From assembly GCA_021156365.1 (NCBI GenBank), contig JAJNDK010000009.1, positions 124,001-188,000 on the forward strand: a stretch of 64,000 nt of DNA, read 5' to 3'. Below are positions 1 through 64,000 of the stretch, piece after piece (positions within the stretch are counted from its first letter, which is position 1; the number at the start of each line of letters is the position of its first letter). A program made the position numbers and the translations under genes. The DNA is from Bacteroidota bacterium. Lineage in GTDB: Bacteria; Bacteroidota; Bacteroidia; B-17B0; Aurantibacillaceae. The notes beneath the pieces were generated by a model that was given only the letters and a program-made list of their open reading frames with translations, did not search any database and was not told where the DNA came from.

Positions 1-354
1 GATCGCAAATTCGGAAGAACCGAAAGTAGTAAAATACTTCAGAGCATCCAGCGAGGTATCGAAATCCTCCTTGCCATACAAGCCGGTAAAATCAGGGAAC
101 ACCAGCGATACATAACCTCTCTGCACATCCGGGATCACCTTCCGGCAAAGCTCTATTTGTTTTTCAAAGGTATAGGGTAAGTGTTTGTGCAGCACCACCG
201 ATGTATTCCGCATACGCTGGTTCAGAGAAAGATCAGCCAGACCTGTGGTGACCTCCTTTACAAATTTGTCGGCATGAAAATTCTTATCTGCCTTTGAAAA
301 TGCTACTGCAAAGTGCCGGTAGAAAGCAGGATTGAACATGTCTCTTAATTCCAT
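1..354 (-). CDS. DNA alkylation repair protein (AlkD-like HEAT-repeat), N-terminal part
   Basis: The minus strand is open from ATG at 354 to the left window edge, giving the first 118 residues of a longer protein. The translation begins MELRDMFNPAFYRHFAVAF and includes RGYVSLVFPDFTGLYGKEDF and LKYFTTFGSSEFAI. These resemble the N-terminus of the PF08713 DNA alkylation repair family, whose HEAT-like repeats excise or recognise alkylated bases. The assignment is from remembered family sequence and the active-site region lies outside the window. The gene runs in the same direction as comB, whose stop is about 60 bp upstream of this start. The missing C-terminus is due only to the window border. 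Confidence 0.75.
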   Translation of the reverse strand, partial: MELRDMFNPAFYRHFAVAFSKADKNFHADKFVKEVTTGLADLSLNQRMRNTSVVLHKHLPYTFEKQIELCRKVIPDVQRGYVSLVFPDFTGLYGKEDFDTSLDALKYFTTFGSSEFAI

Positions 355-417
355 AGTAATTTGAAGATTTGAAAATGAATATAGAAAAATTAGTAAAACA
401 ATTAGTAAATCATCAAA

Positions 418-1134
418 TTAACTAATTTTCAAATTGACCAGGTACTTTCCTTCCAACACGGGGATCACCGGGGCTGTATTCGGGCTGAGGCAATAGCGGA
501 TATCTTTCTTCAGGTTCAGCTTCACGAGACGTTCTTTATGTGAAGCGTGGTTGAGGAATTTCATCGGATCATTCTTCGCCATTTCATACAGGTATTGCAG
601 GGCAAGACATCCATCACCTAAGGCCACTTCTTTCGTGCGCTTACAGATCTCTTGCGTTACGGCACCTGCATACAAAGAATCTTCGAGATTGAATTTATTT
701 TTCCAGCCGGAGCAAAGAAGCAGCACAGGCCGGTTCTGTTTTACGAGCCAGTCGCACAGCACATCGATATTAAGAAAAGAGCCTATTACCACTTTATATG
801 CATTGCGTGCAGCTTCTATTGCCTGGGTTCCGTTGGTGGTAGTGAGTGCAATGGTTTGCCCTTTCACATGATCACCCATATAATCGTAAGGAGAATTCCC
901 GAAATCAAAACCTTCTATTTTTATCGCATCACGCTCCGCGCCGGCCAGGAAACCCTGCTTTTTGTATTCCAGCGCCTCTTCCACTTTTGCTACCGGGATC
1001 ATGCGTTCCGCCCCATTGTGAAAGGCTACACATATGGCTGATGTAGCGCGCAGCACATCAATGATCACTACAATACTTTCGGCATCTTCGTAAACGGGGT
1101 ATAAAGCGGGGGAAAAACAAGCGTCGATTTTCAT
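418..1134 (-). CDS. comB: 2-phosphosulfolactate phosphatase (ComB family)
   Basis: This 238-residue protein matches the ComB family over its full length. ComB is a Mg-dependent phosphatase that hydrolyses 2-phosphosulfolactate to sulfolactate. Family blocks visible are VVIIDVLRATSAICVAF near residues 22-38, AGERDAIKIEGFDFGNSP-like sequence near 64-82, TTTNGTQAI near 98-106, and LLLCSGWKNKFNLEDSLYAGA near 138-158. The usual length is about 230-250 residues. In methanogens the enzyme serves coenzyme M synthesis; the role in Bacteroidota is not clear, and nothing else for coenzyme M or sulfonate synthesis is visible nearby. The start ATG at 1134 is the only sensible one. Confidence 0.85.
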   Translation of the reverse strand: MKIDACFSPALYPVYEDAESIVVIIDVLRATSAICVAFHNGAERMIPVAKVEEALEYKKQGFLAGAERDAIKIEGFDFGNSPYDYMGDHVKGQTIALTTTNGTQAIEAARNAYKVVIGSFLNIDVLCDWLVKQNRPVLLLCSGWKNKFNLEDSLYAGAVTQEICKRTKEVALGDGCLALQYLYEMAKNDPMKFLNHASHKERLVKLNLKKDIRYCLSPNTAPVIPVLEGKYLVNLKIS

Positions 1135-1324
1135 ATAGCAGGAATGAGGAGCAAAGATACTATTTTACAGAAAAACTGTAAGGAATAAGTTTACCGGCTT
1201 TAATACATCTGTAGAAGATACAGGCATCTCAGGAAGTATTTCTCAGCTGGCAAACAAAATCATTCCATGCTGCGGGATACAGACATATACTTATAACTAA
1301 AAATTTGGTGGTAAAAAAAGATGC

Positions 1325-1777
1325 TTACTTCAGCATAATCCTTTTGATATGCCCTTCAATTCCCTGATCCACTATAGGCAGCAGATCTTTATCGATAAAG
1401 AAACTTTTTCTTTCATAACCAGGATAATTGATCTCGAAGAACATATTATCCTTTACGAGACTCTCCGGAATAGAAAAAAGATACAAACCATATGCATCCG
1501 TTACAACGCCCACAGAAGTACCCTTCATGGTGATCCGCGCGCCTTTTACAGGAAGATTGGTTTGGATGTCCGTGATAGAACCCCTGAAAACATATTTCTT
1601 TGCTTTGGAAGAAGAAATGATCTTACCAACAAGAAGTTTCGGAGCAGGGCTCGGATCTTCCACATTCGGCTTGTCGCCAACACCGTCAGCTTTTGCATTC
1701 ATTGCAAGCACGAAACAAAATACAAATACCGAAAGCATCGATACCACTTTGTTATGTTGGTTTACCTTCATGATCAA
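1325..1777 (-). CDS. Secreted CarboxypepD_reg-like domain protein
   Basis: This 150-residue protein has an N-terminal signal peptide, with a hydrophobic run around residues 13-27 ending in MNAKA. It then has one carboxypeptidase-regulatory-like beta-sandwich domain at about residues 62-145, recognisable by VFRGSITDIQTNLPVKGARI, MKGTSVGVVTDAYGLYLFSI and the GYERKSFFI strand. Such domains are common in Bacteroidota, alone or at the front of TonB-dependent receptors; here the domain stands alone. The protein is probably periplasmic or on the inner face of the outer membrane. Start could be ATG 1777 or the Met two codons later. No specific function can be assigned. Confidence 0.7.
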   Translation of the reverse strand: MIMKVNQHNKVVSMLSVFVFCFVLAMNAKADGVGDKPNVEDPSPAPKLLVGKIISSSKAKKYVFRGSITDIQTNLPVKGARITMKGTSVGVVTDAYGLYLFSIPESLVKDNMFFEINYPGYERKSFFIDKDLLPIVDQGIEGHIKRIMLK

Positions 1778-1819
1778 AAAGCTTTGATTTTGAGCAACTA
1801 AGGTAGCAAAAAAAAACTA

Positions 1820-2902
1820 TTATTTCTTCAAAAAGGGAATTTTAACAACTTTGGCTTTTATGGCTTTGTCCCTGATCTGTATGAAGATATCGCTGTCGGC
1901 TTTGGAATAAGCGGTTTCCACATACCCCATCCCGATCGCTTTGTTCAGCGTAGGCGACTGAGTGCCCGAAGTTACTTTTCCTATCACTTTGCCGGCCGCA
2001 TCCGTTATCGGGTAATCGTGGCGTGGGATCCCACGATCGATCATTTCAAAGCCTACTAATTTGCGTGACAATCCCTGCTCTTTTTGTTTGATCAGGTAGT
2101 CTTTATCAGTAAACTCCTTGGTGAATTTAGTGATCCAGCCAAGACCCGCTTCCAGGGGTGAAGTAGTATCATCGATATCGTTTCCATACAGGCAGAACCC
2201 CATTTCAAGGCGCAGGGTATCTCTTGCACCCAGACCGATCGGTTTGATACCGAACTCTGCTCCTGCTTTAAAGATCGCATCCCAGATAGCTTCCGCATGC
2301 TCGTTCTCGAAATAAAGCTCAAAGCCGCCTGCACCTGTATATCCGGTGTTGGAAATAACCACGTTCTCAATGCCGTTGAATGTTCCTTTGCGGAATTCAT
2401 AATACGGAATGTCGGAAAGATTGATAGAAGTCAGTTTCTGTAATGTTTCGGTGGCTTTCGGGCCCTGGATGGCCAGCAGAGAAGTCCGCTCCGAAATGTC
2501 TTTCATATCCACACCAAATGTATTGTGTTTGCTGATCCAGTTCCAGTCTTTTTCAATATTGGAAGCATTTACTACAAGGAGATATGTTTTTTCATCTATA
2601 CGGTAAACGATCAGGTCATCCACAATCCCGCCTTTTCCGTTAGGAAGACAGGAATATTGTGCCTTTCCATCCACGAGCACACTTGCATCGTTGCTGGTAA
2701 CAGCCTGTATAAGATCCAGCGCCTTATCACCTTTCAGGATAAATTCGCCCATGTGGCTCACATCAAACACACCTACCGCATTACGAACGGTAGCATGCTC
2801 ATCGTTGAGCCCCGAATAGGAAACAGGCATGTTGTATCCTGCGAATTCTACCATTTTTGCACCCAAGGAAATGTGTTTGTTTGTTAAAGCTGTTGACTTC
2901 AT
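1820..2902 (-). CDS. gcvT: Glycine cleavage system aminomethyltransferase (T protein)
   Basis: GcvT transfers the methylene group from the aminomethyl-lipoyl H protein to tetrahydrofolate in the glycine cleavage system. The start at 2902 gives 360 residues, the usual family length, beginning [20 protein letters not shown]; the longer frame up to 3022 adds sequence that does not look like GcvT. Family blocks include [46 protein letters not shown] and [21 protein letters not shown] strong promoter lies at 2992-3024, so the extra 40 codons upstream would be the 5' UTR. gcvH and gcvP are not in the window. Confidence 0.95.
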
Positions 2903-2963
2903 ATGATCGTTTAATTTTATTGTTTGTTCTTCTTTACAGATTTGATTACTTTTTTTGCAGCCT

Positions 2964-2986
2964 GTCATCCTGAGCTCGACGAAGGA
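2964..2986. repeat. Dispersed GTCATCCTGAGCTCGACGAAGGA-type repeat
   Basis: A 23-bp sequence of the GTCATCCTGAGCT(C/T)GACGAAGGA type sits between the gcvT promoter and its start codon, so it is probably transcribed as part of the gcvT leader. I recognise this word from many Bacteroidota genomes. A related short piece lies at 23395-23413, and a degenerate palindromic relative at 53656-53723. Confidence 0.6.
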
Positions 2987-2991
2987 GGCTG

Positions 2992-3024
2992 CAAATGTAA
3001 CATTTATTAGTGGTAGCTTCAAAA
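2992..3024 (-). promoter_or_regulatory. Promoter of gcvT (TTTTG-N20-TACATTTG)
   Basis: Read on the minus strand, TTTTG (3020-3024) is followed after 20 bases by TACATTTG (2992-2999). This fits the Bacteroidota sigma-A consensus, TTTG about 17-23 bases before TAnnTTTG. Transcription would start near 2985, giving a leader of about 80 bases before the gcvT ATG at 2902. Confidence 0.6.
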
Positions 3025-3036
3025 CCGGATAAAAAA

Positions 3037-3067
3037 AATCGCCCTGACAATAACTGTCAGGGCGATT
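3037..3067 (-). terminator. Rho-independent terminator after the T9SS type B gene or bidirectional
   Basis: A perfect 13-bp stem, AATCGCCCTGACA at 3037-3049 and TGTCAGGGCGATT at 3055-3067, encloses a 5-base loop. On the minus strand it is followed by a run of Ts (3031-3038 reads as As on the plus strand). It lies just downstream of the stop at 3091 and upstream of the gcvT promoter. Confidence 0.85.
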
Positions 3068-3090
3068 CTCTTGTTTTAATTATCTCTGTA

Positions 3091-6000
3091 TTACCTGATC
3101 ACCGTTACATGCCCGGTAATCGTATGTCCTTTCATGAATGCGTCCTTGTAGATGATCTTCCAGATATAAGTACCGCTTTCATTTACGATATTATCACTGT
3201 TGTTCTTCGATCCTTTCCAGCCTACGTTAATATCGTTTGTCTGGAATACTTTCTGACCCCAACGGTCATACACACTAAATGTATAATCATCTTTCTGTAC
3301 ACCGTCCATTTTTGCAGTGAATATATCGTTCTTGCCATCACCGTTCGGGGTAAAGGAAGTCGGAACATAGATCGCATAATCCGGATCGATGGTAACAGGC
3401 CGTGTTACATCCGCCTCACAACCTTCCGGCGAAGTGGCAGTCAGTGTGATCATGTATTCTCCGAAATTAGGGAAGTCGTAGGAGATGTTGAAAGTGGTAG
3501 AGCTGTCAAGCGCTGCTACATTCCATTTCCAGGTGAGGTTAGATGAGTTCGGTGTCGTATTGAAGAAATCAACATGCGGCTCTAATGCAGTGGGATTACT
3601 TGGCTCATAGATGAAATAGGGCTCCGGTATCGGGTTGATATCAATGTAATGTATTTTCATTGTATCAGCCATACAACCACGGCTGTCTGTGTATGATAGG
3701 GAAACGGTCAGATCACCTGCCACCGAATAAACATGAACAGGATCATCGATAGTGGATGTACCTGCATCACCAAAGCTCCAGAAATAACTTCCGGGTGCTC
3801 CGGGTGAAGGTGTTCCATTGTAACTTACTACGCTGTTAAAGACAACAGGAACACTTGGCAAACAACCGGCCGTTGTATCTGCATTAAAATCAACACTCGG
3901 TGCAGGGAACACTTCTACTAATTTCTGTACGCTGTCAGGACATCCTACACCTAAATCTGTTTTATATTTCAGTGCATAACCCGGTGCTGTAGATGGCCCG
4001 AGTACAGCCGGATTGAATTGTGTAGCTGTAATACCATTTATTGTCCAGGTACCGCCTCCGTTGTTTGCGATCGAGCTCAGGGTAACCGGAGAATCGTACT
4101 CACAGAAAGGCCCTATAGTAGTAAAGTTGGCAGGGATCTTCTGGAATACCTGTACGAGTACGCTATCCTGGATAGCACAGTTGGCAGGGCCGAATGTATA
4201 GATCACATAAGATGATCCGAGTACGGAAAGCTCCGGATGGAATGAAGCTGAAGATACCGGAGGGCTTGGCACTCCCGGAACAACACCACCGCCATTGGTA
4301 GTACCTCCCGCCGCATGGTGCGACCAGGCTCCGCCAATCGGTGTAGCTAAGAACAGGGATACAGCATCCGTGCTACAGAACACACTGTCAGAAGCCATAA
4401 TGTCCGCTCCTACTCCGCCGATCACATAAGTAACCGAATCAGTACGGCTGCAAAGCCCGTTCAGGGTAGTTACAGTAACTGCGTAGGTATGATTTCCCGG
4501 GGTCAATGTCACTGACGTTTGCGGACTGCTCGGATTCGCAATACCAGCAGTTGAATTGCCGTTAGTGGTCTCTACCCAGCTATACGTATAGTTAGCAGAG
4601 TTCACACTGGATGTAACGTTGAAGGCCATATCCGGACGTACGTTGTAATCGTTGAAGCTAACGTAGTTCACTACAACTATCGGAGAAACACACACCGGAT
4701 CGCTATCCGAATACGCATTGATAGATGAAATAAAAGAAGTATTTGACGCCGTTACAGAAGCATTGTAAGTATACTGTGCCTGTGTAAGATCATAACAGGT
4801 TTCAATGATCAGGTTCGATGTTCCGTCCCATGCATACGGTTGTGTGAACGTATGTACATTCGCTCCAACCACCACATTGAGCATAGGCGTATTGTGCACC
4901 TGGATAGTACCGGGAATAAAGTTATCGCTGTTAATTGCTGCCGGTAAAGAAGTAAGGCTCGTACACATCATTTTGATCGTGAAATTCGGCAGCGCCTGGA
5001 TACTATTGGTTGCAGTTACGTTGAAAGCGATCGAATTAATATTCCCTGGTTGTACTCCCATTGCAAGCAGCTCGGAAGCTAACACTAAGAACTGGTGACG
5101 CGAATTTTTATAATAATTACCATAAGGTGTCGGCCATTCATAGCTTGACATAGGAATTGCCGATCCTGTACCCACTGTATAGCTTTGCGAAGTGCCACCT
5201 GCACATGCATTGGACAATGCACAGGAAACATTAGATAAACAGTTGAACTCTACCTCCAATGGTATAGTCGTCGGATTGGTCATACAGCTGTCGTTCCCTA
5301 CAGTGAATGGTGGCGGGCCTTGCTGAGCTGTAACAACGATCGAATCATGCTTGATACAACCTGCAGCACTGATCATTGTCAGCGAGTATGTTTCAGTGCC
5401 TGCCAATGTAAATGTAGCAAGTGGATTGTTTATGTTGTTCTGGTCCAAACCGGTAGACGGGGTCCAGGAATAAGAATAAACATCAACAGGATTAGGAGTT
5501 ACGCCTAACTGTATCGGGTTGCCCGTACATCCGGCCGCTGTTGGCCCCGGTGTCAGTACCCAGTTAAATGTAGGAACAACTGTGATAACTACCGTATCCC
5601 TGTTCACACAACCTGCACCACCACCTGTCTGAATAACATAGGTATTTGCGCCTAAAGCGGGAGCTACAGTAGGGTTCTGACATGGGTTGCAGGAGAAAGC
5701 CGGTCCTGTAGGCATCATGGTTCCCGAAAGATCGTACCAGTTGTATGGTCCGCCGGGGCCAGTGCCTTGTAATACGGTATTATCACCAAGGCAGATTGTT
5801 GTATCAGGGCCTGCATTGGCTGCAGGTAAAATATTGAGGAAGTAATTCACTACCTGTTGTCCCGGGATCGGGCAGGCATTGTCGGACACTGTTACTGTTA
5901 AAAATGTATTCATACCGGAACTTCCCGGAGGAGCCGTCCAGCTGAAGGTCATTGCCACATTATTCGGCTGGCTTGGGATCGGGTAACTGGTGGTTACCAC

Positions 6001-7026
6001 TGCACCTGTAAGTGCCGGATTGGTAGCAAGATTTGTTGTAATAAATGCGGAATCGGTCGCATTCGGATCGGTAAACACAACATTAAACGAAAAAGGAATG
6101 CCTTCACAGATCTGGATCTCGTGCGGATTAGCAGGGTTCAGCACCGCACCGTTACCGGTAACGTTCGCATTGGATAAACCACCAGCGCCGCAACCGATCG
6201 TCTGGTTGTTACAATTCTGCACCACCACCTGTACGTCCCTGATAACAGTACCTACCAGCACTCCATTCCCATCAAACTCCTGCACCTGCACCACTACAAT
6301 GAATGCACCCTGCGTGTTCGGTGTAAAATTGATCTGCCCGGTATTCGGATCGATCGTGATACCTGCCAAAGGCGATGTTCCTGTGTAAGGAGGGTTGTAG
6401 GCAAGATCAGAACCTGCTGCATCCTGTGCCGCAACCAAAGAATATACAAGTGTGTTACCATCCTGTTCTACCACACCGAAATTGTAACAAGCCGGTTGGT
6501 TAACACATAAGTATGGAAGCGGTTGAGCCGTAAAGATCGGAGAATTGTTATTCGGAGCGGCAACATTGTTCAGGGAAGCATATGCATAGTTCCCTGCACT
6601 TTGTCCACCTGATAAGTTAATGATATTACCACCACGGCAGCAGGTAGACCATGAAAAGGTCCAGTCGGTACATGCACCCGGTAGCGTAACGATAGCCGTG
6701 TATTCGATCATATTGTTCCCGTTCACGGTACCGTTGTTACAGGTAGAGGTAACGGAGTTACAGATCTGTGAGATATCGACACCATCGCCGGGAGTATTTG
6801 CACTCTGGGTCATATTAATGAACTGGGAGCCCAGACATCCGTCTACGCTCAGCGACTGGGTGGAACCGGGGTTAAAACCTGTTGTACAATCCCAGTATAT
6901 ATACATATGTACCTCGTACTGGTTATTTCCAAGGCTTGTATACGTGATTTCTGCGCCTGTAATGTGCGATGCATTCGCTTTCACAGAAAACAATAAAACG
7001 GAGAGAAAAAATAGGATTTTTTTCAT
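3091..7026 (-). CDS. Giant secreted PKD-domain protein with T9SS type B (gliding motility-associated) C-terminal sorting domain
   Basis: About 1311 residues when started at MKKILFFLSVLLFSVKANA (ATG 7026), which gives a classical signal peptide; an upstream in-frame ATG at 7053 would add nine unlikely residues. The middle consists of Ig-like and PKD-like beta domains rich in Gly, Thr, Asn and Pro with paired cysteines. One PKD unit carries GSYFWSFGDAGTSTIDDPVH. The C-terminal 90 residues carry the type B sorting domain: YVPTSFTPNGDGKNDIF, then FSVYDRWGQKVFQT. This domain directs export by the type IX secretion system and cell-surface attachment. It is probably an adhesin-like surface protein; the ligand is unknown. 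A strong terminator follows the stop. Confidence 0.9.
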   Translation of the reverse strand: MKKILFFLSVLLFSVKANASHITGAEITYTSLGNNQYEVHMYIYWDCTTGFNPGSTQSLSVDGCLGSQFINMTQSANTPGDGVDISQICNSVTSTCNNGTVNGNNMIEYTAIVTLPGACTDWTFSWSTCCRGGNIINLSGGQSAGNYAYASLNNVAAPNNNSPIFTAQPLPYLCVNQPACYNFGVVEQDGNTLVYSLVAAQDAAGSDLAYNPPYTGTSPLAGITIDPNTGQINFTPNTQGAFIVVVQVQEFDGNGVLVGTVIRDVQVVVQNCNNQTIGCGAGGLSNANVTGNGAVLNPANPHEIQICEGIPFSFNVVFTDPNATDSAFITTNLATNPALTGAVVTTSYPIPSQPNNVAMTFSWTAPPGSSGMNTFLTVTVSDNACPIPGQQVVNYFLNILPAANAGPDTTICLGDNTVLQGTGPGGPYNWYDLSGTMMPTGPAFSCNPCQNPTVAPALGANTYVIQTGGGAGCVNRDTVVITVVPTFNWVLTPGPTAAGCTGNPIQLGVTPNPVDVYSYSWTPSTGLDQNNINNPLATFTLAGTETYSLTMISAAGCIKHDSIVVTAQQGPPPFTVGNDSCMTNPTTIPLEVEFNCLSNVSCALSNACAGGTSQSYTVGTGSAIPMSSYEWPTPYGNYYKNSRHQFLVLASELLAMGVQPGNINSIAFNVTATNSIQALPNFTIKMMCTSLTSLPAAINSDNFIPGTIQVHNTPMLNVVVGANVHTFTQPYAWDGTSNLIIETCYDLTQAQYTYNASVTASNTSFISSINAYSDSDPVCVSPIVVVNYVSFNDYNVRPDMAFNVTSSVNSANYTYSWVETTNGNSTAGIANPSSPQTSVTLTPGNHTYAVTVTTLNGLCSRTDSVTYVIGGVGADIMASDSVFCSTDAVSLFLATPIGGAWSHHAAGGTTNGGGVVPGVPSPPVSSASFHPELSVLGSSYVIYTFGPANCAIQDSVLVQVFQKIPANFTTIGPFCEYDSPVTLSSIANNGGGTWTINGITATQFNPAVLGPSTAPGYALKYKTDLGVGCPDSVQKLVEVFPAPSVDFNADTTAGCLPSVPVVFNSVVSYNGTPSPGAPGSYFWSFGDAGTSTIDDPVHVYSVAGDLTVSLSYTDSRGCMADTMKIHYIDINPIPEPYFIYEPSNPTALEPHVDFFNTTPNSSNLTWKWNVAALDSSTTFNISYDFPNFGEYMITLTATSPEGCEADVTRPVTIDPDYAIYVPTSFTPNGDGKNDIFTAKMDGVQKDDYTFSVYDRWGQKVFQTNDINVGWKGSKNNSDNIVNESGTYIWKIIYKDAFMKGHTITGHVTVIR

Positions 7027-7263
7027 GATCGGGGTTGCTTGTTTGTTACTCAAGGATTAATTAAACTCATATTAAAAAAACAGAGTAAGAATTAACCCTT
7101 TCCGAACACGAATTTAATGAAAAAATAAGTAATAATTTGAAAAAATGCCTACTAAATTAGGTTTCCAAATTAGTTAACGTTGGTTTTTGGCCGATTTTGT
7201 AGAAATAAATGCCCGGTTGCTGACAATATTTAAACTTTTTAACTAAATTTTTTCAAGAGCTTA

Positions 7264-7788
7264 TCAGGCAATAACCGGCGGCGGATCCATTTTTTGTCCG
7301 CATTGTTTGCAGGTTCTCAGTTCTTCGTTCTCATAGAATTTTTTGAAGATCGCCTGGAACTGGCTGGCAATATCGGTAAGAGTGAAATACTCTTCATATA
7401 ATTTGTGATTGCAGCTCTCACAAAACCAGAGTAAGCCGTCTTTTTCCGTCTCTTTTCTTCTTCGCTCGATAACCAGGCCTACCGTATCTTTGAACCGGAT
7501 CGGGTTGTGCGGAACGTGCGGAGGCAATAAAAAGATTTCTCCTTCTTTAATAGGAACATCCACTGCTTTGCCGTCTTCCTGTATCTTTACTTTGATATCA
7601 CCTTTCAGCTGGTAGAAAAATTCTTCGCTTTCATTGTAATGATAATCCTTTCTTGAATTCGGCCCGCCCACTACCATAATAATAAACTCGGTATCCTTGT
7701 AGACTACTTTATTGTTTACAGGCGGCTTCAGCAAATGACGGTTTTCGTCGATCCATTTCATGAAACCAAAAGGCCGGATAATACTCAT
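7264..7788 (-). CDS. nbaC: 3-hydroxyanthranilate 3,4-dioxygenase
   Basis: This 174-residue cupin opens the ring of 3-hydroxyanthranilate in the kynurenine pathway, leading to quinolinate and NAD or to degradation. The iron ligands can be read directly: His50 and Glu56 in DYHYNESEEFFYQL, and His94 in PPHVPHNPIRF. The Arg pair in VIERRRKE is also typical. The C-terminal tail carries two CxxC pairs (Cys123/Cys126 and Cys160/Cys163), the rubredoxin-like second metal site of the bacterial enzyme. No other kynurenine pathway gene is in the window. It is transcribed away from the downstream-oriented small secreted protein at 7910. Confidence 0.95.
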   Translation of the reverse strand: MSIIRPFGFMKWIDENRHLLKPPVNNKVVYKDTEFIIMVVGGPNSRKDYHYNESEEFFYQLKGDIKVKIQEDGKAVDVPIKEGEIFLLPPHVPHNPIRFKDTVGLVIERRRKETEKDGLLWFCESCNHKLYEEYFTLTDIASQFQAIFKKFYENEELRTCKQCGQKMDPPPVIA

Positions 7789-7909
7789 GTGATCTTGATT
7801 TTATACAAACCTATGATAGTTTAGGCTATTTTGCAAGCCCCCGGTACAATTGTTTTCATTATTCGGAAATTGGCACTATCTTTGGATTAGGTTTCAAAAA
7901 AACTCCAAC

Positions 7910-8182
7910 ATGAAAAATTTGATCAATATCAGCATCTTCTCTCTCGGTCTTCTTTTCTCTACGGCTGCTTTCGCACAAACCGAGCCTGTAAGCACTAAAA
8001 AACAGGAAGAACCGAAAAAAACCGCACAGGACAGCACTAAAAAACCAGGAACACGTATGGCGATCAACAGCCAGGGACTTCCAACCAAAGGGACCAAAAG
8101 TACAAACAACAGCAACCGTACGGTAAGCGATCCTAAAAAAGAAGAAACAAAGACTACAAAAAAAGACGAATCCAAAAAATAA
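7910..8182 (+). CDS. Small Lys-rich exported protein of unknown function
   Basis: This 90-residue protein starts at ATG 7910. The first 23 residues, MKNLINISIFSLGLLFSTAA plus FAQ, form a signal peptide. The mature part is low-complexity and rich in Lys, Thr, Ser and Pro (for example KKQEEPKKTAQDSTKKPG), so it is likely disordered. A TATCTTTG box at 7876-7883 matches the Bacteroidota -7 element and could drive it. A terminator follows. I do not recognise a family. Confidence 0.6.
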   Translation: MKNLINISIFSLGLLFSTAAFAQTEPVSTKKQEEPKKTAQDSTKKPGTRMAINSQGLPTKGTKSTNNSNRTVSDPKKEETKTTKKDESKK

Positions 8183-8202
8183 ATTCCAATTACTTTATTC
8201 AT

Positions 8203-8236
8203 AAAAAGCTGTTCTTTACCGGACAGCTTTTTTTTT
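8203..8236 (+). terminator. Rho-independent terminator
   Basis: AAAAAGCTGT (8203-8212) pairs with ACAGCTTTTT (8223-8232) around a 10-base loop and runs into a string of Ts. It ends the small secreted protein gene; cdd starts only 12 bases later, so cdd is probably transcribed partly by read-through or from an internal promoter. Confidence 0.7.
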
Positions 8237-8248
8237 CCGCTGACCATT

Positions 8249-8743
8249 ATGCCGCAATCAGAAAAACTACAGATCATTTCTTCGTTCGAAGTATATAAAA
8301 ATGAACAGGACCTGGCGAATGAAGACCGTCTTTTATTAATGCATGCCAAACGATCGCTCGAGAGCGCTTATGCACCCTACTCACATTTTAACGTGGGAGC
8401 TGCCATCCTGTTGGAGAACGGCGAGATCATCACCGGCAACAACCAGGAAAATGCAGCCTATCCTTCCGGACTTTGTGCCGAACGTGTGGCTATCTTTTAT
8501 GCGGGTGCTAAATACCCGGGTGTGAAAATAAAATCAATAGCGGTTAGCTGCAAAGCGGAGAACCAGGTGATCAACGATCCGGTGAGTCCCTGCGGTGCCT
8601 GCAGGCAGGCGATTGCCGAATATGAAACCCGCTACGCACAAAAAATCCGCATGATCATGGCAGGTGAAAGCGGAAGAGTGTTCATTGCAGAAAGCATCGA
8701 AAGCTTATTGCCACTGATGTTCAACAGGAAATACCTCAAGTAA
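8249..8743 (+). CDS. cdd: Cytidine deaminase
   Basis: Deaminates cytidine and deoxycytidine to uridine and deoxyuridine in pyrimidine salvage. The 164-residue protein shows SHFNVGAAILLENGEIITGN, the catalytic CAERVAIF block (zinc Cys plus the proton-shuttling Glu) and the PCGACRQ motif with two more zinc cysteines, all in the order of the homotetrameric Cdd family. There is an N-terminal extension of about 35 residues before the conserved core (LLMHAKRSLESAYAPYSHF), common in Bacteroidota. ATG 8249 is the only good start. Confidence 0.93.
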   Translation: MPQSEKLQIISSFEVYKNEQDLANEDRLLLMHAKRSLESAYAPYSHFNVGAAILLENGEIITGNNQENAAYPSGLCAERVAIFYAGAKYPGVKIKSIAVSCKAENQVINDPVSPCGACRQAIAEYETRYAQKIRMIMAGESGRVFIAESIESLLPLMFNRKYLK

Positions 8744-8745
8744 TT

Positions 8746-8893
8746 TTAACCGCAAAGGACGCAAAGTGTTTCGCAAAGAACACGAAGGCTGCTGCGCATT
8801 ATTTATTTAAATTTTATCTGGTCTTAATTGTAGCAACAAATAATAACCCTTTGCGAACTTTGCGGGTATCTCTCCGAGCTCTTTGCGGTTAAC
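8746..8893. repeat. Inverted-repeat intergenic element, CGCAAAG family
   Basis: The left arm at 8746-8787 contains TTTTAACCGCAAAGGACGCA and further CGCAAAG words. The right arm at 8846-8893 contains the inverse, ending in CTTTGCGGTTAACC. About 58 bp of unrelated sequence lies between. Similar elements occur at 23463-23534, 28286-28434 and 29416-29556, with a single arm at 56222-56265. Confidence 0.65.
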
Positions 8894-8901
8894 CAACAAA
8901 A

Positions 8902-8923
8902 AATCCCGGACGGTGCCGGGATT
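8902..8923 (-). terminator. Rho-independent terminator of the pseudouridine synthase gene
   Basis: AATCCCGG (8902-8909) and CCGGGATT (8916-8923) form an 8-bp stem with a 6-base loop. On the minus strand it is followed by a T-run (the As at 8896-8903). It begins 7 bases after the stop codon of the gene at 8930-10729. Confidence 0.8.
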
Positions 8924-8929
8924 TTCTTA

Positions 8930-10729
8930 TTAAATCATCTTCAGGAAACTGATCTCCTTATCGCTGAGGAATCTCCATTTTCCTCTCGGCAGATCTTTTT
9001 TAGTAAGACCTGCAAACATTACACGATCCAGGCGGACCACCGAATAGCCAAGGTGCTCGAACATCCTTCTTACAATACGGTTCCTTCCGGAATGGATCTC
9101 GATACCGATCTCTTTGCGGCTGGTTCCTTCACCCACTATCTCCACTTTGTCCGCTTTGATGAAACCGTCTTCCAGTTCAAAACCGTCTTTCAATGCTTTC
9201 AGATCTTCCGGCTTAATGCCTTTGTCGATGTCTACTGAATACATCTTCTGGATGTTATGTTTCGGATGTGTCAGCTTCATTGCCATATCACCATCGTTGG
9301 TCAGCATCAGCAAACCTGTTGTGTTCCTGTCGAGGCGACCTACAGGGTAGATACGCTCTTTTCCTGTATTCTTCAGCAGCTCCATCACGGTCTTGCGTCC
9401 TTCCGGATCATCAAGTGTAGTGATATAGTCTTTCGGTTTGTTCAATAATACGTATACTTTCTTTTCGCGTCTGATCGATTGTCCGCCGTAGCTGATCACA
9501 TCATCCGGGCTCACTTTGAAACCCAGCTCAGAAACGATTTTTCCATTCACGGTAACAGCGCCGCTTTCGATCAGCTTATCAGCTTCACGACGGGAACATA
9601 CACCGGAGTTGGAAATATATTTGTTCAGACGGATCAGGCCATCATTGGCAGGATTGCTTTTGGAGAAGGATTTTTTTGGAATACGCGGACGTTTTCCATC
9701 CAGATCTTTTTTGCCTTTCTTATCAAAAGAGCGCTCTTCGCCTTCTTCCTTGTCTACGAAATTACGTTTGGAAACGCGGTGTTTTTTGTCTGTTGCGTCA
9801 GAGCCGTATGGCTTTTTGTCGTCGTAATCCTTGCGTGGCTTCGCTTCGTACTGTGAAGCATCAAATCCATCGCCGCTGCTCTTTTTGCTGTATGATCCCG
9901 AACCGCCTTTGGAGATTGGTCTTTTATCGCCAAAGTCCTTACGTGGTTTGTCGCCGTAGGAAGAGTCGGTATCTCTTTTAGGATATGGTTTTCTATCACC
10001 GAAAGATTTGCTTTCACCATATTCTTTACGTGGTTTGTCACCATAGTCCTTACGCGGTTTGTCGCCGTAGGAAGAATCACCATCGCGTTTGGCGTATGGT
10101 TTTTTATCGCCAAAGGGTTTTTTATCACCGTAGTCTTTGCGGGACTTATCGCCGTAATCTCTTTTTGGCTTGTCACCATACGAGGAATCACCGTCACGTT
10201 TAGCATATGGCTTTTTATCGCCGAAAGATTTTTTATCACCGTAGTCTCTCTTCGGTTTATCACCGTAAGAAGAATCTCCATCGCGTTTAGCATATGGTTT
10301 CTTATCACCGAAAGATTTTTTATCACCGTAATCTTTACGCGGTCTGTCGCTGTAGGAAGAATCACCCTCTTTTTTTGCATACGGTTTCTTGTCGCCGTAG
10401 TCTTTACGTGGTTTGTCGTCGTACGAATCGCCTTCTTTTTTGGTTCCGTATTCTTTGCGTGGTTTCTTTTCGTCCCCACCGTCAAAGCCTTTGCTATATG
10501 AATTGCTACGGCTGGTCTTTTTTGCTTCACCACCAAAATCAGCACTGGTAAATACTCTTTTTTTAGGCTTTGCCTCATCCGAAGAGCTTCCTTCTTCCTT
10601 TTTAGAAAACGATTTTTCCTTGTCACCGAATGACTTTTCCCCTCTTCCTTTTCCGAATGTTTTTTTACTTTCACCCGAATCGCCTCTTTTACCGAAAGAT
10701 TTACCAGGTCCGCCTGATTTGTTACTCAT
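8930..10729 (-). CDS. rRNA pseudouridine synthase (RsuA/RluB family) with long repetitive N-terminal extension
   Basis: A 599-residue protein of two unlike halves. Residues about 365-599 form a complete RsuA/RluB enzyme: an S4 RNA-binding domain (IRLNKYISNSGVCSRREADK) and a catalytic domain with YPVGRLDRNTTGLLMLTNDG, whose Asp is the nucleophile that isomerises uridine in rRNA. Residues 1-360 are extremely rich in Lys, Asp, Gly, Ser and Tyr. At about 98-270 they contain repeats of a 29-residue unit around KKPYAKRDGDSSYGDKPKRD. Charged extensions are known in Bacteroidota members of this family, but this one is longer than the enzyme. It may act as a disordered RNA-binding tail. Confidence 0.92.
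   Translation of the reverse strand: MSNKSGGPGKSFGKRGDSGESKKTFGKGRGEKSFGDKEKSFSKKEEGSSSDEAKPKKRVFTSADFGGEAKKTSRSNSYSKGFDGGDEKKPRKEYGTKKEGDSYDDKPRKDYGDKKPYAKKEGDSSYSDRPRKDYGDKKSFGDKKPYAKRDGDSSYGDKPKRDYGDKKSFGDKKPYAKRDGDSSYGDKPKRDYGDKSRKDYGDKKPFGDKKPYAKRDGDSSYGDKPRKDYGDKPRKEYGESKSFGDRKPYPKRDTDSSYGDKPRKDFGDKRPISKGGSGSYSKKSSGDGFDASQYEAKPRKDYDDKKPYGSDATDKKHRVSKRNFVDKEEGEERSFDKKGKKDLDGKRPRIPKKSFSKSNPANDGLIRLNKYISNSGVCSRREADKLIESGAVTVNGKIVSELGFKVSPDDVISYGGQSIRREKKVYVLLNKPKDYITTLDDPEGRKTVMELLKNTGKERIYPVGRLDRNTTGLLMLTNDGDMAMKLTHPKHNIQKMYSVDIDKGIKPEDLKALKDGFELEDGFIKADKVEIVGEGTSRKEIGIEIHSGRNRIVRRMFEHLGYSVVRLDRVMFAGLTKKDLPRGKWRFLSDKEISFLKMI
9920..10438. repeat. Tandem repeat, about 87-bp unit, inside the pseudouridine synthase gene
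   Basis: The DNA encodes repeated blocks of the type GDKKPYAKRDGDSSYGDKPK, with a 29-residue (87-bp) period where the copies are intact. One copy carries an insertion of eight residues (SRKDYGDK-like) and the outer copies are degenerate. Units stay in frame, so copy-number change would lengthen or shorten the tail without destroying the enzyme. The repeat explains long overlapping ORFs on the other frames here. Confidence 0.85.
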
Positions 10730-10968
10730 GTTGAATTTTTTTGCAAAGATAACCTTTTAATTGGTGATTCCAGATTTCCGGTGACGGATGGATGATTCCT
10801 GATACTCAATCGATTGACCGGCCAAAATCACAATACTTCCGGTACCGGAATCAACAACAGGCCCGGAAATGTCGAAAACTATTGAGACAAAAGCCTTCAA
10901 ATCAGCGACTGGAAAGCCAAAATCTGAAATCTAACACCTACATTTGTTCCGCAATTTTTAAATACATT

Positions 10969-12510
10969 ATGCAGGTACAGTTAAGTGAACAAGAACAATT
11001 ACGCAGGCAAAAACTCGAAGAATTAAGAAAAGCAGGGATCAATCCGTATCCGGCGGAAGAATTCCTTGTAAATGTGAGTGCCGCAGACATCCGTGAAAAT
11101 TATGAGCGAGACAAGCTGAACTATAAGAACATCAGCATTGCGGGCCGTATCATGAGTGTGCGTGATATGGGCAAGGCGGCTTTTGCCGTTATCCAGGACG
11201 CTTCCGGCCGTATCCAGATCTACGTAAAACGTGATGAGATCTGCCCGGGTGAGGACAAGAACCTGTATGACCTGGTATGGAAAAAATGCCTGGATCTCGG
11301 TGATATCATCGGGGTGGAAGGCTATGTGTTCACTACCAAAACAGGAGAGATCTCCATTCACGTAACTACATTCAAATTATTAAGCAAATCGCTGAAACCA
11401 CTGCCGGTAGTGAAAACCGATGCAGACGGTAATTCCTTTGATGAGGTGTCGGATGTGGAGCTCCGCTACAGACAACGGTATGTGGACCTCATCATCAACC
11501 CGAAAGTAAAGAAAACATTTGAGCAGCGCACGAAGCTGATGAATACCATACGCACCTTCCTGAATGAAAGGGGCGCACTGGAAGTAGACACACCGGTATT
11601 GCAGTCGATACCGGGTGGCGCTACTGCCCGGCCATTTAAAACGCATCACAATGCACTGGATATTCCTTTGTACCTGCGTATTGCCAACGAATTGTACCTG
11701 AAACGCCTGATCGTGGGCGGTTTCGACTTTGTGTACGAATTCAGCCGCAATTTCCGCAACGAGGGAATGGACCGCACACATAACCCGGAGTTTACCATTC
11801 TCGAGTTCTACACGGCTTACCGCGATTATTTCTGGATGATGAACACGACCGAAAAACTGTTAGAAAAAATAGCCATGGAACTGCATGGAACTTCGGATGT
11901 GCAGGTGGGCGACAATATGATCAGCTTTGCAGCTCCTTTCAAACGGATCTCTATTTTCGGAGCTATACAGGAACACACCGGTATCGATGTGAGTAAAATG
12001 AACGAGGACGAATTGCGCGAAGTGTGCAAAAAACTTCACATCGACGTGGATGCATCCATGGGCAAAGGAAAGCTGATAGACACCTTGTTTGGCGACAAAT
12101 GTGAAGCGCATTATGTGCAGCCTACCTTCATTATTGATTACCCGGTGGAAATGAGCCCGCTTACGAAAAAACACCGAACGGAAGAAGGACTGGTAGAGCG
12201 TTTTGAGCTGATCATCAACGGTAAGGAGATAGCGAATGCATACAGCGAGCTGAACGATCCTATCGATCAGCGCGAGCGTTTTGAAGAGCAGGTGAAACTG
12301 ATGGAAAGAGGCGATGATGAAGCCATGTTCATCGACTACGATTTCCTGCGCGCATTGGAATACGGTATGCCTCCTACTGCAGGGATCGGGATCGGGATAG
12401 ACAGGCTGTGTATGCTGATGACCAACCAGCCTTCGATCCAGGACGTATTGTTCTTTCCGCAAATGCGACCGGAAATGAAAGCGGAGACTACAGATCCGGA
12501 CAAAGCATAA
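10969..12510 (+). CDS. lysS: Lysyl-tRNA synthetase, class II
   Basis: Charges tRNA-Lys. With ATG 10969 the protein has 513 residues, the normal class II size, and begins MQVQLSEQEQLRRQKLEELR; the longer frame from 10792 adds 59 residues that are not LysRS-like. The N-terminal OB fold is at about 55-160. The class II motifs follow: motif 1 in LRYRQRYVDLIINP onward, motif 2 around RNFRNEGMDRTHNPEFT, and motif 3 GIGIGIDRLCMLMTN. KEIANAYSELNDPIDQRERF is also diagnostic. A TACATTTG box at 10939-10946 fits a -7 element and would leave a leader of about 20 bases. It diverges from the pseudouridine synthase gene. Confidence 0.96.
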   Translation: MQVQLSEQEQLRRQKLEELRKAGINPYPAEEFLVNVSAADIRENYERDKLNYKNISIAGRIMSVRDMGKAAFAVIQDASGRIQIYVKRDEICPGEDKNLYDLVWKKCLDLGDIIGVEGYVFTTKTGEISIHVTTFKLLSKSLKPLPVVKTDADGNSFDEVSDVELRYRQRYVDLIINPKVKKTFEQRTKLMNTIRTFLNERGALEVDTPVLQSIPGGATARPFKTHHNALDIPLYLRIANELYLKRLIVGGFDFVYEFSRNFRNEGMDRTHNPEFTILEFYTAYRDYFWMMNTTEKLLEKIAMELHGTSDVQVGDNMISFAAPFKRISIFGAIQEHTGIDVSKMNEDELREVCKKLHIDVDASMGKGKLIDTLFGDKCEAHYVQPTFIIDYPVEMSPLTKKHRTEEGLVERFELIINGKEIANAYSELNDPIDQRERFEEQVKLMERGDDEAMFIDYDFLRALEYGMPPTAGIGIGIDRLCMLMTNQPSIQDVLFFPQMRPEMKAETTDPDKA

Positions 12511-12548
12511 ACTAATTTTCAGGCATGGCTTTAGCTATAACCGGAAAG

Positions 12549-13094
12549 ATGAAAAAAATTTCTGTTATTACATCATCTGTTGCCTTTGCGGGTTTTTGCC
12601 TGCTTGTTTTTTCATGCTCCAACGAGCCGAAGGAAGAGATTCCCGCAAAAGAGCCTGTATTCAGCGGTTTTCATTTTTCGCTGGATTCCATCATACGTGT
12701 AAAAGAAGGGGTTGTTCACGGTTTTGAGCTCGGCGATTCGGCCAAAGCGGTAAAAGCCTATGAGCCGGGCAAACCCGAAGAAGAAGACAGCGATTATGTA
12801 CTCTATTCCTATCCGATCGATTCGGTCAGTCGTTACACCATTGCCTACACGTTTGCAAAAGACACGTTGGAAGAAGCAGAGATCCAGATCAGCAGCAGCA
12901 TTGATGCCGGAACGGAGATCCTCAACAACCTGAAAAAATATTATTCGGGAAAATACACCGCGCCCTTACTGGACAAAGGCATTTATGTATTCAATTGTTA
13001 CGACGGGAACAAGCGGAATTTCAAGATCTCCCTTACCGATAACAGTACTTCAGAAACGGGCATTATCAATATGCTGGTGTATAGGGAGAAATAA
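12549..13094 (+). CDS. Lipoprotein of unknown function
   Basis: About 181 residues from ATG 12549 (MKKISVITSSVAFAGFCLLV). The hydrophobic stretch ends in a lipobox, LVFSC, so this is a lipid-anchored envelope protein. An earlier in-frame ATG at 12525 is possible but would put eight polar residues before the signal. The mature part contains FHFSLDSIIRVKEGVVHGFE, acidic stretches and a predicted beta-rich C-terminus; no domain is recognised. It follows lysS by about 40 bp on the same strand and may be co-transcribed. Confidence 0.7.
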   Translation: MKKISVITSSVAFAGFCLLVFSCSNEPKEEIPAKEPVFSGFHFSLDSIIRVKEGVVHGFELGDSAKAVKAYEPGKPEEEDSDYVLYSYPIDSVSRYTIAYTFAKDTLEEAEIQISSSIDAGTEILNNLKKYYSGKYTAPLLDKGIYVFNCYDGNKRNFKISLTDNSTSETGIINMLVYREK

Positions 13095-13097
13095 AGA

Positions 13098-13364
13098 TCA
13101 GGAGATCTGATCGATCTTATCGGAGATCTGTTTGTTCTTTCGCGAAGATTTGATCAGTCTTACTCCTGCGAATACAAGTCCGAAAATAATTCCCCCATTC
13201 AATAAAAAGCCTAAAAGAGATCCGAGAAAGAAAGCTCCTGTATTCGGGCCCCGAACACTCGTGAGATTTTTCAATAGCAAGGCTATGGTAGTGATACCGG
13301 GAAAACACAATACAAGAGCAATAAGGAAGCAAATAACGGCCAATACGATCTTAAAGACTTTCAT
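13098..13364 (-). CDS. Small two-helix membrane protein
   Basis: An 88-residue protein with one hydrophobic helix at about residues 3-32 and a second at about 47-70, and a short basic, polar tail (SSRKNKQISDKIDQIS). A Gly-rich loop joins the helices. No family is recognised. It lies convergent to the lipoprotein gene, with only 3 bases between stop codons, and directly upstream of pdhB on the same strand as read from its stop side. Confidence 0.55.
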   Translation of the reverse strand: MKVFKIVLAVICFLIALVLCFPGITTIALLLKNLTSVRGPNTGAFFLGSLLGFLLNGGIIFGLVFAGVRLIKSSRKNKQISDKIDQIS

Positions 13365-13394
13365 AGAGATTGTATGTAACGCAGAACAGCAGTA

Positions 13395-14372
13395 TTACTT
13401 ATACATCACTTCTTTCACCGCTTTTACCACTTTCGGTACATTCGGCAGGGAAGCTTCGATCAGTGTAGGTGCATACGGAAGCGGAACATCGGCAGTAGTG
13501 ATCCGGCGAACAGGCGCATCGAGGTAATCGAAAGCTTCTTTCTGAACCATGTATGCGATCTCGGTGGAGATACTTGCCAGGGGCCAGGCTTCTTCCACGA
13601 TCACAAGACGGTTTGTTTTTTTCACCGATTCGATAATAGTTTTATAATCGATAGGGCGAACCGTGCGCAGGTCGATAACCTCTGCACTGATGCCTTCTTT
13701 CTCCAGCTCTTCTGCCGCTTTCAATGCCACTTTGGTGATCTTACCGAAAGTAGCAATTGTAACATCGGTACCCGGACGTTTTACATCCGCCACACCGATC
13801 GGCAATATATATTCTCCTTCAGGGATCTCACCTTTGTCGCCATACATCTGCTCGCTCTCCATGAAGATCACAGGATCGTTATCGCGGATGGCAGCTTTCA
13901 ACAGGCCCTTTGCATCATAAGGATTGGAAGGAACAATTACTTTTAAGCCCGGCGTATTTGCATACCAGTTCTCAAAAGCCTGCGAATGCTGGGAACTGAG
14001 CATCCCTGCACTTGCGGTAGGTCCCCTGAAAACGATAGGCACCGAATATTGTCCGCCGCTCATACTAAGCATTTTTGCAGCAGAATTGATGATCTGGTCG
14101 ATAGCCACGAGTGAGAAGTTGAAGGTCATGAATTCAATGATCGGGCGCAATCCATTGGAAGCAGCGCCGATACCGATACCCGCGAAACCAAGCTCTGCGA
14201 TCGGTGTATCTATCACACGTTTCGCCCCGAATTCGGCCAGCATACCTTTACTCACTTTGTAAGCTCCATTGTATTCCGCCACTTCTTCTCCCATTAAAAA
14301 TACGCTTTGGTCGCGACGCATTTCTTCGCTCATGGCTTCCCGGAGGGCTTCTCTAAACTCTACTGTTTTCAT
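13395..14372 (-). CDS. pdhB: Pyruvate dehydrogenase E1 component, beta subunit
   Basis: The beta subunit of the heterotetrameric E1 enzyme, which decarboxylates pyruvate with thiamine diphosphate and passes the acetyl group to lipoyl-E2. The 325 residues match the family end to end: FREALREAMSEEMRRDQSVF, GEEVAEYNGAYKVSKGM, DTPIAELGFAGIGIGAA, SQHSQAFENWYANTPGLKVI and VEEAWPLASISTEIAYMVQK. Branched-chain 2-oxoacid E1 beta is a close relative, but the sequence reads as the pyruvate form. The alpha subunit and E2/E3 are not in the window. Confidence 0.93.
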   Translation of the reverse strand: MKTVEFREALREAMSEEMRRDQSVFLMGEEVAEYNGAYKVSKGMLAEFGAKRVIDTPIAELGFAGIGIGAASNGLRPIIEFMTFNFSLVAIDQIINSAAKMLSMSGGQYSVPIVFRGPTASAGMLSSQHSQAFENWYANTPGLKVIVPSNPYDAKGLLKAAIRDNDPVIFMESEQMYGDKGEIPEGEYILPIGVADVKRPGTDVTIATFGKITKVALKAAEELEKEGISAEVIDLRTVRPIDYKTIIESVKKTNRLVIVEEAWPLASISTEIAYMVQKEAFDYLDAPVRRITTADVPLPYAPTLIEASLPNVPKVVKAVKEVMYK

Positions 14373-14476
14373 ATGAGGGTGTTCTGTTGAGGAAACAAAA
14401 ATAAGGTTTTTTATGGATTTACGATTTTAAAAAATCAGAGATTTAATCGGTTGAGATACAATCCAATATCCGGTAA

Positions 14477-16615
14477 TTAAATGCGAATGCCTATAATGCA
14501 AACGTCATCTACCTGCTCCAGCATACCTCTCCACGATTCGAAATGTTGATCGAGCTGTTGTTTCTGTATTTCCAGGCTCTTCCCAGATGAAGAGATCAGG
14601 ATCTCTTCCAATTGCTTGTACTTGAATTTTTTTCCTTTCGGACCGCCAAACTGATCGGCAAATCCATCACTGAAAATATAAACCGCGTCTCCCTTCTCCA
14701 ATTGGATAACATGCTGATTGAAGTGATCGAAGCCTTCTGAGCCTATGCCCACCGGCTGCTTATCGGCTTTGTATTCTTTTATTTCCCCGTTGCGCAACAA
14801 CCACAGTGGATTATTGGCCGCGGCAAACACCAGCTCATTTGTAGATGTATCGAGCCTGCAGAGTACCATGTCCATTCCATCCTTGCTTCCGCCCACTTCG
14901 CCTTTCTGTTTGAGCGATTTGATGATCTTGATCTTCAACAGGTCCAGGATATCGCATGGGTCTATAATATCTTTATCGTTGATGATCTCATTCAAAAAGG
15001 AAGTGCCCAGCATGCTCATAAAAGCTCCCGGTACTCCATGCCCCGTGCAGTCTGCCGCCACATAAAACACATACCTGTCCCGCTGCGTGATCCAGAAAAA
15101 ATCACCCGAAACAATATCCTTAGGTTTAAAAAGCACAAACGAATTGGGCAGGATCTCCGAAAAGGTCTCTACCGAAGGCAGCAGGGCCGTTTGTATCCGC
15201 TTTGCATAATTGATACTGTCCGTGATCTCCTTGTTCTTTTCCTCCACTAATTCTTTCTGGCTTTCGATCAGCTCTTTCTGATGCTCTACTTCTGTTTTTT
15301 GCCGGGAAATAATTTCATTCGCCTTCCGCTGCTGCTTCAAACCCCTGAAAATAAAGAAAGCCAGTATGCTCACAAGACCCAGGCCTGTTATAATAAAGTA
15401 GGTCACCGTTCGTTGCTGTTTGATGGTCTTTGCAGAAAGATCATTTTCCAGCTGTAGCTCTTTATTCTCCTGTTCCTTCTTTTCTGTCTCATAGCGGGTG
15501 TTCAGCGACTGGATCTCTTTGTTCTTTGCTTCGTTGTACAGACTATCTTTTACCTGCTGGAATTTTCTTGAATACACAAAAGCGTTTTTATAATCCGCTT
15601 TGTTTTCATAATAATTGGATAACAAACCATAAATATCTTTTTGCAGCTCTTTTATTTCGAGCTCGTCCGCCAGTTTCTCGGCACGCACAATGTACAGGTA
15701 AGCATTGTCGTTTTCGTCCATTACCATATATTGGTTGCCAATATTAAAAGAGGATCGGGCGATATTCAGCTTGTCTCCTGCTTCTTCAAAAAGCTCCAGG
15801 GCTTTTAAATGGATCGCCAGGGCTTCCTTGTGCCGTTCGAGCCTGGACAGGGTATTACCTATGTTATTATACGAAAGTCCCATACCGTTCGCATCGTTGA
15901 TTCGCGTACGGATATCCAATGCCTTTTGATGATAGTACAAGGCGGAGTCCATCTTTTTCAGTGAGCCGTATACATTCCCGATATTATTCAGGGACATACC
16001 GATGGCACTTGAATCCTTCTGCTCTTCTTTTATCTTCAGTCCTCTGAAATGATATTCCAGCGCCTTTTCCTCCTCCCCCATCAGGTCGAACAGGACACCA
16101 AGGCTGTTGTAGGTTTTCCCTAATCCATTCTGTTCATTTTCCGATTCCTGCACTTTCAATGCTTCGAGGTAATACGGGATGGCTTTTTCATAGTCGCCGA
16201 GTATGTTATATACATTGCCTGCACCTGAAAGCAGCTGGCCTTTTGTTTTCGGTTGCTTGTATCTTTCCGCCAGGTCAATTCCTCTATTGTAATTAGCAAG
16301 GGAGCTGTCGAACTGATCGAAGACCGAAAAGGTATATGCTTTATACAAAAGCACACTGCAGATGAATTTTTTATCTGTTTGTTTGTCGGCCAGATCCTGC
16401 GACTGCTCCAATAGTTTCATGGAAGCCTCAGGATCCGAGCTCCAGTATTGTTTGGCGATCGCATTCAATGCCTTGATCGAAACCGTGTCATGTTTGCTTG
16501 CCTTCAGTACTTTGTTCAGACTGTCGATGATGCGCATGTTCTGTGCTTTTGCTGCATACAGGAAGCAAAAAAAACAAGCGGGCAACAAATACTTTTTGAA
16601 AGGGCCGGATACCAT
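14477..16615 (-). CDS. TPR-repeat, membrane-anchored PP2C/SpoIIE-type serine phosphatase
   Basis: A 712-residue sensor-effector. It has an N-terminal signal (LLPACFFCFLYAAKAQ) and about seven TPR units from 40 to 370 (for example GLGKTYNSLGVLFDLMGEEE and GLSYNNIGNTLSRLERHKEA). One transmembrane helix follows near 400-422 (YFIITGLGLVSILAFFIF), then a coiled coil near 425-470. Residues 475-712 form a SpoIIE/RsbU-like phosphatase with YVAADCTGHGVPGAFMSMLG and VYIFSDGFADQFGGPKGKKF, the metal-binding Asp motifs. The TPR part would lie in the periplasm and the phosphatase in the cytoplasm, where it may act on anti-anti-sigma-like partners. No such partner is adjacent. Confidence 0.88.
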   Translation of the reverse strand: MVSGPFKKYLLPACFFCFLYAAKAQNMRIIDSLNKVLKASKHDTVSIKALNAIAKQYWSSDPEASMKLLEQSQDLADKQTDKKFICSVLLYKAYTFSVFDQFDSSLANYNRGIDLAERYKQPKTKGQLLSGAGNVYNILGDYEKAIPYYLEALKVQESENEQNGLGKTYNSLGVLFDLMGEEEKALEYHFRGLKIKEEQKDSSAIGMSLNNIGNVYGSLKKMDSALYYHQKALDIRTRINDANGMGLSYNNIGNTLSRLERHKEALAIHLKALELFEEAGDKLNIARSSFNIGNQYMVMDENDNAYLYIVRAEKLADELEIKELQKDIYGLLSNYYENKADYKNAFVYSRKFQQVKDSLYNEAKNKEIQSLNTRYETEKKEQENKELQLENDLSAKTIKQQRTVTYFIITGLGLVSILAFFIFRGLKQQRKANEIISRQKTEVEHQKELIESQKELVEEKNKEITDSINYAKRIQTALLPSVETFSEILPNSFVLFKPKDIVSGDFFWITQRDRYVFYVAADCTGHGVPGAFMSMLGTSFLNEIINDKDIIDPCDILDLLKIKIIKSLKQKGEVGGSKDGMDMVLCRLDTSTNELVFAAANNPLWLLRNGEIKEYKADKQPVGIGSEGFDHFNQHVIQLEKGDAVYIFSDGFADQFGGPKGKKFKYKQLEEILISSSGKSLEIQKQQLDQHFESWRGMLEQVDDVCIIGIRI

Positions 16616-16697
16616 AGCTTAAATATAGCATTTTTCCAAAATACCAGCCAAATCCTGCGCATTATTCGTAAATTCGCTGCTCTTATTTTTACATCGT

Positions 16698-19484
16698 ATG
16701 GACTACAATTTCACGGAAATAGAAAAGAAATGGCAGGCGCGTTGGGCGGCCGAAAAAACATTCAGGGCAGAGAACACTTCCTCCAAACCAAAATATTATG
16801 TGCTGGATATGTTCCCGTATCCATCGGGGGCCGGCCTGCATGTGGGGCATCCATTGGGCTACATCGCTTCCGATATTTTTTCACGCTACAAACGTCACAA
16901 AGGCTTCAATGTATTGCACCCGATGGGTTATGATTCTTTCGGTCTTCCGGCTGAGCAATATGCCATACAAACCGGCCAGCATCCTGCCCTTACAACCGAA
17001 CAAAACATTGCCCGTTACCGCGAACAGATGGATAAGATCGGTTTTTCCTACGACTGGGACCGGGAAGTACGCACTTCCGATCCGGAATATTATAAATGGA
17101 CACAATGGATCTTTATACAGCTCTTCAATTCCTGGTACAACCCCCGTGCAAAAAAGGCCGAGGATCTTTCCACATTGATACACATTTTCGAAACGGAAGG
17201 CTTCAAAGGACTTTCACATGATATCCTGACGAGCGACATCGAGCATGAGCTGAATGGCTTCACTCCTGCCGAATGGAAAACATTTGATGAAAAAAGAAGG
17301 AACGATATCCTGATGAATTTCCGCCTGGCATACCTGGGTGAAGCTTATGTGAACTGGTGCCCTGCTATGGGAACCGTGCTTGCCAACGATGAGGTGAAAG
17401 ATGGAGTGAGCGAGCGTGGTGGTTATCCGGTAGAGCGCAAGCTGATGAAACAATGGAGCATGCGCATCACGGTGTATGCACAGCGTTTGCTGGATGGCCT
17501 TGATAAGATCGACTGGACCGACAGTTTGAAAGAAGCGCAACGGAACTGGATCGGGAGAAGTGAAGGTTCGAGCCTTAGATTCAGTCTCAAAGACAGGGAA
17601 GGCTCCATCGAGGTCTTCACCACCCGCCCCGATACGATCTTCGGAGTGTCTTTTGTAACGCTGGCTCCCGAACATGAACTGGTAGACCAGATCACTACTG
17701 CCGAACAAAAAAAAGCAGTGGATGAATATGTAGCTTTTGCAAAGAACCGCAGCGAGCGCGAACGACAAGCCGATGTAACGAAGATCAGCGGCGTGTTCAC
17801 CGGTGCCTATGTGGGACATCCGTTTACCCGTAAGCCGATCCCGGTTTGGGTTGGTGATTATGTTTTGGCAGGATATGGAACAGGTGCTGTAATGGCGGTT
17901 CCTGCACATGATACACGCGATCATAAATTCGCAGGGCATTTCGGATTACCTCGTCCGCAGGTGATAGAGCCTGCTGCAGCGCATTCGTTTGAAGAAGATG
18001 CCTGGGGCGAGAAAGAAGGGAAGTTGATCAACTCTGATTTCCTCAACGGACTGGACGTAAAGGCCGCTATCAAAAAAGCAATAGAAGAAATAGAAAAATT
18101 GGGGATTGGTAAAGGCAAAGTGAATTACCGTTTGCGGGATGCAGTATTTGGCCGCCAGCGTTATTGGGGCGAACCGATCCCGATCTATTACAAGAATGGT
18201 ATTCCGCATGCATTGTCTTATGAGGAGCTCCCGCTGCGTTTGCCGGAAGTAGATAAATACCTGCCGACTGAAGACGGAGAACCGCCACTGGCCCGCGCCA
18301 ACAACTGGAAATACAAAGGTGAGTTCGATTACGAAACCACCACTATGCCGGGCTGGGCAGGAAGCTCCTGGTATTTTCTGCGTTATATGGATGCGAAGAA
18401 CGACAAGGAATTTGTAAGCAAAGAAACAGCGGACTACTGGCAGAATGTGGATTTATACTTAGGCGGAAGCGAGCATGCTACCGGGCATTTATTGTATGTG
18501 CGTTTCTGGACGATGTTCCTGTTTGACCGTGGATACATCAATGTAGAGGAGCCAGCTAAAAAACTGATCAATCAGGGGATGATACAGGGAACTTCCTGCC
18601 TTGTGTACCGTATAAACGGAACACAGAAAATCGTTTCTGCCGGTTTGAAAGACAAATACGAAACCACACCTATACATATCGATGTAAATTTTGCTGATAA
18701 TAATGCGGTGGATATTGACAAGCTGAAAGCATGGCGTGATGATTTTGCCAACGCCGAATTTGAGCTGGAAAGCGGAAAGCTGATCTGTGGGAACCAGGTG
18801 GAGAAAATGGGCAAGCGCTATCACAATGCTGTGAATCCAGACGATATGTGCAACAAATTCGGAGCTGACACACTTCGCCTATACGAAATGTTCTTAGGCC
18901 CATTGGAATTAAGCAAACCATGGAATACCAACGGGATCACCGGTGTATCTGGTTTCCTGAAAAAACTGTGGAGATTGTTTTACAAGGACGGAAATTTCGT
19001 AGTAAACAACGAAGCGCCGAACAAAGACGAATTAAAAACACTGCACAAAACGATCAAAAAGATCACGGATGATATCGAGCGTTTTTCGTTCAATACTTCG
19101 GTGAGTAATTTTATGATCTGTGTAAACGAGCTGACGGACCTGAAATGTAATAAAAAAGAGATCCTGGAGCCATTGCTGGTGCTGATCTCTCCTTACGCCC
19201 CACACATCACGGAAGAACTGTGGGAGCATTTAGGTCACAAAGAGAGTATAGCCTATGCCTCCTTCCCGCTGTTCAATGAGGAACATGTAAAAGAAACTTC
19301 TTTCAGCTATCCGGTATCTTTTAATGGTAAGGTCCGTTTCAATGTGGAGTTTGACCTGAGCCTGAGCAAGGAAGATGTGGAGAAAGAAGTGTTGACGCTG
19401 GAACAGACCAATAACTACTTAGAAGGCAAAGCTGCCAAAAAAGTGATCGTGGTGCCGGGAAGGATCATCAACATCGTGGTATAA
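16698..19484 (+). CDS. leuS: Leucyl-tRNA synthetase
   Basis: Charges tRNA-Leu and edits mischarged products. The 928-residue length and domain order fit Bacteroidota LeuRS. The HIGH motif appears as [16 protein letters not shown] at about 37-52. The editing domain (CP1) has [20 protein letters not shown]. The zinc-region and catalytic parts contain [14 protein letters not shown] and [16 protein letters not shown]. The signature normally read KMSKS appears as KMGKR in [17 protein letters not shown]. The anticodon-binding and C-terminal domains follow. The stop codon overlaps the next start by one base (TAATG). Confidence 0.97.
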
Positions 19485-19972
19485 TGCCGGATATCCGCTT
19501 AACAGTAAAGAAAACGAAGCAGCGTTTTGAGATCACGAGTGTCCAAAGCGCCGTATATAAGTTGATGTTCACAGGCATCTTTATTTCGATTGCATTATTT
19601 CTTGTAGAGATCTTTGTTCTTGATACCGGGAACAGGTGGCTGGCACTGGCTGTTCCTATTCTTTTCCTGAGCCTCACGTTGTATATGTCGTCCCTTCGCA
19701 TACGTAACAACCGGCCAAAGATATTCGAATGGAAAGAGAACATCCTTTACATGAACGACGAATCCATTCAGCCGGGAACTTTTCTTAAGATCATACGTGT
19801 GAATAAAGGGAAACAGGCTCACAGCTATCTTTACCTGGTAAAAGAGAAAAACAAAAAGTGTATTTTCTTCAGTGCTGACGAACCGCAGGCCACACAGCAT
19901 GCAAAGGAACTGTCATATTTTTCGAAACTGAAGTTAGAACAGCATTCAGCTAAGCTAAGTCCTTTGTGGTAA
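19484..19972 (+). CDS. Membrane protein of unknown function, coupled to leuS
   Basis: A 162-residue protein whose ATG overlaps the leuS stop by one base, so translation is probably coupled. It has two hydrophobic helices at about residues 24-45 and 50-68, preceded by a basic N-terminus, and a cytoplasmic C-terminal part that looks like a small PH-like beta domain (PKIFEWKENILYMNDESIQP, then strands through KCIFFSADEPQ). No named family is recognised. Confidence 0.6.
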   Translation: MPDIRLTVKKTKQRFEITSVQSAVYKLMFTGIFISIALFLVEIFVLDTGNRWLALAVPILFLSLTLYMSSLRIRNNRPKIFEWKENILYMNDESIQPGTFLKIIRVNKGKQAHSYLYLVKEKNKKCIFFSADEPQATQHAKELSYFSKLKLEQHSAKLSPLW

Positions 19973-19996
19973 TTCCGGAAGAAGGTGGTAACCCGT

Positions 19997-20767
19997 TTAT
20001 TGCTTTTTCTTCGGTCCCAGCGTAAATGTAACTCCTGTACTCAGCAGCGGACGGAACGGATCATTGATAAGATGGTACTTGCCCTTACGGTCAGCATTGT
20101 TAATCGGCGTATTCAACAATGCCTGAAAAAACACCTGCACGTGACTCTTCACTTTTACAGTATAGGTAAAATAGTTATCCCATACGGCAGAGAGCTTTCC
20201 GAACTCATTAATATATTGATTGGTCATACCCGGAGTTCCATACGGTGGTCTTGGTGCGTCTATTCCATAATGGGTGGTCCGGTATGTATCTACATAATAT
20301 TTATAACGCAAATAGGCGAGCAGATGAAGCCGGGTGCCCACACTGAAGCTGTGTCGCTCATTCCTGGAAAATAATGTGAGATTGGATTGCAGGTATATTT
20401 TCATCATTGTATTGAAAATACTGATCCTCCTCGTATCATACATAGTTTCTCTCCCACCATAGTTCAGCACTCCCCGTTCATTTGAAAATTGGCGGATACC
20501 CACGTAATCCACAACGCCAAATCCGTATCCTGCCGAACTGGTGTTCATCAGTCTTCCTTTCGCAAATTTTGTATATCTGCCCACTCCCAGTGCTCCATAC
20601 TTAACCGAGCGTGAAAAATACATTTCTCCCTGGACAAATGTATTTTTGCTTACGTTATACGCAAGCTGGTCTTCCACATGCGTAAGTCCGATAAAAGTTG
20701 TATTCTGGAATTGACCTTGCTCCTTCTGAACATTGACATTTGCTACAGGTGTCACATAGGCAGGCAT
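19997..20767 (-). CDS. Outer-membrane beta-barrel-like protein, probably a lipoprotein with a disrupted start
   Basis: From the first standard start (ATG 20767) the protein has 256 residues with amphipathic beta strands and aromatic belts (for example VQGEMYFSRSVKYGALGVGR), so it is probably an outer-membrane or surface protein. That start leaves no export signal. However, the same frame stays open upstream and reads KLHPFAIPCIFLASCQLNSR, a lipoprotein signal with lipobox LASC, but has no usable start codon. An ATG at 20859 lies one base out of frame, before a run of five As; six As would give an in-frame MKKLHPFAIPCIFLASC start. Either a one-base deletion or a sequencing error is likely. Confidence 0.65.
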   Translation of the reverse strand: MPAYVTPVANVNVQKEQGQFQNTTFIGLTHVEDQLAYNVSKNTFVQGEMYFSRSVKYGALGVGRYTKFAKGRLMNTSSAGYGFGVVDYVGIRQFSNERGVLNYGGRETMYDTRRISIFNTMMKIYLQSNLTLFSRNERHSFSVGTRLHLLAYLRYKYYVDTYRTTHYGIDAPRPPYGTPGMTNQYINEFGKLSAVWDNYFTYTVKVKSHVQVFFQALLNTPINNADRKGKYHLINDPFRPLLSTGVTFTLGPKKKQ

Positions 20768-20981
20768 ATCCCTTTTTTTGTTTTCATAAAGGTATCTGCT
20801 GTTCAGCTGGCAGGAGGCAAGAAATATACACGGAATTGCGAAAGGATGTAGTTTTTCATAGGGTTTTATTGTATCCCAAATTTATTTAAAATTCCCATAT
20901 TCCAAAAATATTTGTAACAAACGGGACCGATCCTGTAAGGACCGGTATTAATTAAACGTACCTTTGCAAAAAGAAATTTCC

Positions 20982-21992
20982 ATGCGTAGAGATCTACCTA
21001 CCCTCTTCAAAAAAGCCCTTGCAAAATCAGGCCCTATCGTTATCATTACTCACTGGAGTCCCGACGGCGATGCCATGGGTTCTTCACTTGGCCTGTATCA
21101 TTACCTGAAAGCAAAAGGCAAAGATGTGAAAGTGATCATCCCGAATGAGTATCCGGAATTCCTTGATTTTCTGCCCGGAAAAAATACAGTTATCAATCAC
21201 CTGGCGCAAAAGAAAAAAGCAGAGGATGCAGTAAAAAAAGCCGGTACTGTATTTACCCTCGATTTTAATTCCTTCGGGCGGATAGAAGAACTGGGCAAAG
21301 CCGTCCAGGAATCAAAAGCGGTAAAGATCATGATCGATCATCACCAGGCACCCGATGACTACGCACAATTGTATTACCACGATGTAAATGCCTCTTCCAC
21401 CTGCGAGCTGATCTACGAATTTATAGTTGCACTCGGTGATAAAAAATTAGTGGATAAAAAGATCGCTACCTGCTTATATACCGGCCTGCTGACCGATACC
21501 GGCTCTTTCCGCTTCCCTTCTACCAGCGCCACTACACACCGCATCGTTGCCGACCTGATCGAAAAAGGCGCGAACAACGCAGATATTTACAATGCCATTC
21601 ACGATGATAATACGGTGGAGCGTCTGAAGCTTTTGGGATATTGCATCTCCGACAAGCTGAACGTACTGAACGAATACCACGTCGCTTATATCAGTCTTTC
21701 GGAAGAAGAGCAAAACCGTTTCCAGTACAAAAAAGGCGATACGGAAGGTGTCGTGAATTACCCGCTGTCCATCCGCGGACTGAAATTTTCCGTTTTCTTT
21801 TCCGAGCGCGATGGCATCGTAAAGATCTCTTTCCGCAGTAAAGGAAAATTCGATGTGAACAAATTCGCACGCACACATTTCAGCGGAGGCGGGCATAAAA
21901 ATGCGGCAGGCGGAAAATCAACCGTATCGCTCGATCAAACGATAAAAAACTTTTTAGCTGTTTTACCGTTATATAAAAAAGAATTAGCATGA
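20982..21992 (+). CDS. nrnA: Bifunctional oligoribonuclease / PAP phosphatase, DHH family
   Basis: Degrades short RNA oligonucleotides and dephosphorylates 3'-phosphoadenosine 5'-phosphate. With ATG 20982 the protein has 336 residues. DHH-domain motifs are visible: ITHWSPDGDAMGSSLGLYHY, LDFNSFGR, IDHHQAPDDY and GLLTDTGSFRFPSTS; the DHHA1 substrate domain has HFSGGGHKNAAGG. A TACCTTTG box at 20959-20966 could be the -7 element. The gene overlaps the downstream FKBP lipoprotein gene by four bases (ATGA). Confidence 0.92.
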   Translation: MRRDLPTLFKKALAKSGPIVIITHWSPDGDAMGSSLGLYHYLKAKGKDVKVIIPNEYPEFLDFLPGKNTVINHLAQKKKAEDAVKKAGTVFTLDFNSFGRIEELGKAVQESKAVKIMIDHHQAPDDYAQLYYHDVNASSTCELIYEFIVALGDKKLVDKKIATCLYTGLLTDTGSFRFPSTSATTHRIVADLIEKGANNADIYNAIHDDNTVERLKLLGYCISDKLNVLNEYHVAYISLSEEEQNRFQYKKGDTEGVVNYPLSIRGLKFSVFFSERDGIVKISFRSKGKFDVNKFARTHFSGGGHKNAAGGKSTVSLDQTIKNFLAVLPLYKKELA

Positions 21993-22552
21993 AAACCGGA
22001 TTAACAGGTATTCTTATTGCATCTGCCATATTACTTATTTCCTGCGGAGGAAATGAGAACAGGCAGCCCACTCAAAAAGAGATCGACGAGGCCCTGCTGA
22101 AACAGCAATTGCAGGAAGTACAGAAACCTTCGATGATACAGGAAAAAGACAATATCGATTCCTATGTAAAACAACACCAGCTACAGATGCAGACCACGGG
22201 AACGGGTCTCCGTTGCCAGGTGCTCCAGGCCAACCCGAAAGGAAGGCCGATCATTTCTACGGACATCGTAACGGTGCATTACAAAGTTAATCTGCTCGAC
22301 GGAACCGAATGTTATAGCAGCAAGAAAAAAGGACCGAAAACCTTCAAAGTGGATTTTGACAATATTGAAGACGGCATTCACGAAGGGATCAAGCTGTTGC
22401 ACGAAGGTGAAAAAGCGATCTTTATATTACCTTCTCACCTTGCCCACGGCCTTACCGGCGACAATGATATGATCCCACCGAAATCGCCTGTTCAGTATGA
22501 GATCGAAGTGCTGAGTGTAAAAAGCACTGGCTCCGGAGAAGTGGTTAAATAA
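21989..22552 (+). CDS. FKBP-type peptidyl-prolyl isomerase lipoprotein
   Basis: A 187-residue lipoprotein: residues 1-19 form the signal with lipobox LLISC, and the C-terminal 110 residues form an FKBP domain (DIVTVHYKVNLLDGTECYSS, LLHEGEKAIFILPSHLAHGL, MIPPKSPVQYEIEVLSV). It would catalyse proline isomerisation in the periplasm. Similar FKBP lipoproteins follow nrnA in other Bacteroidota and are often linked to gliding and secretion (GldI-like); I cannot claim gldI here. The ATGA overlap with nrnA suggests co-translation. Confidence 0.88.
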   Translation: MKTGLTGILIASAILLISCGGNENRQPTQKEIDEALLKQQLQEVQKPSMIQEKDNIDSYVKQHQLQMQTTGTGLRCQVLQANPKGRPIISTDIVTVHYKVNLLDGTECYSSKKKGPKTFKVDFDNIEDGIHEGIKLLHEGEKAIFILPSHLAHGLTGDNDMIPPKSPVQYEIEVLSVKSTGSGEVVK

Positions 22553-22565
22553 GTAAGTTTCTGCC

Positions 22566-23342
22566 TTACTCTCCTTTGAATACCGGTTTTCTTTTTTCTA
22601 AAAAAGCATTCACACCTTCTTTATAATCGTAGGTATTGGCAGCTTCGAACTGCACATCACCTTCGCGCTTCAATTGCTGATCCAGATCATTGGTCATGGC
22701 TTCGTTCAGCAGGCGTTTGGTAAGACCTATTCCTTTTGTCGGCATATTGGAAAGTGTAGTGGCTACTTCCATTGCTTTTGTATGCAGATCGGCATCCGTC
22801 ACTGTTTTATATACCATCCCGAAAGTAAAGGCATCAGCTGCAGAGACTTTATCACCCAACATCATCAGTGCTGTAGCCCTTTGAAATCCCACCAGGCGTG
22901 GCAGGAAGAAGGTTCCGCCGCTGTCCGGTATCAAACCGATCTTGCTGAATGCCTGTATGAAAGAAGAGCTTTCGGCTGCGATCACAATGTCACAGGCTAA
23001 AGCAATATTTGCACCCGCACCTGCAGCCACACCATTCACACCACACACGATAGGTTTTTCGATGCTGCGGATCTGTTTGATGATCGGGTTGTAATGCTCT
23101 TCTACTATTTTTTTTATTCCAGGTCCGTTCGGATCGATCGCTTCTGCAAGGTCCTGACCGGCACAGAATGCTTTTCCTTCGGCAGTTAAATAGATCGCAC
23201 GAACAGCAGGATCTTTTTCAGCCCTGCTCAGCGCAGTCTGCAACTCAAGCGCCATCTCCCGATTGAAGCTATTGAATTTATCAGGACGGCTCAGTTTTAT
23301 TTTTAATACGGCGTTTTCTGTCTCGGTGGTAATAAAGCTCAT
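22566..23342 (-). CDS. Enoyl-CoA hydratase/isomerase, PaaG-like
   Basis: A 258-residue crotonase-fold enzyme. FCAGQDLAEAID and CGVNGVAAGAGANIALACDI form the oxyanion hole region, and IGLIPDSGGTFFLPRLVG is the second signature. The GQDL and IPDSGGTFFLPR forms resemble PaaG (2-(1,2-epoxy-1,2-dihydrophenyl)acetyl-CoA isomerase) more than plain enoyl-CoA hydratases. No other phenylacetate genes are nearby, so the precise substrate is uncertain. ATG 23342 is the natural start. Confidence 0.88.
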   Translation of the reverse strand: MSFITTETENAVLKIKLSRPDKFNSFNREMALELQTALSRAEKDPAVRAIYLTAEGKAFCAGQDLAEAIDPNGPGIKKIVEEHYNPIIKQIRSIEKPIVCGVNGVAAGAGANIALACDIVIAAESSSFIQAFSKIGLIPDSGGTFFLPRLVGFQRATALMMLGDKVSAADAFTFGMVYKTVTDADLHTKAMEVATTLSNMPTKGIGLTKRLLNEAMTNDLDQQLKREGDVQFEAANTYDYKEGVNAFLEKRKPVFKGE

Positions 23343-23394
23343 AGTACTGGTATTTTGCGAAGCAAGTTAGTAAAATTTTGAACCATATAAGCAC

Positions 23395-23413
23395 ACTTCG
23401 ACAAACTCAGTGG
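23395..23413. repeat. Short dispersed repeat (ACTTCGACAAACTCAGTG type)
   Basis: CACTTCGACAAACTCAGTG is a fragment of the CTTCGACAAGCTCAG word family found scattered in Bacteroidota intergenic DNA. It is related to the copy at 2964-2986. Confidence 0.45.
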
Positions 23414-23462
23414 AAACTATAAGGCTATATAAGTTTATAAGCCGTCTAAGCAGCGATATTGG

Positions 23463-23534
23463 GCGCGCAGAGACGCAAAGGCCGCAAAGAAATAAGTTAT
23501 GTATAACACTTCGCGCTCTCTGCGTGAAACTTAT
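23463..23534. repeat. Compact inverted-repeat element, CGCAAAG/CGCAGAG family
   Basis: The left arm (23463-23495) reads GCGCGCAGAGACGCAAAGGC and further. The right arm (23508-23534) reads CACTTCGCGCTCTCTGCGTG. It is a short member of the family at 8746-8893, and its end touches the stop codon of the YyaL-like gene. Confidence 0.6.
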
Positions 23535-25555
23535 TTTTGTAGTATTTCCATTGCTTCCGGAATGCTCTCAACCGGCAGCTTACAGGCATTGTTCTCACAG
23601 ACGTAAATAAGTGTCTTGTCATTCACGAAACGGCCTTTCAGTAAGGGCAGATCGGAAGACTCATTACCATAAACAAACAGCGTATTTGGCAAATACGCTT
23701 CATTCATTTTTGTAAACAGCTCTTTTGCTTTTTCTCCTGCAATAGCTACCTCTCTGAAAGGGAAAAGCAATTCGCATTGCAGTATAGCCCAGTTGCTGTA
23801 GCCCGATCCGTAATGCATGATCTCGTCCTGCAGCCCCACACACATTTTTTTGGCGCGCTCCAGGTATTCAGGCACATGCAGGTAATTATGCAGCCTGAAC
23901 AGGTTCCTTGCCATCTGCGAGTTGGAAGCAGGGATCACATTATCGCTTATCTCCATTTTCCGTACCACCAATCCTTCATCCTCATCGGAAGTAAAATAGA
24001 AATACCCGCTTACCGGATCGGAAAAATGTTGTATGCAATATTCTGCTATACTATTGGCTTTTACCAGCCACCGTTCGTCAGCACTTATTTCAAACAAAGA
24101 CAAACAAGCTTCCGTTACAAAGGCATAGTCTTCGAGAAAGCCATTTATTTTCGCCACACCACCTTTATAACTGTGCAACAGACGACCGTTCTCTTCCAGC
24201 CTTTCATCAATGAAGTTCGCAAGCTGTTCTGCCTTTTCCTTATAGGAAGGAATAGAGAATGCTTTGTATGCCTCGCAATAGGCCGTGATCATCAATGCAT
24301 TCCAGGAGCACAGAGTTTTATCATCCAGCCCGGGGCGGATGCGTTTATCACGAACAGCCATCAGCTTATTCTTCGCGTCACTCAACAATGCAGTCAGCTC
24401 TTCCTCCTTCAACTGATGTTTCAGGCAAAATTCCTTTTCCGTTTCCTTCCGAAGCAGGATGTACTGATCGCCTTCCCAATAGCCTGTTTGGTTCACATTA
24501 TAAAAATCCGAAAAAATAGTGGCTGAACGTTCATCAAGAAGATGACCAATTTCTTCTTTTGTCCAGACATAAAATTTCCCTTCAACTCCTTCACTGTCCG
24601 CATCCAGCGCCGAATACAAATAACCTTCCGGATGCCTCAGCTCCCGGTCGATAAATACAATAGTTTCCAGCACTATTTTTTTATAGAGCTCGCTTTTCGA
24701 CTGGCGGTATGCATTTGAATACAAAGAGATCAATTGCGCATTATCATACAGCATCTTTTCGAAATGCGGCACTTTCCACTCTGCATCTACCGAATAGCGG
24801 GCAAACCCACCACCCAGCTGATCATAGATCCCGCCGAAAGCCATTTTTTGTAAAGTAAAATGCGTGTGCTTCAGTAGTTCTTCGTCCTTCGCTAAGGTTC
24901 CGTAATGTAACAGGAACATATAATTATTCGGCAACGGAAACTTCGGTGCGCGTGCCATTCCTCCTTCTTCACTGTCGAACATCTTTCTCCATTTAGCCAC
25001 GCTTTTTTCAAGGGTGGAGAGCTGCAGATCCTTTTCTTCCTGCTGTGCAAATAATTGCTCTGCGTGCAGCATGCCTTTGGTGAGCTCTATGGCATACTTT
25101 TCCATTTTCGGATAGTCTTTCTGAAAAATATCTGCAATATTGGACAAGACCTGCACCCATCGGTCCTTCGGAAAATAGGTGCCGCCATAGACCGGCCTAC
25201 CATCCGGCAAGGCAATGCAGTTCAGGGGCCAGCCGCCCTGCCCGGTCATCAATTGCACAGCCGACATATACACCTGGTCAATATCTGGTCTTTCCTCCCG
25301 GTCGATCTTTATGTTAATGAAATGTTCGTTCATCAAGGCAGCCACCTGTTCATCCTCAAAACTTTCATGTTCCATCACATGGCACCAGTGGCAGGCAGAA
25401 TAGCCTACACTGATCAGCAATAATTTATTCTCCGCTTTTGCTTTGTCCAGCACTTCCTGGTTCCAGGCGTTCCAGTTCACAGGATTGTGAGCATGCTGGA
25501 GCAGGTACGGACTGTTTTCATGGATCAGCGAATTGGTATGTTTGTGGTCTTGCAT
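23531..25555 (-). CDS. Thioredoxin domain-containing protein, YyaL/SSP411 (DUF255) family
   Basis: About 674 residues from ATG 25555 ([20 protein letters not shown]), the normal family start; the frame to 25612 adds an unrelated 19 residues. The N-terminal thioredoxin-fold domain shows [28 protein letters not shown] (the CHWC redox motif) and [20 protein letters not shown]. The remainder is an alpha/alpha-barrel glycosidase-like domain ([37 protein letters not shown]). The family is widespread but its substrate is not established. Confidence 0.9.
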
Positions 25556-25783
25556 AGATACAAATGTACGTATGATAAAAGGATGCCAAAGCGACCGGTA
25601 TGAAAACAACATTCAGTTTCCGTTAAATTTTCGTATTCCACGCTTTTTTGCAGGGCTTTGTGCTGTCAAAAAGCCTATTTCCCGCAATTATTCGACATAA
25701 GGGCGAAAAAACCAGTCAAAATAGATTTGCCAATTAAAAAATAATCCCCTTATTTGTAATGTATACATTTAATAGAAAGAATT

Positions 25784-26851
25784 ATGGTTGCAAGTGCAGA
25801 TATTAAAATTACCCGTGTTGCGAAATCGCGTGTGGGTGAATACGATGTAAATAATGTTCCCTTTGGTAAAATATTTGCCGACCACATGTTTATAGCTGAA
25901 TATGAGAATGGAAAGTGGTCGAAATGTTCCATTCAGCCTTACGAAGATGTTCCGATGAGCTACGCACTCTCTGCATTGCACTATGGGCAGGCTATCTTCG
26001 AAGGAATGAAAGCATACAAATCGGATGAGGGTGTTGTTTCACTTTTCCGTCCTATTGACAATTTTAACCGTCTGAACAAATCCGCTATTCGTATGGCTAT
26101 GCCGGAAGTTCCCGAAGAGATCTTCATGGGCGGGCTTACCGAGCTGTTGAAGCTGGACAAGAACTGGGTTCCGGATGGTGATTTCGGATCTTTGTACATT
26201 CGTCCTTTCATGATCTCTACCGATGAAGCCATTGGTGTGAGACCATCCGATAATTATAAATTCGTGATCATTTGCTGTCCGGCAGGAAAATATTATGCAG
26301 AACCGGTGAAAGTGCTGATCGAGCATCATTATTTCCGCTCGGTAAGAGGAGGAGTCGGGTATGTGAAAGCTGCAGGAAATTACGGACGCTCTTTGTATCC
26401 GACACGCCTTGCACAGGATAAAGGTTTCCAGCAGGTGATCTGGACCGATTCGGAAACCAACAAATATGTGGAAGAATCCGGAACAATGAACCTGATGTTC
26501 GTTATTGATAATACCTTATTAACTCCTGCTTTGAGCGATACGATCCTCGCTGGTATTACCCGCGACTCCGTATTGGCAGTGGCAAGAGACTGGGGCTTGA
26601 AAGTGGAAGAGCGTAAGATCTCCACTGAAGAGATCATAGCCGCACATAATGCAGGTACGCTGATGGAAGCATTCGGTACCGGAACAGCAGCCACCATCGC
26701 ACATATCAAAGCGATCGGTTTTGAAGATCATTTATATGAGCTGCCTGCTGTTGAGGACAGAAAATTTGCACCAAAAGTTGATGAGTTCCTGCGTAACCTG
26801 CGCAAAGGAAGAGAGCAGGACAAGCACAACTGGATGCTGAAAGTTTGCTAA
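25784..26851 (+). CDS. ilvE: Branched-chain amino acid aminotransferase
   Basis: A 355-residue class IV PLP enzyme that interconverts Leu, Ile, Val and their 2-oxo acids. LHYGQAIFEGMKAYKSDEGV, SLYIRPFMISTDEAIGVRPS, VKAAGNYGRSLYPTRLAQDK (with the PLP Lys), VEESGTMNLMFVID and GTGTAATIAHIKAI match the eukaryote-like, roughly 350-residue branch common in Bacteroidota. A TAGATTTG box lies at 25723-25730, about 55 bp upstream, a possible -7 element. A terminator follows. Confidence 0.95.
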   Translation: MVASADIKITRVAKSRVGEYDVNNVPFGKIFADHMFIAEYENGKWSKCSIQPYEDVPMSYALSALHYGQAIFEGMKAYKSDEGVVSLFRPIDNFNRLNKSAIRMAMPEVPEEIFMGGLTELLKLDKNWVPDGDFGSLYIRPFMISTDEAIGVRPSDNYKFVIICCPAGKYYAEPVKVLIEHHYFRSVRGGVGYVKAAGNYGRSLYPTRLAQDKGFQQVIWTDSETNKYVEESGTMNLMFVIDNTLLTPALSDTILAGITRDSVLAVARDWGLKVEERKISTEEIIAAHNAGTLMEAFGTGTAATIAHIKAIGFEDHLYELPAVEDRKFAPKVDEFLRNLRKGREQDKHNWMLKVC

Positions 26852-26876
26852 CAGATATTTTTACCATCATAAAATC

Positions 26877-26898
26877 GGGCTGTCAAAAGCCCTTTTTT
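26877..26898 (+). terminator. Rho-independent terminator of ilvE
   Basis: GGGCT (26877-26881) pairs with AGCCC (26888-26892) around a six-base loop, followed by six Ts. It ends 47 bases after the ilvE stop. Confidence 0.7.
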
Positions 26899-26940
26899 GT
26901 GGAATCAAATTTGTGTTGCGTCTTAATTCAAAAATGAGCC

Positions 26941-28275
26941 ATGAAACCATTTTTCTATTTCTTCCTGCTGCTCCTTTCCGTTGGCACACATAGCTACGCT
27001 CAGAAACAATCACTGTATATTTCCGGTAAAGTATTTGACCGCGACAGTAAGCTTTACCTGAATCATGTTTCCATACGCATAAACAATTCCACCATTGCAA
27101 CCGAAAGCGACAAGAAAGGGAACTTCGATCTTCTCATCCCGAAAGTAAAGCATGTTACACTCGTGTTTTCCATTATTGGCTACAAAAAAGAGATCAAAGA
27201 GCTGGACATAAGCGGCAGCGATACCACGCTTACACTTTCCGTTTCCATGAAAAGTATCAGCTACGACCTCACAGCAGTAGAGATCAATTCAAAACCAAAA
27301 CCCGATACTGTTTTCGGTACTACTAAATTCAGCATCATTGATTTTGATTTTTATGAAGACAAGTATTTCCTTTTAACGGAAGACATAAAAACCGATAAGC
27401 AATTTATCCGCCTGGCCGACGAAACACAAGCTCTCCTGTATTCTGTTGCTATTCCGGGAGATGCAGGGAAAGCAAAAAACCTGTACCGTGATTTTATGGG
27501 CTACAGCAATATCATCTGCGAGAACAAGATCTTTCGCCTGCTGGTTTTTAATGATAAGCTAATGCTGGCTTCCCTGCCGGTGGAAGATTACAATGCGCTG
27601 GTGAAGCCGGTCATCGACACCATCAATTCGCAATTGCTGTTTAGTAATTACAGCAGGGATTATCCATTGTTCAACTACTTTTCGTACAACCTGAATGACT
27701 CTTCGAAAAAAGAAGTGCACACGATCCAGGATGAGGAGCTGATGCATGCCTACCGCTTCGAATACTACAGCATGAAATCACGTGATAAGTTAATGGCGTT
27801 GGAAGTGGCGCAGGAATACGGAGTGGATAAACACATTGCAGCAGCCATGATCTCGGGTTTCACACACAGCATGTTCTATACACCTTTGTATGCGCCGCTT
27901 TATATCGTTTCGGATACGATCTGTGTATTCGACCATTACAAGGATTGCCTGTTTCACTATGACAAAAGTGCAAAGAAGATCGATTCGGTAAAGATCAACT
28001 ATCACCACCCGAAGAACTGGAAGGACTGGAAAAACCTGATGGTAAAGGATTTTACGGAAAATTCGATCTATGCAGTGTTTGACAATAACGGCCATAAGTA
28101 CCTGAAGATGATCAATACGCGTTCCGGGAAGGAAGAAGGCAAATATCCCGTTATTCACTATTCGGCCGATAAGATCCGGATCAGGGACGGGTATATTTAT
28201 TATGTATACCGACCTTTCCAAAGCATACAGGAAAAATACCTGTACAAGGAAAAGATCATACTCAGCAAGAACTGA
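26941..28275 (+). CDS. Exported CarboxypepD_reg-like protein with beta-propeller-like C-terminus
   Basis: A 444-residue protein. Residues 1-21 form a signal peptide (FFLLLLSVGTHSYAQ). Residues about 25-105 form a carboxypeptidase-regulatory-like domain (SLYISGKVFDRDSKLYLNHV, VFSIIGYKKEIKELDISGSD). Residues about 120-444 contain repeated YFLLTED / YSVAIPGDA / FRLLVFNDKLM strands resembling propeller blades, but no named family. It is probably periplasmic. The gene is flanked by the ilvE terminator and a repeat element. Confidence 0.65.
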   Translation: MKPFFYFFLLLLSVGTHSYAQKQSLYISGKVFDRDSKLYLNHVSIRINNSTIATESDKKGNFDLLIPKVKHVTLVFSIIGYKKEIKELDISGSDTTLTLSVSMKSISYDLTAVEINSKPKPDTVFGTTKFSIIDFDFYEDKYFLLTEDIKTDKQFIRLADETQALLYSVAIPGDAGKAKNLYRDFMGYSNIICENKIFRLLVFNDKLMLASLPVEDYNALVKPVIDTINSQLLFSNYSRDYPLFNYFSYNLNDSSKKEVHTIQDEELMHAYRFEYYSMKSRDKLMALEVAQEYGVDKHIAAAMISGFTHSMFYTPLYAPLYIVSDTICVFDHYKDCLFHYDKSAKKIDSVKINYHHPKNWKDWKNLMVKDFTENSIYAVFDNNGHKYLKMINTRSGKEEGKYPVIHYSADKIRIRDGYIYYVYRPFQSIQEKYLYKEKIILSKN

Positions 28276-28285
28276 GTCTTTTTTT

Positions 28286-28434
28286 TAACCGCAAAGAGCG
28301 CGGAGTTTATCGCAAAGGGCGCAAAGTTTTTGTATAACCTGATTAATTCCGTTTATCTCTCCAATCTATAACATAAATTATACATTTCTTCGTGACCTCT
28401 GCGTGCATTTCCTCTGCGCTCTTTGCGGTTAATT
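28286..28434. repeat. Inverted-repeat intergenic element, CGCAAAG family
   Basis: The left arm, 28286-28328, begins TAACCGCAAAGAGCGCGGAG. The right arm, 28391-28434, ends CTCTGCGCTCTTTGCGGTTA, its reverse complement apart from a few changes. About 60 bp lies between the arms. Confidence 0.7.
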
Positions 28435-28449
28435 CCCTAAATTTGTTCT

Positions 28450-29415
28450 GTGAAAAAATCGCTCACTTTACTTTTAACTACTTGTGTTGTTTTCCTTTTC
28501 TGCTGCACCAATGCTACAGATGAAGAAAAGAAAGAAGTGGTATTAAAAGAACCTGCTTCTGTAGAAGAATTAGGCGAATTGCTGTTCTTCGATCCTTTGT
28601 TCTCCAAAGATTCCAGCATCAGCTGTGCTTCCTGCCACAAACCGGCTTTTGCTTTTGCCGACAACATCCCTTTCAGCTTCGGAGTCGATTCCACACCCGG
28701 AACACGTAATACACCCAGCGCTATGAACCTGGCCGACCGTGGATTCTTTTTTCATGATGGGCGCGCAGAAAGCCTGGAAGAACAAGCAAAAGGCCCGGTG
28801 GAGAATCCGATGGAAATGAACATGCCTTTTTCGTTGGCGATCGACCGCTTGAAAAAACACAAACAGTATGCATCTTTCTTTAAAAAACATTTCGGGCAAT
28901 TACCCAACCTGGAGAATGTAACAAAAGCGATCGCCGATTATGAACGCTCTCTGCAAACGGCCGACACGCCCTTTGATGATTACATGAGCAAATACGACAC
29001 CACGCTGTTTTCCGAAGCCGCCAAAAGAGGCAGGAAGATCTTCAATGTAAAAGGTAAATGCTTCGATTGTCATTTCGGGCCTGATTTTACCGGCGATCAG
29101 TTCCGTAACATCGGTTTGTTCAATGGTAAAGAGCTGAATGATTCGGGCCGCTATGTGGTAACGAAAAAAGCTTCAGACATCGGTAAATTCAAAACACCGG
29201 GACTCCGTAATGCAAAAGTAACAGCGCCGTATATGCACAACGGGATGTTTAAAACGCTGAAAGAAGTGATCGACTATTACGATCAGCCGGATAAATTCGT
29301 CAGCAATTCCATCAACAGAGATACACTGCTCAGCAAGCCGCTGAACCTTACAGCACAGGAAAAAGCAGACCTCGAAGCTTTCCTGATCTCACTTACGGAC
29401 AGGCAATTCAAATAA
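28450..29415 (+). CDS. Di-haem cytochrome c peroxidase (CcpA/MauG family) lipoprotein
   Basis: A 321-residue protein with two covalent haem sites, SCASCHK at about residue 57 and KCFDCHF at about 203. It reduces periplasmic hydrogen peroxide with electrons from cytochrome c. TPGTRNTPSAMNLADRGFFF, FKTPGLRNAKVTAPYMHNGM and LKEVIDYYDQPDKF are family blocks. A GTG at 28450 starts a lipoprotein signal (lipobox FLFCC). The putative -7 box TAAATTTG at 28438-28445 is only five bases before this start, so the transcript may be leaderless or start further up. Confidence 0.9.
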   Translation: MKKSLTLLLTTCVVFLFCCTNATDEEKKEVVLKEPASVEELGELLFFDPLFSKDSSISCASCHKPAFAFADNIPFSFGVDSTPGTRNTPSAMNLADRGFFFHDGRAESLEEQAKGPVENPMEMNMPFSLAIDRLKKHKQYASFFKKHFGQLPNLENVTKAIADYERSLQTADTPFDDYMSKYDTTLFSEAAKRGRKIFNVKGKCFDCHFGPDFTGDQFRNIGLFNGKELNDSGRYVVTKKASDIGKFKTPGLRNAKVTAPYMHNGMFKTLKEVIDYYDQPDKFVSNSINRDTLLSKPLNLTAQEKADLEAFLISLTDRQFK

Positions 29416-29556
29416 GTTTCGCGCAGAGGTGCGGAAAACGCAAAGGGTTTGATTTGTCACTTAGCTTTTTTAGTTTCTCGTTAGTAAGTCTTTCTGATTT
29501 CAACAGTGCATCGTCAACAATTGGCCAACTTTGCGCTCCTTGCGTCTCTGCGTGCC
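29416..29556. repeat. Inverted-repeat intergenic element, CGCAGAG/CGCAAAG family
   Basis: The left arm (29416-29448) reads GTTTCGCGCAGAGGTGCGGA and further. The right arm (29527-29556) reads ACTTTGCGCTCCTTGCGTCT and further. About 78 bp of AT-rich sequence lies between. It begins directly after the peroxidase stop codon. Confidence 0.6.
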
Positions 29557-29642
29557 ATAAATCAAACGTTTGATAAAATCGGTTTTTTGTTAATTGAATA
29601 AGCTGTTCCTTTCGTATATTTATTTTTTCTTATTCTATTCAT

Positions 29643-30800
29643 ATGCCGAAATTCCAGGGACTGATCACTTCCAAATTACCTTCTTTAGGTACCACCATAT
29701 TTACCGTCATGAGCAAGCTGGCTGCCGAAAACAATGCCATCAATCTTTCGCAGGGATTCCCGGATTTTAACTGTTCCGAAACACTTACGGACCTGGTAAG
29801 CTCTTACATGAAAAAAGGGTTTAATCAATACGCCCCGATGCCGGGCGTAATCGGGCTCCGGGAACAGATCGCCATACTGATCGAAGAGCTATACGGAACC
29901 GCTTATAACCCTGAAACGGAGATCACTGTTACGGCAGGCGCTACCCAGGCTATCTATACAGCCATTGCTTCCATAGTGAAAGAAGGGGATGAAGTCATCA
30001 TTTTTGAGCCGGCTTATGATTGTTATTCTCCCGCCATTATTGTAGCAGGAGGAAAACCGGTGTACATACAACTTGCACAGCCTGATTTTTCGATAGACTG
30101 GGAAGCCGTTAAAAAAATGATCAACCACCGGACGAAGCTGATTATTATCAATACGCCACATAATCCGAGCGGTGCGATCATTTCAGCAAGCGATATTGCG
30201 GAGCTCGATAAGCTTACTCACAATACAGATATTTTAATCCTTAGCGATGAAGTGTATGAACACATGGTTTTTGACGGGCAGATGCATCAAAGTGTGGCAA
30301 GAAATAAAAATCTTGCGGACCGGAGTTTTTTAATTTCCTCTTTTGGAAAAACAGTACATACCACCGGCTGGAAAATGGCCTATGTGGCAGCCCCGGAGAA
30401 CCTGATGGCAGAATTCCGGAAGATCCACCAATACCTTGTCTTTGCCTGCAATACACCTATACAGTATGCTCTGGCCGATTTCCTGAAAGACAAAAGTAAT
30501 TACCTGGAACTGAAGAATTTTTACCAGGCAAAGCGGGATCATTTCATTAAACTGGTTTCTCCAAGCCGCTTTTCGTTTGAGCAAAGCAGAGGCACATATT
30601 TCCAGCTGATGAATTATTCAACTATTTCCGATGAGAAGGATACGGATTTTGCGGTCCGGCTTACCAAAGAATTTAAATTAGCTGCTATTCCTCTTTCTGT
30701 TTTTTATCATGAGAAAGATGATCACAAACTGCTGCGTTTTTGCTTTGCGAAGAAAGAGGAAACACTGGAGAAAGCAGCGGAGATCATTTGTAAGATATAA
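29643..30800 (+). CDS. PLP-dependent aminotransferase, class I/II (YbdL-like, methionine/aromatic type)
   Basis: A 385-residue fold-type I aminotransferase. INLSQGFPDFNCSETL, GFNQYAPMPGVIGLREQIA, TVTAGATQAIYTAIAS, IINTPHNPSGAIISASDI, LILSDEVYEHMVFDGQ and SSFGKTVHTTGWKMAYVAAP (PLP Lys) match the YbdL / KAT-like subgroup. E. coli YbdL prefers methionine, histidine and phenylalanine as amino donors. It may work in methionine salvage, although no other salvage gene is adjacent. ATG 29643 fits. Confidence 0.9.
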   Translation: MPKFQGLITSKLPSLGTTIFTVMSKLAAENNAINLSQGFPDFNCSETLTDLVSSYMKKGFNQYAPMPGVIGLREQIAILIEELYGTAYNPETEITVTAGATQAIYTAIASIVKEGDEVIIFEPAYDCYSPAIIVAGGKPVYIQLAQPDFSIDWEAVKKMINHRTKLIIINTPHNPSGAIISASDIAELDKLTHNTDILILSDEVYEHMVFDGQMHQSVARNKNLADRSFLISSFGKTVHTTGWKMAYVAAPENLMAEFRKIHQYLVFACNTPIQYALADFLKDKSNYLELKNFYQAKRDHFIKLVSPSRFSFEQSRGTYFQLMNYSTISDEKDTDFAVRLTKEFKLAAIPLSVFYHEKDDHKLLRFCFAKKEETLEKAAEIICKI

Positions 30801-30810
30801 CGGAAAAGGG

Positions 30811-30931
30811 TCGCCGCGGATTTTCGCAGATGACGCAGATTTTTGCTTTACTCCATAAAATTAAATCTAACGAATAGAAATATCAACGAACTTTTCTCAA
30901 CGGAGTTAAATCTGTGTTAATCTGCGGCTAA
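30811..30931. repeat. Inverted-repeat intergenic element, CGCAGATT family
   Basis: The left arm (30811-30846) reads TCGCCGCGGATTTTCGCAGA and further. The right arm (30905-30931) reads GTTAAATCTGTGTTAATCTG and ends GCGGCTA. Related copies are at 40629-40761 and 45594-45798. Confidence 0.65.
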
Positions 30932-30936
30932 AAAAA

Positions 30937-32043
30937 TTATCCCGCCTGTCCGGATGGCTGCATATTCGGCACTTTGATCTTATCGGTCTTTTTTATTCCG
31001 TCCAGCACTTCGATATTTATCCCGTCGCTGATACCGGTTTTTAAATACCGTTTTTCGAATTTCTGCGGGGCTGTTTCCACTTCCACAAAGGTTTTTTCTT
31101 TTTCGAACTGCAATACACTTTCCGGAACGCAGAGTACCTTATCTTTTTTGGCAAGGATAATATCAGCATTAGCGCTGTAGCCTGCACGCAGGAACGTACT
31201 GTTCTGCTTATTGATAGCAGCGCGGATCAGGAACTGGATCGCTCCGTTCTCTGTTGCTCCTTTTGGTGAAATATATTCCAGCTTGGCTGCAAATTTTTCG
31301 ATGTCGATAGCGCCGATGGTAAGTAAAATGTCCATCCCGGGAGTGACTTTTCCTACTTCACTTTCATCCAGCTTCCCTTCAAAGATCATCTCTCCCATAT
31401 TGGCTACGCTTGCAATCGTCGTTCCTTCATTAAAGGTATTGCTCTCGATCACCTGCGATCCTTCTTTTACCGGCACATCCAACACCATCCCGGTTATCGT
31501 TGCTTTCACAAGCGTATTGGTGGCATTCCCGGCAGCTTTGGTAACACCATCTTTTACCAGTGTCATATTGTCTTCTGCTGCTTTCAGTTCCTGTTCTGCC
31601 GATTTCACCCGCAGATCATAGGGCAGCCATTCCGCTTTGGAGATCACATTCTTTTTCAGCAGCTCATTGTTGCGCTCATAATCGATCTGCGCATTTTCAT
31701 AATTCAGCTTTGCCACACTGATCCTGTTCTCTGCATTGGCAAGACTGGCCATATTCGGGATGATCTTGATCCTCGCAAGTACATCGCCGGCTTTTATTTC
31801 CTGGCCAGCCACTACAAATAGTTTTTCAACTATACCGCTTACCTGCGATTTCATATTAACTTCCTTGCGTGGAATAACAGAACCGGTTGCAACCGTTTTT
31901 TTAATGACCGTTGTATCGAAAGGACTTACCGTTTCAAAAACCACGGGAGACGTATCTGACTTGCTCCACAGGAAATACAGGGTCCAGATAAAAATGCCCA
32001 GGAATAGTACCAGGAAAATATAACGTATAATCTTCTTTACCAT
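30937..32043 (-). CDS. Membrane-fusion / periplasmic adaptor protein (MacA/HlyD family)
   Basis: A 368-residue adaptor that links inner-membrane MacB-type permeases to an outer-membrane channel. It has one N-terminal transmembrane helix (IIRYIFLVLFLGIFIWTLYF), a lipoyl/barrel-sandwich domain (MKSQVSGIVEKLFVVAGQEI, GDVLARIKIIPNM), a helical hairpin (about 100-150) and a beta-barrel (VTPGMDILLTIGAIDIEK). It is the last gene of the four-gene minus-strand operon 34835-35518, 33506-34735, 32101-33354, 30937-32043. No outer-membrane TolC-like gene is present. Confidence 0.9.
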   Translation of the reverse strand: MVKKIIRYIFLVLFLGIFIWTLYFLWSKSDTSPVVFETVSPFDTTVIKKTVATGSVIPRKEVNMKSQVSGIVEKLFVVAGQEIKAGDVLARIKIIPNMASLANAENRISVAKLNYENAQIDYERNNELLKKNVISKAEWLPYDLRVKSAEQELKAAEDNMTLVKDGVTKAAGNATNTLVKATITGMVLDVPVKEGSQVIESNTFNEGTTIASVANMGEMIFEGKLDESEVGKVTPGMDILLTIGAIDIEKFAAKLEYISPKGATENGAIQFLIRAAINKQNSTFLRAGYSANADIILAKKDKVLCVPESVLQFEKEKTFVEVETAPQKFEKRYLKTGISDGINIEVLDGIKKTDKIKVPNMQPSGQAG

Positions 32044-32100
32044 ATTTATTTATTATTTCTTGTTTCGAGTTTCTTGTTTATGATCCAATATTAATTAGTT

Positions 32101-33354
32101 CTATTCCGCTCTCAGCGCCTCTACCGGTAAGATCGCTACTGCTTTCCGGGCGGGTATCGCTCCTGCGATCGTGCCTGAAACGATCAGTATGATCAGCGCT
32201 TTTACGGCAATGGCAAGATCCACCGTAGGATTTTTGAACATAGATCCCTCCTCCTGCCCCAGGCTGCTGTTCACCAATTCCAGTACGCCTATACCGAGGC
32301 ACAATCCCATGTAGCCGGCAATGGCCGTAAGGAAAAGCGATTCCAGCATGATCTGAAAAATGATCTGGAACGGCGTAGCTCCCAATGCACGTTTCACTCC
32401 TATTTCTTTGGTCCGTTCTTTCACCACGATCAGCATGATATTACTGATACCGATCACTCCGGCAAACAGCGTACCGCCTCCAACGATCCAGATCAATATT
32501 TCTATACCAAAGAACAGTCCCGACATCTTCCCGAATTCTTCTGCCATGTTCCAATGACCGATCGCGCGTAGATCCTCCGGTGCTATCTTATGTCTATCTT
32601 TCAGGACAGCCATTACCTTTTGTTCCGCCTCCACCGCAGGGAAATTATCCTGCGAGTTGATGGCAAACCATCCTACCACATCTCCGTAGTTAAACGCCTT
32701 CTGGAAGGTAGTGAAAGGGATCACGATCCGTTGTGCCTGTTCCCTGCCATCATTGCCACCAACCAGCGGCTTCGACATACCGATCACTTTAAAATAAACA
32801 CCGTTGATCTGTATGTATTGTCCTAAGGGATTTTCATACGATTTGAACAACATTTCGAAGACACGACTCCCGATCACACATACTTTCCGGTTCTCCCTGA
32901 TGTCATTTTCATTTATATAACGGCCGGAGGTAATAAATACTTTTTGGATCTCATTGGAGCTTGGATAGGTTCCCTGTACCTGTGCGGCACCTGTTTTTAA
33001 TCCACGGATCACATTATTCGCCTCATCATGTCCGCCTAACTGGTTCATCGGGCACACTACCTTCAGCTCCTTCAATTGTTTCAGTGCTTCGTAATCCGAA
33101 TTGTCGTAATTAAAGCTTCGGCCCGGCTTCATGCCTTTATATGCCTTGGTTGTTTGTTGTGTCCAGCAAAAAAAGCTATTCGTAGCTGTTCCGCCGAATT
33201 CACCGGTCACACCATTCTTCAAACCATTGCCACAACCCAGCATCACAACAAGCATAAATATTCCCCACAGCACACCCAACATGGTGAGTGCCGTGCGCAA
33301 CCTGTTCTTGCGAATCGTTGCAAATATTTCCTGCCAGTTGTCTCTGTCGAACAT
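32101..33354 (-). CDS. ABC transporter permease, MacB-like (second copy)
   Basis: A 417-residue permease: one N-terminal helix (LTMLGVLWGIFMLVVMLGCG), a large periplasmic MacB_PCD domain (about 45-270) and three C-terminal helices of the FtsX domain (VGGGTLFAGVIGISNIMLIV, KEIGVKRALGATPFQIIFQI). It starts MFDRDNWQEIFATIRKNRLR, nearly the same as its neighbour at 33506-34735, so the pair arose by tandem duplication. The two probably form a heterodimer with the ATPase at 34835. Confidence 0.92.
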   Translation of the reverse strand: MFDRDNWQEIFATIRKNRLRTALTMLGVLWGIFMLVVMLGCGNGLKNGVTGEFGGTATNSFFCWTQQTTKAYKGMKPGRSFNYDNSDYEALKQLKELKVVCPMNQLGGHDEANNVIRGLKTGAAQVQGTYPSSNEIQKVFITSGRYINENDIRENRKVCVIGSRVFEMLFKSYENPLGQYIQINGVYFKVIGMSKPLVGGNDGREQAQRIVIPFTTFQKAFNYGDVVGWFAINSQDNFPAVEAEQKVMAVLKDRHKIAPEDLRAIGHWNMAEEFGKMSGLFFGIEILIWIVGGGTLFAGVIGISNIMLIVVKERTKEIGVKRALGATPFQIIFQIMLESLFLTAIAGYMGLCLGIGVLELVNSSLGQEEGSMFKNPTVDLAIAVKALIILIVSGTIAGAIPARKAVAILPVEALRAE

Positions 33355-33505
33355 TTAATTATTTCGGGTTTCTTGTTTGTTATTTCGGGTTGGGTTTGTG
33401 CATAGTTCTTAATCTGCGTCCCAACCTTATATGTCCTTATATGGTTCAATTATTCGTTGTCTTCCACTCCTTGTGCATTATACTTTTCATTTCATATTCC
33501 ATTTT

Positions 33506-34735
33506 CTAATCAGCTCTTAATGCCTCTACCGGCTGTACACGCGCCGCTTTCATCGCAGGGATAAATCCTGCAATAGCTCCCACTACTATCAGCACCACGA
33601 TCGACCAGATAGCCATTTCAAAATCCACATCCGGGTTCTTAAAAAACTCGCTGTCGATCCCGATCTTTTTCACCAGCTCTATCAGACCAATACCCAATAC
33701 CAGACCTATATACCCCGAAAGCGAAGTAATGAACACTGCTTCCTGGATGATCTGACCAACAATGGAACCGGGAGTAGCGCCGATCGCTTTTCGTACGCCG
33801 ATCTCCTTGGTACGCTCTTTCACAATGATCATCATAATATTGCTTACGCCCACCATACCTGCGATCAGGGTGAGGATACCGATCACCAGTACAAAGATCT
33901 TAATTCCCGTCAGCATATTCATTACGCGGTTATATTCCACATTATTATCAAAAACACCTACCGCATTCATATCGGTTGGATCAAAATTATACTTACGCGC
34001 CAGGCTGCCACGGATCTCTTCCACCATCTTTCCCGATTTTTCCGTGTCGGTTGTTTTCGTACTGAACCAGATCGTTCCCAAATGATCTTTTCCGTTGTAC
34101 GCTTTTTGTGCAGTCGACACCGGAACATAGATACGATCATTGTCTCCGCGCCCCGGATCATGAAAATAGCCAACTACTTTGAACTGCGTTCCGCCCGCAT
34201 TGATAAATTTTCCGATGGGATCCTCGTCCTTGAACAATGCTTCTTTCACGGGAAGGCCGATCGCACATACCTTCCTGTATTCCATAATATCGTATTTATT
34301 AATGAAACGGCCTTTGATCACATTGGCCTTCTCCAACATACAATGCTCCGGCTGGCACGAACGAACAATAAAACTTCCTTTCTCTTTTTTGTAGGTGATG
34401 ATCTCATTTTGCCGGTGGCGGTATACCGAAGAGCCATACTCGATATCTTTCACACTTCCACGCAACGAATTGTAATCTGTGTTGGTCAGCTGTATCGTCC
34501 TTCCGGGTTTCATTCCTTTATAAGCCATGCTCGTTGTTCCACCTTCGACCCAGATACTGTTGGCCGCATCGTTCCCGAACTGCGACTGCGCACCATTACG
34601 AAGACCGGTACCTGCACCTAAGAGCACGATCAGGATAAAAATTCCCCAGGCCACACTGAATGCGGTAAGAAAAGTACGAAGCCTGTTCTTTTTTATGGTT
34701 TGAAATATTTCCTGCCAGTTGTCTCTGTCGAACAT
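33506..34735 (-). CDS. ABC transporter permease, MacB-like (first copy)
   Basis: A 409-residue permease with the same layout as the downstream copy: helix 1 (FLTAFSVAWGIFILIVLLGA), a periplasmic MacB_PCD domain and a three-helix FtsX domain (KERTKEIGVRKAIGATPGSI, VVLIVVGAIAGFIPAMKAAR). The two proteins share the first 30 residues almost exactly but have diverged in the periplasmic domain. The DNA just upstream of both start codons is also nearly identical. Mechanotransmission transporters of this type export peptides, lipids or drugs. Confidence 0.92.
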   Translation of the reverse strand: MFDRDNWQEIFQTIKKNRLRTFLTAFSVAWGIFILIVLLGAGTGLRNGAQSQFGNDAANSIWVEGGTTSMAYKGMKPGRTIQLTNTDYNSLRGSVKDIEYGSSVYRHRQNEIITYKKEKGSFIVRSCQPEHCMLEKANVIKGRFINKYDIMEYRKVCAIGLPVKEALFKDEDPIGKFINAGGTQFKVVGYFHDPGRGDNDRIYVPVSTAQKAYNGKDHLGTIWFSTKTTDTEKSGKMVEEIRGSLARKYNFDPTDMNAVGVFDNNVEYNRVMNMLTGIKIFVLVIGILTLIAGMVGVSNIMMIIVKERTKEIGVRKAIGATPGSIVGQIIQEAVFITSLSGYIGLVLGIGLIELVKKIGIDSEFFKNPDVDFEMAIWSIVVLIVVGAIAGFIPAMKAARVQPVEALRAD

Positions 34736-34834
34736 TTAATTATTTATTATTTCGCGTTCCTTGTTTCGGGTTGGTTTATACAAGATCTGTAATATGTGTC
34801 CCCAACTACTTATATGATTTAATTATTCTTATTT

Positions 34835-35518
34835 CTATTCATTTACGATCAATCCATCTTTTAACCGGATCACCCGGTCCGTCATTGCCGCAATATCGTT
34901 CTCGTGTGTTACCAGTACTATGGTGATCCCTTGCTCGTTCGCTTCCTTGAACAGCTTCATTACTTCTACAGAGGTTTGCGAATCCAGTGCACCTGTAGGC
35001 TCATCGGCAAATATCACTTTGGGTTTGGCGATCAGCGCTCTTGCAATGGCTACCCGCTGTTTCTGTCCTCCGCTCATTTCCGAAGGCAGGTGTTCCGCCC
35101 AGTTTCCCAGCCCCACCTTTTCGAGGTATTCGAGTGCCCGCTTATTGCGCTCCTTGCGTGAAACTTTCTGGTAGTATAAAGGGAGCGCCACATTTTCCAT
35201 TGCATTCTTGAAAGAAAGCAGGTTGAACGACTGAAACACAAAACCCAAAAATTTATTCCGGAGCTGCGCTGCTTTTGTCTGGCTCAGGTCTTTCATGAGT
35301 ATATCATTGAGATGATAACTGCCTTCATCATAATTATCCAGCAGGCCCAATACATTCAGCAGGGTAGATTTTCCCGAACCCGATGATCCCATAATGGAAA
35401 CAAATTCGCCCGGCTTAATGTGAATATCGATCCCTTTTAAAACAGGGAACAGGGTATCCCCGATCTTGTAGGATTTTTGAATGTTGTTTAGCCTGATCAC
35501 GTTTGGGTTTTCACACAA
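34835..35518 (-). CDS. ABC transporter ATP-binding protein, MacB/LolD type
   Basis: A 227-residue ATPase with Walker [21 protein letters not shown], signature [14 protein letters not shown], Walker [14 protein letters not shown] and H-loop VLVTHEND. This fits the LolD/MacB-type family that powers MacB_PCD permeases. It is the first gene of the operon. Its promoter must lie in 35519-35640, back to back with the methionine cluster promoter. Confidence 0.94.
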
Positions 35519-35638
35519 AAATAATCAATTCGCAGAGGCGCAGGCCTGCCGTTCATGTAAATTCCTCTATAAAACGTTAAAATAAATCGCCTCCAAAAAC
35601 CCTGCAAATAAAGGAAAATTGAAATTTCTGAAAAAAAA

Positions 35639-35671
35639 TTTGGGAGATATTATTTTGTGTCCCTATATTTG
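35639..35671 (+). promoter_or_regulatory. Promoter of the met/hom cluster (TTTG-N21-TATATTTG)
   Basis: TTTG at 35639-35642 is followed after 21 bases by TATATTTG at 35664-35671, matching the Bacteroidota housekeeping promoter. Transcription should start near 35677-35680, 25-30 bases before the SAM riboswitch. Confidence 0.7.
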
Positions 35672-35704
35672 CAGCGAATTAATTACCCACCCGTGCGTAA
35701 TTAG

Positions 35705-35828
35705 TTTATCAAGAAGTGGCGAGAGAATAGGCTCGATGACCCGCTGGCAACCAACTTTAAGTCCTGATGTTACAGTCAGGATTGGAAAACCGGTGCTAAG
35801 TCCTACCCTGATGAAAAACAGGGATAGA
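35705..35828 (+). promoter_or_regulatory. SAM-I (S-box) riboswitch
   Basis: The conserved S-box sequence is readable: TTTATCAAGAAGTGGCGAGA, then GATGACCCGCTGGCAACC, then GGTGCTAAGTCCTAC. P1 closes with TTTATC (35705-35710) and GATAGA (35823-35828). P3 is the TCCTGA/TCAGGA hairpin near 35762-35784 and P4 the CCCTG/CAGGG hairpin near 35807-35823. It binds S-adenosylmethionine and normally lowers expression of methionine synthesis genes. There is no obvious terminator directly after P1; the terminator sits about 200 bases later, after a short cysteine-rich ORF. Confidence 0.9.
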
Positions 35829-35847
35829 TGAATTAAATTACAAAATA

Positions 35848-35979
35848 ATGAAAACAAAAAGCACATTCGGCCTCCCTGGCCTGATTTTGGGAAAAGTCCT
35901 TCAAACAATCTTCACTCCGGTTGGTTATTTACTTAGCGTCATGCGTTGGTGTTGCGGCACCTGCTGCCCTCTTTGCTAA
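35848..35979 (+). CDS. Cysteine-rich leader peptide ORF of the met/hom cluster
   Basis: A 43-codon ORF begins 20 bases after the riboswitch (ATG 35848) and ends TAA 35979. The peptide has a hydrophobic middle (GLPGLILGKVLQTIFTPVGY) and ends MRWCCGTCCPLC, with five cysteines in the last nine residues. A shorter version could start at ATG 35941. The position, between riboswitch and terminator, and the clustered Cys codons next to the stop are the marks of a transcription-attenuation leader that senses charged tRNA-Cys. I do not recognise a published family; it could instead be a functional small membrane protein. Confidence 0.6.
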   Translation: MKTKSTFGLPGLILGKVLQTIFTPVGYLLSVMRWCCGTCCPLC

Positions 35980-35997
35980 GCGAAAAATCTTTATAGA

Positions 35998-36015
35998 TCC
36001 CGATAGCTATCGGGA
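35998..36015. repeat. Perfect palindrome TCCCGATAGCTATCGGGA
   Basis: An 18-bp perfect palindrome between the leader ORF stop and the terminator hairpin. The core CCCGATAGCTATCGGG recurs at 40610-40629 and 54663-54678, each time outside genes. Confidence 0.75.
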
Positions 36016-36025
36016 CAATAAGATC

Positions 36026-36063
36026 GCAGTTCTTAGCATACTAAGAGCCTAACTGCTTTTTTT
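36026..36063 (+). terminator. Terminator / attenuator hairpin of the met leader
   Basis: GCAGTT (36026-36031) pairs with AACTGC (36051-36056). Inside it CTTAG (36032-36036) pairs with CTAAG (36041-36045) around CATA, and seven Ts follow (36057-36063). The inner arm CTTAGC at 36032-36037 can alternatively pair with GCTAAG at 35975-35980, which overlaps the last Cys codon and stop of the leader ORF. In turn GCTAAG can pair with CTTAGC at 35932-35937, upstream of the Cys codons. This allows terminator and antiterminator states. Confidence 0.65.
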
Positions 36064-36113
36064 CTTTCCTGTAGCGGGAATGGATCAGTTTAAATTTTTA
36101 ATACCAATCCATC

Positions 36114-36359
36114 ATGTCATCAAAAAATAATGCGCAGACCGCCTGGTCAGGTAGCAACCTGCTGACCAACACAGATTTTCTTTCGTTCATCCATATCCAG
36201 GTTCAATACGGAGTTGCTCAGAGAGGCGGCATCGTTCTGTACACAAGCAATCTATCGCACCTGTCGAGAGTGGCAAGCGATGTGAACCTTCTTGAACCGA
36301 AAGAAATAAAAACGATCATCGCGAGGCTTCGCGACGAAAACTTTATCAGCAAAAACTAA
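36114..36359 (+). CDS. Small protein of unknown function, first full gene after the met attenuator
   Basis: An 81-residue polar protein with a predicted alpha/beta character (LSFIHIQVQYGVAQRGGIVL, then a helix EPKEIKTIIARLRDENFI). It lies six bases before metX on the same strand, so it is co-transcribed and possibly co-translated with it. No signal or membrane helix. I do not recognise a family. Its position suggests a role in sulfur or methionine metabolism or its control, but this is inference only. Confidence 0.6.
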   Translation: MSSKNNAQTAWSGSNLLTNTDFLSFIHIQVQYGVAQRGGIVLYTSNLSHLSRVASDVNLLEPKEIKTIIARLRDENFISKN

Positions 36360-36365
36360 TTCATT

Positions 36366-37427
36366 ATGAGCTTACAACACTATAAACACGAAAAAGCATT
36401 TCACCTTGAAGGCGGCGGCATCCTTCCTTCTTTTGAGATCGCTTATCACACCTACGGTACCTTGAATACAGAACGCTCCAATGTGATCTGGGTATGCCAT
36501 GCACTCACTGCCAACAGCGATGTGCTGGACTGGTGGAAGGGACTGTTCGGAGAAAATAACCTGTTCGATCCGAAAGACTATTTTATCGTATGCGCCAACA
36601 ATCTCGGCTCCTGCTATGGAACCACCGGACCTTTATCTGTGAATGAAGATATCGGTCAGCCCTGGTATGCCTACTTTCCGGAAGTAACGATCCGTGATAT
36701 GGTAAATGCGCATGAAGTACTACGTGTGCATCTTGGCATTGAAAAAATAAACACGATCATTGGCGGATCACAAGGTGGGCAACAGGTACTGGAATGGAAT
36801 ATCCTGCAACCGGAACTGTTCGAAAATACGATCGTGGTAGCTACCAATGCAAAACATTCTGCCTGGGGGATCGCATTTAATGAAGCACAGCGCCTGGCGA
36901 TCAAAGCTGACAGGACTTATTACGCCAACCTGCCCGACGGTGGAAGCAAAGGTCTGCAGGCTGCACGTGCTATTGCTTTGCTGAGTTACCGAGGATATGA
37001 AACATTCACCGGCACGCAAACAGAAAAGGACAATGAGAAGACCGGTGATTACAAAGCCAGCTCTTACCAGCGTCATCAGGGGCAGAAACTGGTAAAACGT
37101 TTCAATGCATATTCGTATGTAATCCTGTCGCAGGCAATGGATAGCCATAATGTCGGGCGCAACCGCGGATCGCTTGAAAAAGCGCTGGAACAGATCACTG
37201 CCAGAACATTGGTGATCGGCATTAAAAATGACCTGCTCTTCCCGGTGAGCGAACAGTGGCTCTTAACCGAGCAGATCCTTAATGCAGAATTCGCTGCTAT
37301 CGATTCCTTTTATGGACACGACGGATTCCTGATAGAAACGGAAAAGCTGACGAATATTATTGCCTCGTTCCTTGTAGCAGACATACGTACAAATGCAGAA
37401 ATACTCGAAATAAAAAACATGAAATAA
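36366..37427 (+). CDS. metX: Homoserine O-acetyltransferase (MetX family)
   Basis: A 353-residue alpha/beta-hydrolase-fold acyltransferase that activates homoserine for methionine synthesis. The nucleophile elbow GGSQGG (about 134-139), YGTLNTERSNVIWVCHALT, NNLGSCYGTTGP, RIN-region equivalent QRHQGQKLVKRFNAYSYVIL, and the Asp/His near DLLFPVSEQW and YGHDGFLIE are in place. Family members may use acetyl- or succinyl-CoA, which sequence alone does not settle. It is under the SAM riboswitch leader and precedes the homoserine dehydrogenase gene by 12 bases. Confidence 0.94.
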   Translation: MSLQHYKHEKAFHLEGGGILPSFEIAYHTYGTLNTERSNVIWVCHALTANSDVLDWWKGLFGENNLFDPKDYFIVCANNLGSCYGTTGPLSVNEDIGQPWYAYFPEVTIRDMVNAHEVLRVHLGIEKINTIIGGSQGGQQVLEWNILQPELFENTIVVATNAKHSAWGIAFNEAQRLAIKADRTYYANLPDGGSKGLQAARAIALLSYRGYETFTGTQTEKDNEKTGDYKASSYQRHQGQKLVKRFNAYSYVILSQAMDSHNVGRNRGSLEKALEQITARTLVIGIKNDLLFPVSEQWLLTEQILNAEFAAIDSFYGHDGFLIETEKLTNIIASFLVADIRTNAEILEIKNMK

Positions 37428-37439
37428 ATACTTATTCAA

Positions 37440-38699
37440 ATGGCAAAGAAAATAAAAATAGGACTTTTCGGATTTGGCTGTGTGGGACAAGGCCTTCATT
37501 ATGTACTCAACAACAGTACCGGATTCAAAGCAGATATTGTAAAGATCGCGGTGAAAGACCGTTCCAAAAAACGTACAGTGGCGGCAGAGCTGATCACCTT
37601 TGATAAATGGGAGATCCTTGACAACCCGGAGATCGACATTATCGTAGAGCTGATAGATGACGCAGAAGAAGCCTTCAATATCGTCAGCGAAGCATTAAAA
37701 AGAGGCAAACATGTAGTGACGGCAAATAAAAAAATGCTGGCCCTGCATTTAGCAGAACTATATAAGCTGCAGCAGGAAAACAATGTATCATTATTGTATG
37801 AAGCATCTGCCTGCGGAAGCATCCCGATCATCCGTACGCTGGAAGAATATTTCGACAATGAAGAGCTGGAAAAAGTATCGGGGGTCTTCAACGGAACGAG
37901 CAATTATATCCTTACCAAAACCATCACCGAAAAACTGACCTATTCCGATGCATTGAAACAGGCCCAGGAAAAGGGATTTGCAGAAAGCGATCCGACAAAC
38001 GATGTGGAAGGTTTTGATCCGAAATTCAAATCGATCATCATCGCCCTGCATGCCTTCGGACTGATCATCCGGCCGGAAGAGATCCTGAACCTTGGGATCA
38101 CTACCCTGCATGCCAATGACATCAATTATGCATCTGAAAAAGGATATAAGATCAAGCTTACACCCGTGATCCAGCGGGTGGCAGAGAATAAGATCAGCAT
38201 CTTTGTTGCTCCACGCTTCATAAAAACCAATAACCACCTCTACAACGTAGACAATGAATTTAACGGGGTGATCGTGGAAGGAAAATTTTCCGGCGAACAA
38301 TTCCTGCAGGGGAAAGGTGCGGGAAGCTATCCTACAGGCGCAGCAGTGCTCTCTGATATTTCCGCACTTTCCTATGGATATAAATATGAATATAAAAAGT
38401 ATGCACAAAACCGCCCACCCGAATTCACCAATGACGTATTACTGCAGGTGTATTTCCGGTATAATTCGCAGGAGGATCTGCAGCGTTTCGGATTTGATGA
38501 GATCAACGAGAAATATACAGGCAGGGATTACAATTATATCGTCGGGAAACTGAGCCTGCAACAGCTCATCAAAGAGCGGCAGTATATCCTGGATAATAAT
38601 TTATTCATTTCCCTTGTGAATGAAACCGTATGCTTAGACGACGAGCAGATCAAAAAAAATGTGATCCACAAATCAGAACCCGAATTAGTAAATCAATAA
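37440..38699 (+). CDS. hom: Homoserine dehydrogenase
   Basis: A 419-residue enzyme that reduces aspartate semialdehyde to homoserine, the substrate of the preceding MetX. The NAD(P) fold starts at IKIGLFGFGCVGQGLHYVLN; catalytic-domain blocks include VVTANKKMLALHLAELYKLQ, YEASACGSIPIIRTLEEYF, SGVFNGTSNYILTKT and AESDPTNDVEGFDPKFKSII, and GAGSYPTGAAVLSDI binds the substrate end. No ACT domain motif is obvious, so feedback control by threonine is unclear. It is inside the metX operon. Confidence 0.95.
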   Translation: MAKKIKIGLFGFGCVGQGLHYVLNNSTGFKADIVKIAVKDRSKKRTVAAELITFDKWEILDNPEIDIIVELIDDAEEAFNIVSEALKRGKHVVTANKKMLALHLAELYKLQQENNVSLLYEASACGSIPIIRTLEEYFDNEELEKVSGVFNGTSNYILTKTITEKLTYSDALKQAQEKGFAESDPTNDVEGFDPKFKSIIIALHAFGLIIRPEEILNLGITTLHANDINYASEKGYKIKLTPVIQRVAENKISIFVAPRFIKTNNHLYNVDNEFNGVIVEGKFSGEQFLQGKGAGSYPTGAAVLSDISALSYGYKYEYKKYAQNRPPEFTNDVLLQVYFRYNSQEDLQRFGFDEINEKYTGRDYNYIVGKLSLQQLIKERQYILDNNLFISLVNETVCLDDEQIKKNVIHKSEPELVNQ

Positions 38700-38723
38700 T
38701 TAACACATTCTAAAATTCAAACT

Positions 38724-39359
38724 ATGTCAATCAGATTAGGAGACACCGCACCCGACTTCACTGCAGAATCCAGCGAAGGAACCATTCACTGTCACCAATG
38801 GCTGGGGGATAAATGGGGGATACTTTTCAGCCATCCTGCAGATTTTACACCGGTATGTACAACCGAATTAGGTACAGTAGCCAAACTGAAGCCTGAATTC
38901 GAAAAACGAAATGTAAAAGTGATCGCACTTAGTGTGGATCCCGTTCAGTCGCATCTCGAATGGATCAAAGACATCAACGAAACACAAAATACGACAGTGA
39001 ACTATCCTATCATCGCTGATCCTGCTTTTGAAGTTTCGAAGCTCTATGGATTTGTTCATCCGAATGCTTCCGACAAGTTTACCGTACGTTCGGTAGTGAT
39101 CATCAGTCCGGATAAAAAAGTAAAATTGCTTATCACCTATCCTGCATCCACCGGAAGGAATTTTGATGAGATCCTGCGGGTGATCGATTCCCTTCAGCTT
39201 ACGGACAATTACAGTGTAGCAACTCCTGCCAACTGGAAACAGGGGGAAGATGTGGTAGTGATCCCGGCTATTAAAACTGAAGACATCCCTGCAAAATTCC
39301 CGAAAGGGTTCAAAGAGATCAAATCCTATTTACGGATCACTCCGCAACCAAATATCTAA
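38724..39359 (+). CDS. Peroxiredoxin, 1-Cys (Prx6) type
   Basis: A 211-residue thiol peroxidase. The peroxidatic Cys lies in HPADFTPVCTTELGTVAKLK, and IALSVDPVQSHLEWIKDI and FTVRSVVIISPDKKVKLLIT are family blocks. The lack of a C-terminal resolving Cys and the long C-terminal arm (to KGFKEIKSYLRITPQPNI) mark the Prx6 branch. It sits between hom and metZ, 24 bases after hom, so peroxide defence is placed with sulfur amino-acid synthesis. A hairpin with a T-rich tail follows. Confidence 0.93.
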   Translation: MSIRLGDTAPDFTAESSEGTIHCHQWLGDKWGILFSHPADFTPVCTTELGTVAKLKPEFEKRNVKVIALSVDPVQSHLEWIKDINETQNTTVNYPIIADPAFEVSKLYGFVHPNASDKFTVRSVVIISPDKKVKLLITYPASTGRNFDEILRVIDSLQLTDNYSVATPANWKQGEDVVVIPAIKTEDIPAKFPKGFKEIKSYLRITPQPNI

Positions 39360-39390
39360 TTCCTGTTTTTGTTTTAAATAAGGTGAAGAT

Positions 39391-39420
39391 CCCGGGACGA
39401 AAGAACCGGGCTTTTCTTTT
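39391..39420 (+). terminator. Terminator-like hairpin between peroxiredoxin and metZ
   Basis: CCCGG (39391-39395) pairs with CCGGG (39406-39410) across a ten-base loop, followed by CTTTTCTTTT. It lies only 17 bases before the metZ ATG and could reduce read-through into metZ. Confidence 0.5.
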
Positions 39421-39436
39421 CCAACACCAGACCACT

Positions 39437-40603
39437 ATGAAAGATAAACAATTCGAAACCCAGGCCATCCGCACGCAGTTACCACGAAGTGAGAACAATG
39501 AACACTCGGTACCGCTTTATCTTACCTCCAGCTTTGTATTCGATACAGCGGAAGATATGCGTGCAGCTTTTGCAGAGGAAACTGATCCTTACATCTATTC
39601 GCGGTATACCAATCCCAACAACAATGAATTTGTAGACAAAATGTGCCTGCTCGAAGGAGCGGAAGCCGGTGTAGCTACTGCCTCCGGGATGGCCGCTATT
39701 TATACCAGTCTGGCTGCCCTCTTGCAGTCCGGTGACCACGTGATAGCCTGTTCTTCGGTCTTTGGCGCCACGCATACGATCTTCAATAAATATTTTCCGA
39801 AATGGAACATCAGCCATTCGTACTTTGAAGCCACGAATCCCGGAGCGATCGAACAATTGGTACAAAGCAACACGAAGATCATTTTTGTGGAAACTCCAAC
39901 CAATCCGGGTATCGAAATAATAGACCTGGAACTGCTGGGGCAGATCGCAAAGAAGCATAAGCTGATCCTTGTTGTCGATAATTGCTTTGCGACTCCATAC
40001 CTGCAGCAGCCTTTGAAATACGGTGCCAGCCTGGTGGTGCATTCCGCGACCAAATATATTGACGGGCAGGGAAGAGTTTGCGGTGGCGTAGTGGTAGGTA
40101 AAAAAGAACTGATCCGGGAGATCTATCTGTTTGGAAGGATCACTGGTCCAAGCCTCTCACCCTTCAATGCCTGGACACTGAGCAAAAGCCTGGAAACACT
40201 TGCCCTTCGAATGGATCGTCATTCGGAGAATGCACTCTACATTGCGGAGGCACTCGAAAAAAATGCGGCACTGGAATTTGTCAAATATCCTTTCCTGCCT
40301 TCACACCCACAATATGCGATCTCTAAAAAACAAATGAAAGCAGGAGGAGGCATCATTACTTTTTCTGTGAAAGGCGGTTATGAAGCTGCTACAAAATTCA
40401 TGGACCGGCTGGAGCTCATAAAGATCTCTCCCAACTTAGGTGATGCACGTACCATTGCCACACATCCTGCCTCTTCCACTCATTGCAAGCTGAGCAAAGA
40501 AGAGCGGCTTGCAGTAGGTATCCTGCCCGGACTGATCCGTATTTCTATTGGCCTGGAGAACAAAGACGATATTTTGAAAGATATTATACAGGCACTTGGG
40601 TGA
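39437..40603 (+). CDS. metZ: O-succinyl/acetylhomoserine sulfhydrylase (MetZ-type, Cys/Met PLP family)
   Basis: From ATG 39437 (MKDKQFETQAIRTQLPRSEN) the enzyme has 388 residues, the usual family size; the longer frame from 39383 is not conserved in type. It makes homocysteine from acyl-homoserine and sulfide. PLP-family blocks are YSRYTNPNNNEFVDKMCLLE, ATASGMAAIYTSLAALLQSG, VDNCFATPYLQQPLKYGASL, VVHSATKYIDGQGRVCGG (PLP Lys) and THPASSTHCKLSKEER. Cystathionine gamma-synthase is a close relative. It completes a homoserine-to-homocysteine route with metX. Confidence 0.92.
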   Translation: MKDKQFETQAIRTQLPRSENNEHSVPLYLTSSFVFDTAEDMRAAFAEETDPYIYSRYTNPNNNEFVDKMCLLEGAEAGVATASGMAAIYTSLAALLQSGDHVIACSSVFGATHTIFNKYFPKWNISHSYFEATNPGAIEQLVQSNTKIIFVETPTNPGIEIIDLELLGQIAKKHKLILVVDNCFATPYLQQPLKYGASLVVHSATKYIDGQGRVCGGVVVGKKELIREIYLFGRITGPSLSPFNAWTLSKSLETLALRMDRHSENALYIAEALEKNAALEFVKYPFLPSHPQYAISKKQMKAGGGIITFSVKGGYEAATKFMDRLELIKISPNLGDARTIATHPASSTHCKLSKEERLAVGILPGLIRISIGLENKDDILKDIIQALG

Positions 40604-40609
40604 GCCACA

Positions 40610-40629
40610 GTCCCGATAGCTATCGGGAC
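40610..40629. repeat. Perfect palindrome GTCCCGATAGCTATCGGGAC
   Basis: A 20-bp perfect palindrome starting seven bases after the metZ stop and directly joined to the left arm of a CGCAGATT-family element. It is the longest of the three copies (see 35998-36015 and 54663-54678). Confidence 0.8.
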
Positions 40630-40761
40630 GCGGATTACGCAGATTACTGAAGTATGTTATGCCAATGTCCGGGAAACAGCGTTTTCTCTTCGCGGCCAGG
40701 CATGATTATAAAACCTGTGCAACAACAATAAATTCGCGAAATCTGTGTGAATCTGCGGCAA
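40629..40761. repeat. Inverted-repeat intergenic element, CGCAGATT family
   Basis: The left arm (40629-40646) reads CGCGGATTACGCAGATTA. The right arm (40731-40761) reads AATTCGCGAAATCTGTGTGA and continues ATCTGCGGCA. About 85 bp lies between. Confidence 0.65.
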
Positions 40762-40819
40762 AAAACCTTTAACACGTAGAGATCCTGCGGAGCAAGCAAT
40801 CGAAAAATTCAGCATCTTT

Positions 40820-41758
40820 GTGGCTCAATTTTTTACCGTGTTCAAATCCGTTACCAAACATCATTTATTACTGCACCTCATTGTTTTTATCTGGGGCTGG
40901 TCTCCTATTCTCGGAAAACAAATTTCCGTACAGGCATTACAGCTGGTTTGGTTCCGGATGGGCATGACCATAATTGTCATCGCGCTCTATAATCTGTATA
41001 TCCGGCAGAAATTCCTGTTGACAAAAATCCAGCTGTTTCAACTGATAGGCACCGGGGCCGTTATTGCTTTTCACTGGTTCTGTTTTTACCAGGCCATTAA
41101 GATCTCCAATGTATCGGTTACACTCGCAGCTTTTGCAACAGGTACTTTATTTACCTCCATCATCGAGCCGATATTTTATAAACGGAAGATCCTTTGGTAC
41201 GAGATCGTTTTCGGACTGATCATCATTGGAGCCATTGGTATGATCTTCCAGGTGGAAACACAATATACTCTTGGTATCATGTTCGGAGTTTTGGCGGCTT
41301 TCACTTCTTCCCTCTTCACGGTATGGAACGGTATACTGGTGCGGAACATTCCATCACCGGTTATTTCGCTGGTGGAATTAGCCGGAGGTTTTGCATGCCT
41401 GAGTGCATACCTGCTGTGTACGGGAGAATTCACTCCTGAATTTCTTACCCTTTCTACGAGTGATATTTGGTTCCTTATCCTTTTCTCAGTGGTAGGAACT
41501 GCCTTTCCTTTTATTGCCAGCACCAACCTGCTGAAACAGCTCAGCCCGTTTACCGTTACACTTACTGTGAACCTCGAAACGGTGTATGGTATCATCATTG
41601 CGTACCTGCTCTGGAAACAAAGCGAGCAGATGACAATCGAGTTTTATATTGCTACTATTATTATACTTGCTGTGATCATTCTGAATGCCGTTCTGAAAAC
41701 CAAGCTTCAAAACATGAAATTTGGTAAACGTCCGCCGGACGCGATCGAACAGAAATAA
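40820..41758 (+). CDS. EamA/DMT-superfamily transporter
   Basis: About 312 residues with ten hydrophobic helices in two similar halves, the EamA layout of the drug/metabolite transporter superfamily (for example LIVFIWGWSPILGKQISVQA in the first half and LFSVVGTAFPFIASTNLLKQ in the second). Such proteins export amino acids or metabolites; substrate unknown. There is no ATG near the start: GTG at 40820 or GTG at 40838 could begin the protein, and the later one puts helix 1 closer to the N-terminus. It is followed by fmt after 31 bp. Confidence 0.88.
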   Translation: MAQFFTVFKSVTKHHLLLHLIVFIWGWSPILGKQISVQALQLVWFRMGMTIIVIALYNLYIRQKFLLTKIQLFQLIGTGAVIAFHWFCFYQAIKISNVSVTLAAFATGTLFTSIIEPIFYKRKILWYEIVFGLIIIGAIGMIFQVETQYTLGIMFGVLAAFTSSLFTVWNGILVRNIPSPVISLVELAGGFACLSAYLLCTGEFTPEFLTLSTSDIWFLILFSVVGTAFPFIASTNLLKQLSPFTVTLTVNLETVYGIIIAYLLWKQSEQMTIEFYIATIIILAVIILNAVLKTKLQNMKFGKRPPDAIEQK

Positions 41759-41789
41759 AGAAACAATCATTGAATTTTAATTACAGAAC

Positions 41790-42734
41790 ATGAAGATCGT
41801 TTTTATGGGCACACCCGATTTTGCTGTGCCATGCCTGGATATACTTGTTAAGAACAACTACGATATAGCAGGTGTGGTTACCATGCCGGATAAGCCAGCA
41901 GGGCGTGGACAGCAGCTGCAACAATCGCCGGTAAAAAAATATGCGCTGGAACATCATTTAAAAGTGTTGCAGCCCGAAAAATTAAAAGCCCCGGAATTCA
42001 TCGAAGAGCTAAAAAGCCTGCAGGCAGATCTGCAGATCGTGGTTGCTTTCCGCATGTTGCCGGAAGCGGTGTGGGATATGCCCGCGCTTGGCACTTATAA
42101 CCTTCACGCTTCTTTGTTACCAAATTACCGTGGAGCAGCTCCTATTAACTGGGCATTGATAAACGGAGAAAAAGAAACAGGCGTGACTACGTTTAAACTG
42201 CAGCATGAAATAGACACCGGCAGTATCCTGTTCTCCGAAAAAGTTGCACTCACCGAAAATACCACAGCAGGAGAATTGCACGATACCTTAATGAACATCG
42301 GTGCAGAGCTGATGCTGAAAACGGTGAAGGCCATCGAAAGCGGTAATTATAAAGCTGTTCCCCAGATCGATTCCGGCGCGAACAAACATGCACCCAAGCT
42401 GTTCAAAGAGAGCTGCAAAATAGACTGGAACAAGGATGTGGAAAGTGTTCACAACCTGATCCGGGGATTGAGCCCCTACCCTGCTGCATGGACAGAAGGC
42501 AAAGACAGTAAGGGAATGCTTCATTCCGTTAAAGTATATACTTCATCGAAAGAGATCGCTACACATATATATATACCGGGCAGTGTACATTCGGATGGAA
42601 AGACATATCTGAAAGTAGCCTGCAGCAATGGCTTTGTATATATACACGAGCTGCAGCTCGCGGGCAAAAAGCGTTTGAAGACAGAGGAGCTTTTGAGGGG
42701 ATTTAAATTCGAAGAAGGTTTTGTTTTTCAATAG
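41790..42734 (+). CDS. fmt: Methionyl-tRNA formyltransferase
   Basis: Formylates initiator Met-tRNA. The 314 residues match the family: MKIVFMGTPDFAVPCLDILV at the start, AGVVTMPDKPAGRGQQLQQS, ASLLPNYRGAAPINWALING (the catalytic HxSLLP block appears as LHASLLPNYRG), TGVTTFKLQHEIDTGSILFS, and the C-terminal OB-like domain with LSPYPAAWTE. The ATG at 41790 is clear. A hairpin terminator lies about 105 bases after the stop. Confidence 0.96.
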   Translation: MKIVFMGTPDFAVPCLDILVKNNYDIAGVVTMPDKPAGRGQQLQQSPVKKYALEHHLKVLQPEKLKAPEFIEELKSLQADLQIVVAFRMLPEAVWDMPALGTYNLHASLLPNYRGAAPINWALINGEKETGVTTFKLQHEIDTGSILFSEKVALTENTTAGELHDTLMNIGAELMLKTVKAIESGNYKAVPQIDSGANKHAPKLFKESCKIDWNKDVESVHNLIRGLSPYPAAWTEGKDSKGMLHSVKVYTSSKEIATHIYIPGSVHSDGKTYLKVACSNGFVYIHELQLAGKKRLKTEELLRGFKFEEGFVFQ

Positions 42735-42837
42735 CCCCCGAAACACCCTTTAATAAACACTTTATTTACTACATGAAAATGGAAGCATTTAAGCCAGTAC
42801 GCTACAGGCTTTCATGCCCCTGAAAGGGCTTAATAGC

Positions 42838-42877
42838 GGCTATTTGGAGTGTAGTTATTAACAAATAGCCTATTTTT
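42838..42877 (+). terminator. Hairpin with T-rich tail downstream of fmt
   Basis: GGCTATTTG (42838-42846) pairs perfectly with CAAATAGCC (42862-42870), followed by TATTTTT. A separate inverted pair, TTTGGAGT (42843-42850) and ACTCCAAA (42899-42906), overlaps it and could form an alternative structure. Confidence 0.55.
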
Positions 42878-42909
42878 CAACAAATACAGCATTTTTTTAC
42901 TCCAAACAC

Positions 42910-42939
42910 TTGACAAATTCAGTTAGCGTATTACTTTTG
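42910..42939 (+). promoter_or_regulatory. Promoter of the HU gene (TTG-N19-TACTTTTG)
   Basis: TTG at 42910-42912 is separated by exactly 19 bases from TACTTTTG at 42932-42939, a near-ideal Bacteroidota promoter. Start would be near 42945, giving a leader of about 40 bases, A-rich in its last part, before ATG 42985. Confidence 0.8.
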
Positions 42940-42984
42940 CTCTGTTCAAAGTAACTAATTGTTTAACCAAAAAAATCAAATCAA

Positions 42985-43257
42985 ATGAACAAAGGAGAAT
43001 TGATCGATGCAATCGCATCTCACTCAAAGCTGACAAAAGCTGATGCTGGTCGCGCTTTAGACGCAACTATCGAAACTATCGAAAAAGCACTTAAAAAAGG
43101 TGACCGTGTTGCTCTAGTAGGCTTCGGTTCTTTCACAGTAGCTAAACGTGCTGCACGTATCGGCCGTAACCCACAAACTGGAAAAGAAATCAAAATTCCA
43201 GCAAAAAAAGTGGTAAAATTCAAAGCTGGTGCTGAATTAGCTAAAAAAGTAAAATAA
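42985..43257 (+). CDS. HU family nucleoid DNA-binding protein
   Basis: A 90-residue HU/IHF-fold protein that bends and packages [23 protein letters not shown], the conserved [20 protein letters not shown] and [20 protein letters not shown] (the DNA-inserting Pro arm) are all present, and length is exactly that of HU. Codon use is strongly biased toward common codons, as expected for a highly expressed gene. It has its own promoter and a terminator at 43278-43313. Confidence 0.97.
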
Positions 43258-43277
43258 TATTTTGCTTTTGAAGAAAT

Positions 43278-43313
43278 AAAAAAGCTGTCCTCCTATGGTG
43301 GGCAGCTTTTTTT
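43278..43313 (+). terminator. Rho-independent terminator of the HU gene
   Basis: AAAAAAGCTGTCC (43278-43290) pairs with GGGCAGCTTTTTTT (43300-43313), giving a strong stem and a T-run 20 bases after the stop codon. Confidence 0.8.
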
Positions 43314-43375
43314 ATGCATTCATTTTTCGTCCCTACCGTCGTCCGATCTTCATTCAAAATAATTACTTTTGCTTC

Positions 43376-43786
43376 ATGTTCCTCAAATATAACTGGCCTG
43401 CATTCATATGGACACTTGTCATCCTTGCACTCTGCAGCATGCCCGGCAAATCCATACCGCATATCAGCTGGCTCGAATTACTCTCCTTCGATAAATTCGT
43501 TCATGCTTCCATTTTCTTTGTCCTGCAGCTTTTCTATATGCGGGGCTTTCTCCTTCAGAACACATTTCCCACCCTTCAAAAACAGTTCAAGATGATAGCA
43601 GGCATTGTTTGTATCGCCTATGGCGGCGCCCTGGAGATCATGCAATCGCTGTTCTTTTCCGAACGAAGCGGCGACTGGTTCGATTTTATTGCCAATTCCA
43701 CGGGCTGCCTAACTGCTATGCTATTGTTTGATCTGCTTGGAAGGAAAATAACATGGCTAAGAAAAACAAACTATCAGCAAGCCTGA
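43376..43786 (+). CDS. VanZ-like membrane protein
   Basis: From ATG 43376 the protein has 136 residues with four hydrophobic helices (for example PAFIWTLVILALCSMPGKSI) and the VanZ-type SFDKFVHASIFFVL and GALEIMQSLFFSERSGDWFD blocks. The ATG is five bases after a TACTTTTG box (43364-43371), so the transcript could be leaderless; a longer frame from 43295 overlaps the HU terminator and is not preferred. Function in VanZ-like proteins is generally unknown beyond teicoplanin resistance in the name-giver. Confidence 0.8.
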   Translation: MFLKYNWPAFIWTLVILALCSMPGKSIPHISWLELLSFDKFVHASIFFVLQLFYMRGFLLQNTFPTLQKQFKMIAGIVCIAYGGALEIMQSLFFSERSGDWFDFIANSTGCLTAMLLFDLLGRKITWLRKTNYQQA

Positions 43787-43850
43787 TCCTGATTTAAACC
43801 TTTGTTTATTCTGCATACCTTTACAAGTAATCAGCGCTCACAAAAAACTC

Positions 43851-44492
43851 ATGGAAATAGTAGTACCTGAAAGTAAGATCAAACGTGCAAAAACAATTTT
43901 ACGTGTCCTGCTTTTAATAGCTATCTGCATAGTATGTATGGCATGTTACCTTTCCATCTATACAGATGGGATCGGCGTAGGGATCGGTATAGTCATTCCC
44001 TTTTCCATACTTATCCTGATCGTTCTGATCTTCGCCATTGTGATCGGTTTCAGGAATCGAAAGTCCCTGAAAAAATGGTACCTCTACGGAGTCCTTATTC
44101 TCTGTTTCGGATTGTACCTGTGGTCACCGCTTATGAAACCAACGAGAGAGCTCATTGAAAGGAACGTGAGATGGGATGCCAGGAATAAGGTGGTGGAAGA
44201 TATCCGCGATGGTATTCTCGTTCCTGTTGAAGGCTATGTTATTGTTCCATTTGAAAGATACGGAAGGGTCAGCTTTCTTGATATGTATGTACGCAACCGG
44301 AAAGGAGACAACGTGGTGACGGTCGAAAAAACACCGGAGAATGGCCTCGTTGTGGAATTCATGACAGACCGTGGATTCTTTGGTCCGAAACACAAACTCA
44401 TATATGTTGAGAAACCGACATCAGACGAAGTAAAGGACGCATTGGACGATCATTGGCTTGAGTATGTCCAAAATTTCAGTTGGTTCAGGTAA
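43851..44492 (+). CDS. Membrane protein of unknown function
   Basis: A 213-residue protein with three transmembrane helices at about 14-36, 43-67 and 77-95, then a soluble C-terminal domain (residues 100-213) of mixed alpha/beta type with YVIVPFERYGRVSFLDMYVR and FMTDRGFFGPKHKLIYVE. No signal peptide. I do not recognise a family. It stands alone on the plus strand between VanZ and the lytic transglycosylase gene. Confidence 0.6.
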   Translation: MEIVVPESKIKRAKTILRVLLLIAICIVCMACYLSIYTDGIGVGIGIVIPFSILILIVLIFAIVIGFRNRKSLKKWYLYGVLILCFGLYLWSPLMKPTRELIERNVRWDARNKVVEDIRDGILVPVEGYVIVPFERYGRVSFLDMYVRNRKGDNVVTVEKTPENGLVVEFMTDRGFFGPKHKLIYVEKPTSDEVKDALDDHWLEYVQNFSWFR

Positions 44493-44626
44493 AGCGGATC
44501 AGCGGGTCTGCTGCCCGAAGTGCCTGCCCCTGTTGGAGCCACAGATGTTTTCAAAAAACAAAAGTTTAAAAATCACAGAACATTTCTGGCTTTTTTACGT
44601 ATTATGACTTATATTGTGATCCACAA

Positions 44627-45586
44627 ATGTTACTACTCGCTAAAATACTGATCCCGCTTACTCTTGGTAATCCGCTGCCGGTAAAGAATGCCGCACCTCC
44701 GGACACCAACAAAGCGGTCTGCATCGACCACTGCAGGGATGTGGTAGGCGTTTGCAAGAACGACAATGTTACCCGTGATTACGTATTCGACAGGCAGATC
44801 TACCAATTGGGCTGCGATACACTGCCACAGGTAAAGTTCTGGCAACAGATCATGAAACTGTCCAAAGATTCCTGTATTATTAATATCGCCTGCAACCGGA
44901 CCATCGTAGCCAAAATGAGCAATACGGACTGGGACAGCAAAAACGACAGTGCCAAAACCGCTTTCCGATCGGAGGTCCGTAAAACATATGGTCTTCCCGA
45001 CAGCGCACGGGTACTGGTAACAGTTGGAAAAAGTTTTTTCTATGATTTCGACAGGGCCTATGAGAACCTGGACAAAGGCATTCAGGGTTTTATCCAGAAC
45101 GGTGTGGATCCCTGGTATGCACAGGCGATCCTGCTGATCGAAAGCCCGAACAAATTACAGAAATCAAATGTAGGCGCCTACGGTTCGTTCCAGCTGATGA
45201 AGCCGGTAGCGCGCATGTTCGGATTAAAAGTCAATAAAAAAATAGATGAGCGCGCCGATTTCGAACGTTCTGCGTTTGCCGCTTCTTCGCTGATCAAACG
45301 CGTATGTATCCCGAAAACCAAAGAGATGCTGGATTCCTTAGGCATTCAATACCATGAACAGGATGTATGGTTCCGGCTGTTAGTGATGCACTCGTATCAT
45401 GCCGGTTCGGGAAATGTAAAAGCCGCTTTGTGGGCCATACAACCAACGGCAGGTGGCATGGACGTGATCAAACGTTTGTGGGTAACGGAGGCTAAAGGTT
45501 TCCGTTACGCCTCACAGAATTACTCGCAGCTGGCTCTGGCCGCTATGATCGAAATGAATAATAAAATTTCGGTTATCAGTAATTAA
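44627..45586 (+). CDS. Lytic transglycosylase (SLT-like) domain protein
   Basis: A 319-residue protein. The second half carries a soluble lytic transglycosylase-type core: WYAQAILLIESPNKLQKSNV with the likely catalytic Glu, GAYGSFQLMKPVARMFGL, FAASSLIKRV and MHSYHAGSGNVKAALWAI. It would cleave peptidoglycan glycan strands. The N-terminal 120 residues contain several cysteines (VCIDHCRDVVGVCKN) and no clear signal peptide beyond a short hydrophobic run at the start, so localisation is uncertain. A CGCAGATT-family element follows. Confidence 0.8.
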   Translation: MLLLAKILIPLTLGNPLPVKNAAPPDTNKAVCIDHCRDVVGVCKNDNVTRDYVFDRQIYQLGCDTLPQVKFWQQIMKLSKDSCIINIACNRTIVAKMSNTDWDSKNDSAKTAFRSEVRKTYGLPDSARVLVTVGKSFFYDFDRAYENLDKGIQGFIQNGVDPWYAQAILLIESPNKLQKSNVGAYGSFQLMKPVARMFGLKVNKKIDERADFERSAFAASSLIKRVCIPKTKEMLDSLGIQYHEQDVWFRLLVMHSYHAGSGNVKAALWAIQPTAGGMDVIKRLWVTEAKGFRYASQNYSQLALAAMIEMNNKISVISN

Positions 45587-45593
45587 TTTCCTT

Positions 45594-45798
45594 TGCCGCA
45601 GATTCACGCGGATTTCGCAGATATAAAAAATAACAGGTCATAAAATTTTATTTGTTTTGGTCTATTCGTTTATCAGAAAAAAAAATTTGACAGTTCGTAC
45701 TACGTTGATCACAAAGCTTCCTCATAAGCAATGACAATAAATCAATCCTAATAAAACCCGGAATTAAATCTGCGTAATCCGCGAAAATCTGCGGCTAA
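45594..45798. repeat. Inverted-repeat intergenic element, CGCAGATT family (longest copy)
   Basis: The left arm (45594-45628) reads TGCCGCAGATTCACGCGGAT and TTCGCAGATATAAA. The right arm (45763-45798) is its inverse, ending ATCCGCGAAAATCTGCGGCT. The arms enclose about 134 bp of AT-rich DNA. The layout resembles a non-autonomous inverted-repeat element. Confidence 0.75.
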
Positions 45799-45806
45799 CT
45801 TCCTCC

Positions 45807-48800
45807 TTACTCCACAAACAACTTCTTCATAAACTTCCCGTTCTCATTGCTCAGCTGCAGCATATAGATCCCGCTACCGAACAGTGCGGTACTGATCTGT
45901 ACTTCCTGTTGCCCGGTTTTTACATCCGCTTCGTATACCAGCTTGCCCACCGCATCATAAATACTCACCTTCGTGTTTGGTGCAGCTGAACCGAAGCTCA
46001 CATTCACCTGATCTGTAGCAGGGTTCGGGTAAATGCTGATAGCAGCACTGTTGCCATACGATTCGATACCAATGGCAGAGTTTGGTGATTTTACATTAGA
46101 GCGCGAAGTATTGATCGCCCCGCGTGTCGGGTTGCAGGTAATGCCCCAGGCGGTCTCCACTCTCCAGCGACCCGAAGGATACAATGCGAAATCAGGATCA
46201 TTCAGATTACCCTGTGTTCCTGCTGTAGAACCCACCTGCGCCCATATGCCACTGCCGCCCACATCTTCGCGCATCAGCAGGTAATTCGTTACCGGGTTAG
46301 ATGCGTTTTCGATGGTGTATAAATTCCAGTTGTACTGGCCACTACCTGAGTAGACAATATAAATGGTATTGTGGTAATTGCTCAGTGCACTTTCTACTCC
46401 GCAGGTATCCACTGCCGACAGTTTGTATCGTTTGGTAGTGATGTTCGGGTTGGCTATGTAATCATGGTACTCGCTTAAACTATCAAAAGGTACAGATCCG
46501 ATCGGGGTGTAAATATTGGTTGCATCCTCGCGATAAATATTAAAATGCGAAAGATCGGTATACATGGATTTATCCCATTGCAGGATATTGTGTGTGGAAA
46601 GCGAATCAACAGTAACGGCGCAAATAGAAGGAACTACTGGCGGTGTTTTGATGGTGATCTGTACCGAATCCGAAGTACGCTGGCATCCATCTGATTCCAT
46701 AGCCGTCACATAATAATAACCCGATGCACTCACCTGGATGAAGCTGCCTGTCAGGTTGCCGGGCTGCCACATATAATCCGGGTTGGTGCCGGAAGAGGTA
46801 TAAAGCACTGCTGTGTCGTTGGAACAAATAAGTGTCGAACCTCCGACACTGATCACCGGTTCCGGATTTGCACAATATTTCAGCACTACCATATCGAATT
46901 GCTGTCCGGGGCTCTCATTCGCCGATCCCACCACATAAACACGATCATTGTTTACGCCGATCGACTTGCCTTCGTTATAACCTGCAAACGCACCGCTGTA
47001 ATTCTTACTCCATACGATGCTACCGCTATTATCTACTTTAGCCATCAATACCGCCGACTGTTGCGCGGTCACTGTCTGCATTCCTGTTACGTAAATATCT
47101 GTTCCGGAGATCGTCACATCGTTCACTGCATCCTGTGCCATACCGGCAGAGGCAAAAGGAAGCATCCATTGAAAATTGAGTGCAGCATCAAACTTAGCGA
47201 TCAGGCCCTGGGAGCTGGTAGGAGAAGTATCCGTTTTTCCATATACAACAATATCGCTGCCGTTGAACTGAAAACCGAGCGGGTTCATGATATGCACATT
47301 CGGCATACTGGAATAGAACACAGGTGTGGAAGCAACACCGGAAGTTGTAACCGTTGCCAGTACGATCGAACCCTTCGTTTCACCGGGTTTTACACCCACT
47401 CCCATCACTATGAGGTCTCCATTCGAATTGAATTTCATATCCACTCCGTTTTTAAAATAGGCATCATCAAAGCCGGATAAGACTGCGTCCCATTGTTTGA
47501 TCCCGGTATTATCCAGTTTCTGAACTACCATACCGGTAACATTTGTTCCGGGGTTATATATATTCCCGAACAGGTATACATTGCCGGCATTGTCATATTC
47601 GATGGCCCGCACCTGGGTGTATCCACCCGGAACAGAAGCGGGAATGCTTCCGAAACTATAATTTCCCTGGAAATCGAAGGCTTCCAGGTGGTAATCCATT
47701 GAGTTGTAAAAGCCATCATACCCCACATACACACCCCAGTTATTCCTGTTTTCCTTTATTTTTCCATAATTGGCAGTTACCGGTACATTGTAGAGCTGCG
47801 AACCGATATTGTCGATCTTGGTGATATATCCCTGGTTTGAATTGCTATAGAGAAGGTAACTTACGTTGTACTGATCCTGTGCCATATCCAGGAAATAATC
47901 GTCGGTTGCATTCATATCGATAGTGGTGGCCCATTGTTCATTCCCATGCGTATCGTATAACTTGATCATTACATCTCTCCCCGTACCATTGTTCTGTATA
48001 GCTCCTCCGGTATACACATCCTGGCCGTTATTGGCAACAAAGACTTTGTTCCCGTAATCGTATCCGTTAGCCTGCCCGTCGTAGATGCCATCCCATATGA
48101 GGTTACCGGTTTGCCCGAATTTTACGATCAATCCGTCACCAAGATTAACACTGTTACGGTATACATTACTGGTTGCGTACACATTGGAATTGTTGTCCAG
48201 GTACAGATCTACAGGCGGGTTGGTGGTCTGTGTCACATAGGCTGAATGATAAAGATAACTGCCTCCCGAGCTGCCAAACTTCTCAACATACATCGTAGGG
48301 TTGGGTACGTCCTGCTTTCCCATTACAAAGAAATTTCCGGCATTGTCGGAGCGGATCGCGATCGGATCCAGATTGGCGCCATTGCTGTATTCTTCATCAT
48401 CGACTACTGCTCCGGAGCTGTTCACCACAAAGGTATACTGCGCACGCAGATTTATATTGGGGTTATAACCTCCACCTACCAGGTAAAAGGCAGTATTCGA
48501 AATATTAGCCGCCATGCCTACCGAAACCAATGAGCTGGGAACTCCGCCACCCTGAATAGTTGGATACAGATTGGTGGTCCAGGTCACGTTACCGCCCGTC
48601 GAAAGCCTTTTCAGGTAGAAACGTGCAAAGCCCGTGTTACTGGCAACCCCAAATACAAAAGCATCGCCGCTGCTGTTCACAAGTATATGCTCGGAGTTGT
48701 CGATGCCTGTTAGGTTGGATTCATTTGCGTATAGCGTAGTTCCGGTCGAGTTGAGCTTTACGGTATAAGCATTCAGAAAAGTAGTCGGGTTGAAGGTGAT

Positions 48801-49409
48801 CCCTGTTGCATAGATATTTCCATTGAGGTAAGCCAGTCCCACACCGCGCGAATACGAATTGCCGGAAGGATTCAACTGCCGCTTCCAGACAGTAGCACCG
48901 GTAGCGGCATTCACTTTTACAATGCCCAGTGAATCATTGATACGCCCGGTATAAAATACATAATTGGGATTGGTGGCATTGTCGAGCAAAGCATCATCCA
49001 CAATATTATAGGTATTGGTACTGAAATAATTTGTCCACAAAATCTGACCAACAGAATTGAATTTTACGACAATAGGGTTTACATTTCCCATGTCGTTCTT
49101 ACTGCCTATCATATAGATATTACCGCTACCATCTACAAACAGCTTAACAGGCGTTATATAGGCATTGGACGAATCCACATACGTGAACGCAAAGGTGTTC
49201 GCACCTGTATTATCGAATTTTGCGATCCAGGTAGAGCTTGCATTGTAACCGCACATATAGTTATTGCCTGCATTATCGCGCGCGCTGCATAATACCTGCT
49301 CGTTGCCGGAAAAGGCACCTTTATTAACGCGCTTCCACTGAAATGATGGATCCTGGGAAAAGAGAAGTGTTGATGCCAGTATACCGGCGAGGAGTAAAAG
49401 TTTTTTCAT
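45807..49409 (-). CDS. Large secreted beta-propeller-like protein with T9SS type A sorting domain
   Basis: A 1200-residue protein. It has a signal peptide (MKKLLLLAGILASTLLFSQ) and then many repeats of the form ...DNAGNNYMCGYN..., ...SGNIYMIGS..., ...NGNIYATG... typical of SBBP/delta-60-like beta-propeller repeats (about 20-870). A Cys-containing Ig-like part follows (about 875-950), then a fibronectin-like region, and a C-terminal type A sorting domain (ISIYPNPATDQVNVSFGSAA, then VSIYDAVGKLVYE and GIYMLQLSNENGKFMKKLFV). It is exported by T9SS and probably anchored to the surface. The function is unknown. Confidence 0.9.
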   Translation of the reverse strand: MKKLLLLAGILASTLLFSQDPSFQWKRVNKGAFSGNEQVLCSARDNAGNNYMCGYNASSTWIAKFDNTGANTFAFTYVDSSNAYITPVKLFVDGSGNIYMIGSKNDMGNVNPIVVKFNSVGQILWTNYFSTNTYNIVDDALLDNATNPNYVFYTGRINDSLGIVKVNAATGATVWKRQLNPSGNSYSRGVGLAYLNGNIYATGITFNPTTFLNAYTVKLNSTGTTLYANESNLTGIDNSEHILVNSSGDAFVFGVASNTGFARFYLKRLSTGGNVTWTTNLYPTIQGGGVPSSLVSVGMAANISNTAFYLVGGGYNPNINLRAQYTFVVNSSGAVVDDEEYSNGANLDPIAIRSDNAGNFFVMGKQDVPNPTMYVEKFGSSGGSYLYHSAYVTQTTNPPVDLYLDNNSNVYATSNVYRNSVNLGDGLIVKFGQTGNLIWDGIYDGQANGYDYGNKVFVANNGQDVYTGGAIQNNGTGRDVMIKLYDTHGNEQWATTIDMNATDDYFLDMAQDQYNVSYLLYSNSNQGYITKIDNIGSQLYNVPVTANYGKIKENRNNWGVYVGYDGFYNSMDYHLEAFDFQGNYSFGSIPASVPGGYTQVRAIEYDNAGNVYLFGNIYNPGTNVTGMVVQKLDNTGIKQWDAVLSGFDDAYFKNGVDMKFNSNGDLIVMGVGVKPGETKGSIVLATVTTSGVASTPVFYSSMPNVHIMNPLGFQFNGSDIVVYGKTDTSPTSSQGLIAKFDAALNFQWMLPFASAGMAQDAVNDVTISGTDIYVTGMQTVTAQQSAVLMAKVDNSGSIVWSKNYSGAFAGYNEGKSIGVNNDRVYVVGSANESPGQQFDMVVLKYCANPEPVISVGGSTLICSNDTAVLYTSSGTNPDYMWQPGNLTGSFIQVSASGYYYVTAMESDGCQRTSDSVQITIKTPPVVPSICAVTVDSLSTHNILQWDKSMYTDLSHFNIYREDATNIYTPIGSVPFDSLSEYHDYIANPNITTKRYKLSAVDTCGVESALSNYHNTIYIVYSGSGQYNWNLYTIENASNPVTNYLLMREDVGGSGIWAQVGSTAGTQGNLNDPDFALYPSGRWRVETAWGITCNPTRGAINTSRSNVKSPNSAIGIESYGNSAAISIYPNPATDQVNVSFGSAAPNTKVSIYDAVGKLVYEADVKTGQQEVQISTALFGSGIYMLQLSNENGKFMKKLFVE

Positions 49410-49571
49410 TCGAAATTAATTTGTATACGAATGTAAGAACTTTCGCGGATTCCTTTTCCTTCGTTAACTAAATATCAAGCCCGGTTTATTTGATCTATAT
49501 CAAAAAATGCAGCGCCGTTTTCTTCCGTAATTCTACAGAAAGCAGAACTGTCTTTTATTGTATATTTGACC

Positions 49572-49994
49572 ATGCGAATAACACTCGTTTTACTTTTGCT
49601 TATAAGCGGTCTGCAGCTGACCGGGCAAACACTTACCATCCAGATCTCCGGTATCCGGAATCCTACAGGCTCCGTGCGCCTTGCCTTCTACAACAACAAT
49701 GAGAGCTTTAAAGAGGAAAAAGCGCTTTTTATCCGGACGGTAGCTAAAACAGGTATAAAGAACGGACAGCTCAGCATCTCCTATTCGGATCTGAAACCCG
49801 GCGTATACGGCATTGCGATCCTTGACGACGAGAACAATAACCAGGAAATGGATTATGGATTGATACTGCCTAAAGAAGGTTTCGGGTTTTCCGACTATTT
49901 TCATACGGGCATGTCGAGACCGGTTTTTACACAATTCGATTTTGTGTTGGGAACAGGTTCAAAAACAGTGTCGATCAGATTACGGTACCTGTAG
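49572..49994 (+). CDS. DUF2141 domain protein, exported
   Basis: About 140 residues from ATG 49572. A signal peptide (ITLVLLLLISGLQLTGQ) is followed by the DUF2141 beta-sandwich: ISGIRNPTGSVRLAFYNNNE, LSISYSDLKPGVYGIAILDD, ENNNQEMDYGLILPKEGFGF. The family has no established function. TATATTTG at 49561-49568 lies just upstream and fits a -7 element only weakly placed. An alternative TTG start at 49566 adds two residues. Confidence 0.85.
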   Translation: MRITLVLLLLISGLQLTGQTLTIQISGIRNPTGSVRLAFYNNNESFKEEKALFIRTVAKTGIKNGQLSISYSDLKPGVYGIAILDDENNNQEMDYGLILPKEGFGFSDYFHTGMSRPVFTQFDFVLGTGSKTVSIRLRYL

Positions 49995-50060
49995 CTGGCA
50001 GCTATTACGGAAATGTACGGACCTTTTCTGAGGCTTCGCTACAATCAACAATCCTTTATT

Positions 50061-50253
50061 CAACCCCTTCAGGGTTGTATGTATTAACTACCTTCACGTT
50101 TATTCGTATTGAACCCCTTCAGGGTTCAGAAGTATCAGATGTCAGATTATTTATCTTTAATCGCAAATGGTCGTAAAGTATAGTAACAAGCCTGAAAGGC
50201 TTGAATATAAATAACTCAAGACTCAGCCTCATTTTACAACTCTGAAAGGGTTG
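50061..50253. repeat. Cluster of four 17-bp palindromic units
   Basis: The units are CAACCCCTTCAGGGTTG (50061-50077), GAACCCCTTCAGGGTTC (50111-50127), CAAGCCTGAAAGGCTTG (50187-50203) and CAACTCTGAAAGGGTTG (50237-50253). Each is an imperfect palindrome; the last two are in the opposite orientation and each is followed by AATATAAA. This fills the gap between the DUF2141 gene and the Sua5 gene. A single related piece lies near 42816-42833. Confidence 0.75.
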
Positions 50254-50293
50254 AATATAAAATTTCTTTAAGCACCTGGTGGTAAGATTCCTG

Positions 50294-51271
50294 CTACTTC
50301 GCTGCTGCTCTTTCCAACCGATCGTTGATAGCTCTTCCCAAAAAAGTATCGGGAAACCGTTCGGCAATGATCAGCTCCGCATCGCCTGCATCCAGCTCAC
50401 GCATATAAGCAAAGAGGTTGTGCGCAGCTTCCTGCATATCACCGGAAGGAGACAATACTTTTGTGTGTTCGTTGTATTTTTTCTGATAGCTCAGTACAGC
50501 GATCTTTTTCCCTTTTTGTGCATCAGTCAATTCCTCCACGTTTCCAAAGAGCAAAGGCTTGCGGGGTGCATAATGTGATTTCAGCTGTCCGGGCGCTTTC
50601 GGATCGGAAGACTGGTTGATACGTATTTCTATCTTATCGGCGAATGGATACAGCTCCTCTATAGCCAGGCCTCCGAGGCGGTATACAACAAGTATGTCCT
50701 TTTCGAAGCCAACGATAGTGGACTCCACTCCCACTTCGCAGGGACCGCCATCAAGGATGTAAGCCACTTTTTCGCCCAACTGTTCTTCCACATGTGCGGC
50801 AGTGGTAGGGCTGATGTAGCCGAAAGGATTGGCACTCGGTGCAGCCAACGGAAAACCGATCTGCTGTAAAAGCGCTAAGGTCAGTGGATGCTTCGGTACA
50901 CGAATGGCTACCTGTGGCAGACCCGAAGTAACCAGGTCAGGTACGATCTCTTTTTTATCGAGCAGCATCGTCAGCGGTCCGGGACAAAATTTTTCCGCCA
51001 GCTTATAGGCGATCTCCGGGATATTGCTGCAATACTTTTCGAAATGGGAAGCGTCCGGAACATGGATAATGAGCGGATCGAAGAAAGGACGGTTCTTGGC
51101 TTCGAATATTTTTATCACAGCCTTTGTATCCAATGCGTTGGCAGCAAGACCATACACTGTTTCCGTAGGAATGGCTACGAGGTTCCCCGCGCTTACTACT
51201 GCTGCGGCTGTTGTGCTATCCGTACCAATGGTGCTCAATAGGTTAGTTGATAGTTGATGAAAGCGTATCAC
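50294..51271 (-). CDS. L-threonylcarbamoyladenylate synthase (Sua5 type)
   Basis: Makes threonylcarbamoyl-AMP for the t6A modification of ANN-decoding tRNAs. A 325-residue protein with the YrdC domain (AIPTETVYGLAANALDTKAV, FEAKNRPFFDPLIIHVPDAS, FCPGPLTMLLDKK, PSANPFGYISPTTAAHV) and the extra C-terminal Sua5 domain (GQLKSHYAPRKPLLFGN), so the Sua5 rather than the short TsaC form. Its start overlaps the preceding DUF4258-like gene by 29 bases. Confidence 0.93.
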   Translation of the reverse strand: MIRFHQLSTNLLSTIGTDSTTAAAVVSAGNLVAIPTETVYGLAANALDTKAVIKIFEAKNRPFFDPLIIHVPDASHFEKYCSNIPEIAYKLAEKFCPGPLTMLLDKKEIVPDLVTSGLPQVAIRVPKHPLTLALLQQIGFPLAAPSANPFGYISPTTAAHVEEQLGEKVAYILDGGPCEVGVESTIVGFEKDILVVYRLGGLAIEELYPFADKIEIRINQSSDPKAPGQLKSHYAPRKPLLFGNVEELTDAQKGKKIAVLSYQKKYNEHTKVLSPSGDMQEAAHNLFAYMRELDAGDAELIIAERFPDTFLGRAINDRLERAAAK

Positions 51272-51665
51272 AATTGCAGCCGGCTTTTATCCCGGTAGCT
51301 ATAGGTACCAGCTGTTCGATCCGGGAAGTCGTGTCGCAATCGAGTATCACCAATGTGAAAGGAAAGCTCTCCTTTTTATTCGGCTCTACATAATATTTTC
51401 CGCAGGGCACTGCATGCACTTCGCTGCGGTCATAGTTCACCCGGAATTTTTCCGGCAGCAGCTTCATCATCGAATCCGTGCTGATGTTGAGGCACTTCAT
51501 CTGACAGAGTGCTTTCTCGCTGTAATATGTTTTTTGATCAACCAGTTCCTGTAATTTCATTTCGGACACCCCGCTGCATTTTTTTCCTTTCAGGATAAAC
51601 ATGAGAATAAGTAGCCCCAGCAGAAATCCGAACAAATATAATTTTACCCTGTAACTGAACGTCAT
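51243..51665 (-). CDS. DUF4258-like membrane-anchored protein
   Basis: A 140-residue protein. An N-terminal transmembrane helix (LYLFGFLLGLLILMFILKG) anchors a small domain with YYSEKALCQMKCLNISTDSM, NYDRSEVHAVPCGKYYVEPN and TLVILDCDTTSRIEQLVPI. This arrangement resembles the DUF4258 fold (a small beta-grasp-like domain related to RelE-type toxins) as seen in Bacteroidota. There are six cysteines after the helix. It lies between ald and the Sua5 gene, with a 29-base overlap into the latter, so the three form an operon. Confidence 0.65.
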   Translation of the reverse strand: MTFSYRVKLYLFGFLLGLLILMFILKGKKCSGVSEMKLQELVDQKTYYSEKALCQMKCLNISTDSMMKLLPEKFRVNYDRSEVHAVPCGKYYVEPNKKESFPFTLVILDCDTTSRIEQLVPIATGIKAGCNCDTLSSTIN

Positions 51666-51667
51666 AA

Positions 51668-52885
51668 TTAAAACATTGCCATTAATAAATTAATATCCTT
51701 GAAAGGCATATTGAAAGTCTCTGCGAGGTATTCATTGGTAAGAACACCATTGTAGAGATACACACCATTCCTTACTCCCGAATCCTTACGCAACAAGCCT
51801 TCGAAGCCGCCTTCATCACCGATGCTGATGAGGATCTGCGCGAACATATTGCTGAATGCATAGGAGGCGGTACGCGATACGCGCGATGGAATATTCGGAA
51901 CACAATAGTGGATCACGCCGTGTTTGCGGTACACCGGTTTGGTATGATTGGTGACTTCAGATGTTTCGAAGATCCCGCCCTGGTCGATACTTACATCCAC
52001 GATCACAGCGCCCACTTTCATATCGCTCACCATATCCTCGGTTACGATCACGGGGCTTCTTCCTTTGCTGCTGCGAACGGCACCGATCACTACATCGGCC
52101 GACTTCAAATGCTTGGCCAGTACTTTCGGCTGAATGATGGAAGTGAACACACGGGTACCTAATGAGCTCTGCAGCCTGCGGAGACGTGAAGTGGAATTGT
52201 CGAATACTTTAACATAAGCACCCAGACCGATAGCAGCGCGTGCAGCAAATTCCCCTACCGTACCCGCACCGATGATGATCACTTCGGTTGGCGAGATACC
52301 GGAGATACCGCCTAATACAGCGCCCATACCGTTATTGGTATTGCTCAGGTATTCGGCTGCAATGAGTATGGATGTTCCGCCTGCTATTTCTCCCATCGCA
52401 CGAACGGCAGGATAGATGCCCTGTTCATCCGTGATCCAGTCTACTGCAACGGCATTTACTTTTTTAGCGCTTAATTTTTTGAGGAATTCTTCCGGCTGTG
52501 TGGTGAATTGTAAAGCAGAGAAGAGGGTTTGTTTCTGCTGCATCATCTCCTGTTCTTTGAGCGTAGGAGGCGCGATCTTCACGATCATATCTGCCTTGAA
52601 TACTTCTTCGGGTGTGTAGGCGATCTCTGCACCTGCCTCGCTGTAGTCATTGTCCTGGAAATTGGCAGCCTGCCCCGCATTGGTCTCTACCACGATACGA
52701 TGACCTAAATTTACAAGAAGCGCCACTGCATCCGGCACAAGCGGAACGCGGTTTTCCTGGTAAGCTGTTTCCTTCGGGATGCCGATATAGAGTTTCCCCT
52801 TCTTCCGGCCTACCTCCAGCATTTCCTCCTGTGGCATCATCACTCCTTTGGTGAGCGATAACAAAGCTTCTTTTGAAATTACCAT
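51668..52885 (-). CDS. ald: Alanine dehydrogenase
   Basis: Converts L-alanine and NAD+ to pyruvate, NADH and ammonia. The 405-residue sequence has IGIPKETAYQENRVPLVPDA near the N-terminus, then APPTLKEQEMMQQKQTLFSA, MGEIAGGTSILIAAEYL and the NAD-binding PTEVIIIGAGTVGEFAARAA. The long N-terminal segment before the core (MVISKEALLSLTKGVMMPQE) and the NIPSRVSRTASYAFSN block are typical of the Bacteroidota branch. Transhydrogenase alpha subunit is a related family but lacks this length and order. Confidence 0.92.
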   Translation of the reverse strand: MVISKEALLSLTKGVMMPQEEMLEVGRKKGKLYIGIPKETAYQENRVPLVPDAVALLVNLGHRIVVETNAGQAANFQDNDYSEAGAEIAYTPEEVFKADMIVKIAPPTLKEQEMMQQKQTLFSALQFTTQPEEFLKKLSAKKVNAVAVDWITDEQGIYPAVRAMGEIAGGTSILIAAEYLSNTNNGMGAVLGGISGISPTEVIIIGAGTVGEFAARAAIGLGAYVKVFDNSTSRLRRLQSSLGTRVFTSIIQPKVLAKHLKSADVVIGAVRSSKGRSPVIVTEDMVSDMKVGAVIVDVSIDQGGIFETSEVTNHTKPVYRKHGVIHYCVPNIPSRVSRTASYAFSNMFAQILISIGDEGGFEGLLRKDSGVRNGVYLYNGVLTNEYLAETFNMPFKDINLLMAMF

Positions 52886-52898
52886 ATTTGTTTTTTAA

Positions 52899-53600
52899 TT
52901 AATCTCCGTGATAGCGCGGAGCATTGCAATCCAGGTCGTTCATTTTTTTCTTCCGGTACATGATCCCTACACGCAGCTCCCAGGTGCGGTTGCTGGCCTC
53001 GATACCATTATCATCGTATTGACGGCGAACGTCCGGGTTGTAATGCAGCTCGGTAAAGATCTTTATTTTGCGGAAAGAGTATGGTTCGAAACCGATCCCC
53101 ACATCGGGCGAGATCCAGAGACCTTTGAAATTTCCGGAGACATCGCTGTAGGCCGGTGTGGAGCTTCCGAGCTTGTATTCGAGGCGTGCGCCGATCAGTA
53201 AAGAGGAAGTGAAATTAAACGTTTCGAGGCGGAATTTCGCGAAGTTGTTCCAGGCGATGTAGCGGTATTTGTTCACCCGTTTTTCCCGTTGACCGAAATA
53301 AGGCTGTGTAAGATAATTTGTTTCCTTTGCTCCTTTGTTGATGTATTCTATTTCCGACTGCCAGCGAAATCCACGGAAAGGAAGCATTTCGGCCACTATA
53401 CCCGCGCCCCAGCTCAGGCGTTCTGCCGAACGGTGCGGTTCGGGATACAATACCCGCAGGAACGAAGAATCCGGATCGTTGGTATTCTCATAATCGTGAC
53501 GTGAAGAAGTACCGGAACCGAAAACACCGAGCCCCTGGATGAACTGCGCTTTTGCAACCATCGTTCCCAACACCAGAAATACTATTAACAGCCTTTTCAT
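52899..53600 (-). CDS. Outer-membrane beta-barrel protein
   Basis: A 233-residue protein with a signal peptide (MKRLLIVFLVLGTMVAKAQ). Alternating hydrophobic strands and aromatic residues (FRWQSEIEYINKGAKETNYL, KIKIFTELHYNPDVRRQYDD, WELRVGIMYRKKK) suggest a small outer-membrane barrel of the OmpA/PorT-like fold. No specific family is recognised. It is upstream of ald by 13 bp on the same strand and could be co-transcribed. Confidence 0.65.
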   Translation of the reverse strand: MKRLLIVFLVLGTMVAKAQFIQGLGVFGSGTSSRHDYENTNDPDSSFLRVLYPEPHRSAERLSWGAGIVAEMLPFRGFRWQSEIEYINKGAKETNYLTQPYFGQREKRVNKYRYIAWNNFAKFRLETFNFTSSLLIGARLEYKLGSSTPAYSDVSGNFKGLWISPDVGIGFEPYSFRKIKIFTELHYNPDVRRQYDDNGIEASNRTWELRVGIMYRKKKMNDLDCNAPRYHGD

Positions 53601-53655
53601 ATTCTTATTAATTTTATTATTCTTTTATATAGAATAAAGTCGAAACCCTGTAAAA

Positions 53656-53723
53656 TGTCAGTTCGAAGGAAATCACGTAATCGTCTCGATACATTTTGGG
53701 GTACTAAAACACTCGACGTGACA
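53656..53723. repeat. Degenerate TGTCAGTTCGA ... TCGACGTGACA palindromic repeat
   Basis: TGTCAGTTCGAAGG (53656-53669) and CTCGACGTGACA (53712-53723) are imperfect inverse copies around an internal TCTCGATACATTTTGGGGTA. This matches, in decayed form, the TGTCAGTTCGAG...CTCGATACATTT...CTCGAACTGACA element common in Flavobacteriia. Confidence 0.55.
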
Positions 53724-53763
53724 GCCCATTCTGTATATATTCCAATTCTTCAAAGCAATTTAA

Positions 53764-54645
53764 TTAAGCACTTACCGCTTCCGCTTCTTTGTTGATCTTT
53801 TTCACCAGTCCCTGCAACACTTTGCCGGGACCTACTTCGGTAAACAAAGTTGCTCCGTCTTTGATCATATTCTCCACTGTCTGCGTCCATTTTACCGGGG
53901 CCGTAAGCTGTGCCACCAGGTTCCGTTTGATCTCGTCCGGGTTGGAAACAGCCTGTGCCGTTACATTTTGGTATACCGGGCAGATCGGTGTATTGAAATT
54001 AGTTGCAGTGATAGCAGCTTCCAGCTCCACACGTGCAGGCTCCATCAGGGGCGAGTGAAAAGCGCCGCCAACAGGCAATACCAGTGCACGCTTGGCTCCT
54101 GCCTCTTTCATTTTTTCGCAGGCGATATTCACACCTTCGATCGTTCCGCTGATCACCAGCTGGCCGGGGCAGTTGTAATTGGCTGCCACTACGATGTTGC
54201 CGCCGTTGGTAATATCGGCACAAATGCTTTCCACCACTTTATCGTCGAGGTTGAGCACGGCTGCCATCGTAGAAGGATTGATCTCGCAGGCTTTCTGCAT
54301 CGCGAGCGCACGTTTGTACACCAGCTTCAGTGCATCCTCGAAAGACAATGTTTTGTTGGCCACCAATGCGGAAAATTCTCCCAGGGAATGCCCTGCTACC
54401 ATATCCGGTTTAAAATCACTCAAAGTGCTTGCCAGCACCACCGAGTGAAGGAAAATAGCCGGCTGGGTCACTTTGGTTTGCTTCAGCTCCTCTTCGGTGC
54501 CGCCGAACATGATGTCGGTAATGCGGAAACCAAGTATCTCGTTGGCTTTCCCGAATAATTCCTTTGCCTGTGGATTGTTGTCATACAGGTCCTTGCCCAT
54601 TCCGGGGAACTGCGAACCTTGTCCTGGAAAAATATATGCTTTCAT
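53764..54645 (-). CDS. fabD: Malonyl-CoA:ACP transacylase
   Basis: Loads malonyl onto acyl carrier protein for fatty acid synthesis. With ATG 54645 the 293-residue protein begins MKAYIFPGQGSQFPGMGKDL. The active-site serine is in MVAGHSLGEFSALVAN, with a conserved Arg-containing VYKRALAMQKAC block and the His in GGAFHSPLMEPAR. The ORF extends upstream to 54735, but those 30 residues are unlike FabD. A CCCGATAGCTATCGGG palindrome lies 18 bases upstream of the start, in the leader. Confidence 0.95.
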   Translation of the reverse strand: MKAYIFPGQGSQFPGMGKDLYDNNPQAKELFGKANEILGFRITDIMFGGTEEELKQTKVTQPAIFLHSVVLASTLSDFKPDMVAGHSLGEFSALVANKTLSFEDALKLVYKRALAMQKACEINPSTMAAVLNLDDKVVESICADITNGGNIVVAANYNCPGQLVISGTIEGVNIACEKMKEAGAKRALVLPVGGAFHSPLMEPARVELEAAITATNFNTPICPVYQNVTAQAVSNPDEIKRNLVAQLTAPVKWTQTVENMIKDGATLFTEVGPGKVLQGLVKKINKEAEAVSA

Positions 54646-54662
54646 AATGATAAATGTGCGTC

Positions 54663-54678
54663 CCCGATAGCTATCGGG
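54663..54678. repeat. Perfect palindrome CCCGATAGCTATCGGG
   Basis: A 16-bp palindrome in the presumed 5' leader of fabD, third copy of the element at 35998-36015 and 40610-40629. Confidence 0.75.
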
Positions 54679-54860
54679 AGTGAGCATCGAAAGGTACGAA
54701 ATCAGTTGGTAATCCGGTAGTTTTATTCCACTCATAATATCAACCGGTTTTTGTTGAAAAGCCGGGGAAGTTTAGGGTTTGAGGTTTCGGGTTATAGTTG
54801 CCGGGTGAGCGGGATCAAGTCCGGGCTTTTACATAGAACAAACACAGTTGGCGCAGCCGG

Positions 54861-56177
54861 TCAATCCTTCACTACCTTGTATACTCCTTTTCCTCCGGTC
54901 GTTTCCAACAGCAGAAAATACATACCCGCAGGCAATCCGGCAACATTCAAAGCTCCGCCTATTCCTTCCTTCAAAAGACGACCGCTGAGATCGTAGAGCC
55001 TTGCACTTTTTATTCCTGCAGTGCCCGCATCAATATGCAGCAGTTCTTTCACCGGGTTGGGATATACGCGGATAGTGGTTGTTTCCTTTTCTTCCAGGCC
55101 AAAGGGAACACACTGATTCATGTTTATCCCCAGGTAAAAATTCCCCCAGAGCAGATCGGGTGTTCCGTTCAGGTCCATGTCGGCGGCAGTACTGGCCTTG
55201 AAAAGTTGTCCATTGTGGGTATGCACTACATGAGGCGCGCTGAAATCTGCATGACCGTCGTTCTCCACCCATACTATTTTACCCGGTTGCGGTATGGTGG
55301 TGTACACATCCGGATCGGCATCACAATCGAGATCGGTAATGCTGAAAGTCTCGAACTGATCGGTGGAAAGAAGAATGGTATCCTGCATGCTGAAGTTCGC
55401 GCTGCCATCGTTGGCATAATACAGAATTCCTTTGAGGCTTTCGTAGGCAGCCACATCGACATCGCCGTCGAGATCCATATCCGACGATTGCAGGCCAAAA
55501 CAAAGCGTAATACCCTGCTGCGAGTGCCAGGTGAAATTACCGCCGCCATTGTTCAGCACCACATCAAAACCACCACTGGCTACCGCCACATCCAGGAGCC
55601 CGTCATTATTATAATCCGCAGCATCCATCGCGTAAAATTCCGTGGTACCGAAGATCACCCGCGCCGTATCGAATACGCCGGGCGCTGTAGCCAGGTATAA
55701 CACGATCTCCACATGTTGCATGGAAAGGATATCGACCATACCGTTGTTATCGAAATCGCGTAGTAATAATTTGTCTGTGAAATCGAGTGCCGTGTCTACC
55801 ACATGGGGTACAAAAGCAGCGCCGGTGTTCTCATACCATTTAATAGTAGAAGGTGTTTCATAGCTGAGCACAAAATCCATACGCCCGTCGTTGTTGATAT
55901 CGGCGATATCGAAAGAGCGGAGCTGATCCATACTATCGATCAGCTGCGGGGTATAGGATCCGCCTGCCTGGGTATGCAGCCGTATCCGTTCCTCCGGCCA
56001 GTGAAAACCTGAACTAAGGATATCGGGCGAGCCGTCACCATTAAAATCGGCCACGCCGAGCTGCATCACATTCTCCGCCTGCAGGGTGTCGATATAAACG
56101 GCCGGTGCAAATTGAGCGCGCACAGAAAAACCTGCAAGCAGCAAAAGAAAAGCGAGATTGTTTTTTAATGAGAACAT
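54861..56177 (-). CDS. FG-GAP/VCBS beta-propeller protein with T9SS type A sorting domain
   Basis: From ATG 56177 the protein has 438 residues with a signal peptide (NNLAFLLLLAGFSVRAQ). Seven calcium-binding-like repeats are readable: DFNGDGSPDILSS, DINNDGRMDFVLS, DFDNNGMVDILSM, DYNNDGLLDVAVA, DMDLDGDVDVAAY, DLDCDADPDVYTT and DMDLNGTPDLLWG. They are consistent with a seven-bladed FG-GAP propeller. The last 75 residues form a type A sorting domain (TIRVYPNPVKELLHIDAG, then SARLYDLSGRLLKEG). It is a secreted surface protein; the ligand is unknown. Confidence 0.9.
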   Translation of the reverse strand: MFSLKNNLAFLLLLAGFSVRAQFAPAVYIDTLQAENVMQLGVADFNGDGSPDILSSGFHWPEERIRLHTQAGGSYTPQLIDSMDQLRSFDIADINNDGRMDFVLSYETPSTIKWYENTGAAFVPHVVDTALDFTDKLLLRDFDNNGMVDILSMQHVEIVLYLATAPGVFDTARVIFGTTEFYAMDAADYNNDGLLDVAVASGGFDVVLNNGGGNFTWHSQQGITLCFGLQSSDMDLDGDVDVAAYESLKGILYYANDGSANFSMQDTILLSTDQFETFSITDLDCDADPDVYTTIPQPGKIVWVENDGHADFSAPHVVHTHNGQLFKASTAADMDLNGTPDLLWGNFYLGINMNQCVPFGLEEKETTTIRVYPNPVKELLHIDAGTAGIKSARLYDLSGRLLKEGIGGALNVAGLPAGMYFLLLETTGGKGVYKVVKD

Positions 56178-56221
56178 GGATCGAAGGTACGGAATATGGA
56201 AGGTAGAAACAAGAGGGGGAT

Positions 56222-56265
56222 TTAACCGCAAAGGAGTAACCAAGGAAGGCGCAAAGAGCGCGGAA
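56222..56265. repeat. Single arm of the CGCAAAG repeat family
   Basis: TTAACCGCAAAGGAGTAACC followed by AAGGAAGGCGCAAAGAGCGC. No inverted partner is visible nearby, so this looks like a solo or decayed element. Confidence 0.5.
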
Positions 56266-56288
56266 GGTGAAGGGTTTATGGGGAAAGA

Positions 56289-56798
56289 TTATTTCATTCC
56301 AAAATAATACAGTCTTTGAAGTTTAAAATTGGAAATATCTTTCAGGATAATTTCCGTTGCTGTCCATTTGAGGATTTTGAACTTTCGTTCCACTATGGGT
56401 TCCACGTTCGGTCCGGCCCATTTCAGTTTAGTAATCGTTATCAGGTTTACCGACTGCCTGAGCTGCAGCCTGCCGAGTGTATGGTATTTATACGGTTCAT
56501 ATGCGGTTTCAAAGTCCCAGCCCATTTCTACAAGTGTATCACCGGCATATGCCAAATGAATACGATCCTGCAACCTGAAGTCTTTATCTGTTGTGTTTAC
56601 CCATATATAACCCGGCTTCAAAAGGAGCTCCTTCCCTGCTTTGCCTTCTTTTATCTTTTTCAAGCTATAATGCTTTGCTTTGCCGGGAACGTTGCCTGTA
56701 AGAAAGGTCGAATAATCGATCGTATCGCTAAGAGAAGTTTGTGCCTGGACAGAAAATTGCCAGAGAAGGAAAATCAATAAATAGTATTTAGTCATCAT
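56289..56798 (-). CDS. Exported protein of unknown function
   Basis: About 170 residues from the Met-Met pair at 56798 (a signal peptide, KYYLLIFLLWQFSVQAQ). The mature part is beta-rich with LLKPGYIWVNTTDKDFRLQD and GRLQLRQSVNLITITKLKWA. No family is recognised. The ORF could begin earlier, at 56852, but that places the hydrophobic signal internally. Confidence 0.6.
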   Translation of the reverse strand: MMTKYYLLIFLLWQFSVQAQTSLSDTIDYSTFLTGNVPGKAKHYSLKKIKEGKAGKELLLKPGYIWVNTTDKDFRLQDRIHLAYAGDTLVEMGWDFETAYEPYKYHTLGRLQLRQSVNLITITKLKWAGPNVEPIVERKFKILKWTATEIILKDISNFKLQRLYYFGMK

Positions 56799-56929
56799 CT
56801 TTTTAAAGATTATAATGGTACGACATAAAAAAGATACAAATTGTATTATCATTGGCTTGCTGAACAGAGTTGAGTGAACGGATCAGAGATCCTAGATTGT
56901 GCTTATTCCTGCGGAGGCGAAATAATTAT

Positions 56930-58141
56930 TTAATCTGATTCTGCCAGTTTAAAATATGATAAAACGGCCTTCTTAAATTCAATTTCTTTATCTTGATTCG
57001 GCCGTCCTCCTTCAATTCCGTTAAAATATTCAAATTCCACAGGTACCTTATATTGTAAATCAAACATTAATCTATATATATTTTTCGAGTAATTTATACA
57101 ATCAACCATTCTTTCGTACATCTTAAATGCGAAAAGTATATCAATAGGATTTATAACAAGATGTGACTTATCAGATTTTGGTTTTAATGACCCAAGTTTT
57201 TCTGTTGACTTTTCTTTAATACCCCTTATTAAAGAGTTTATAGATTCGTAATTATTAATTAGTTTTAATGCCAATTCGTTCAAATCTCCACTATAATAAT
57301 CGTCTTTCTTGGAGTCATACTGCAAAAAAAAGCCAGATTTATATAGAGATTCCATTCTATTTAGTCTCAACTCCTTAATAAAAACAACACCTATATAGAA
57401 TTTAGAATAATTTTGATGTTGCTCTTCAGTTAACGTTTTTTCAATCATAGAAAAGTCGTACTTAAAATCTATGAATATTTCTCTCTCCAAATATGCTATG
57501 GGCTCAAGGCTTCCATCTTTTCCAATCTTAGATATTTCTTTTAAATTATTCACAATCTCAGCATACGTAATAAACCGATTTGCCTTATAACCTAATTCTA
57601 TTCTACTTCCCAGTTGCATATTAAGAACATCAACAATATCGCTAAATACATTAAATGGATGAATCCAGTTATTCTTTGGCTTTTCGCCACGGCCCATTTC
57701 CTCAACCCTTCTTACATTATCAATAAATCTATACAGAAGTATTTTTATACCTTCCTCCTTATTAGAAGACTTAAACTCTTTATTATTGATCAACTTATGG
57801 TCCGATTGAAATTTAGTCCACGTTTCTAAACGAATAAAATTTATGATCTTCAGTTTTCCTTCTAACATTCTATTATAAGCATACTGATACTCCTTCTGAG
57901 TAATAGTCGTCTCTTGGTCATACATACCCCCTACTCTATCTCCAATAAGGAGAATAAAATATTCCGAATTATCAATCGCTTTCAGACACGCTTCATATGA
58001 ATTATAATCCAAAGGCTTATCAAAATCATTAAATTCTGATGCGTTGACCGAATACCCATTCTGCTTCAGCCACCATTTTATGCAAGAACGAAGATCCTTA
58101 AAATCATGAATTGTTGACGATATAAAAAATTTAGGCTTCAT
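56930..58141 (-). CDS. DUF4062 domain protein, AT-rich, possible defence gene
   Basis: A 403-residue protein. Residues 1-110 form a DUF4062 domain: FFISSTIHDFKDLRSCIKWW, FNDFDKPLDYNSYEACLKAI, YFILLIGDRVGGMY. Its Rossmann-like fold often stands at the N-terminus of NTPases and other proteins, including some antiphage systems. Residues 180-403 are mainly helical with no known motif. Base composition is visibly more AT-rich than every neighbour, with many AT-ending codons, which suggests horizontal acquisition. It stands alone between two terminator or spacer regions. Confidence 0.8.
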   Translation of the reverse strand: MKPKFFISSTIHDFKDLRSCIKWWLKQNGYSVNASEFNDFDKPLDYNSYEACLKAIDNSEYFILLIGDRVGGMYDQETTITQKEYQYAYNRMLEGKLKIINFIRLETWTKFQSDHKLINNKEFKSSNKEEGIKILLYRFIDNVRRVEEMGRGEKPKNNWIHPFNVFSDIVDVLNMQLGSRIELGYKANRFITYAEIVNNLKEISKIGKDGSLEPIAYLEREIFIDFKYDFSMIEKTLTEEQHQNYSKFYIGVVFIKELRLNRMESLYKSGFFLQYDSKKDDYYSGDLNELALKLINNYESINSLIRGIKEKSTEKLGSLKPKSDKSHLVINPIDILFAFKMYERMVDCINYSKNIYRLMFDLQYKVPVEFEYFNGIEGGRPNQDKEIEFKKAVLSYFKLAESD

Positions 58142-58212
58142 TATGTTTTTTTTATTCTAAGCAAAACTAAACAAAAGCCTCAATTACTTCAGGATATTTT
58201 TTACAAACCAAA

Positions 58213-58242
58213 AACGGAGTCCCTCTTCCGAAGAACTCCGTT
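58213..58242 (-). terminator. Rho-independent terminator of the 58272-58967 gene
   Basis: AACGGAGT (58213-58220) and ACTCCGTT (58235-58242) form an 8-bp stem. On the minus strand a T-run follows. The stem starts about 30 bases after the stop at 58272. Confidence 0.7.
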
Positions 58243-58271
58243 TAATGTAAGAGGGTTGAAAAATCACTCAG

Positions 58272-58967
58272 CTACATTTTCTTCACGATCACGCTTACCG
58301 GTGCGCTCATCAGGCCGGCGTTGTCGTTACCGATCACATACATCGCTTTGTAATCCCATTCGGCCAGCAGGGTGTTGGCAGGCAGGTTGGCGGTGTCGAT
58401 GTAGTCCGGTTTGGGCAGGCGGCCGATGAGCACAAAGCCGTTGCCTTCACCACGGTCTACATAGAGATCGATGGCATCGGCAATGCCTTTTGCACATTTG
58501 ATGTGCGGACGGCCTGCTTCCAGCTTCACCGAAAGCTCCGGTTGCAGTGAATTCACATCAATAACCTGCGTTGGCGCTATGATCCCGAGATCCTGTCCCA
58601 TGGCCTCATTGTAGCTTGCGCTCGCTTTGATGCGTTTCACCAGCTTACTGATGCGATCGAAGATCCCTTCGCTCACAGCAGGCGGAGCGGCTGGCATTGC
58701 AGGCAGAGACGGCAATGCGCCGATGTGCTGCTGTGCTATCGCTTTTTTCAGCTGGTTCTTGTAGCTGGTGATATTATTTAATGTTTGTTTGTGCACTTCC
58801 AGCAGCGACATCACATACTGGAAATAAGCAGCATCCTTCTGTATAGAAGTAACTTCGGCTGCCGTGACACCTACCTGTGCAGCGTAGGTACCGATCTTAA
58901 GGGAGAAGTTTCCCATCCACATGCCTTTCTCCACATCGGAGCCTGGCATGTATCCTAAAGTTGTCAT
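58272..58967 (-). CDS. Conserved protein of unknown function
   Basis: A 231-residue protein without signal or membrane segment. The N-terminal half is helical (MGNFSLKIGTYAAQVGVTAA, YFQYVMSLLEVHKQTLNNIT), then an Ala/Pro linker (GALPSLPAMPAAPPAV), a second helix (GIFDRISKLVKRIKAS), and a C-terminal beta-sandwich (LSVKLEAGRPHIKCAKGIAD, AIDLYVDRGEGNGFVLIGRL) that looks fibronectin-III-like. I have seen this layout in many environmental bacteria but know of no assigned function. Its gene is preceded by a 325-bp gap. Confidence 0.7.
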   Translation of the reverse strand: MTTLGYMPGSDVEKGMWMGNFSLKIGTYAAQVGVTAAEVTSIQKDAAYFQYVMSLLEVHKQTLNNITSYKNQLKKAIAQQHIGALPSLPAMPAAPPAVSEGIFDRISKLVKRIKASASYNEAMGQDLGIIAPTQVIDVNSLQPELSVKLEAGRPHIKCAKGIADAIDLYVDRGEGNGFVLIGRLPKPDYIDTANLPANTLLAEWDYKAMYVIGNDNAGLMSAPVSVIVKKM

Positions 58968-59292
58968 GATTGTATTTTTTTTATTTTGAGGGTAGTGAAT
59001 TAAAGACGGTGCAACCCGTGCATGTTCTTTAATCGAAGCCGTTTGTTCACCGCGAACATATTACCACAGCTTCCGGTGTTTATTTTTTCTCTTTTGGTTT
59101 ATTCATGTTTGCTTGTTTTAAGATTATAACGTAAAGCAAATATGTTTTGTTATAGCAAAAACCTGTTAAAAAAATTAACTGGTAATTATGCACGCATAAT
59201 GTGCAGGGATAACTTTGTAAGTGGTCGTTTTTCCCGGAAAAGTGGTTATGGATACTTTACCGCAGAGCATGTATTAAGGAGATCTGTTTATT
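58968..59292. other. Gap of 325 bp without a recognised gene
   Basis: The stretch holds the upstream region of the 58272-58967 gene, a short perfect inverted repeat ATTATGC-AC-GCATAAT (59185-59200), and a TAACTTTG box on the plus strand (59210-59217) pointing toward the repeat array. No ORF of any length with family resemblance was found. Confidence 0.6.
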
Positions 59293-59350
59293 TTATGCCC
59301 GGAAACAAAGCATGAAACATGCAAATGGTGCCGTATGTCCTGAAAAATGC

Positions 59351-59817
59351 TCATTCATTCCCCTGAACCGCACAGTAGGGTCACTCCATTGTACATTCCA
59401 TAAAAAATAATGTCCATTACGTTCAATATATGCTCCATTAGGATCATTCAACAGTCCATTAGAGTGGAAATAATGCCCATTCTTTCCATAGGATTGTCCC
59501 TTAAAGTTACTCACAGGTTCATTGGAATAATAGAATTGTCCATTCATTCTGCCGGACAGGCCATTGAAATCACCCAATTGTCCATTGCAACAAAAACAGT
59601 GTCCACTTATTCTGCGGAACAGTCCCTTAAAATCAGTCAATCGTCCATTCAGGAGAAAACAATGTCCATTCATTTCGCCGGGCCGTCCGTTAAAATCATC
59701 CGATTGTCCATTCAGATAAAAGAATTGTCCGTTAAAATCTCCCAACAGTCCATTACACTGAGGAGCGTGCCTGTTTTTTCCACAGAATTGTTCCTTAAAA
59801 TTACTCAATAGCGCATT
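59351..59817. repeat. Repeat array with 21-bp period and 63-bp higher-order period
   Basis: The word (T)GTCCATT or a close variant recurs every 21 bp in exact phase: anchors at 59393, 59414, 59435, 59456, 59477, 59498, 59519, 59540, 59561, 59582, 59603, 59624 and on to 59813. Translated on the minus strand it gives seven-residue units starting Asn-Gly, in sets of three (NGHCFLL, NGRLTDF, KGLFRRI type). Both strands stay open because the period is a multiple of three: 59293-59808 minus has only a TTG start, and 59410-59811 plus has an ATG. I see no signal, no promoter fit and no family for either, so coding status is undecided. Confidence 0.85.
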
Positions 59818-59869
59818 ACAGGAAAAGGAAAGTGGATTCTACCTGCGTGGCTTTCTATTAAACAAAACG

Positions 59870-59902
59870 GACAGCGCACATAGAGAGATAATACGCGCTG
59901 TC
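59870..59902 (-). terminator. Hairpin downstream of the response-regulator operon
   Basis: GACAGCGC (59870-59877) pairs perfectly with GCGCTGTC (59895-59902). On the minus strand it is followed by CGTTTTGTTT. It could end transcription of the two-component operon, about 90 bases after the regulator stop. Confidence 0.45.
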
Positions 59903-59910
59903 AGAAAGCA

Positions 59911-59975
59911 GTACAGTAGTTCAAACAACTTGTATTTCAGTAGCAGGGGCCGGCTTTTACGATCACCAAAAAAAG
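59911..59975 (-). pseudogene. Relic of a second LuxR-type response-regulator C-terminus
   Basis: On the minus strand this stretch reads FGDRKSRPLLLKYKLFELL, closely parallel to the true C-terminus of the adjacent regulator (FGIRSKTGLVLFVLKYKLFE and then LL). At DNA level 20 bases, TTCAAACAACTTGTATTTCA at 59920-59939, match 59999-60018 with one difference, 79 bp apart. It has no stop of its own at the matching place and no gene body, so it is a duplicated fragment. Confidence 0.6.
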
Positions 59976-59989
59976 ATGAATGTCTTTTA

Positions 59990-60664
59990 TTACAACAATT
60001 CAAATAACTTGTATTTCAAGACGAATAACACCAACCCGGTTTTGGAGCGGATGCCGAATTTTTCGAAGACCGATTCCCTGTAGCCATCTACGGTGCGAAG
60101 CGAGACCTTCATCTGATCCGCTATTTGCTCATAGGTATATTCTTTTTCATGACAAACCAGCTTCAGGAATTCGCGTTCTCTTGGCGATAACTGTTCGAGG
60201 ATCTGTTCCTGCTCACTCTTTTTTGCATCCGCTGCATTTGTCTGCAGGGAAAGGGTGAGAAATTCATTGTGGTAATACCCTTTCTGAAAAACATCGTTCA
60301 GCGCTTCCTTCAGTACTTCAGCCGTACAGTTCTTTTTCAGATATCCCCTCACTCCCATGCGGAACAGCCGGATGATCGTGGCTTCGTCCTCATTCAGGGT
60401 GAGGATGAGAACGGGTGTTTTATTCTGTTTTTCGTTCAGCAATTCCATTACCCGATCTCCGTTCATAGCCGGCATGCTCAGATCAAGAATGATCAGGTCG
60501 GGAGCGGGATCGAGTGGAAGTGCATTCAGCAAGGCCGGACCCTCATCGAACTGGTGAGAAACGGAATAAGGGCCTAATTTTTCGACCAGCTCGCGGAGCC
60601 CGTTGCGGACGATCACATGATCATCTACCAGGACAATTTTTTTTGTAGCGGCGGCAGCTTGCAT
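59990..60664 (-). CDS. LuxR/NarL-family response regulator
   Basis: About 224 residues from ATG 60664, two bases after the histidine kinase stop; a longer start at 60700 would overlap the kinase gene. The receiver domain has DDHVIVRNGLRELVEKLGPY, the phospho-acceptor Asp in LIILDLSMPAMNGDRV, and LTLNEDEATIIRLFRMGVRG. The C-terminal LuxR helix-turn-helix is LSPREREFLKLVCHEKEYTY, then EQIADQMKVSLRTVDGYRES. It is a transcription factor phosphorylated by the upstream kinase. Target genes are unknown. Confidence 0.93.
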   Translation of the reverse strand: MQAAAATKKIVLVDDHVIVRNGLRELVEKLGPYSVSHQFDEGPALLNALPLDPAPDLIILDLSMPAMNGDRVMELLNEKQNKTPVLILTLNEDEATIIRLFRMGVRGYLKKNCTAEVLKEALNDVFQKGYYHNEFLTLSLQTNAADAKKSEQEQILEQLSPREREFLKLVCHEKEYTYEQIADQMKVSLRTVDGYRESVFEKFGIRSKTGLVLFVLKYKLFELL

Positions 60665-60666
60665 AG

Positions 60667-61473
60667 TTACAAAGTTGATGTTTTTATTTTGATCCGGCAA
60701 CCTTTACCCGGGGAAGAGGTTATTTCGCATTGCAAGCCGGCCATTTCGGAGCGGCTCAGGATATGCAGCAGGCCCGAAGCTCTTTTGGAGGAAGGCATTC
60801 CTGCGTTTCCATGTGGCCGTAATAGTTCCGCTGCATCAAATCCCCGGCCGTCATCCCGGATCTCCATTTCGAAATTCCCTGCGGTGGCATTGATCTCAAT
60901 GAATAAATTAGCCGCTCCCGAATGACGCAATGCATTCTGTGAGATCTCCTGGAAGATCCGGAAAACGACCAGCTCCTGGTTCTTATCGAGTCCGGATGGT
61001 CCCTGCACCGGCGTCCAATGCACATCAAACCGCTTCAATGCGCGCAGCCGGGCTACCTGTTGCTGCATGGCGTCGAACAAACCTGCGTGGCCGATATATT
61101 CGTTGTTCAGCGTCCGGCTTAGCAGACGCAATTGCTGCGATACTTCACCGAGATAGATCTCTATGGGTTTAAACCCGTCGGCCTGCTGCGGATGATCCAG
61201 CTTCTGGTTCTCGATATGAATGTGCATGGCGGTGAGCAATTGCCCGATATTGTCGTGCAGCTCCTGTGCAAACTGCCCCATCATCTGCTCACTTACTTCC
61301 GTTGCCACCTGCCGCAATTCTTTTTCGAAGGAAAGCTTTGCCTGTGCCATTTCCATTTCCTGCTGCAGGCGGCGACGGCCGGAGATGAAGAATATCAAGA
61401 CCAATACTGCAATGAGCAGGAATATCAATAAGGTAGTACATACTATGGCTAAGACTACTTCCTGATTATCCAT
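60667..61473 (-). CDS. Sensor histidine kinase, HisKA_3 (NarL-partner) type
   Basis: A 268-residue kinase with one N-terminal transmembrane helix (VLAIVCTTLLIFLLIAVLVL), a coiled segment, the phosphoacceptor His in AQELHDNIGQLLTAMHIHIE, and an ATPase domain with EISQNALRHSGAANLFIEIN, DDGRGFD and SPGKGCRIKIKTS. It has almost no extracytoplasmic part, so the sensor is likely the linked membrane protein (61466-62155), which it overlaps by eight bases. Confidence 0.92.
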   Translation of the reverse strand: MDNQEVVLAIVCTTLLIFLLIAVLVLIFFISGRRRLQQEMEMAQAKLSFEKELRQVATEVSEQMMGQFAQELHDNIGQLLTAMHIHIENQKLDHPQQADGFKPIEIYLGEVSQQLRLLSRTLNNEYIGHAGLFDAMQQQVARLRALKRFDVHWTPVQGPSGLDKNQELVVFRIFQEISQNALRHSGAANLFIEINATAGNFEMEIRDDGRGFDAAELLRPHGNAGMPSSKRASGLLHILSRSEMAGLQCEITSSPGKGCRIKIKTSTL

Positions 61474-62155
61474 GTCTCCTTCTATTTATTGTAATAGTAT
61501 TTTTACCAATTAACCATAAAGCTAATGCAAGTGACAAATACCGGATATTAGCTGATGTATCCGTTATGATTTTGAACAATTCGCGACTTTGTTCAGGGCA
61601 CTGCACGTTTAAAAAATTCAGCAGGTTAAAAAAAGGAATATTACACGTAGTGTAAAGCAGCAAACCTATACAAGCTATTATTTCGGGAGATCTGCTGCTG
61701 AAATTAAACCTATTATTGATATAAAAATCATACATAATATAGATATAGACGATCATTATTGATAAACTCTGCATACTAAATATATACCCATCGAATTTTT
61801 TGACCCCATATATAAAAATCCGGAAACAATAAAAGAAAAAAAAGAAGACAAACACCACCACTACCGTAGCCTTCACAGACTTTTCCTGAAAATAAAAATA
61901 CGCAGCCAACATAAGCAGGCTCGTCTCAAACAACATATGTATGTTAAACACCCACTGGTTGTTCGGTTGAACATTATAATGCTTTTGAATTCCGGTAACA
62001 ATATAGGAGCATAAAAAAAAGAATATCCAGACCAGCGCCTGAATAAACAAAACACATTGAAATTTATTCATATATCTGCCGGAATAAATCCCGGCAGATA
62101 GTACGAGCAGTAAACTTAGAATTTCATTTACAAACTGAAACATGTAGCATCGCAT
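61466..62155 (-). CDS. Polytopic membrane protein linked to the two-component system
   Basis: A 229-residue protein with about seven hydrophobic helices (for example ILSLLLVLSAGIYSGRYMNK, VLFIQALVWIFFFLCSYIVT, VVVVFVFFFFFYCFRIFIYG). There is no named family. Its 3' end overlaps the kinase start by eight bases, so the genes are translationally coupled; it may be the sensor or a modulator of the kinase. Confidence 0.75.
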   Translation of the reverse strand: MRCYMFQFVNEILSLLLVLSAGIYSGRYMNKFQCVLFIQALVWIFFFLCSYIVTGIQKHYNVQPNNQWVFNIHMLFETSLLMLAAYFYFQEKSVKATVVVVFVFFFFFYCFRIFIYGVKKFDGYIFSMQSLSIMIVYIYIMYDFYINNRFNFSSRSPEIIACIGLLLYTTCNIPFFNLLNFLNVQCPEQSRELFKIITDTSANIRYLSLALALWLIGKNTITINRRRHG

Positions 62156-62178
62156 GTATATCAGTTATAAATATATAA

Positions 62179-63042
62179 CTATTCCATTATAAAAAGAAAT
62201 CCGCTACAGCTTGGCGGGCATAAATGCGACATGTTGGCAAAACCGCCTGGTTTTGATGAAACATTTACAAGGTTAAATGCTTTTGTACCTGCAATAGTCT
62301 TAAGACCATTTGCTGCTTCTGTCGGCATGAGTTCATTTATTGCAGTTGTTCCTCCGCTTGTGACATTGATCAGTGTAACGGGAGTTAACAGCACTCCATG
62401 CTTTGCCAATTCGTTTACTTGTCTCAAGGCGTTATATAAATGCACATTGCTCATTGGGTGATTATCTTTTGCCAGTTTAAATATTTCCTGGAAAGTCAGA
62501 ATATGAGATTGTACATCATGTGTAATTGTATTTCCATATTGAGCATTCCGGTAGGAGCCGTTGCCCATTTCAGAAACATGAATATTATCCGAATAGCTCT
62601 TAGGTGGGTCCGTTATTGTGGCCTGCACCAATGTATCATTTTGAATTTCATATTTGGTTCCTTCCCAACCCACCGTATATTTTGAAATAGGATTTGCACA
62701 AACATCGTAATATGTTTCTACGCAATTCAGCTGAAGGGCACTGTATATTGCTTTAACTTTCGTCCCATCAGCTGCCAGTGTTATTCTCAGCGCAGTAATA
62801 AATTCGTTGGTTGTTTCATGATCTCTGGCCTGAGCGTATAGTGTTTCGATAACACTCATTTTTATTTTCTCTATCAAAGCCGGCAAGTCTTTAGGATTGC
62901 CTCCTTCCGTCGTTGGTTTAAGCTTAAAAAATTCATTAAACCTTTCTACGGCAACCATTCCTTCTCCGGGTTCGACCTTACAGGCATCAAGTGATACTTG
63001 TTTTTCTGGCAAAGGCCAGTTTACAGTTAACATGTTTGGCAT
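62179..63042 (-). CDS. Protein of unknown function
   Basis: A 287-residue protein without a signal peptide or membrane helix. It opens MPNMLTVNWPLPEKQVSLDA, has a helical part (PALIEKIKMSVIETLYAQAR, ETTNEFITALRITLAADGTK), then beta-rich and helical segments (SHILTFQEIFKLAKDNHPMS). It ends in a Cys-containing tail, MSHLCPPSCSGFLFIME. I do not recognise it. It is divergent from 63273, sharing a 230-bp intergenic region, and upstream of the membrane-protein/kinase operon on the same strand by 23 bp. Confidence 0.6.
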   Translation of the reverse strand: MPNMLTVNWPLPEKQVSLDACKVEPGEGMVAVERFNEFFKLKPTTEGGNPKDLPALIEKIKMSVIETLYAQARDHETTNEFITALRITLAADGTKVKAIYSALQLNCVETYYDVCANPISKYTVGWEGTKYEIQNDTLVQATITDPPKSYSDNIHVSEMGNGSYRNAQYGNTITHDVQSHILTFQEIFKLAKDNHPMSNVHLYNALRQVNELAKHGVLLTPVTLINVTSGGTTAINELMPTEAANGLKTIAGTKAFNLVNVSSKPGGFANMSHLCPPSCSGFLFIME

Positions 63043-63272
63043 AATTTGTTTGTTTTTATTGGTTTAGGCAAAATTGAACTATTCCATTGCATTGACAAAA
63101 TTATTTACCCCCGTATTATTCCTGAACCACACCCCGGGGAAACCACCCTCCCTGTTTTGCAGAAAGCACGCTTGATTTGTACCGGTACTGACCACATCTT
63201 TGCATACGATCCCGACAGATCGCAGGGAAAGCCCGAAACCCTTAAAAGCAGGCAAAATTCAAAACATACCCC

Positions 63273-63566
63273 ATGGCCAGAGTACAAATCAAAGCAAAAT
63301 CAACCGCTTCAAAGATCTTCCAGATCAGCATCGATGATAAAGTCATCGTTAAGGTGAATCATCCCTACGACAACACCCTATATGTTGATCTGAAAAACGG
63401 AGTAAAACACATCCTTGTCTTTTATGTAGAAGGAAAAAAAGGGGATACGCATTCTGTAGAAGTAGTAAGTCCCGTAAACCCCCCGATAAAAAAAGGGAAG
63501 CTGGATGCCGGAGGAAAGAACTACGGATATATCACTATAGATCTTTCCGGAGGAAACCTAAGCTAA
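63273..63566 (+). CDS. Small protein of unknown function
   Basis: A 97-residue basic protein of predicted beta character (SKIFQISIDDKVIVKVNHPY, DNTLYVDLKNGVKHILVFYV, YGYITIDLSGGNLS). It has no signal or membrane helix. It is followed after 33 bp by an exported protein gene on the same strand. No family is recognised. Confidence 0.6.
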   Translation: MARVQIKAKSTASKIFQISIDDKVIVKVNHPYDNTLYVDLKNGVKHILVFYVEGKKGDTHSVEVVSPVNPPIKKGKLDAGGKNYGYITIDLSGGNLS

Positions 63567-63599
63567 AACATTTATTACAAACGTAAAAATAACATCCTT

Positions 63600-64000
63600 A
63601 TGAAAAAACAAGTTATTCTCCGGATCATACTGACTTCAATTGTCCCGGTCCTTATGCATGCACAGGCTTATTCTCCCGACATTATTGCCCAAATAAAATC
63701 ACAGGAACGAATTACTGATTTTACCGGCTCATCCTCCATGATATCGCATCTTAGCTTTATTAACCTGACTACTTCTACCGGCGAATCCGATATAACCGCG
63801 AATATCGGTTTCCTTGTGAAAACGAACACTGTTTTCAATATACAGGTGAATACTCCTTTTTCCGGAAAAAGAACCGAAGCCATAAATGTCGATGGCCTCA
63901 CCGGTTCCTCGAATCTTTCTATCGGATTCCAGCACAATTTCAGCAAACTCACTTCCGTGAAAATGAACAGTACCACATTGGTCGAAAAATTCGAACTGAT
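63600..64000 (+). CDS. Exported protein, N-terminal part (right edge)
   Basis: From ATG 63600 the frame is open to the window end (133 full codons). Residues 1-22 form a signal peptide (RIILTSIVPVLMHAQ). The mature part has alternating strands with many Ser, Thr and Asn (SDITANIGFLVKTNTVFNIQ, SSNLSIGFQHNFSKLTSV), suggesting an outer-membrane barrel or surface beta protein. The rest lies beyond the edge. No family can be named. Confidence 0.7.
   Translation, partial: MKKQVILRIILTSIVPVLMHAQAYSPDIIAQIKSQERITDFTGSSSMISHLSFINLTTSTGESDITANIGFLVKTNTVFNIQVNTPFSGKRTEAINVDGLTGSSNLSIGFQHNFSKLTSVKMNSTTLVEKFEL

Follow-up and report, generated by a model that had tools for sequence, protein, structure and literature searches.

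A Bacteroidota metX operon leader combining a SAM-I riboswitch that lacks its own terminator with a predicted Cys/Met leader peptide

Attenuators of the trp/his type in enteric bacteria are built around a leader ORF, with RNA regions that can pair as 1:2, 2:3 or 3:4. Poly-cysteine leader ORFs of mycobacteria and Actinobacteria are reportedly the subject of work by Canestrari in 2020. Riboswitches and leader-peptide attenuators are usually viewed as mutually replacing alternatives; in the leader described here, they are stacked within one conserved arrangement. According to the consulted portions of two papers (PMC1262725, PMC9094748), Cys leader ORFs precede sulfur genes in Actinobacteria, including mycobacteria, and the consulted part of a third (PMC8632094) places the uORFC-8-2 motif ahead of cysS in Rhodobacterales. 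For amino-acid operons of Flavobacterium psychrophilum, clues pointing to attenuation by leader peptides are stated in the corresponding part of PMC9723704. A SAM-I riboswitch followed by a Cys/Met leader peptide is not described in the consulted portions of PMC2965389, PMC3766115, PMC7366714 or PMC13236596. More broadly, no description of this succession was found in the consulted parts of the open-access literature, subscription papers lying mostly outside that scope, and within this literature the preliminary description of the locus, which knew of no account of the combination, stands.

We analyzed a 64,000-nucleotide stretch of a Bacteroidota genome (contig JAJNDK010000009.1, positions 124,001 to 188,000), hereafter the window. 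Its metX operon leader runs in the order promoter, SAM-I aptamer, 43-codon ORF, hairpin with seven U, and then the first gene (Table 1). We propose, with a probability of roughly three in four, that this leader is a composite controller in which a SAM-I aptamer lacking its own terminator is joined to a Cys/Met leader peptide acting through ribosome-mediated attenuation.

Table 1. Features of the metX operon leader and downstream genes, in window coordinates
Feature	Position	Strand	Basis or remark
Promoter TTTG-N21-TATATTTG, presumed Bacteroidota-type	35639..35671	+	Sequence
SAM-I (S-box) riboswitch aptamer; P1 end ...AGATGAATT, without a terminator directly after	35703..35834	+	RF00162, 65.1 bits; fold with P1 formed; terminator scan
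Putative leader peptide ORF of 43 aa with tail VMRWCCGTCCPLC; its AUG at +14 from last aptamer base	35848..35979	+	ORF read; similar ORF in 48/51 metX/OAHS leaders
Candidate attenuator region 1, CUUAGC, inside ORF just upstream of Cys codons	35932..35937	+	Pairing analysis
Candidate attenuator region 2, GCUAAG, over last Cys codon and stop codon	35975..35980	+	Pairing analysis
Predicted intrinsic terminator: bulged hairpin of -10.3 kcal/mol followed by seven U	36026..36063	+	Folding; bulge-tolerant scan
Candidate attenuator region 3, CUUAGC, terminator 5' arm, same hexamer as region 1	36032..36037	+	Pairing analysis
Candidate attenuator region 4, CUAAGAG, terminator 3' arm	36041..36047	+	Pairing analysis
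orf81, encoding a small protein; first full gene downstream of the leader	36114..36359	+	Homologue here in 35/46 family leaders, by motif and length
metX-like homoserine O-acetyltransferase	36366..37427	+	Exceeds the NF001209 cut-off; falls short of that of TIGR01392
Homoserine dehydrogenase (hom)	37440..38699	+	NF004976, PF00742
Peroxiredoxin	38724..39359	+	NF009668, PF00578
PLP-dependent O-acyl-homoserine sulfhydrylase-type enzyme (metZ-like)	39383..40603	+	PF01053; best NCBIfam NF006003 under cut-off, 500.8 of 522 bits

By the covariance model, the window element belongs to the SAM-I riboswitches, and SAM binding is predicted: it scores 65.1 bits against a gathering cut-off of 44.4 and covers the complete model (1-108). 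It is the sole SAM-I match in its genome. The preliminary description had recognized the riboswitch correctly but had given it a span of 35705-35828, which the model moves to 35703-35834. An RF00162 search of 87 genomes of the same family returned matches at E <= 0.001 in 77 of them, at 130 places, all of which were read and eight of which score under the gathering cut-off. Places with the aptamer 3' end AATT were assigned to a C class, and the first 91 family places comprised 49 of the C and 42 of the T class. A bulge-tolerant terminator scan, identical for both classes, was applied at 88 nt and 118 nt after P1. Within 88 nt, a terminator was found in 0/46 Cys-type leaders compared with 41/42 of the T class, bearing out the earlier remark that the S-box terminator expected after P1 is missing; within 118 nt, a stretch that reaches into the ORF, the counts were 3/46 and 41/42. 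T-class leaders precede metH in 39 of 42 cases.

A promoter had been placed at 35639-35671 beforehand, and both of its elements are present, TTTG at 35639-35642 and TATATTTG at 35664-35671; we take this TTTG-N21-TATATTTG arrangement to be of the Bacteroidota type. A generic sigma-70 scan gave 2 sites, compared with 2.0 in shuffles. As a raw pattern count, TTTG/TTG-N-TANNTTTG occurs upstream in 44/49 C-class loci, mostly 31-38 nt ahead of the riboswitch, and in 17 of the 41 T-class loci having enough sequence. Most of the 44 C-class promoters have TTTGG as their -33 element, at near constant spacing, and a regulator site could be hidden in this extension beyond the TTTG consensus.

The 43-codon Cys-rich ORF at 35848-35979 is exactly as first described and begins after a gap of 13 nt from the aptamer. 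Counting as Cys-rich any ORF that starts within 20 nt of the aptamer and has at least three Cys among its last 14 residues, we found one before metX or O-acetylhomoserine sulfhydrylase (OAHS) at 48/51 family places, in 48 genomes, before metH at 0/72 (some with an intervening methyltransferase gene), and at 0/7 of the remaining places. The comparison of related leaders that the preliminary description had proposed thus finds riboswitch and ORF together by gene class. The three metX/OAHS places lacking the ORF are L016, which has an N gap, L042, where a degenerate ORF retains two Cys, and one terminator-class place scored as OAHS. L058, among the remaining seven, is C-class by its 3' end and has neither ORF nor gene. 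Dinucleotide shuffling of 46 family leaders produced a Cys-rich ORF at +0..20 in 19/9200 sequences, and this rarity, together with the distribution by gene class, rules out a chance frame. A profile search of the window's own genome with the leader gave a single other match, insignificant (E 0.185) and with internal stops.

Peptide statistics were compiled for 46 of the 48 family leaders with an ORF. Cys makes up 301/644 (47%) of the last 14 residues compared with 7/1158 (0.6%) elsewhere, and Met 139/644 (22%) compared with 4/1158 (0.3%); Met is present in all 41 distinct tails, the window's own tail having one. Both TGT and TGC occur at most Cys positions. A run of codons for the regulated amino acid thus lies near the ORF stop, as is looked for in an attenuator. 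Met enrichment is not known from actinobacterial poly-Cys leader ORFs. The codon run, first read as Cys alone, is indeed Cys-rich, but has to be widened to Cys plus Met. The peptide has the shape that a sulfur amino acid leader should show, and the leader looks tuned to both amino acids. That the ORF instead encodes a small functional Cys-rich peptide, binding metal or thiols, would fit a high Cys content at a fixed end, but is very improbable given that the N-terminal parts differ among 11 aligned peptides, that the tail is enriched in Met too, and that the ORF is tied to the riboswitch and to gene class.

The AUG is positioned +12 to +16 from the aptamer in 41 of the 46 leaders. This nearly fixed spacing speaks against two independent layers, in which the riboswitch would control something else (RNA stability or an action in trans) and the leader peptide would attenuate alone; such a separation, to which the lack of an expression platform adjoining P1 lends some weight, as does the P1 3' strand, composed of A and U alone, for which no other pairing partner was noticed by eye, we consider unlikely. 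The co-occurrence of riboswitch and ORF is best read as joint sensing of SAM and aminoacyl-tRNA, in agreement with what had been suggested before except that Met has to be added to Cys.

The arrangement is much wider than the window, five further families of the class also having it. A class-level sample of 119 genomes contained 88 with SAM-I, four of these being family genomes, and the 110 SAM-I places outside the family in this sample were read. The ORF is present at 7/11 OAHS places and at 2/8 places before other genes, these nine positives representing five families (f2, f14, f35, f36 and f44); it is absent before metZ-like genes (0/13), metX (0/3), metH (0/73), a NifS-like gene (0/1) and cysH (0/1). 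Of the four OAHS places outside the family that lack the ORF, L252 and L268 keep a start codon in the normal position without a Cys run, the tail of L244 is shorter and contains two Cys (ACCITRMR), and L289 has no such ORF. A contig scan by a pattern requiring three Cys codons gave at least 118 loci. Among the matches listed, eleven have SAM-I-like sequence before the Cys-rich ORF: L107, L109, L116, L133, L140, L172 and L190 are contigs of family genomes already counted, and the other four are L096, L135, L160 and L162. These four, which lie outside the family, have SAM-I above the cut-off together with the ORF; they are a Cyclobacteriaceae MAG, a Pedobacter sp. MAG, Pontibacter sp. 172403-2 and Pseudochryseolinea flava; the leaders of the two MAGs precede OAHS, as judged by eye from translations.

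Other gene contexts were seen as well. In Pontibacter sp. 172403-2 (L162), SAM-I and a poly-Cys leader stand before what by eye is an apparent sulfite reductase and siroheme operon, and the Pseudochryseolinea flava leader precedes a dioxygenase-like gene (by eye from the translation). Two places in one genome (L318 and L304, G136) have SAM-I and a Cys-rich ORF ahead of genes for a SusC/TonB-type receptor and a protein resembling ATP-grasp enzymes, again by eye from translations. At L315 (G179), an ordinary SAM-I terminator comes first and a poly-Cys ORF follows 113 nt downstream, before cysH, so that the elements are stacked separately.

Regions 1 and 3 of the window leader are both complementary to region 2, which gives a trp-like 1:2, 2:3, 3:4 layout. 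The hairpin with seven Ts that had been noted at 36026-36063 was recovered as a bulged stem of -10.3 kcal/mol followed by U7; two simple hairpin scans miss it because of the bulge, and a bulge-tolerant scan finds it. In equilibrium folding, the terminator probability is 0.98-1.0 when a ribosome sits at the stop codon and 0.96-0.98 when none is present; a stalled ribosome brings it to about 0.75, with pairing 2:3 reaching 0.15-0.24. Since the terminator is still favored under stalling at equilibrium, co-transcriptional kinetics have to be invoked for the attenuation model. According to a second calculation, pairing of the window's stop region with downstream RNA drops from 0.68 to 0.47 on stalling. 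A perfect palindrome, CCCGATAGCTATCGGG, lies at 35999-36014 between the leader ORF and the terminator; the leader of the sister genome and the L109 riboswitch contain it too, and it is perhaps a repeated element of the window's group.

Across the family, a test of 2:3 plus 3:4 pairing gave a mean z of 1.69, with 20/46 loci at or under 3/60 shuffles, the relatives not being independent. The window alone was not significant (16/60 shuffles as good). Nor was the test significant outside the family, where the 14 loci had a mean z of about 0.28 and 3/14 were at or under 5%; adding L109, a family locus, gave 15 loci with a mean z of 0.46 and four at or under 5%. Stop-region pairing alone was modest, at 8/46 compared with 2/46 in the control. 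In an alignment of 23 leaders, selected because they were alignable, 89% of region 2:3 cells pair, and paired cells and the covariation score were better than in 500/500 shuffles. The count of pairs changed on both sides and the count of pair types were not above shuffles in these 23 leaders, helix 2:3 having one pair changed on both sides. Folding stability relative to shuffles had a mean z of -1.85 for the Cys-codon region and -1.57 for the post-stop region (n=46), compared with -0.01 for a coding control (n=49).

A U-tract terminator follows the ORF in 5/46 family leaders, compared with 1.8 expected from shuffles, and none was found in the leader of the sister genome, the single sister genome with a leader. 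A terminator conserved in the family is thereby ruled out: on the question of joint conservation raised in the preliminary description, the terminator is not generally kept together with riboswitch and ORF. With a U-tract in just these five leaders, most relatives must have another output step, which may be Rho-dependent termination. Possibly, although at well under even odds, the leader as a whole works in this manner: its output would be Rho-dependent termination or control of mRNA decay, SAM or finished translation would expose post-stop RNA to Rho, stalled ribosomes would protect it, and the U-tract in the window would have been added locally. The 41/46 leaders in which no U-tract terminator was found agree with this, as does a protein with a Rho RNA-binding domain encoded in the window's genome; mycobacterial Cys leaders are likewise without terminators, and Rho is suggested for them in the consulted part of PMC1262725. 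Against it stand the good terminator in the window itself and the post-stop pairings that exceed shuffles in the family.

For the composite controller that we favor, the following course is hypothesized. Behind the SAM-I aptamer, which lacks its own terminator, a leader peptide would be translated from an ORF at nearly constant spacing. Under a shortage of charged tRNA-Cys (or tRNA-Met), the ribosome would stall on the Cys/Met codons of the tail and leave region 2, at the stop codon, free to pair with region 3, which would block hairpin 3:4. A ribosome that completes the peptide would cover region 2, and 3:4 would form, in the window as an intrinsic terminator. Translation of the ORF, stalling of the ribosome and the turning on of the operon by stalling are all predicted. 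SAM would act upstream, most simply since P1 sits in the initiation footprint of the leader AUG; an action of SAM on leader initiation through P1 is the least supported step of the mechanism that we infer. In most Cys-type leaders P1 consists of A-U pairs, and a P1 so made would be in need of SAM. We offer only tentatively, at somewhat less than an even chance, the fuller version in which SAM-bound P1 blocks the leader AUG, so that the operon is on just at low SAM together with Cys/Met starvation, as a serial two-input gate recurring across Bacteroidota before sulfur genes. Stalling raises stop-region pairing by more than 0.3 in just 11/46 leaders; in many relatives this pairing persists when the leader is not translated, which weakens the idea of SAM gating.

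The first gene after the leader, orf81, sits between the leader and metX/OAHS. Its residues G38, G39, R52, N58 and E64 are invariant in 28 aligned copies. The window copy had no Pfam or NCBIfam match up to E 1, and structure prediction gave a poor model (mean pLDDT 63.9, pTM 0.31).

The arrangement suggests that the cell reads SAM and sulfur amino acid supply within one messenger leader. Should translation of the ORF be gated by the riboswitch, an aptamer for a metabolite would act in series with a ribosome, and the leader would show how Bacteroidota, in which Shine-Dalgarno initiation is mostly lacking, couple a riboswitch to translation. It also provides a ready hypothesis for sulfur control before metX, OAHS and the apparent sulfite reductase operon of one Pontibacter.

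Compared with the SAM-I (S-box) riboswitch RF00162, whose ordinary form is kept by the T-class leaders of the same family, the window leader shares a complete model match and the context of methionine synthesis genes, but has no terminator beside P1 and has a Cys/Met leader ORF next to it. It shares the 1:2, 2:3, 3:4 layout with trp/his-type attenuators and differs from them by the preceding riboswitch and by relatives that are mostly without a U-tract. The remaining comparisons rest on the consulted portions of the papers cited. The poly-Cys ORFs of mycobacteria and other Actinobacteria have in common with it a short ORF, a Cys run near the stop, sulfur genes and no conserved terminators, but no riboswitch is named in those portions (PMC1262725, PMC9094748). 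The uORFC-8-2 motif likewise has Cys codons in the uORF (two) and a U-run like that of an intrinsic terminator, but belongs to another gene and another phylum, with no SAM aptamer described there (PMC8632094). The metA SAM-II riboswitch of Sinorhizobium meliloti also places a SAM riboswitch near an upstream AUG, with a terminator further down; it is of another riboswitch class, its AUG1/AUG2 are in frame with metA, and no sulfur-codon leader peptide is described in the portion consulted (PMC9373788). The ubiG operon of Clostridium acetobutylicum likewise has one operon under both SAM and tRNA-Cys, but there a Cys T-box takes the place of the leader peptide, and the target of the S-box is an antisense RNA (PMC2940859).
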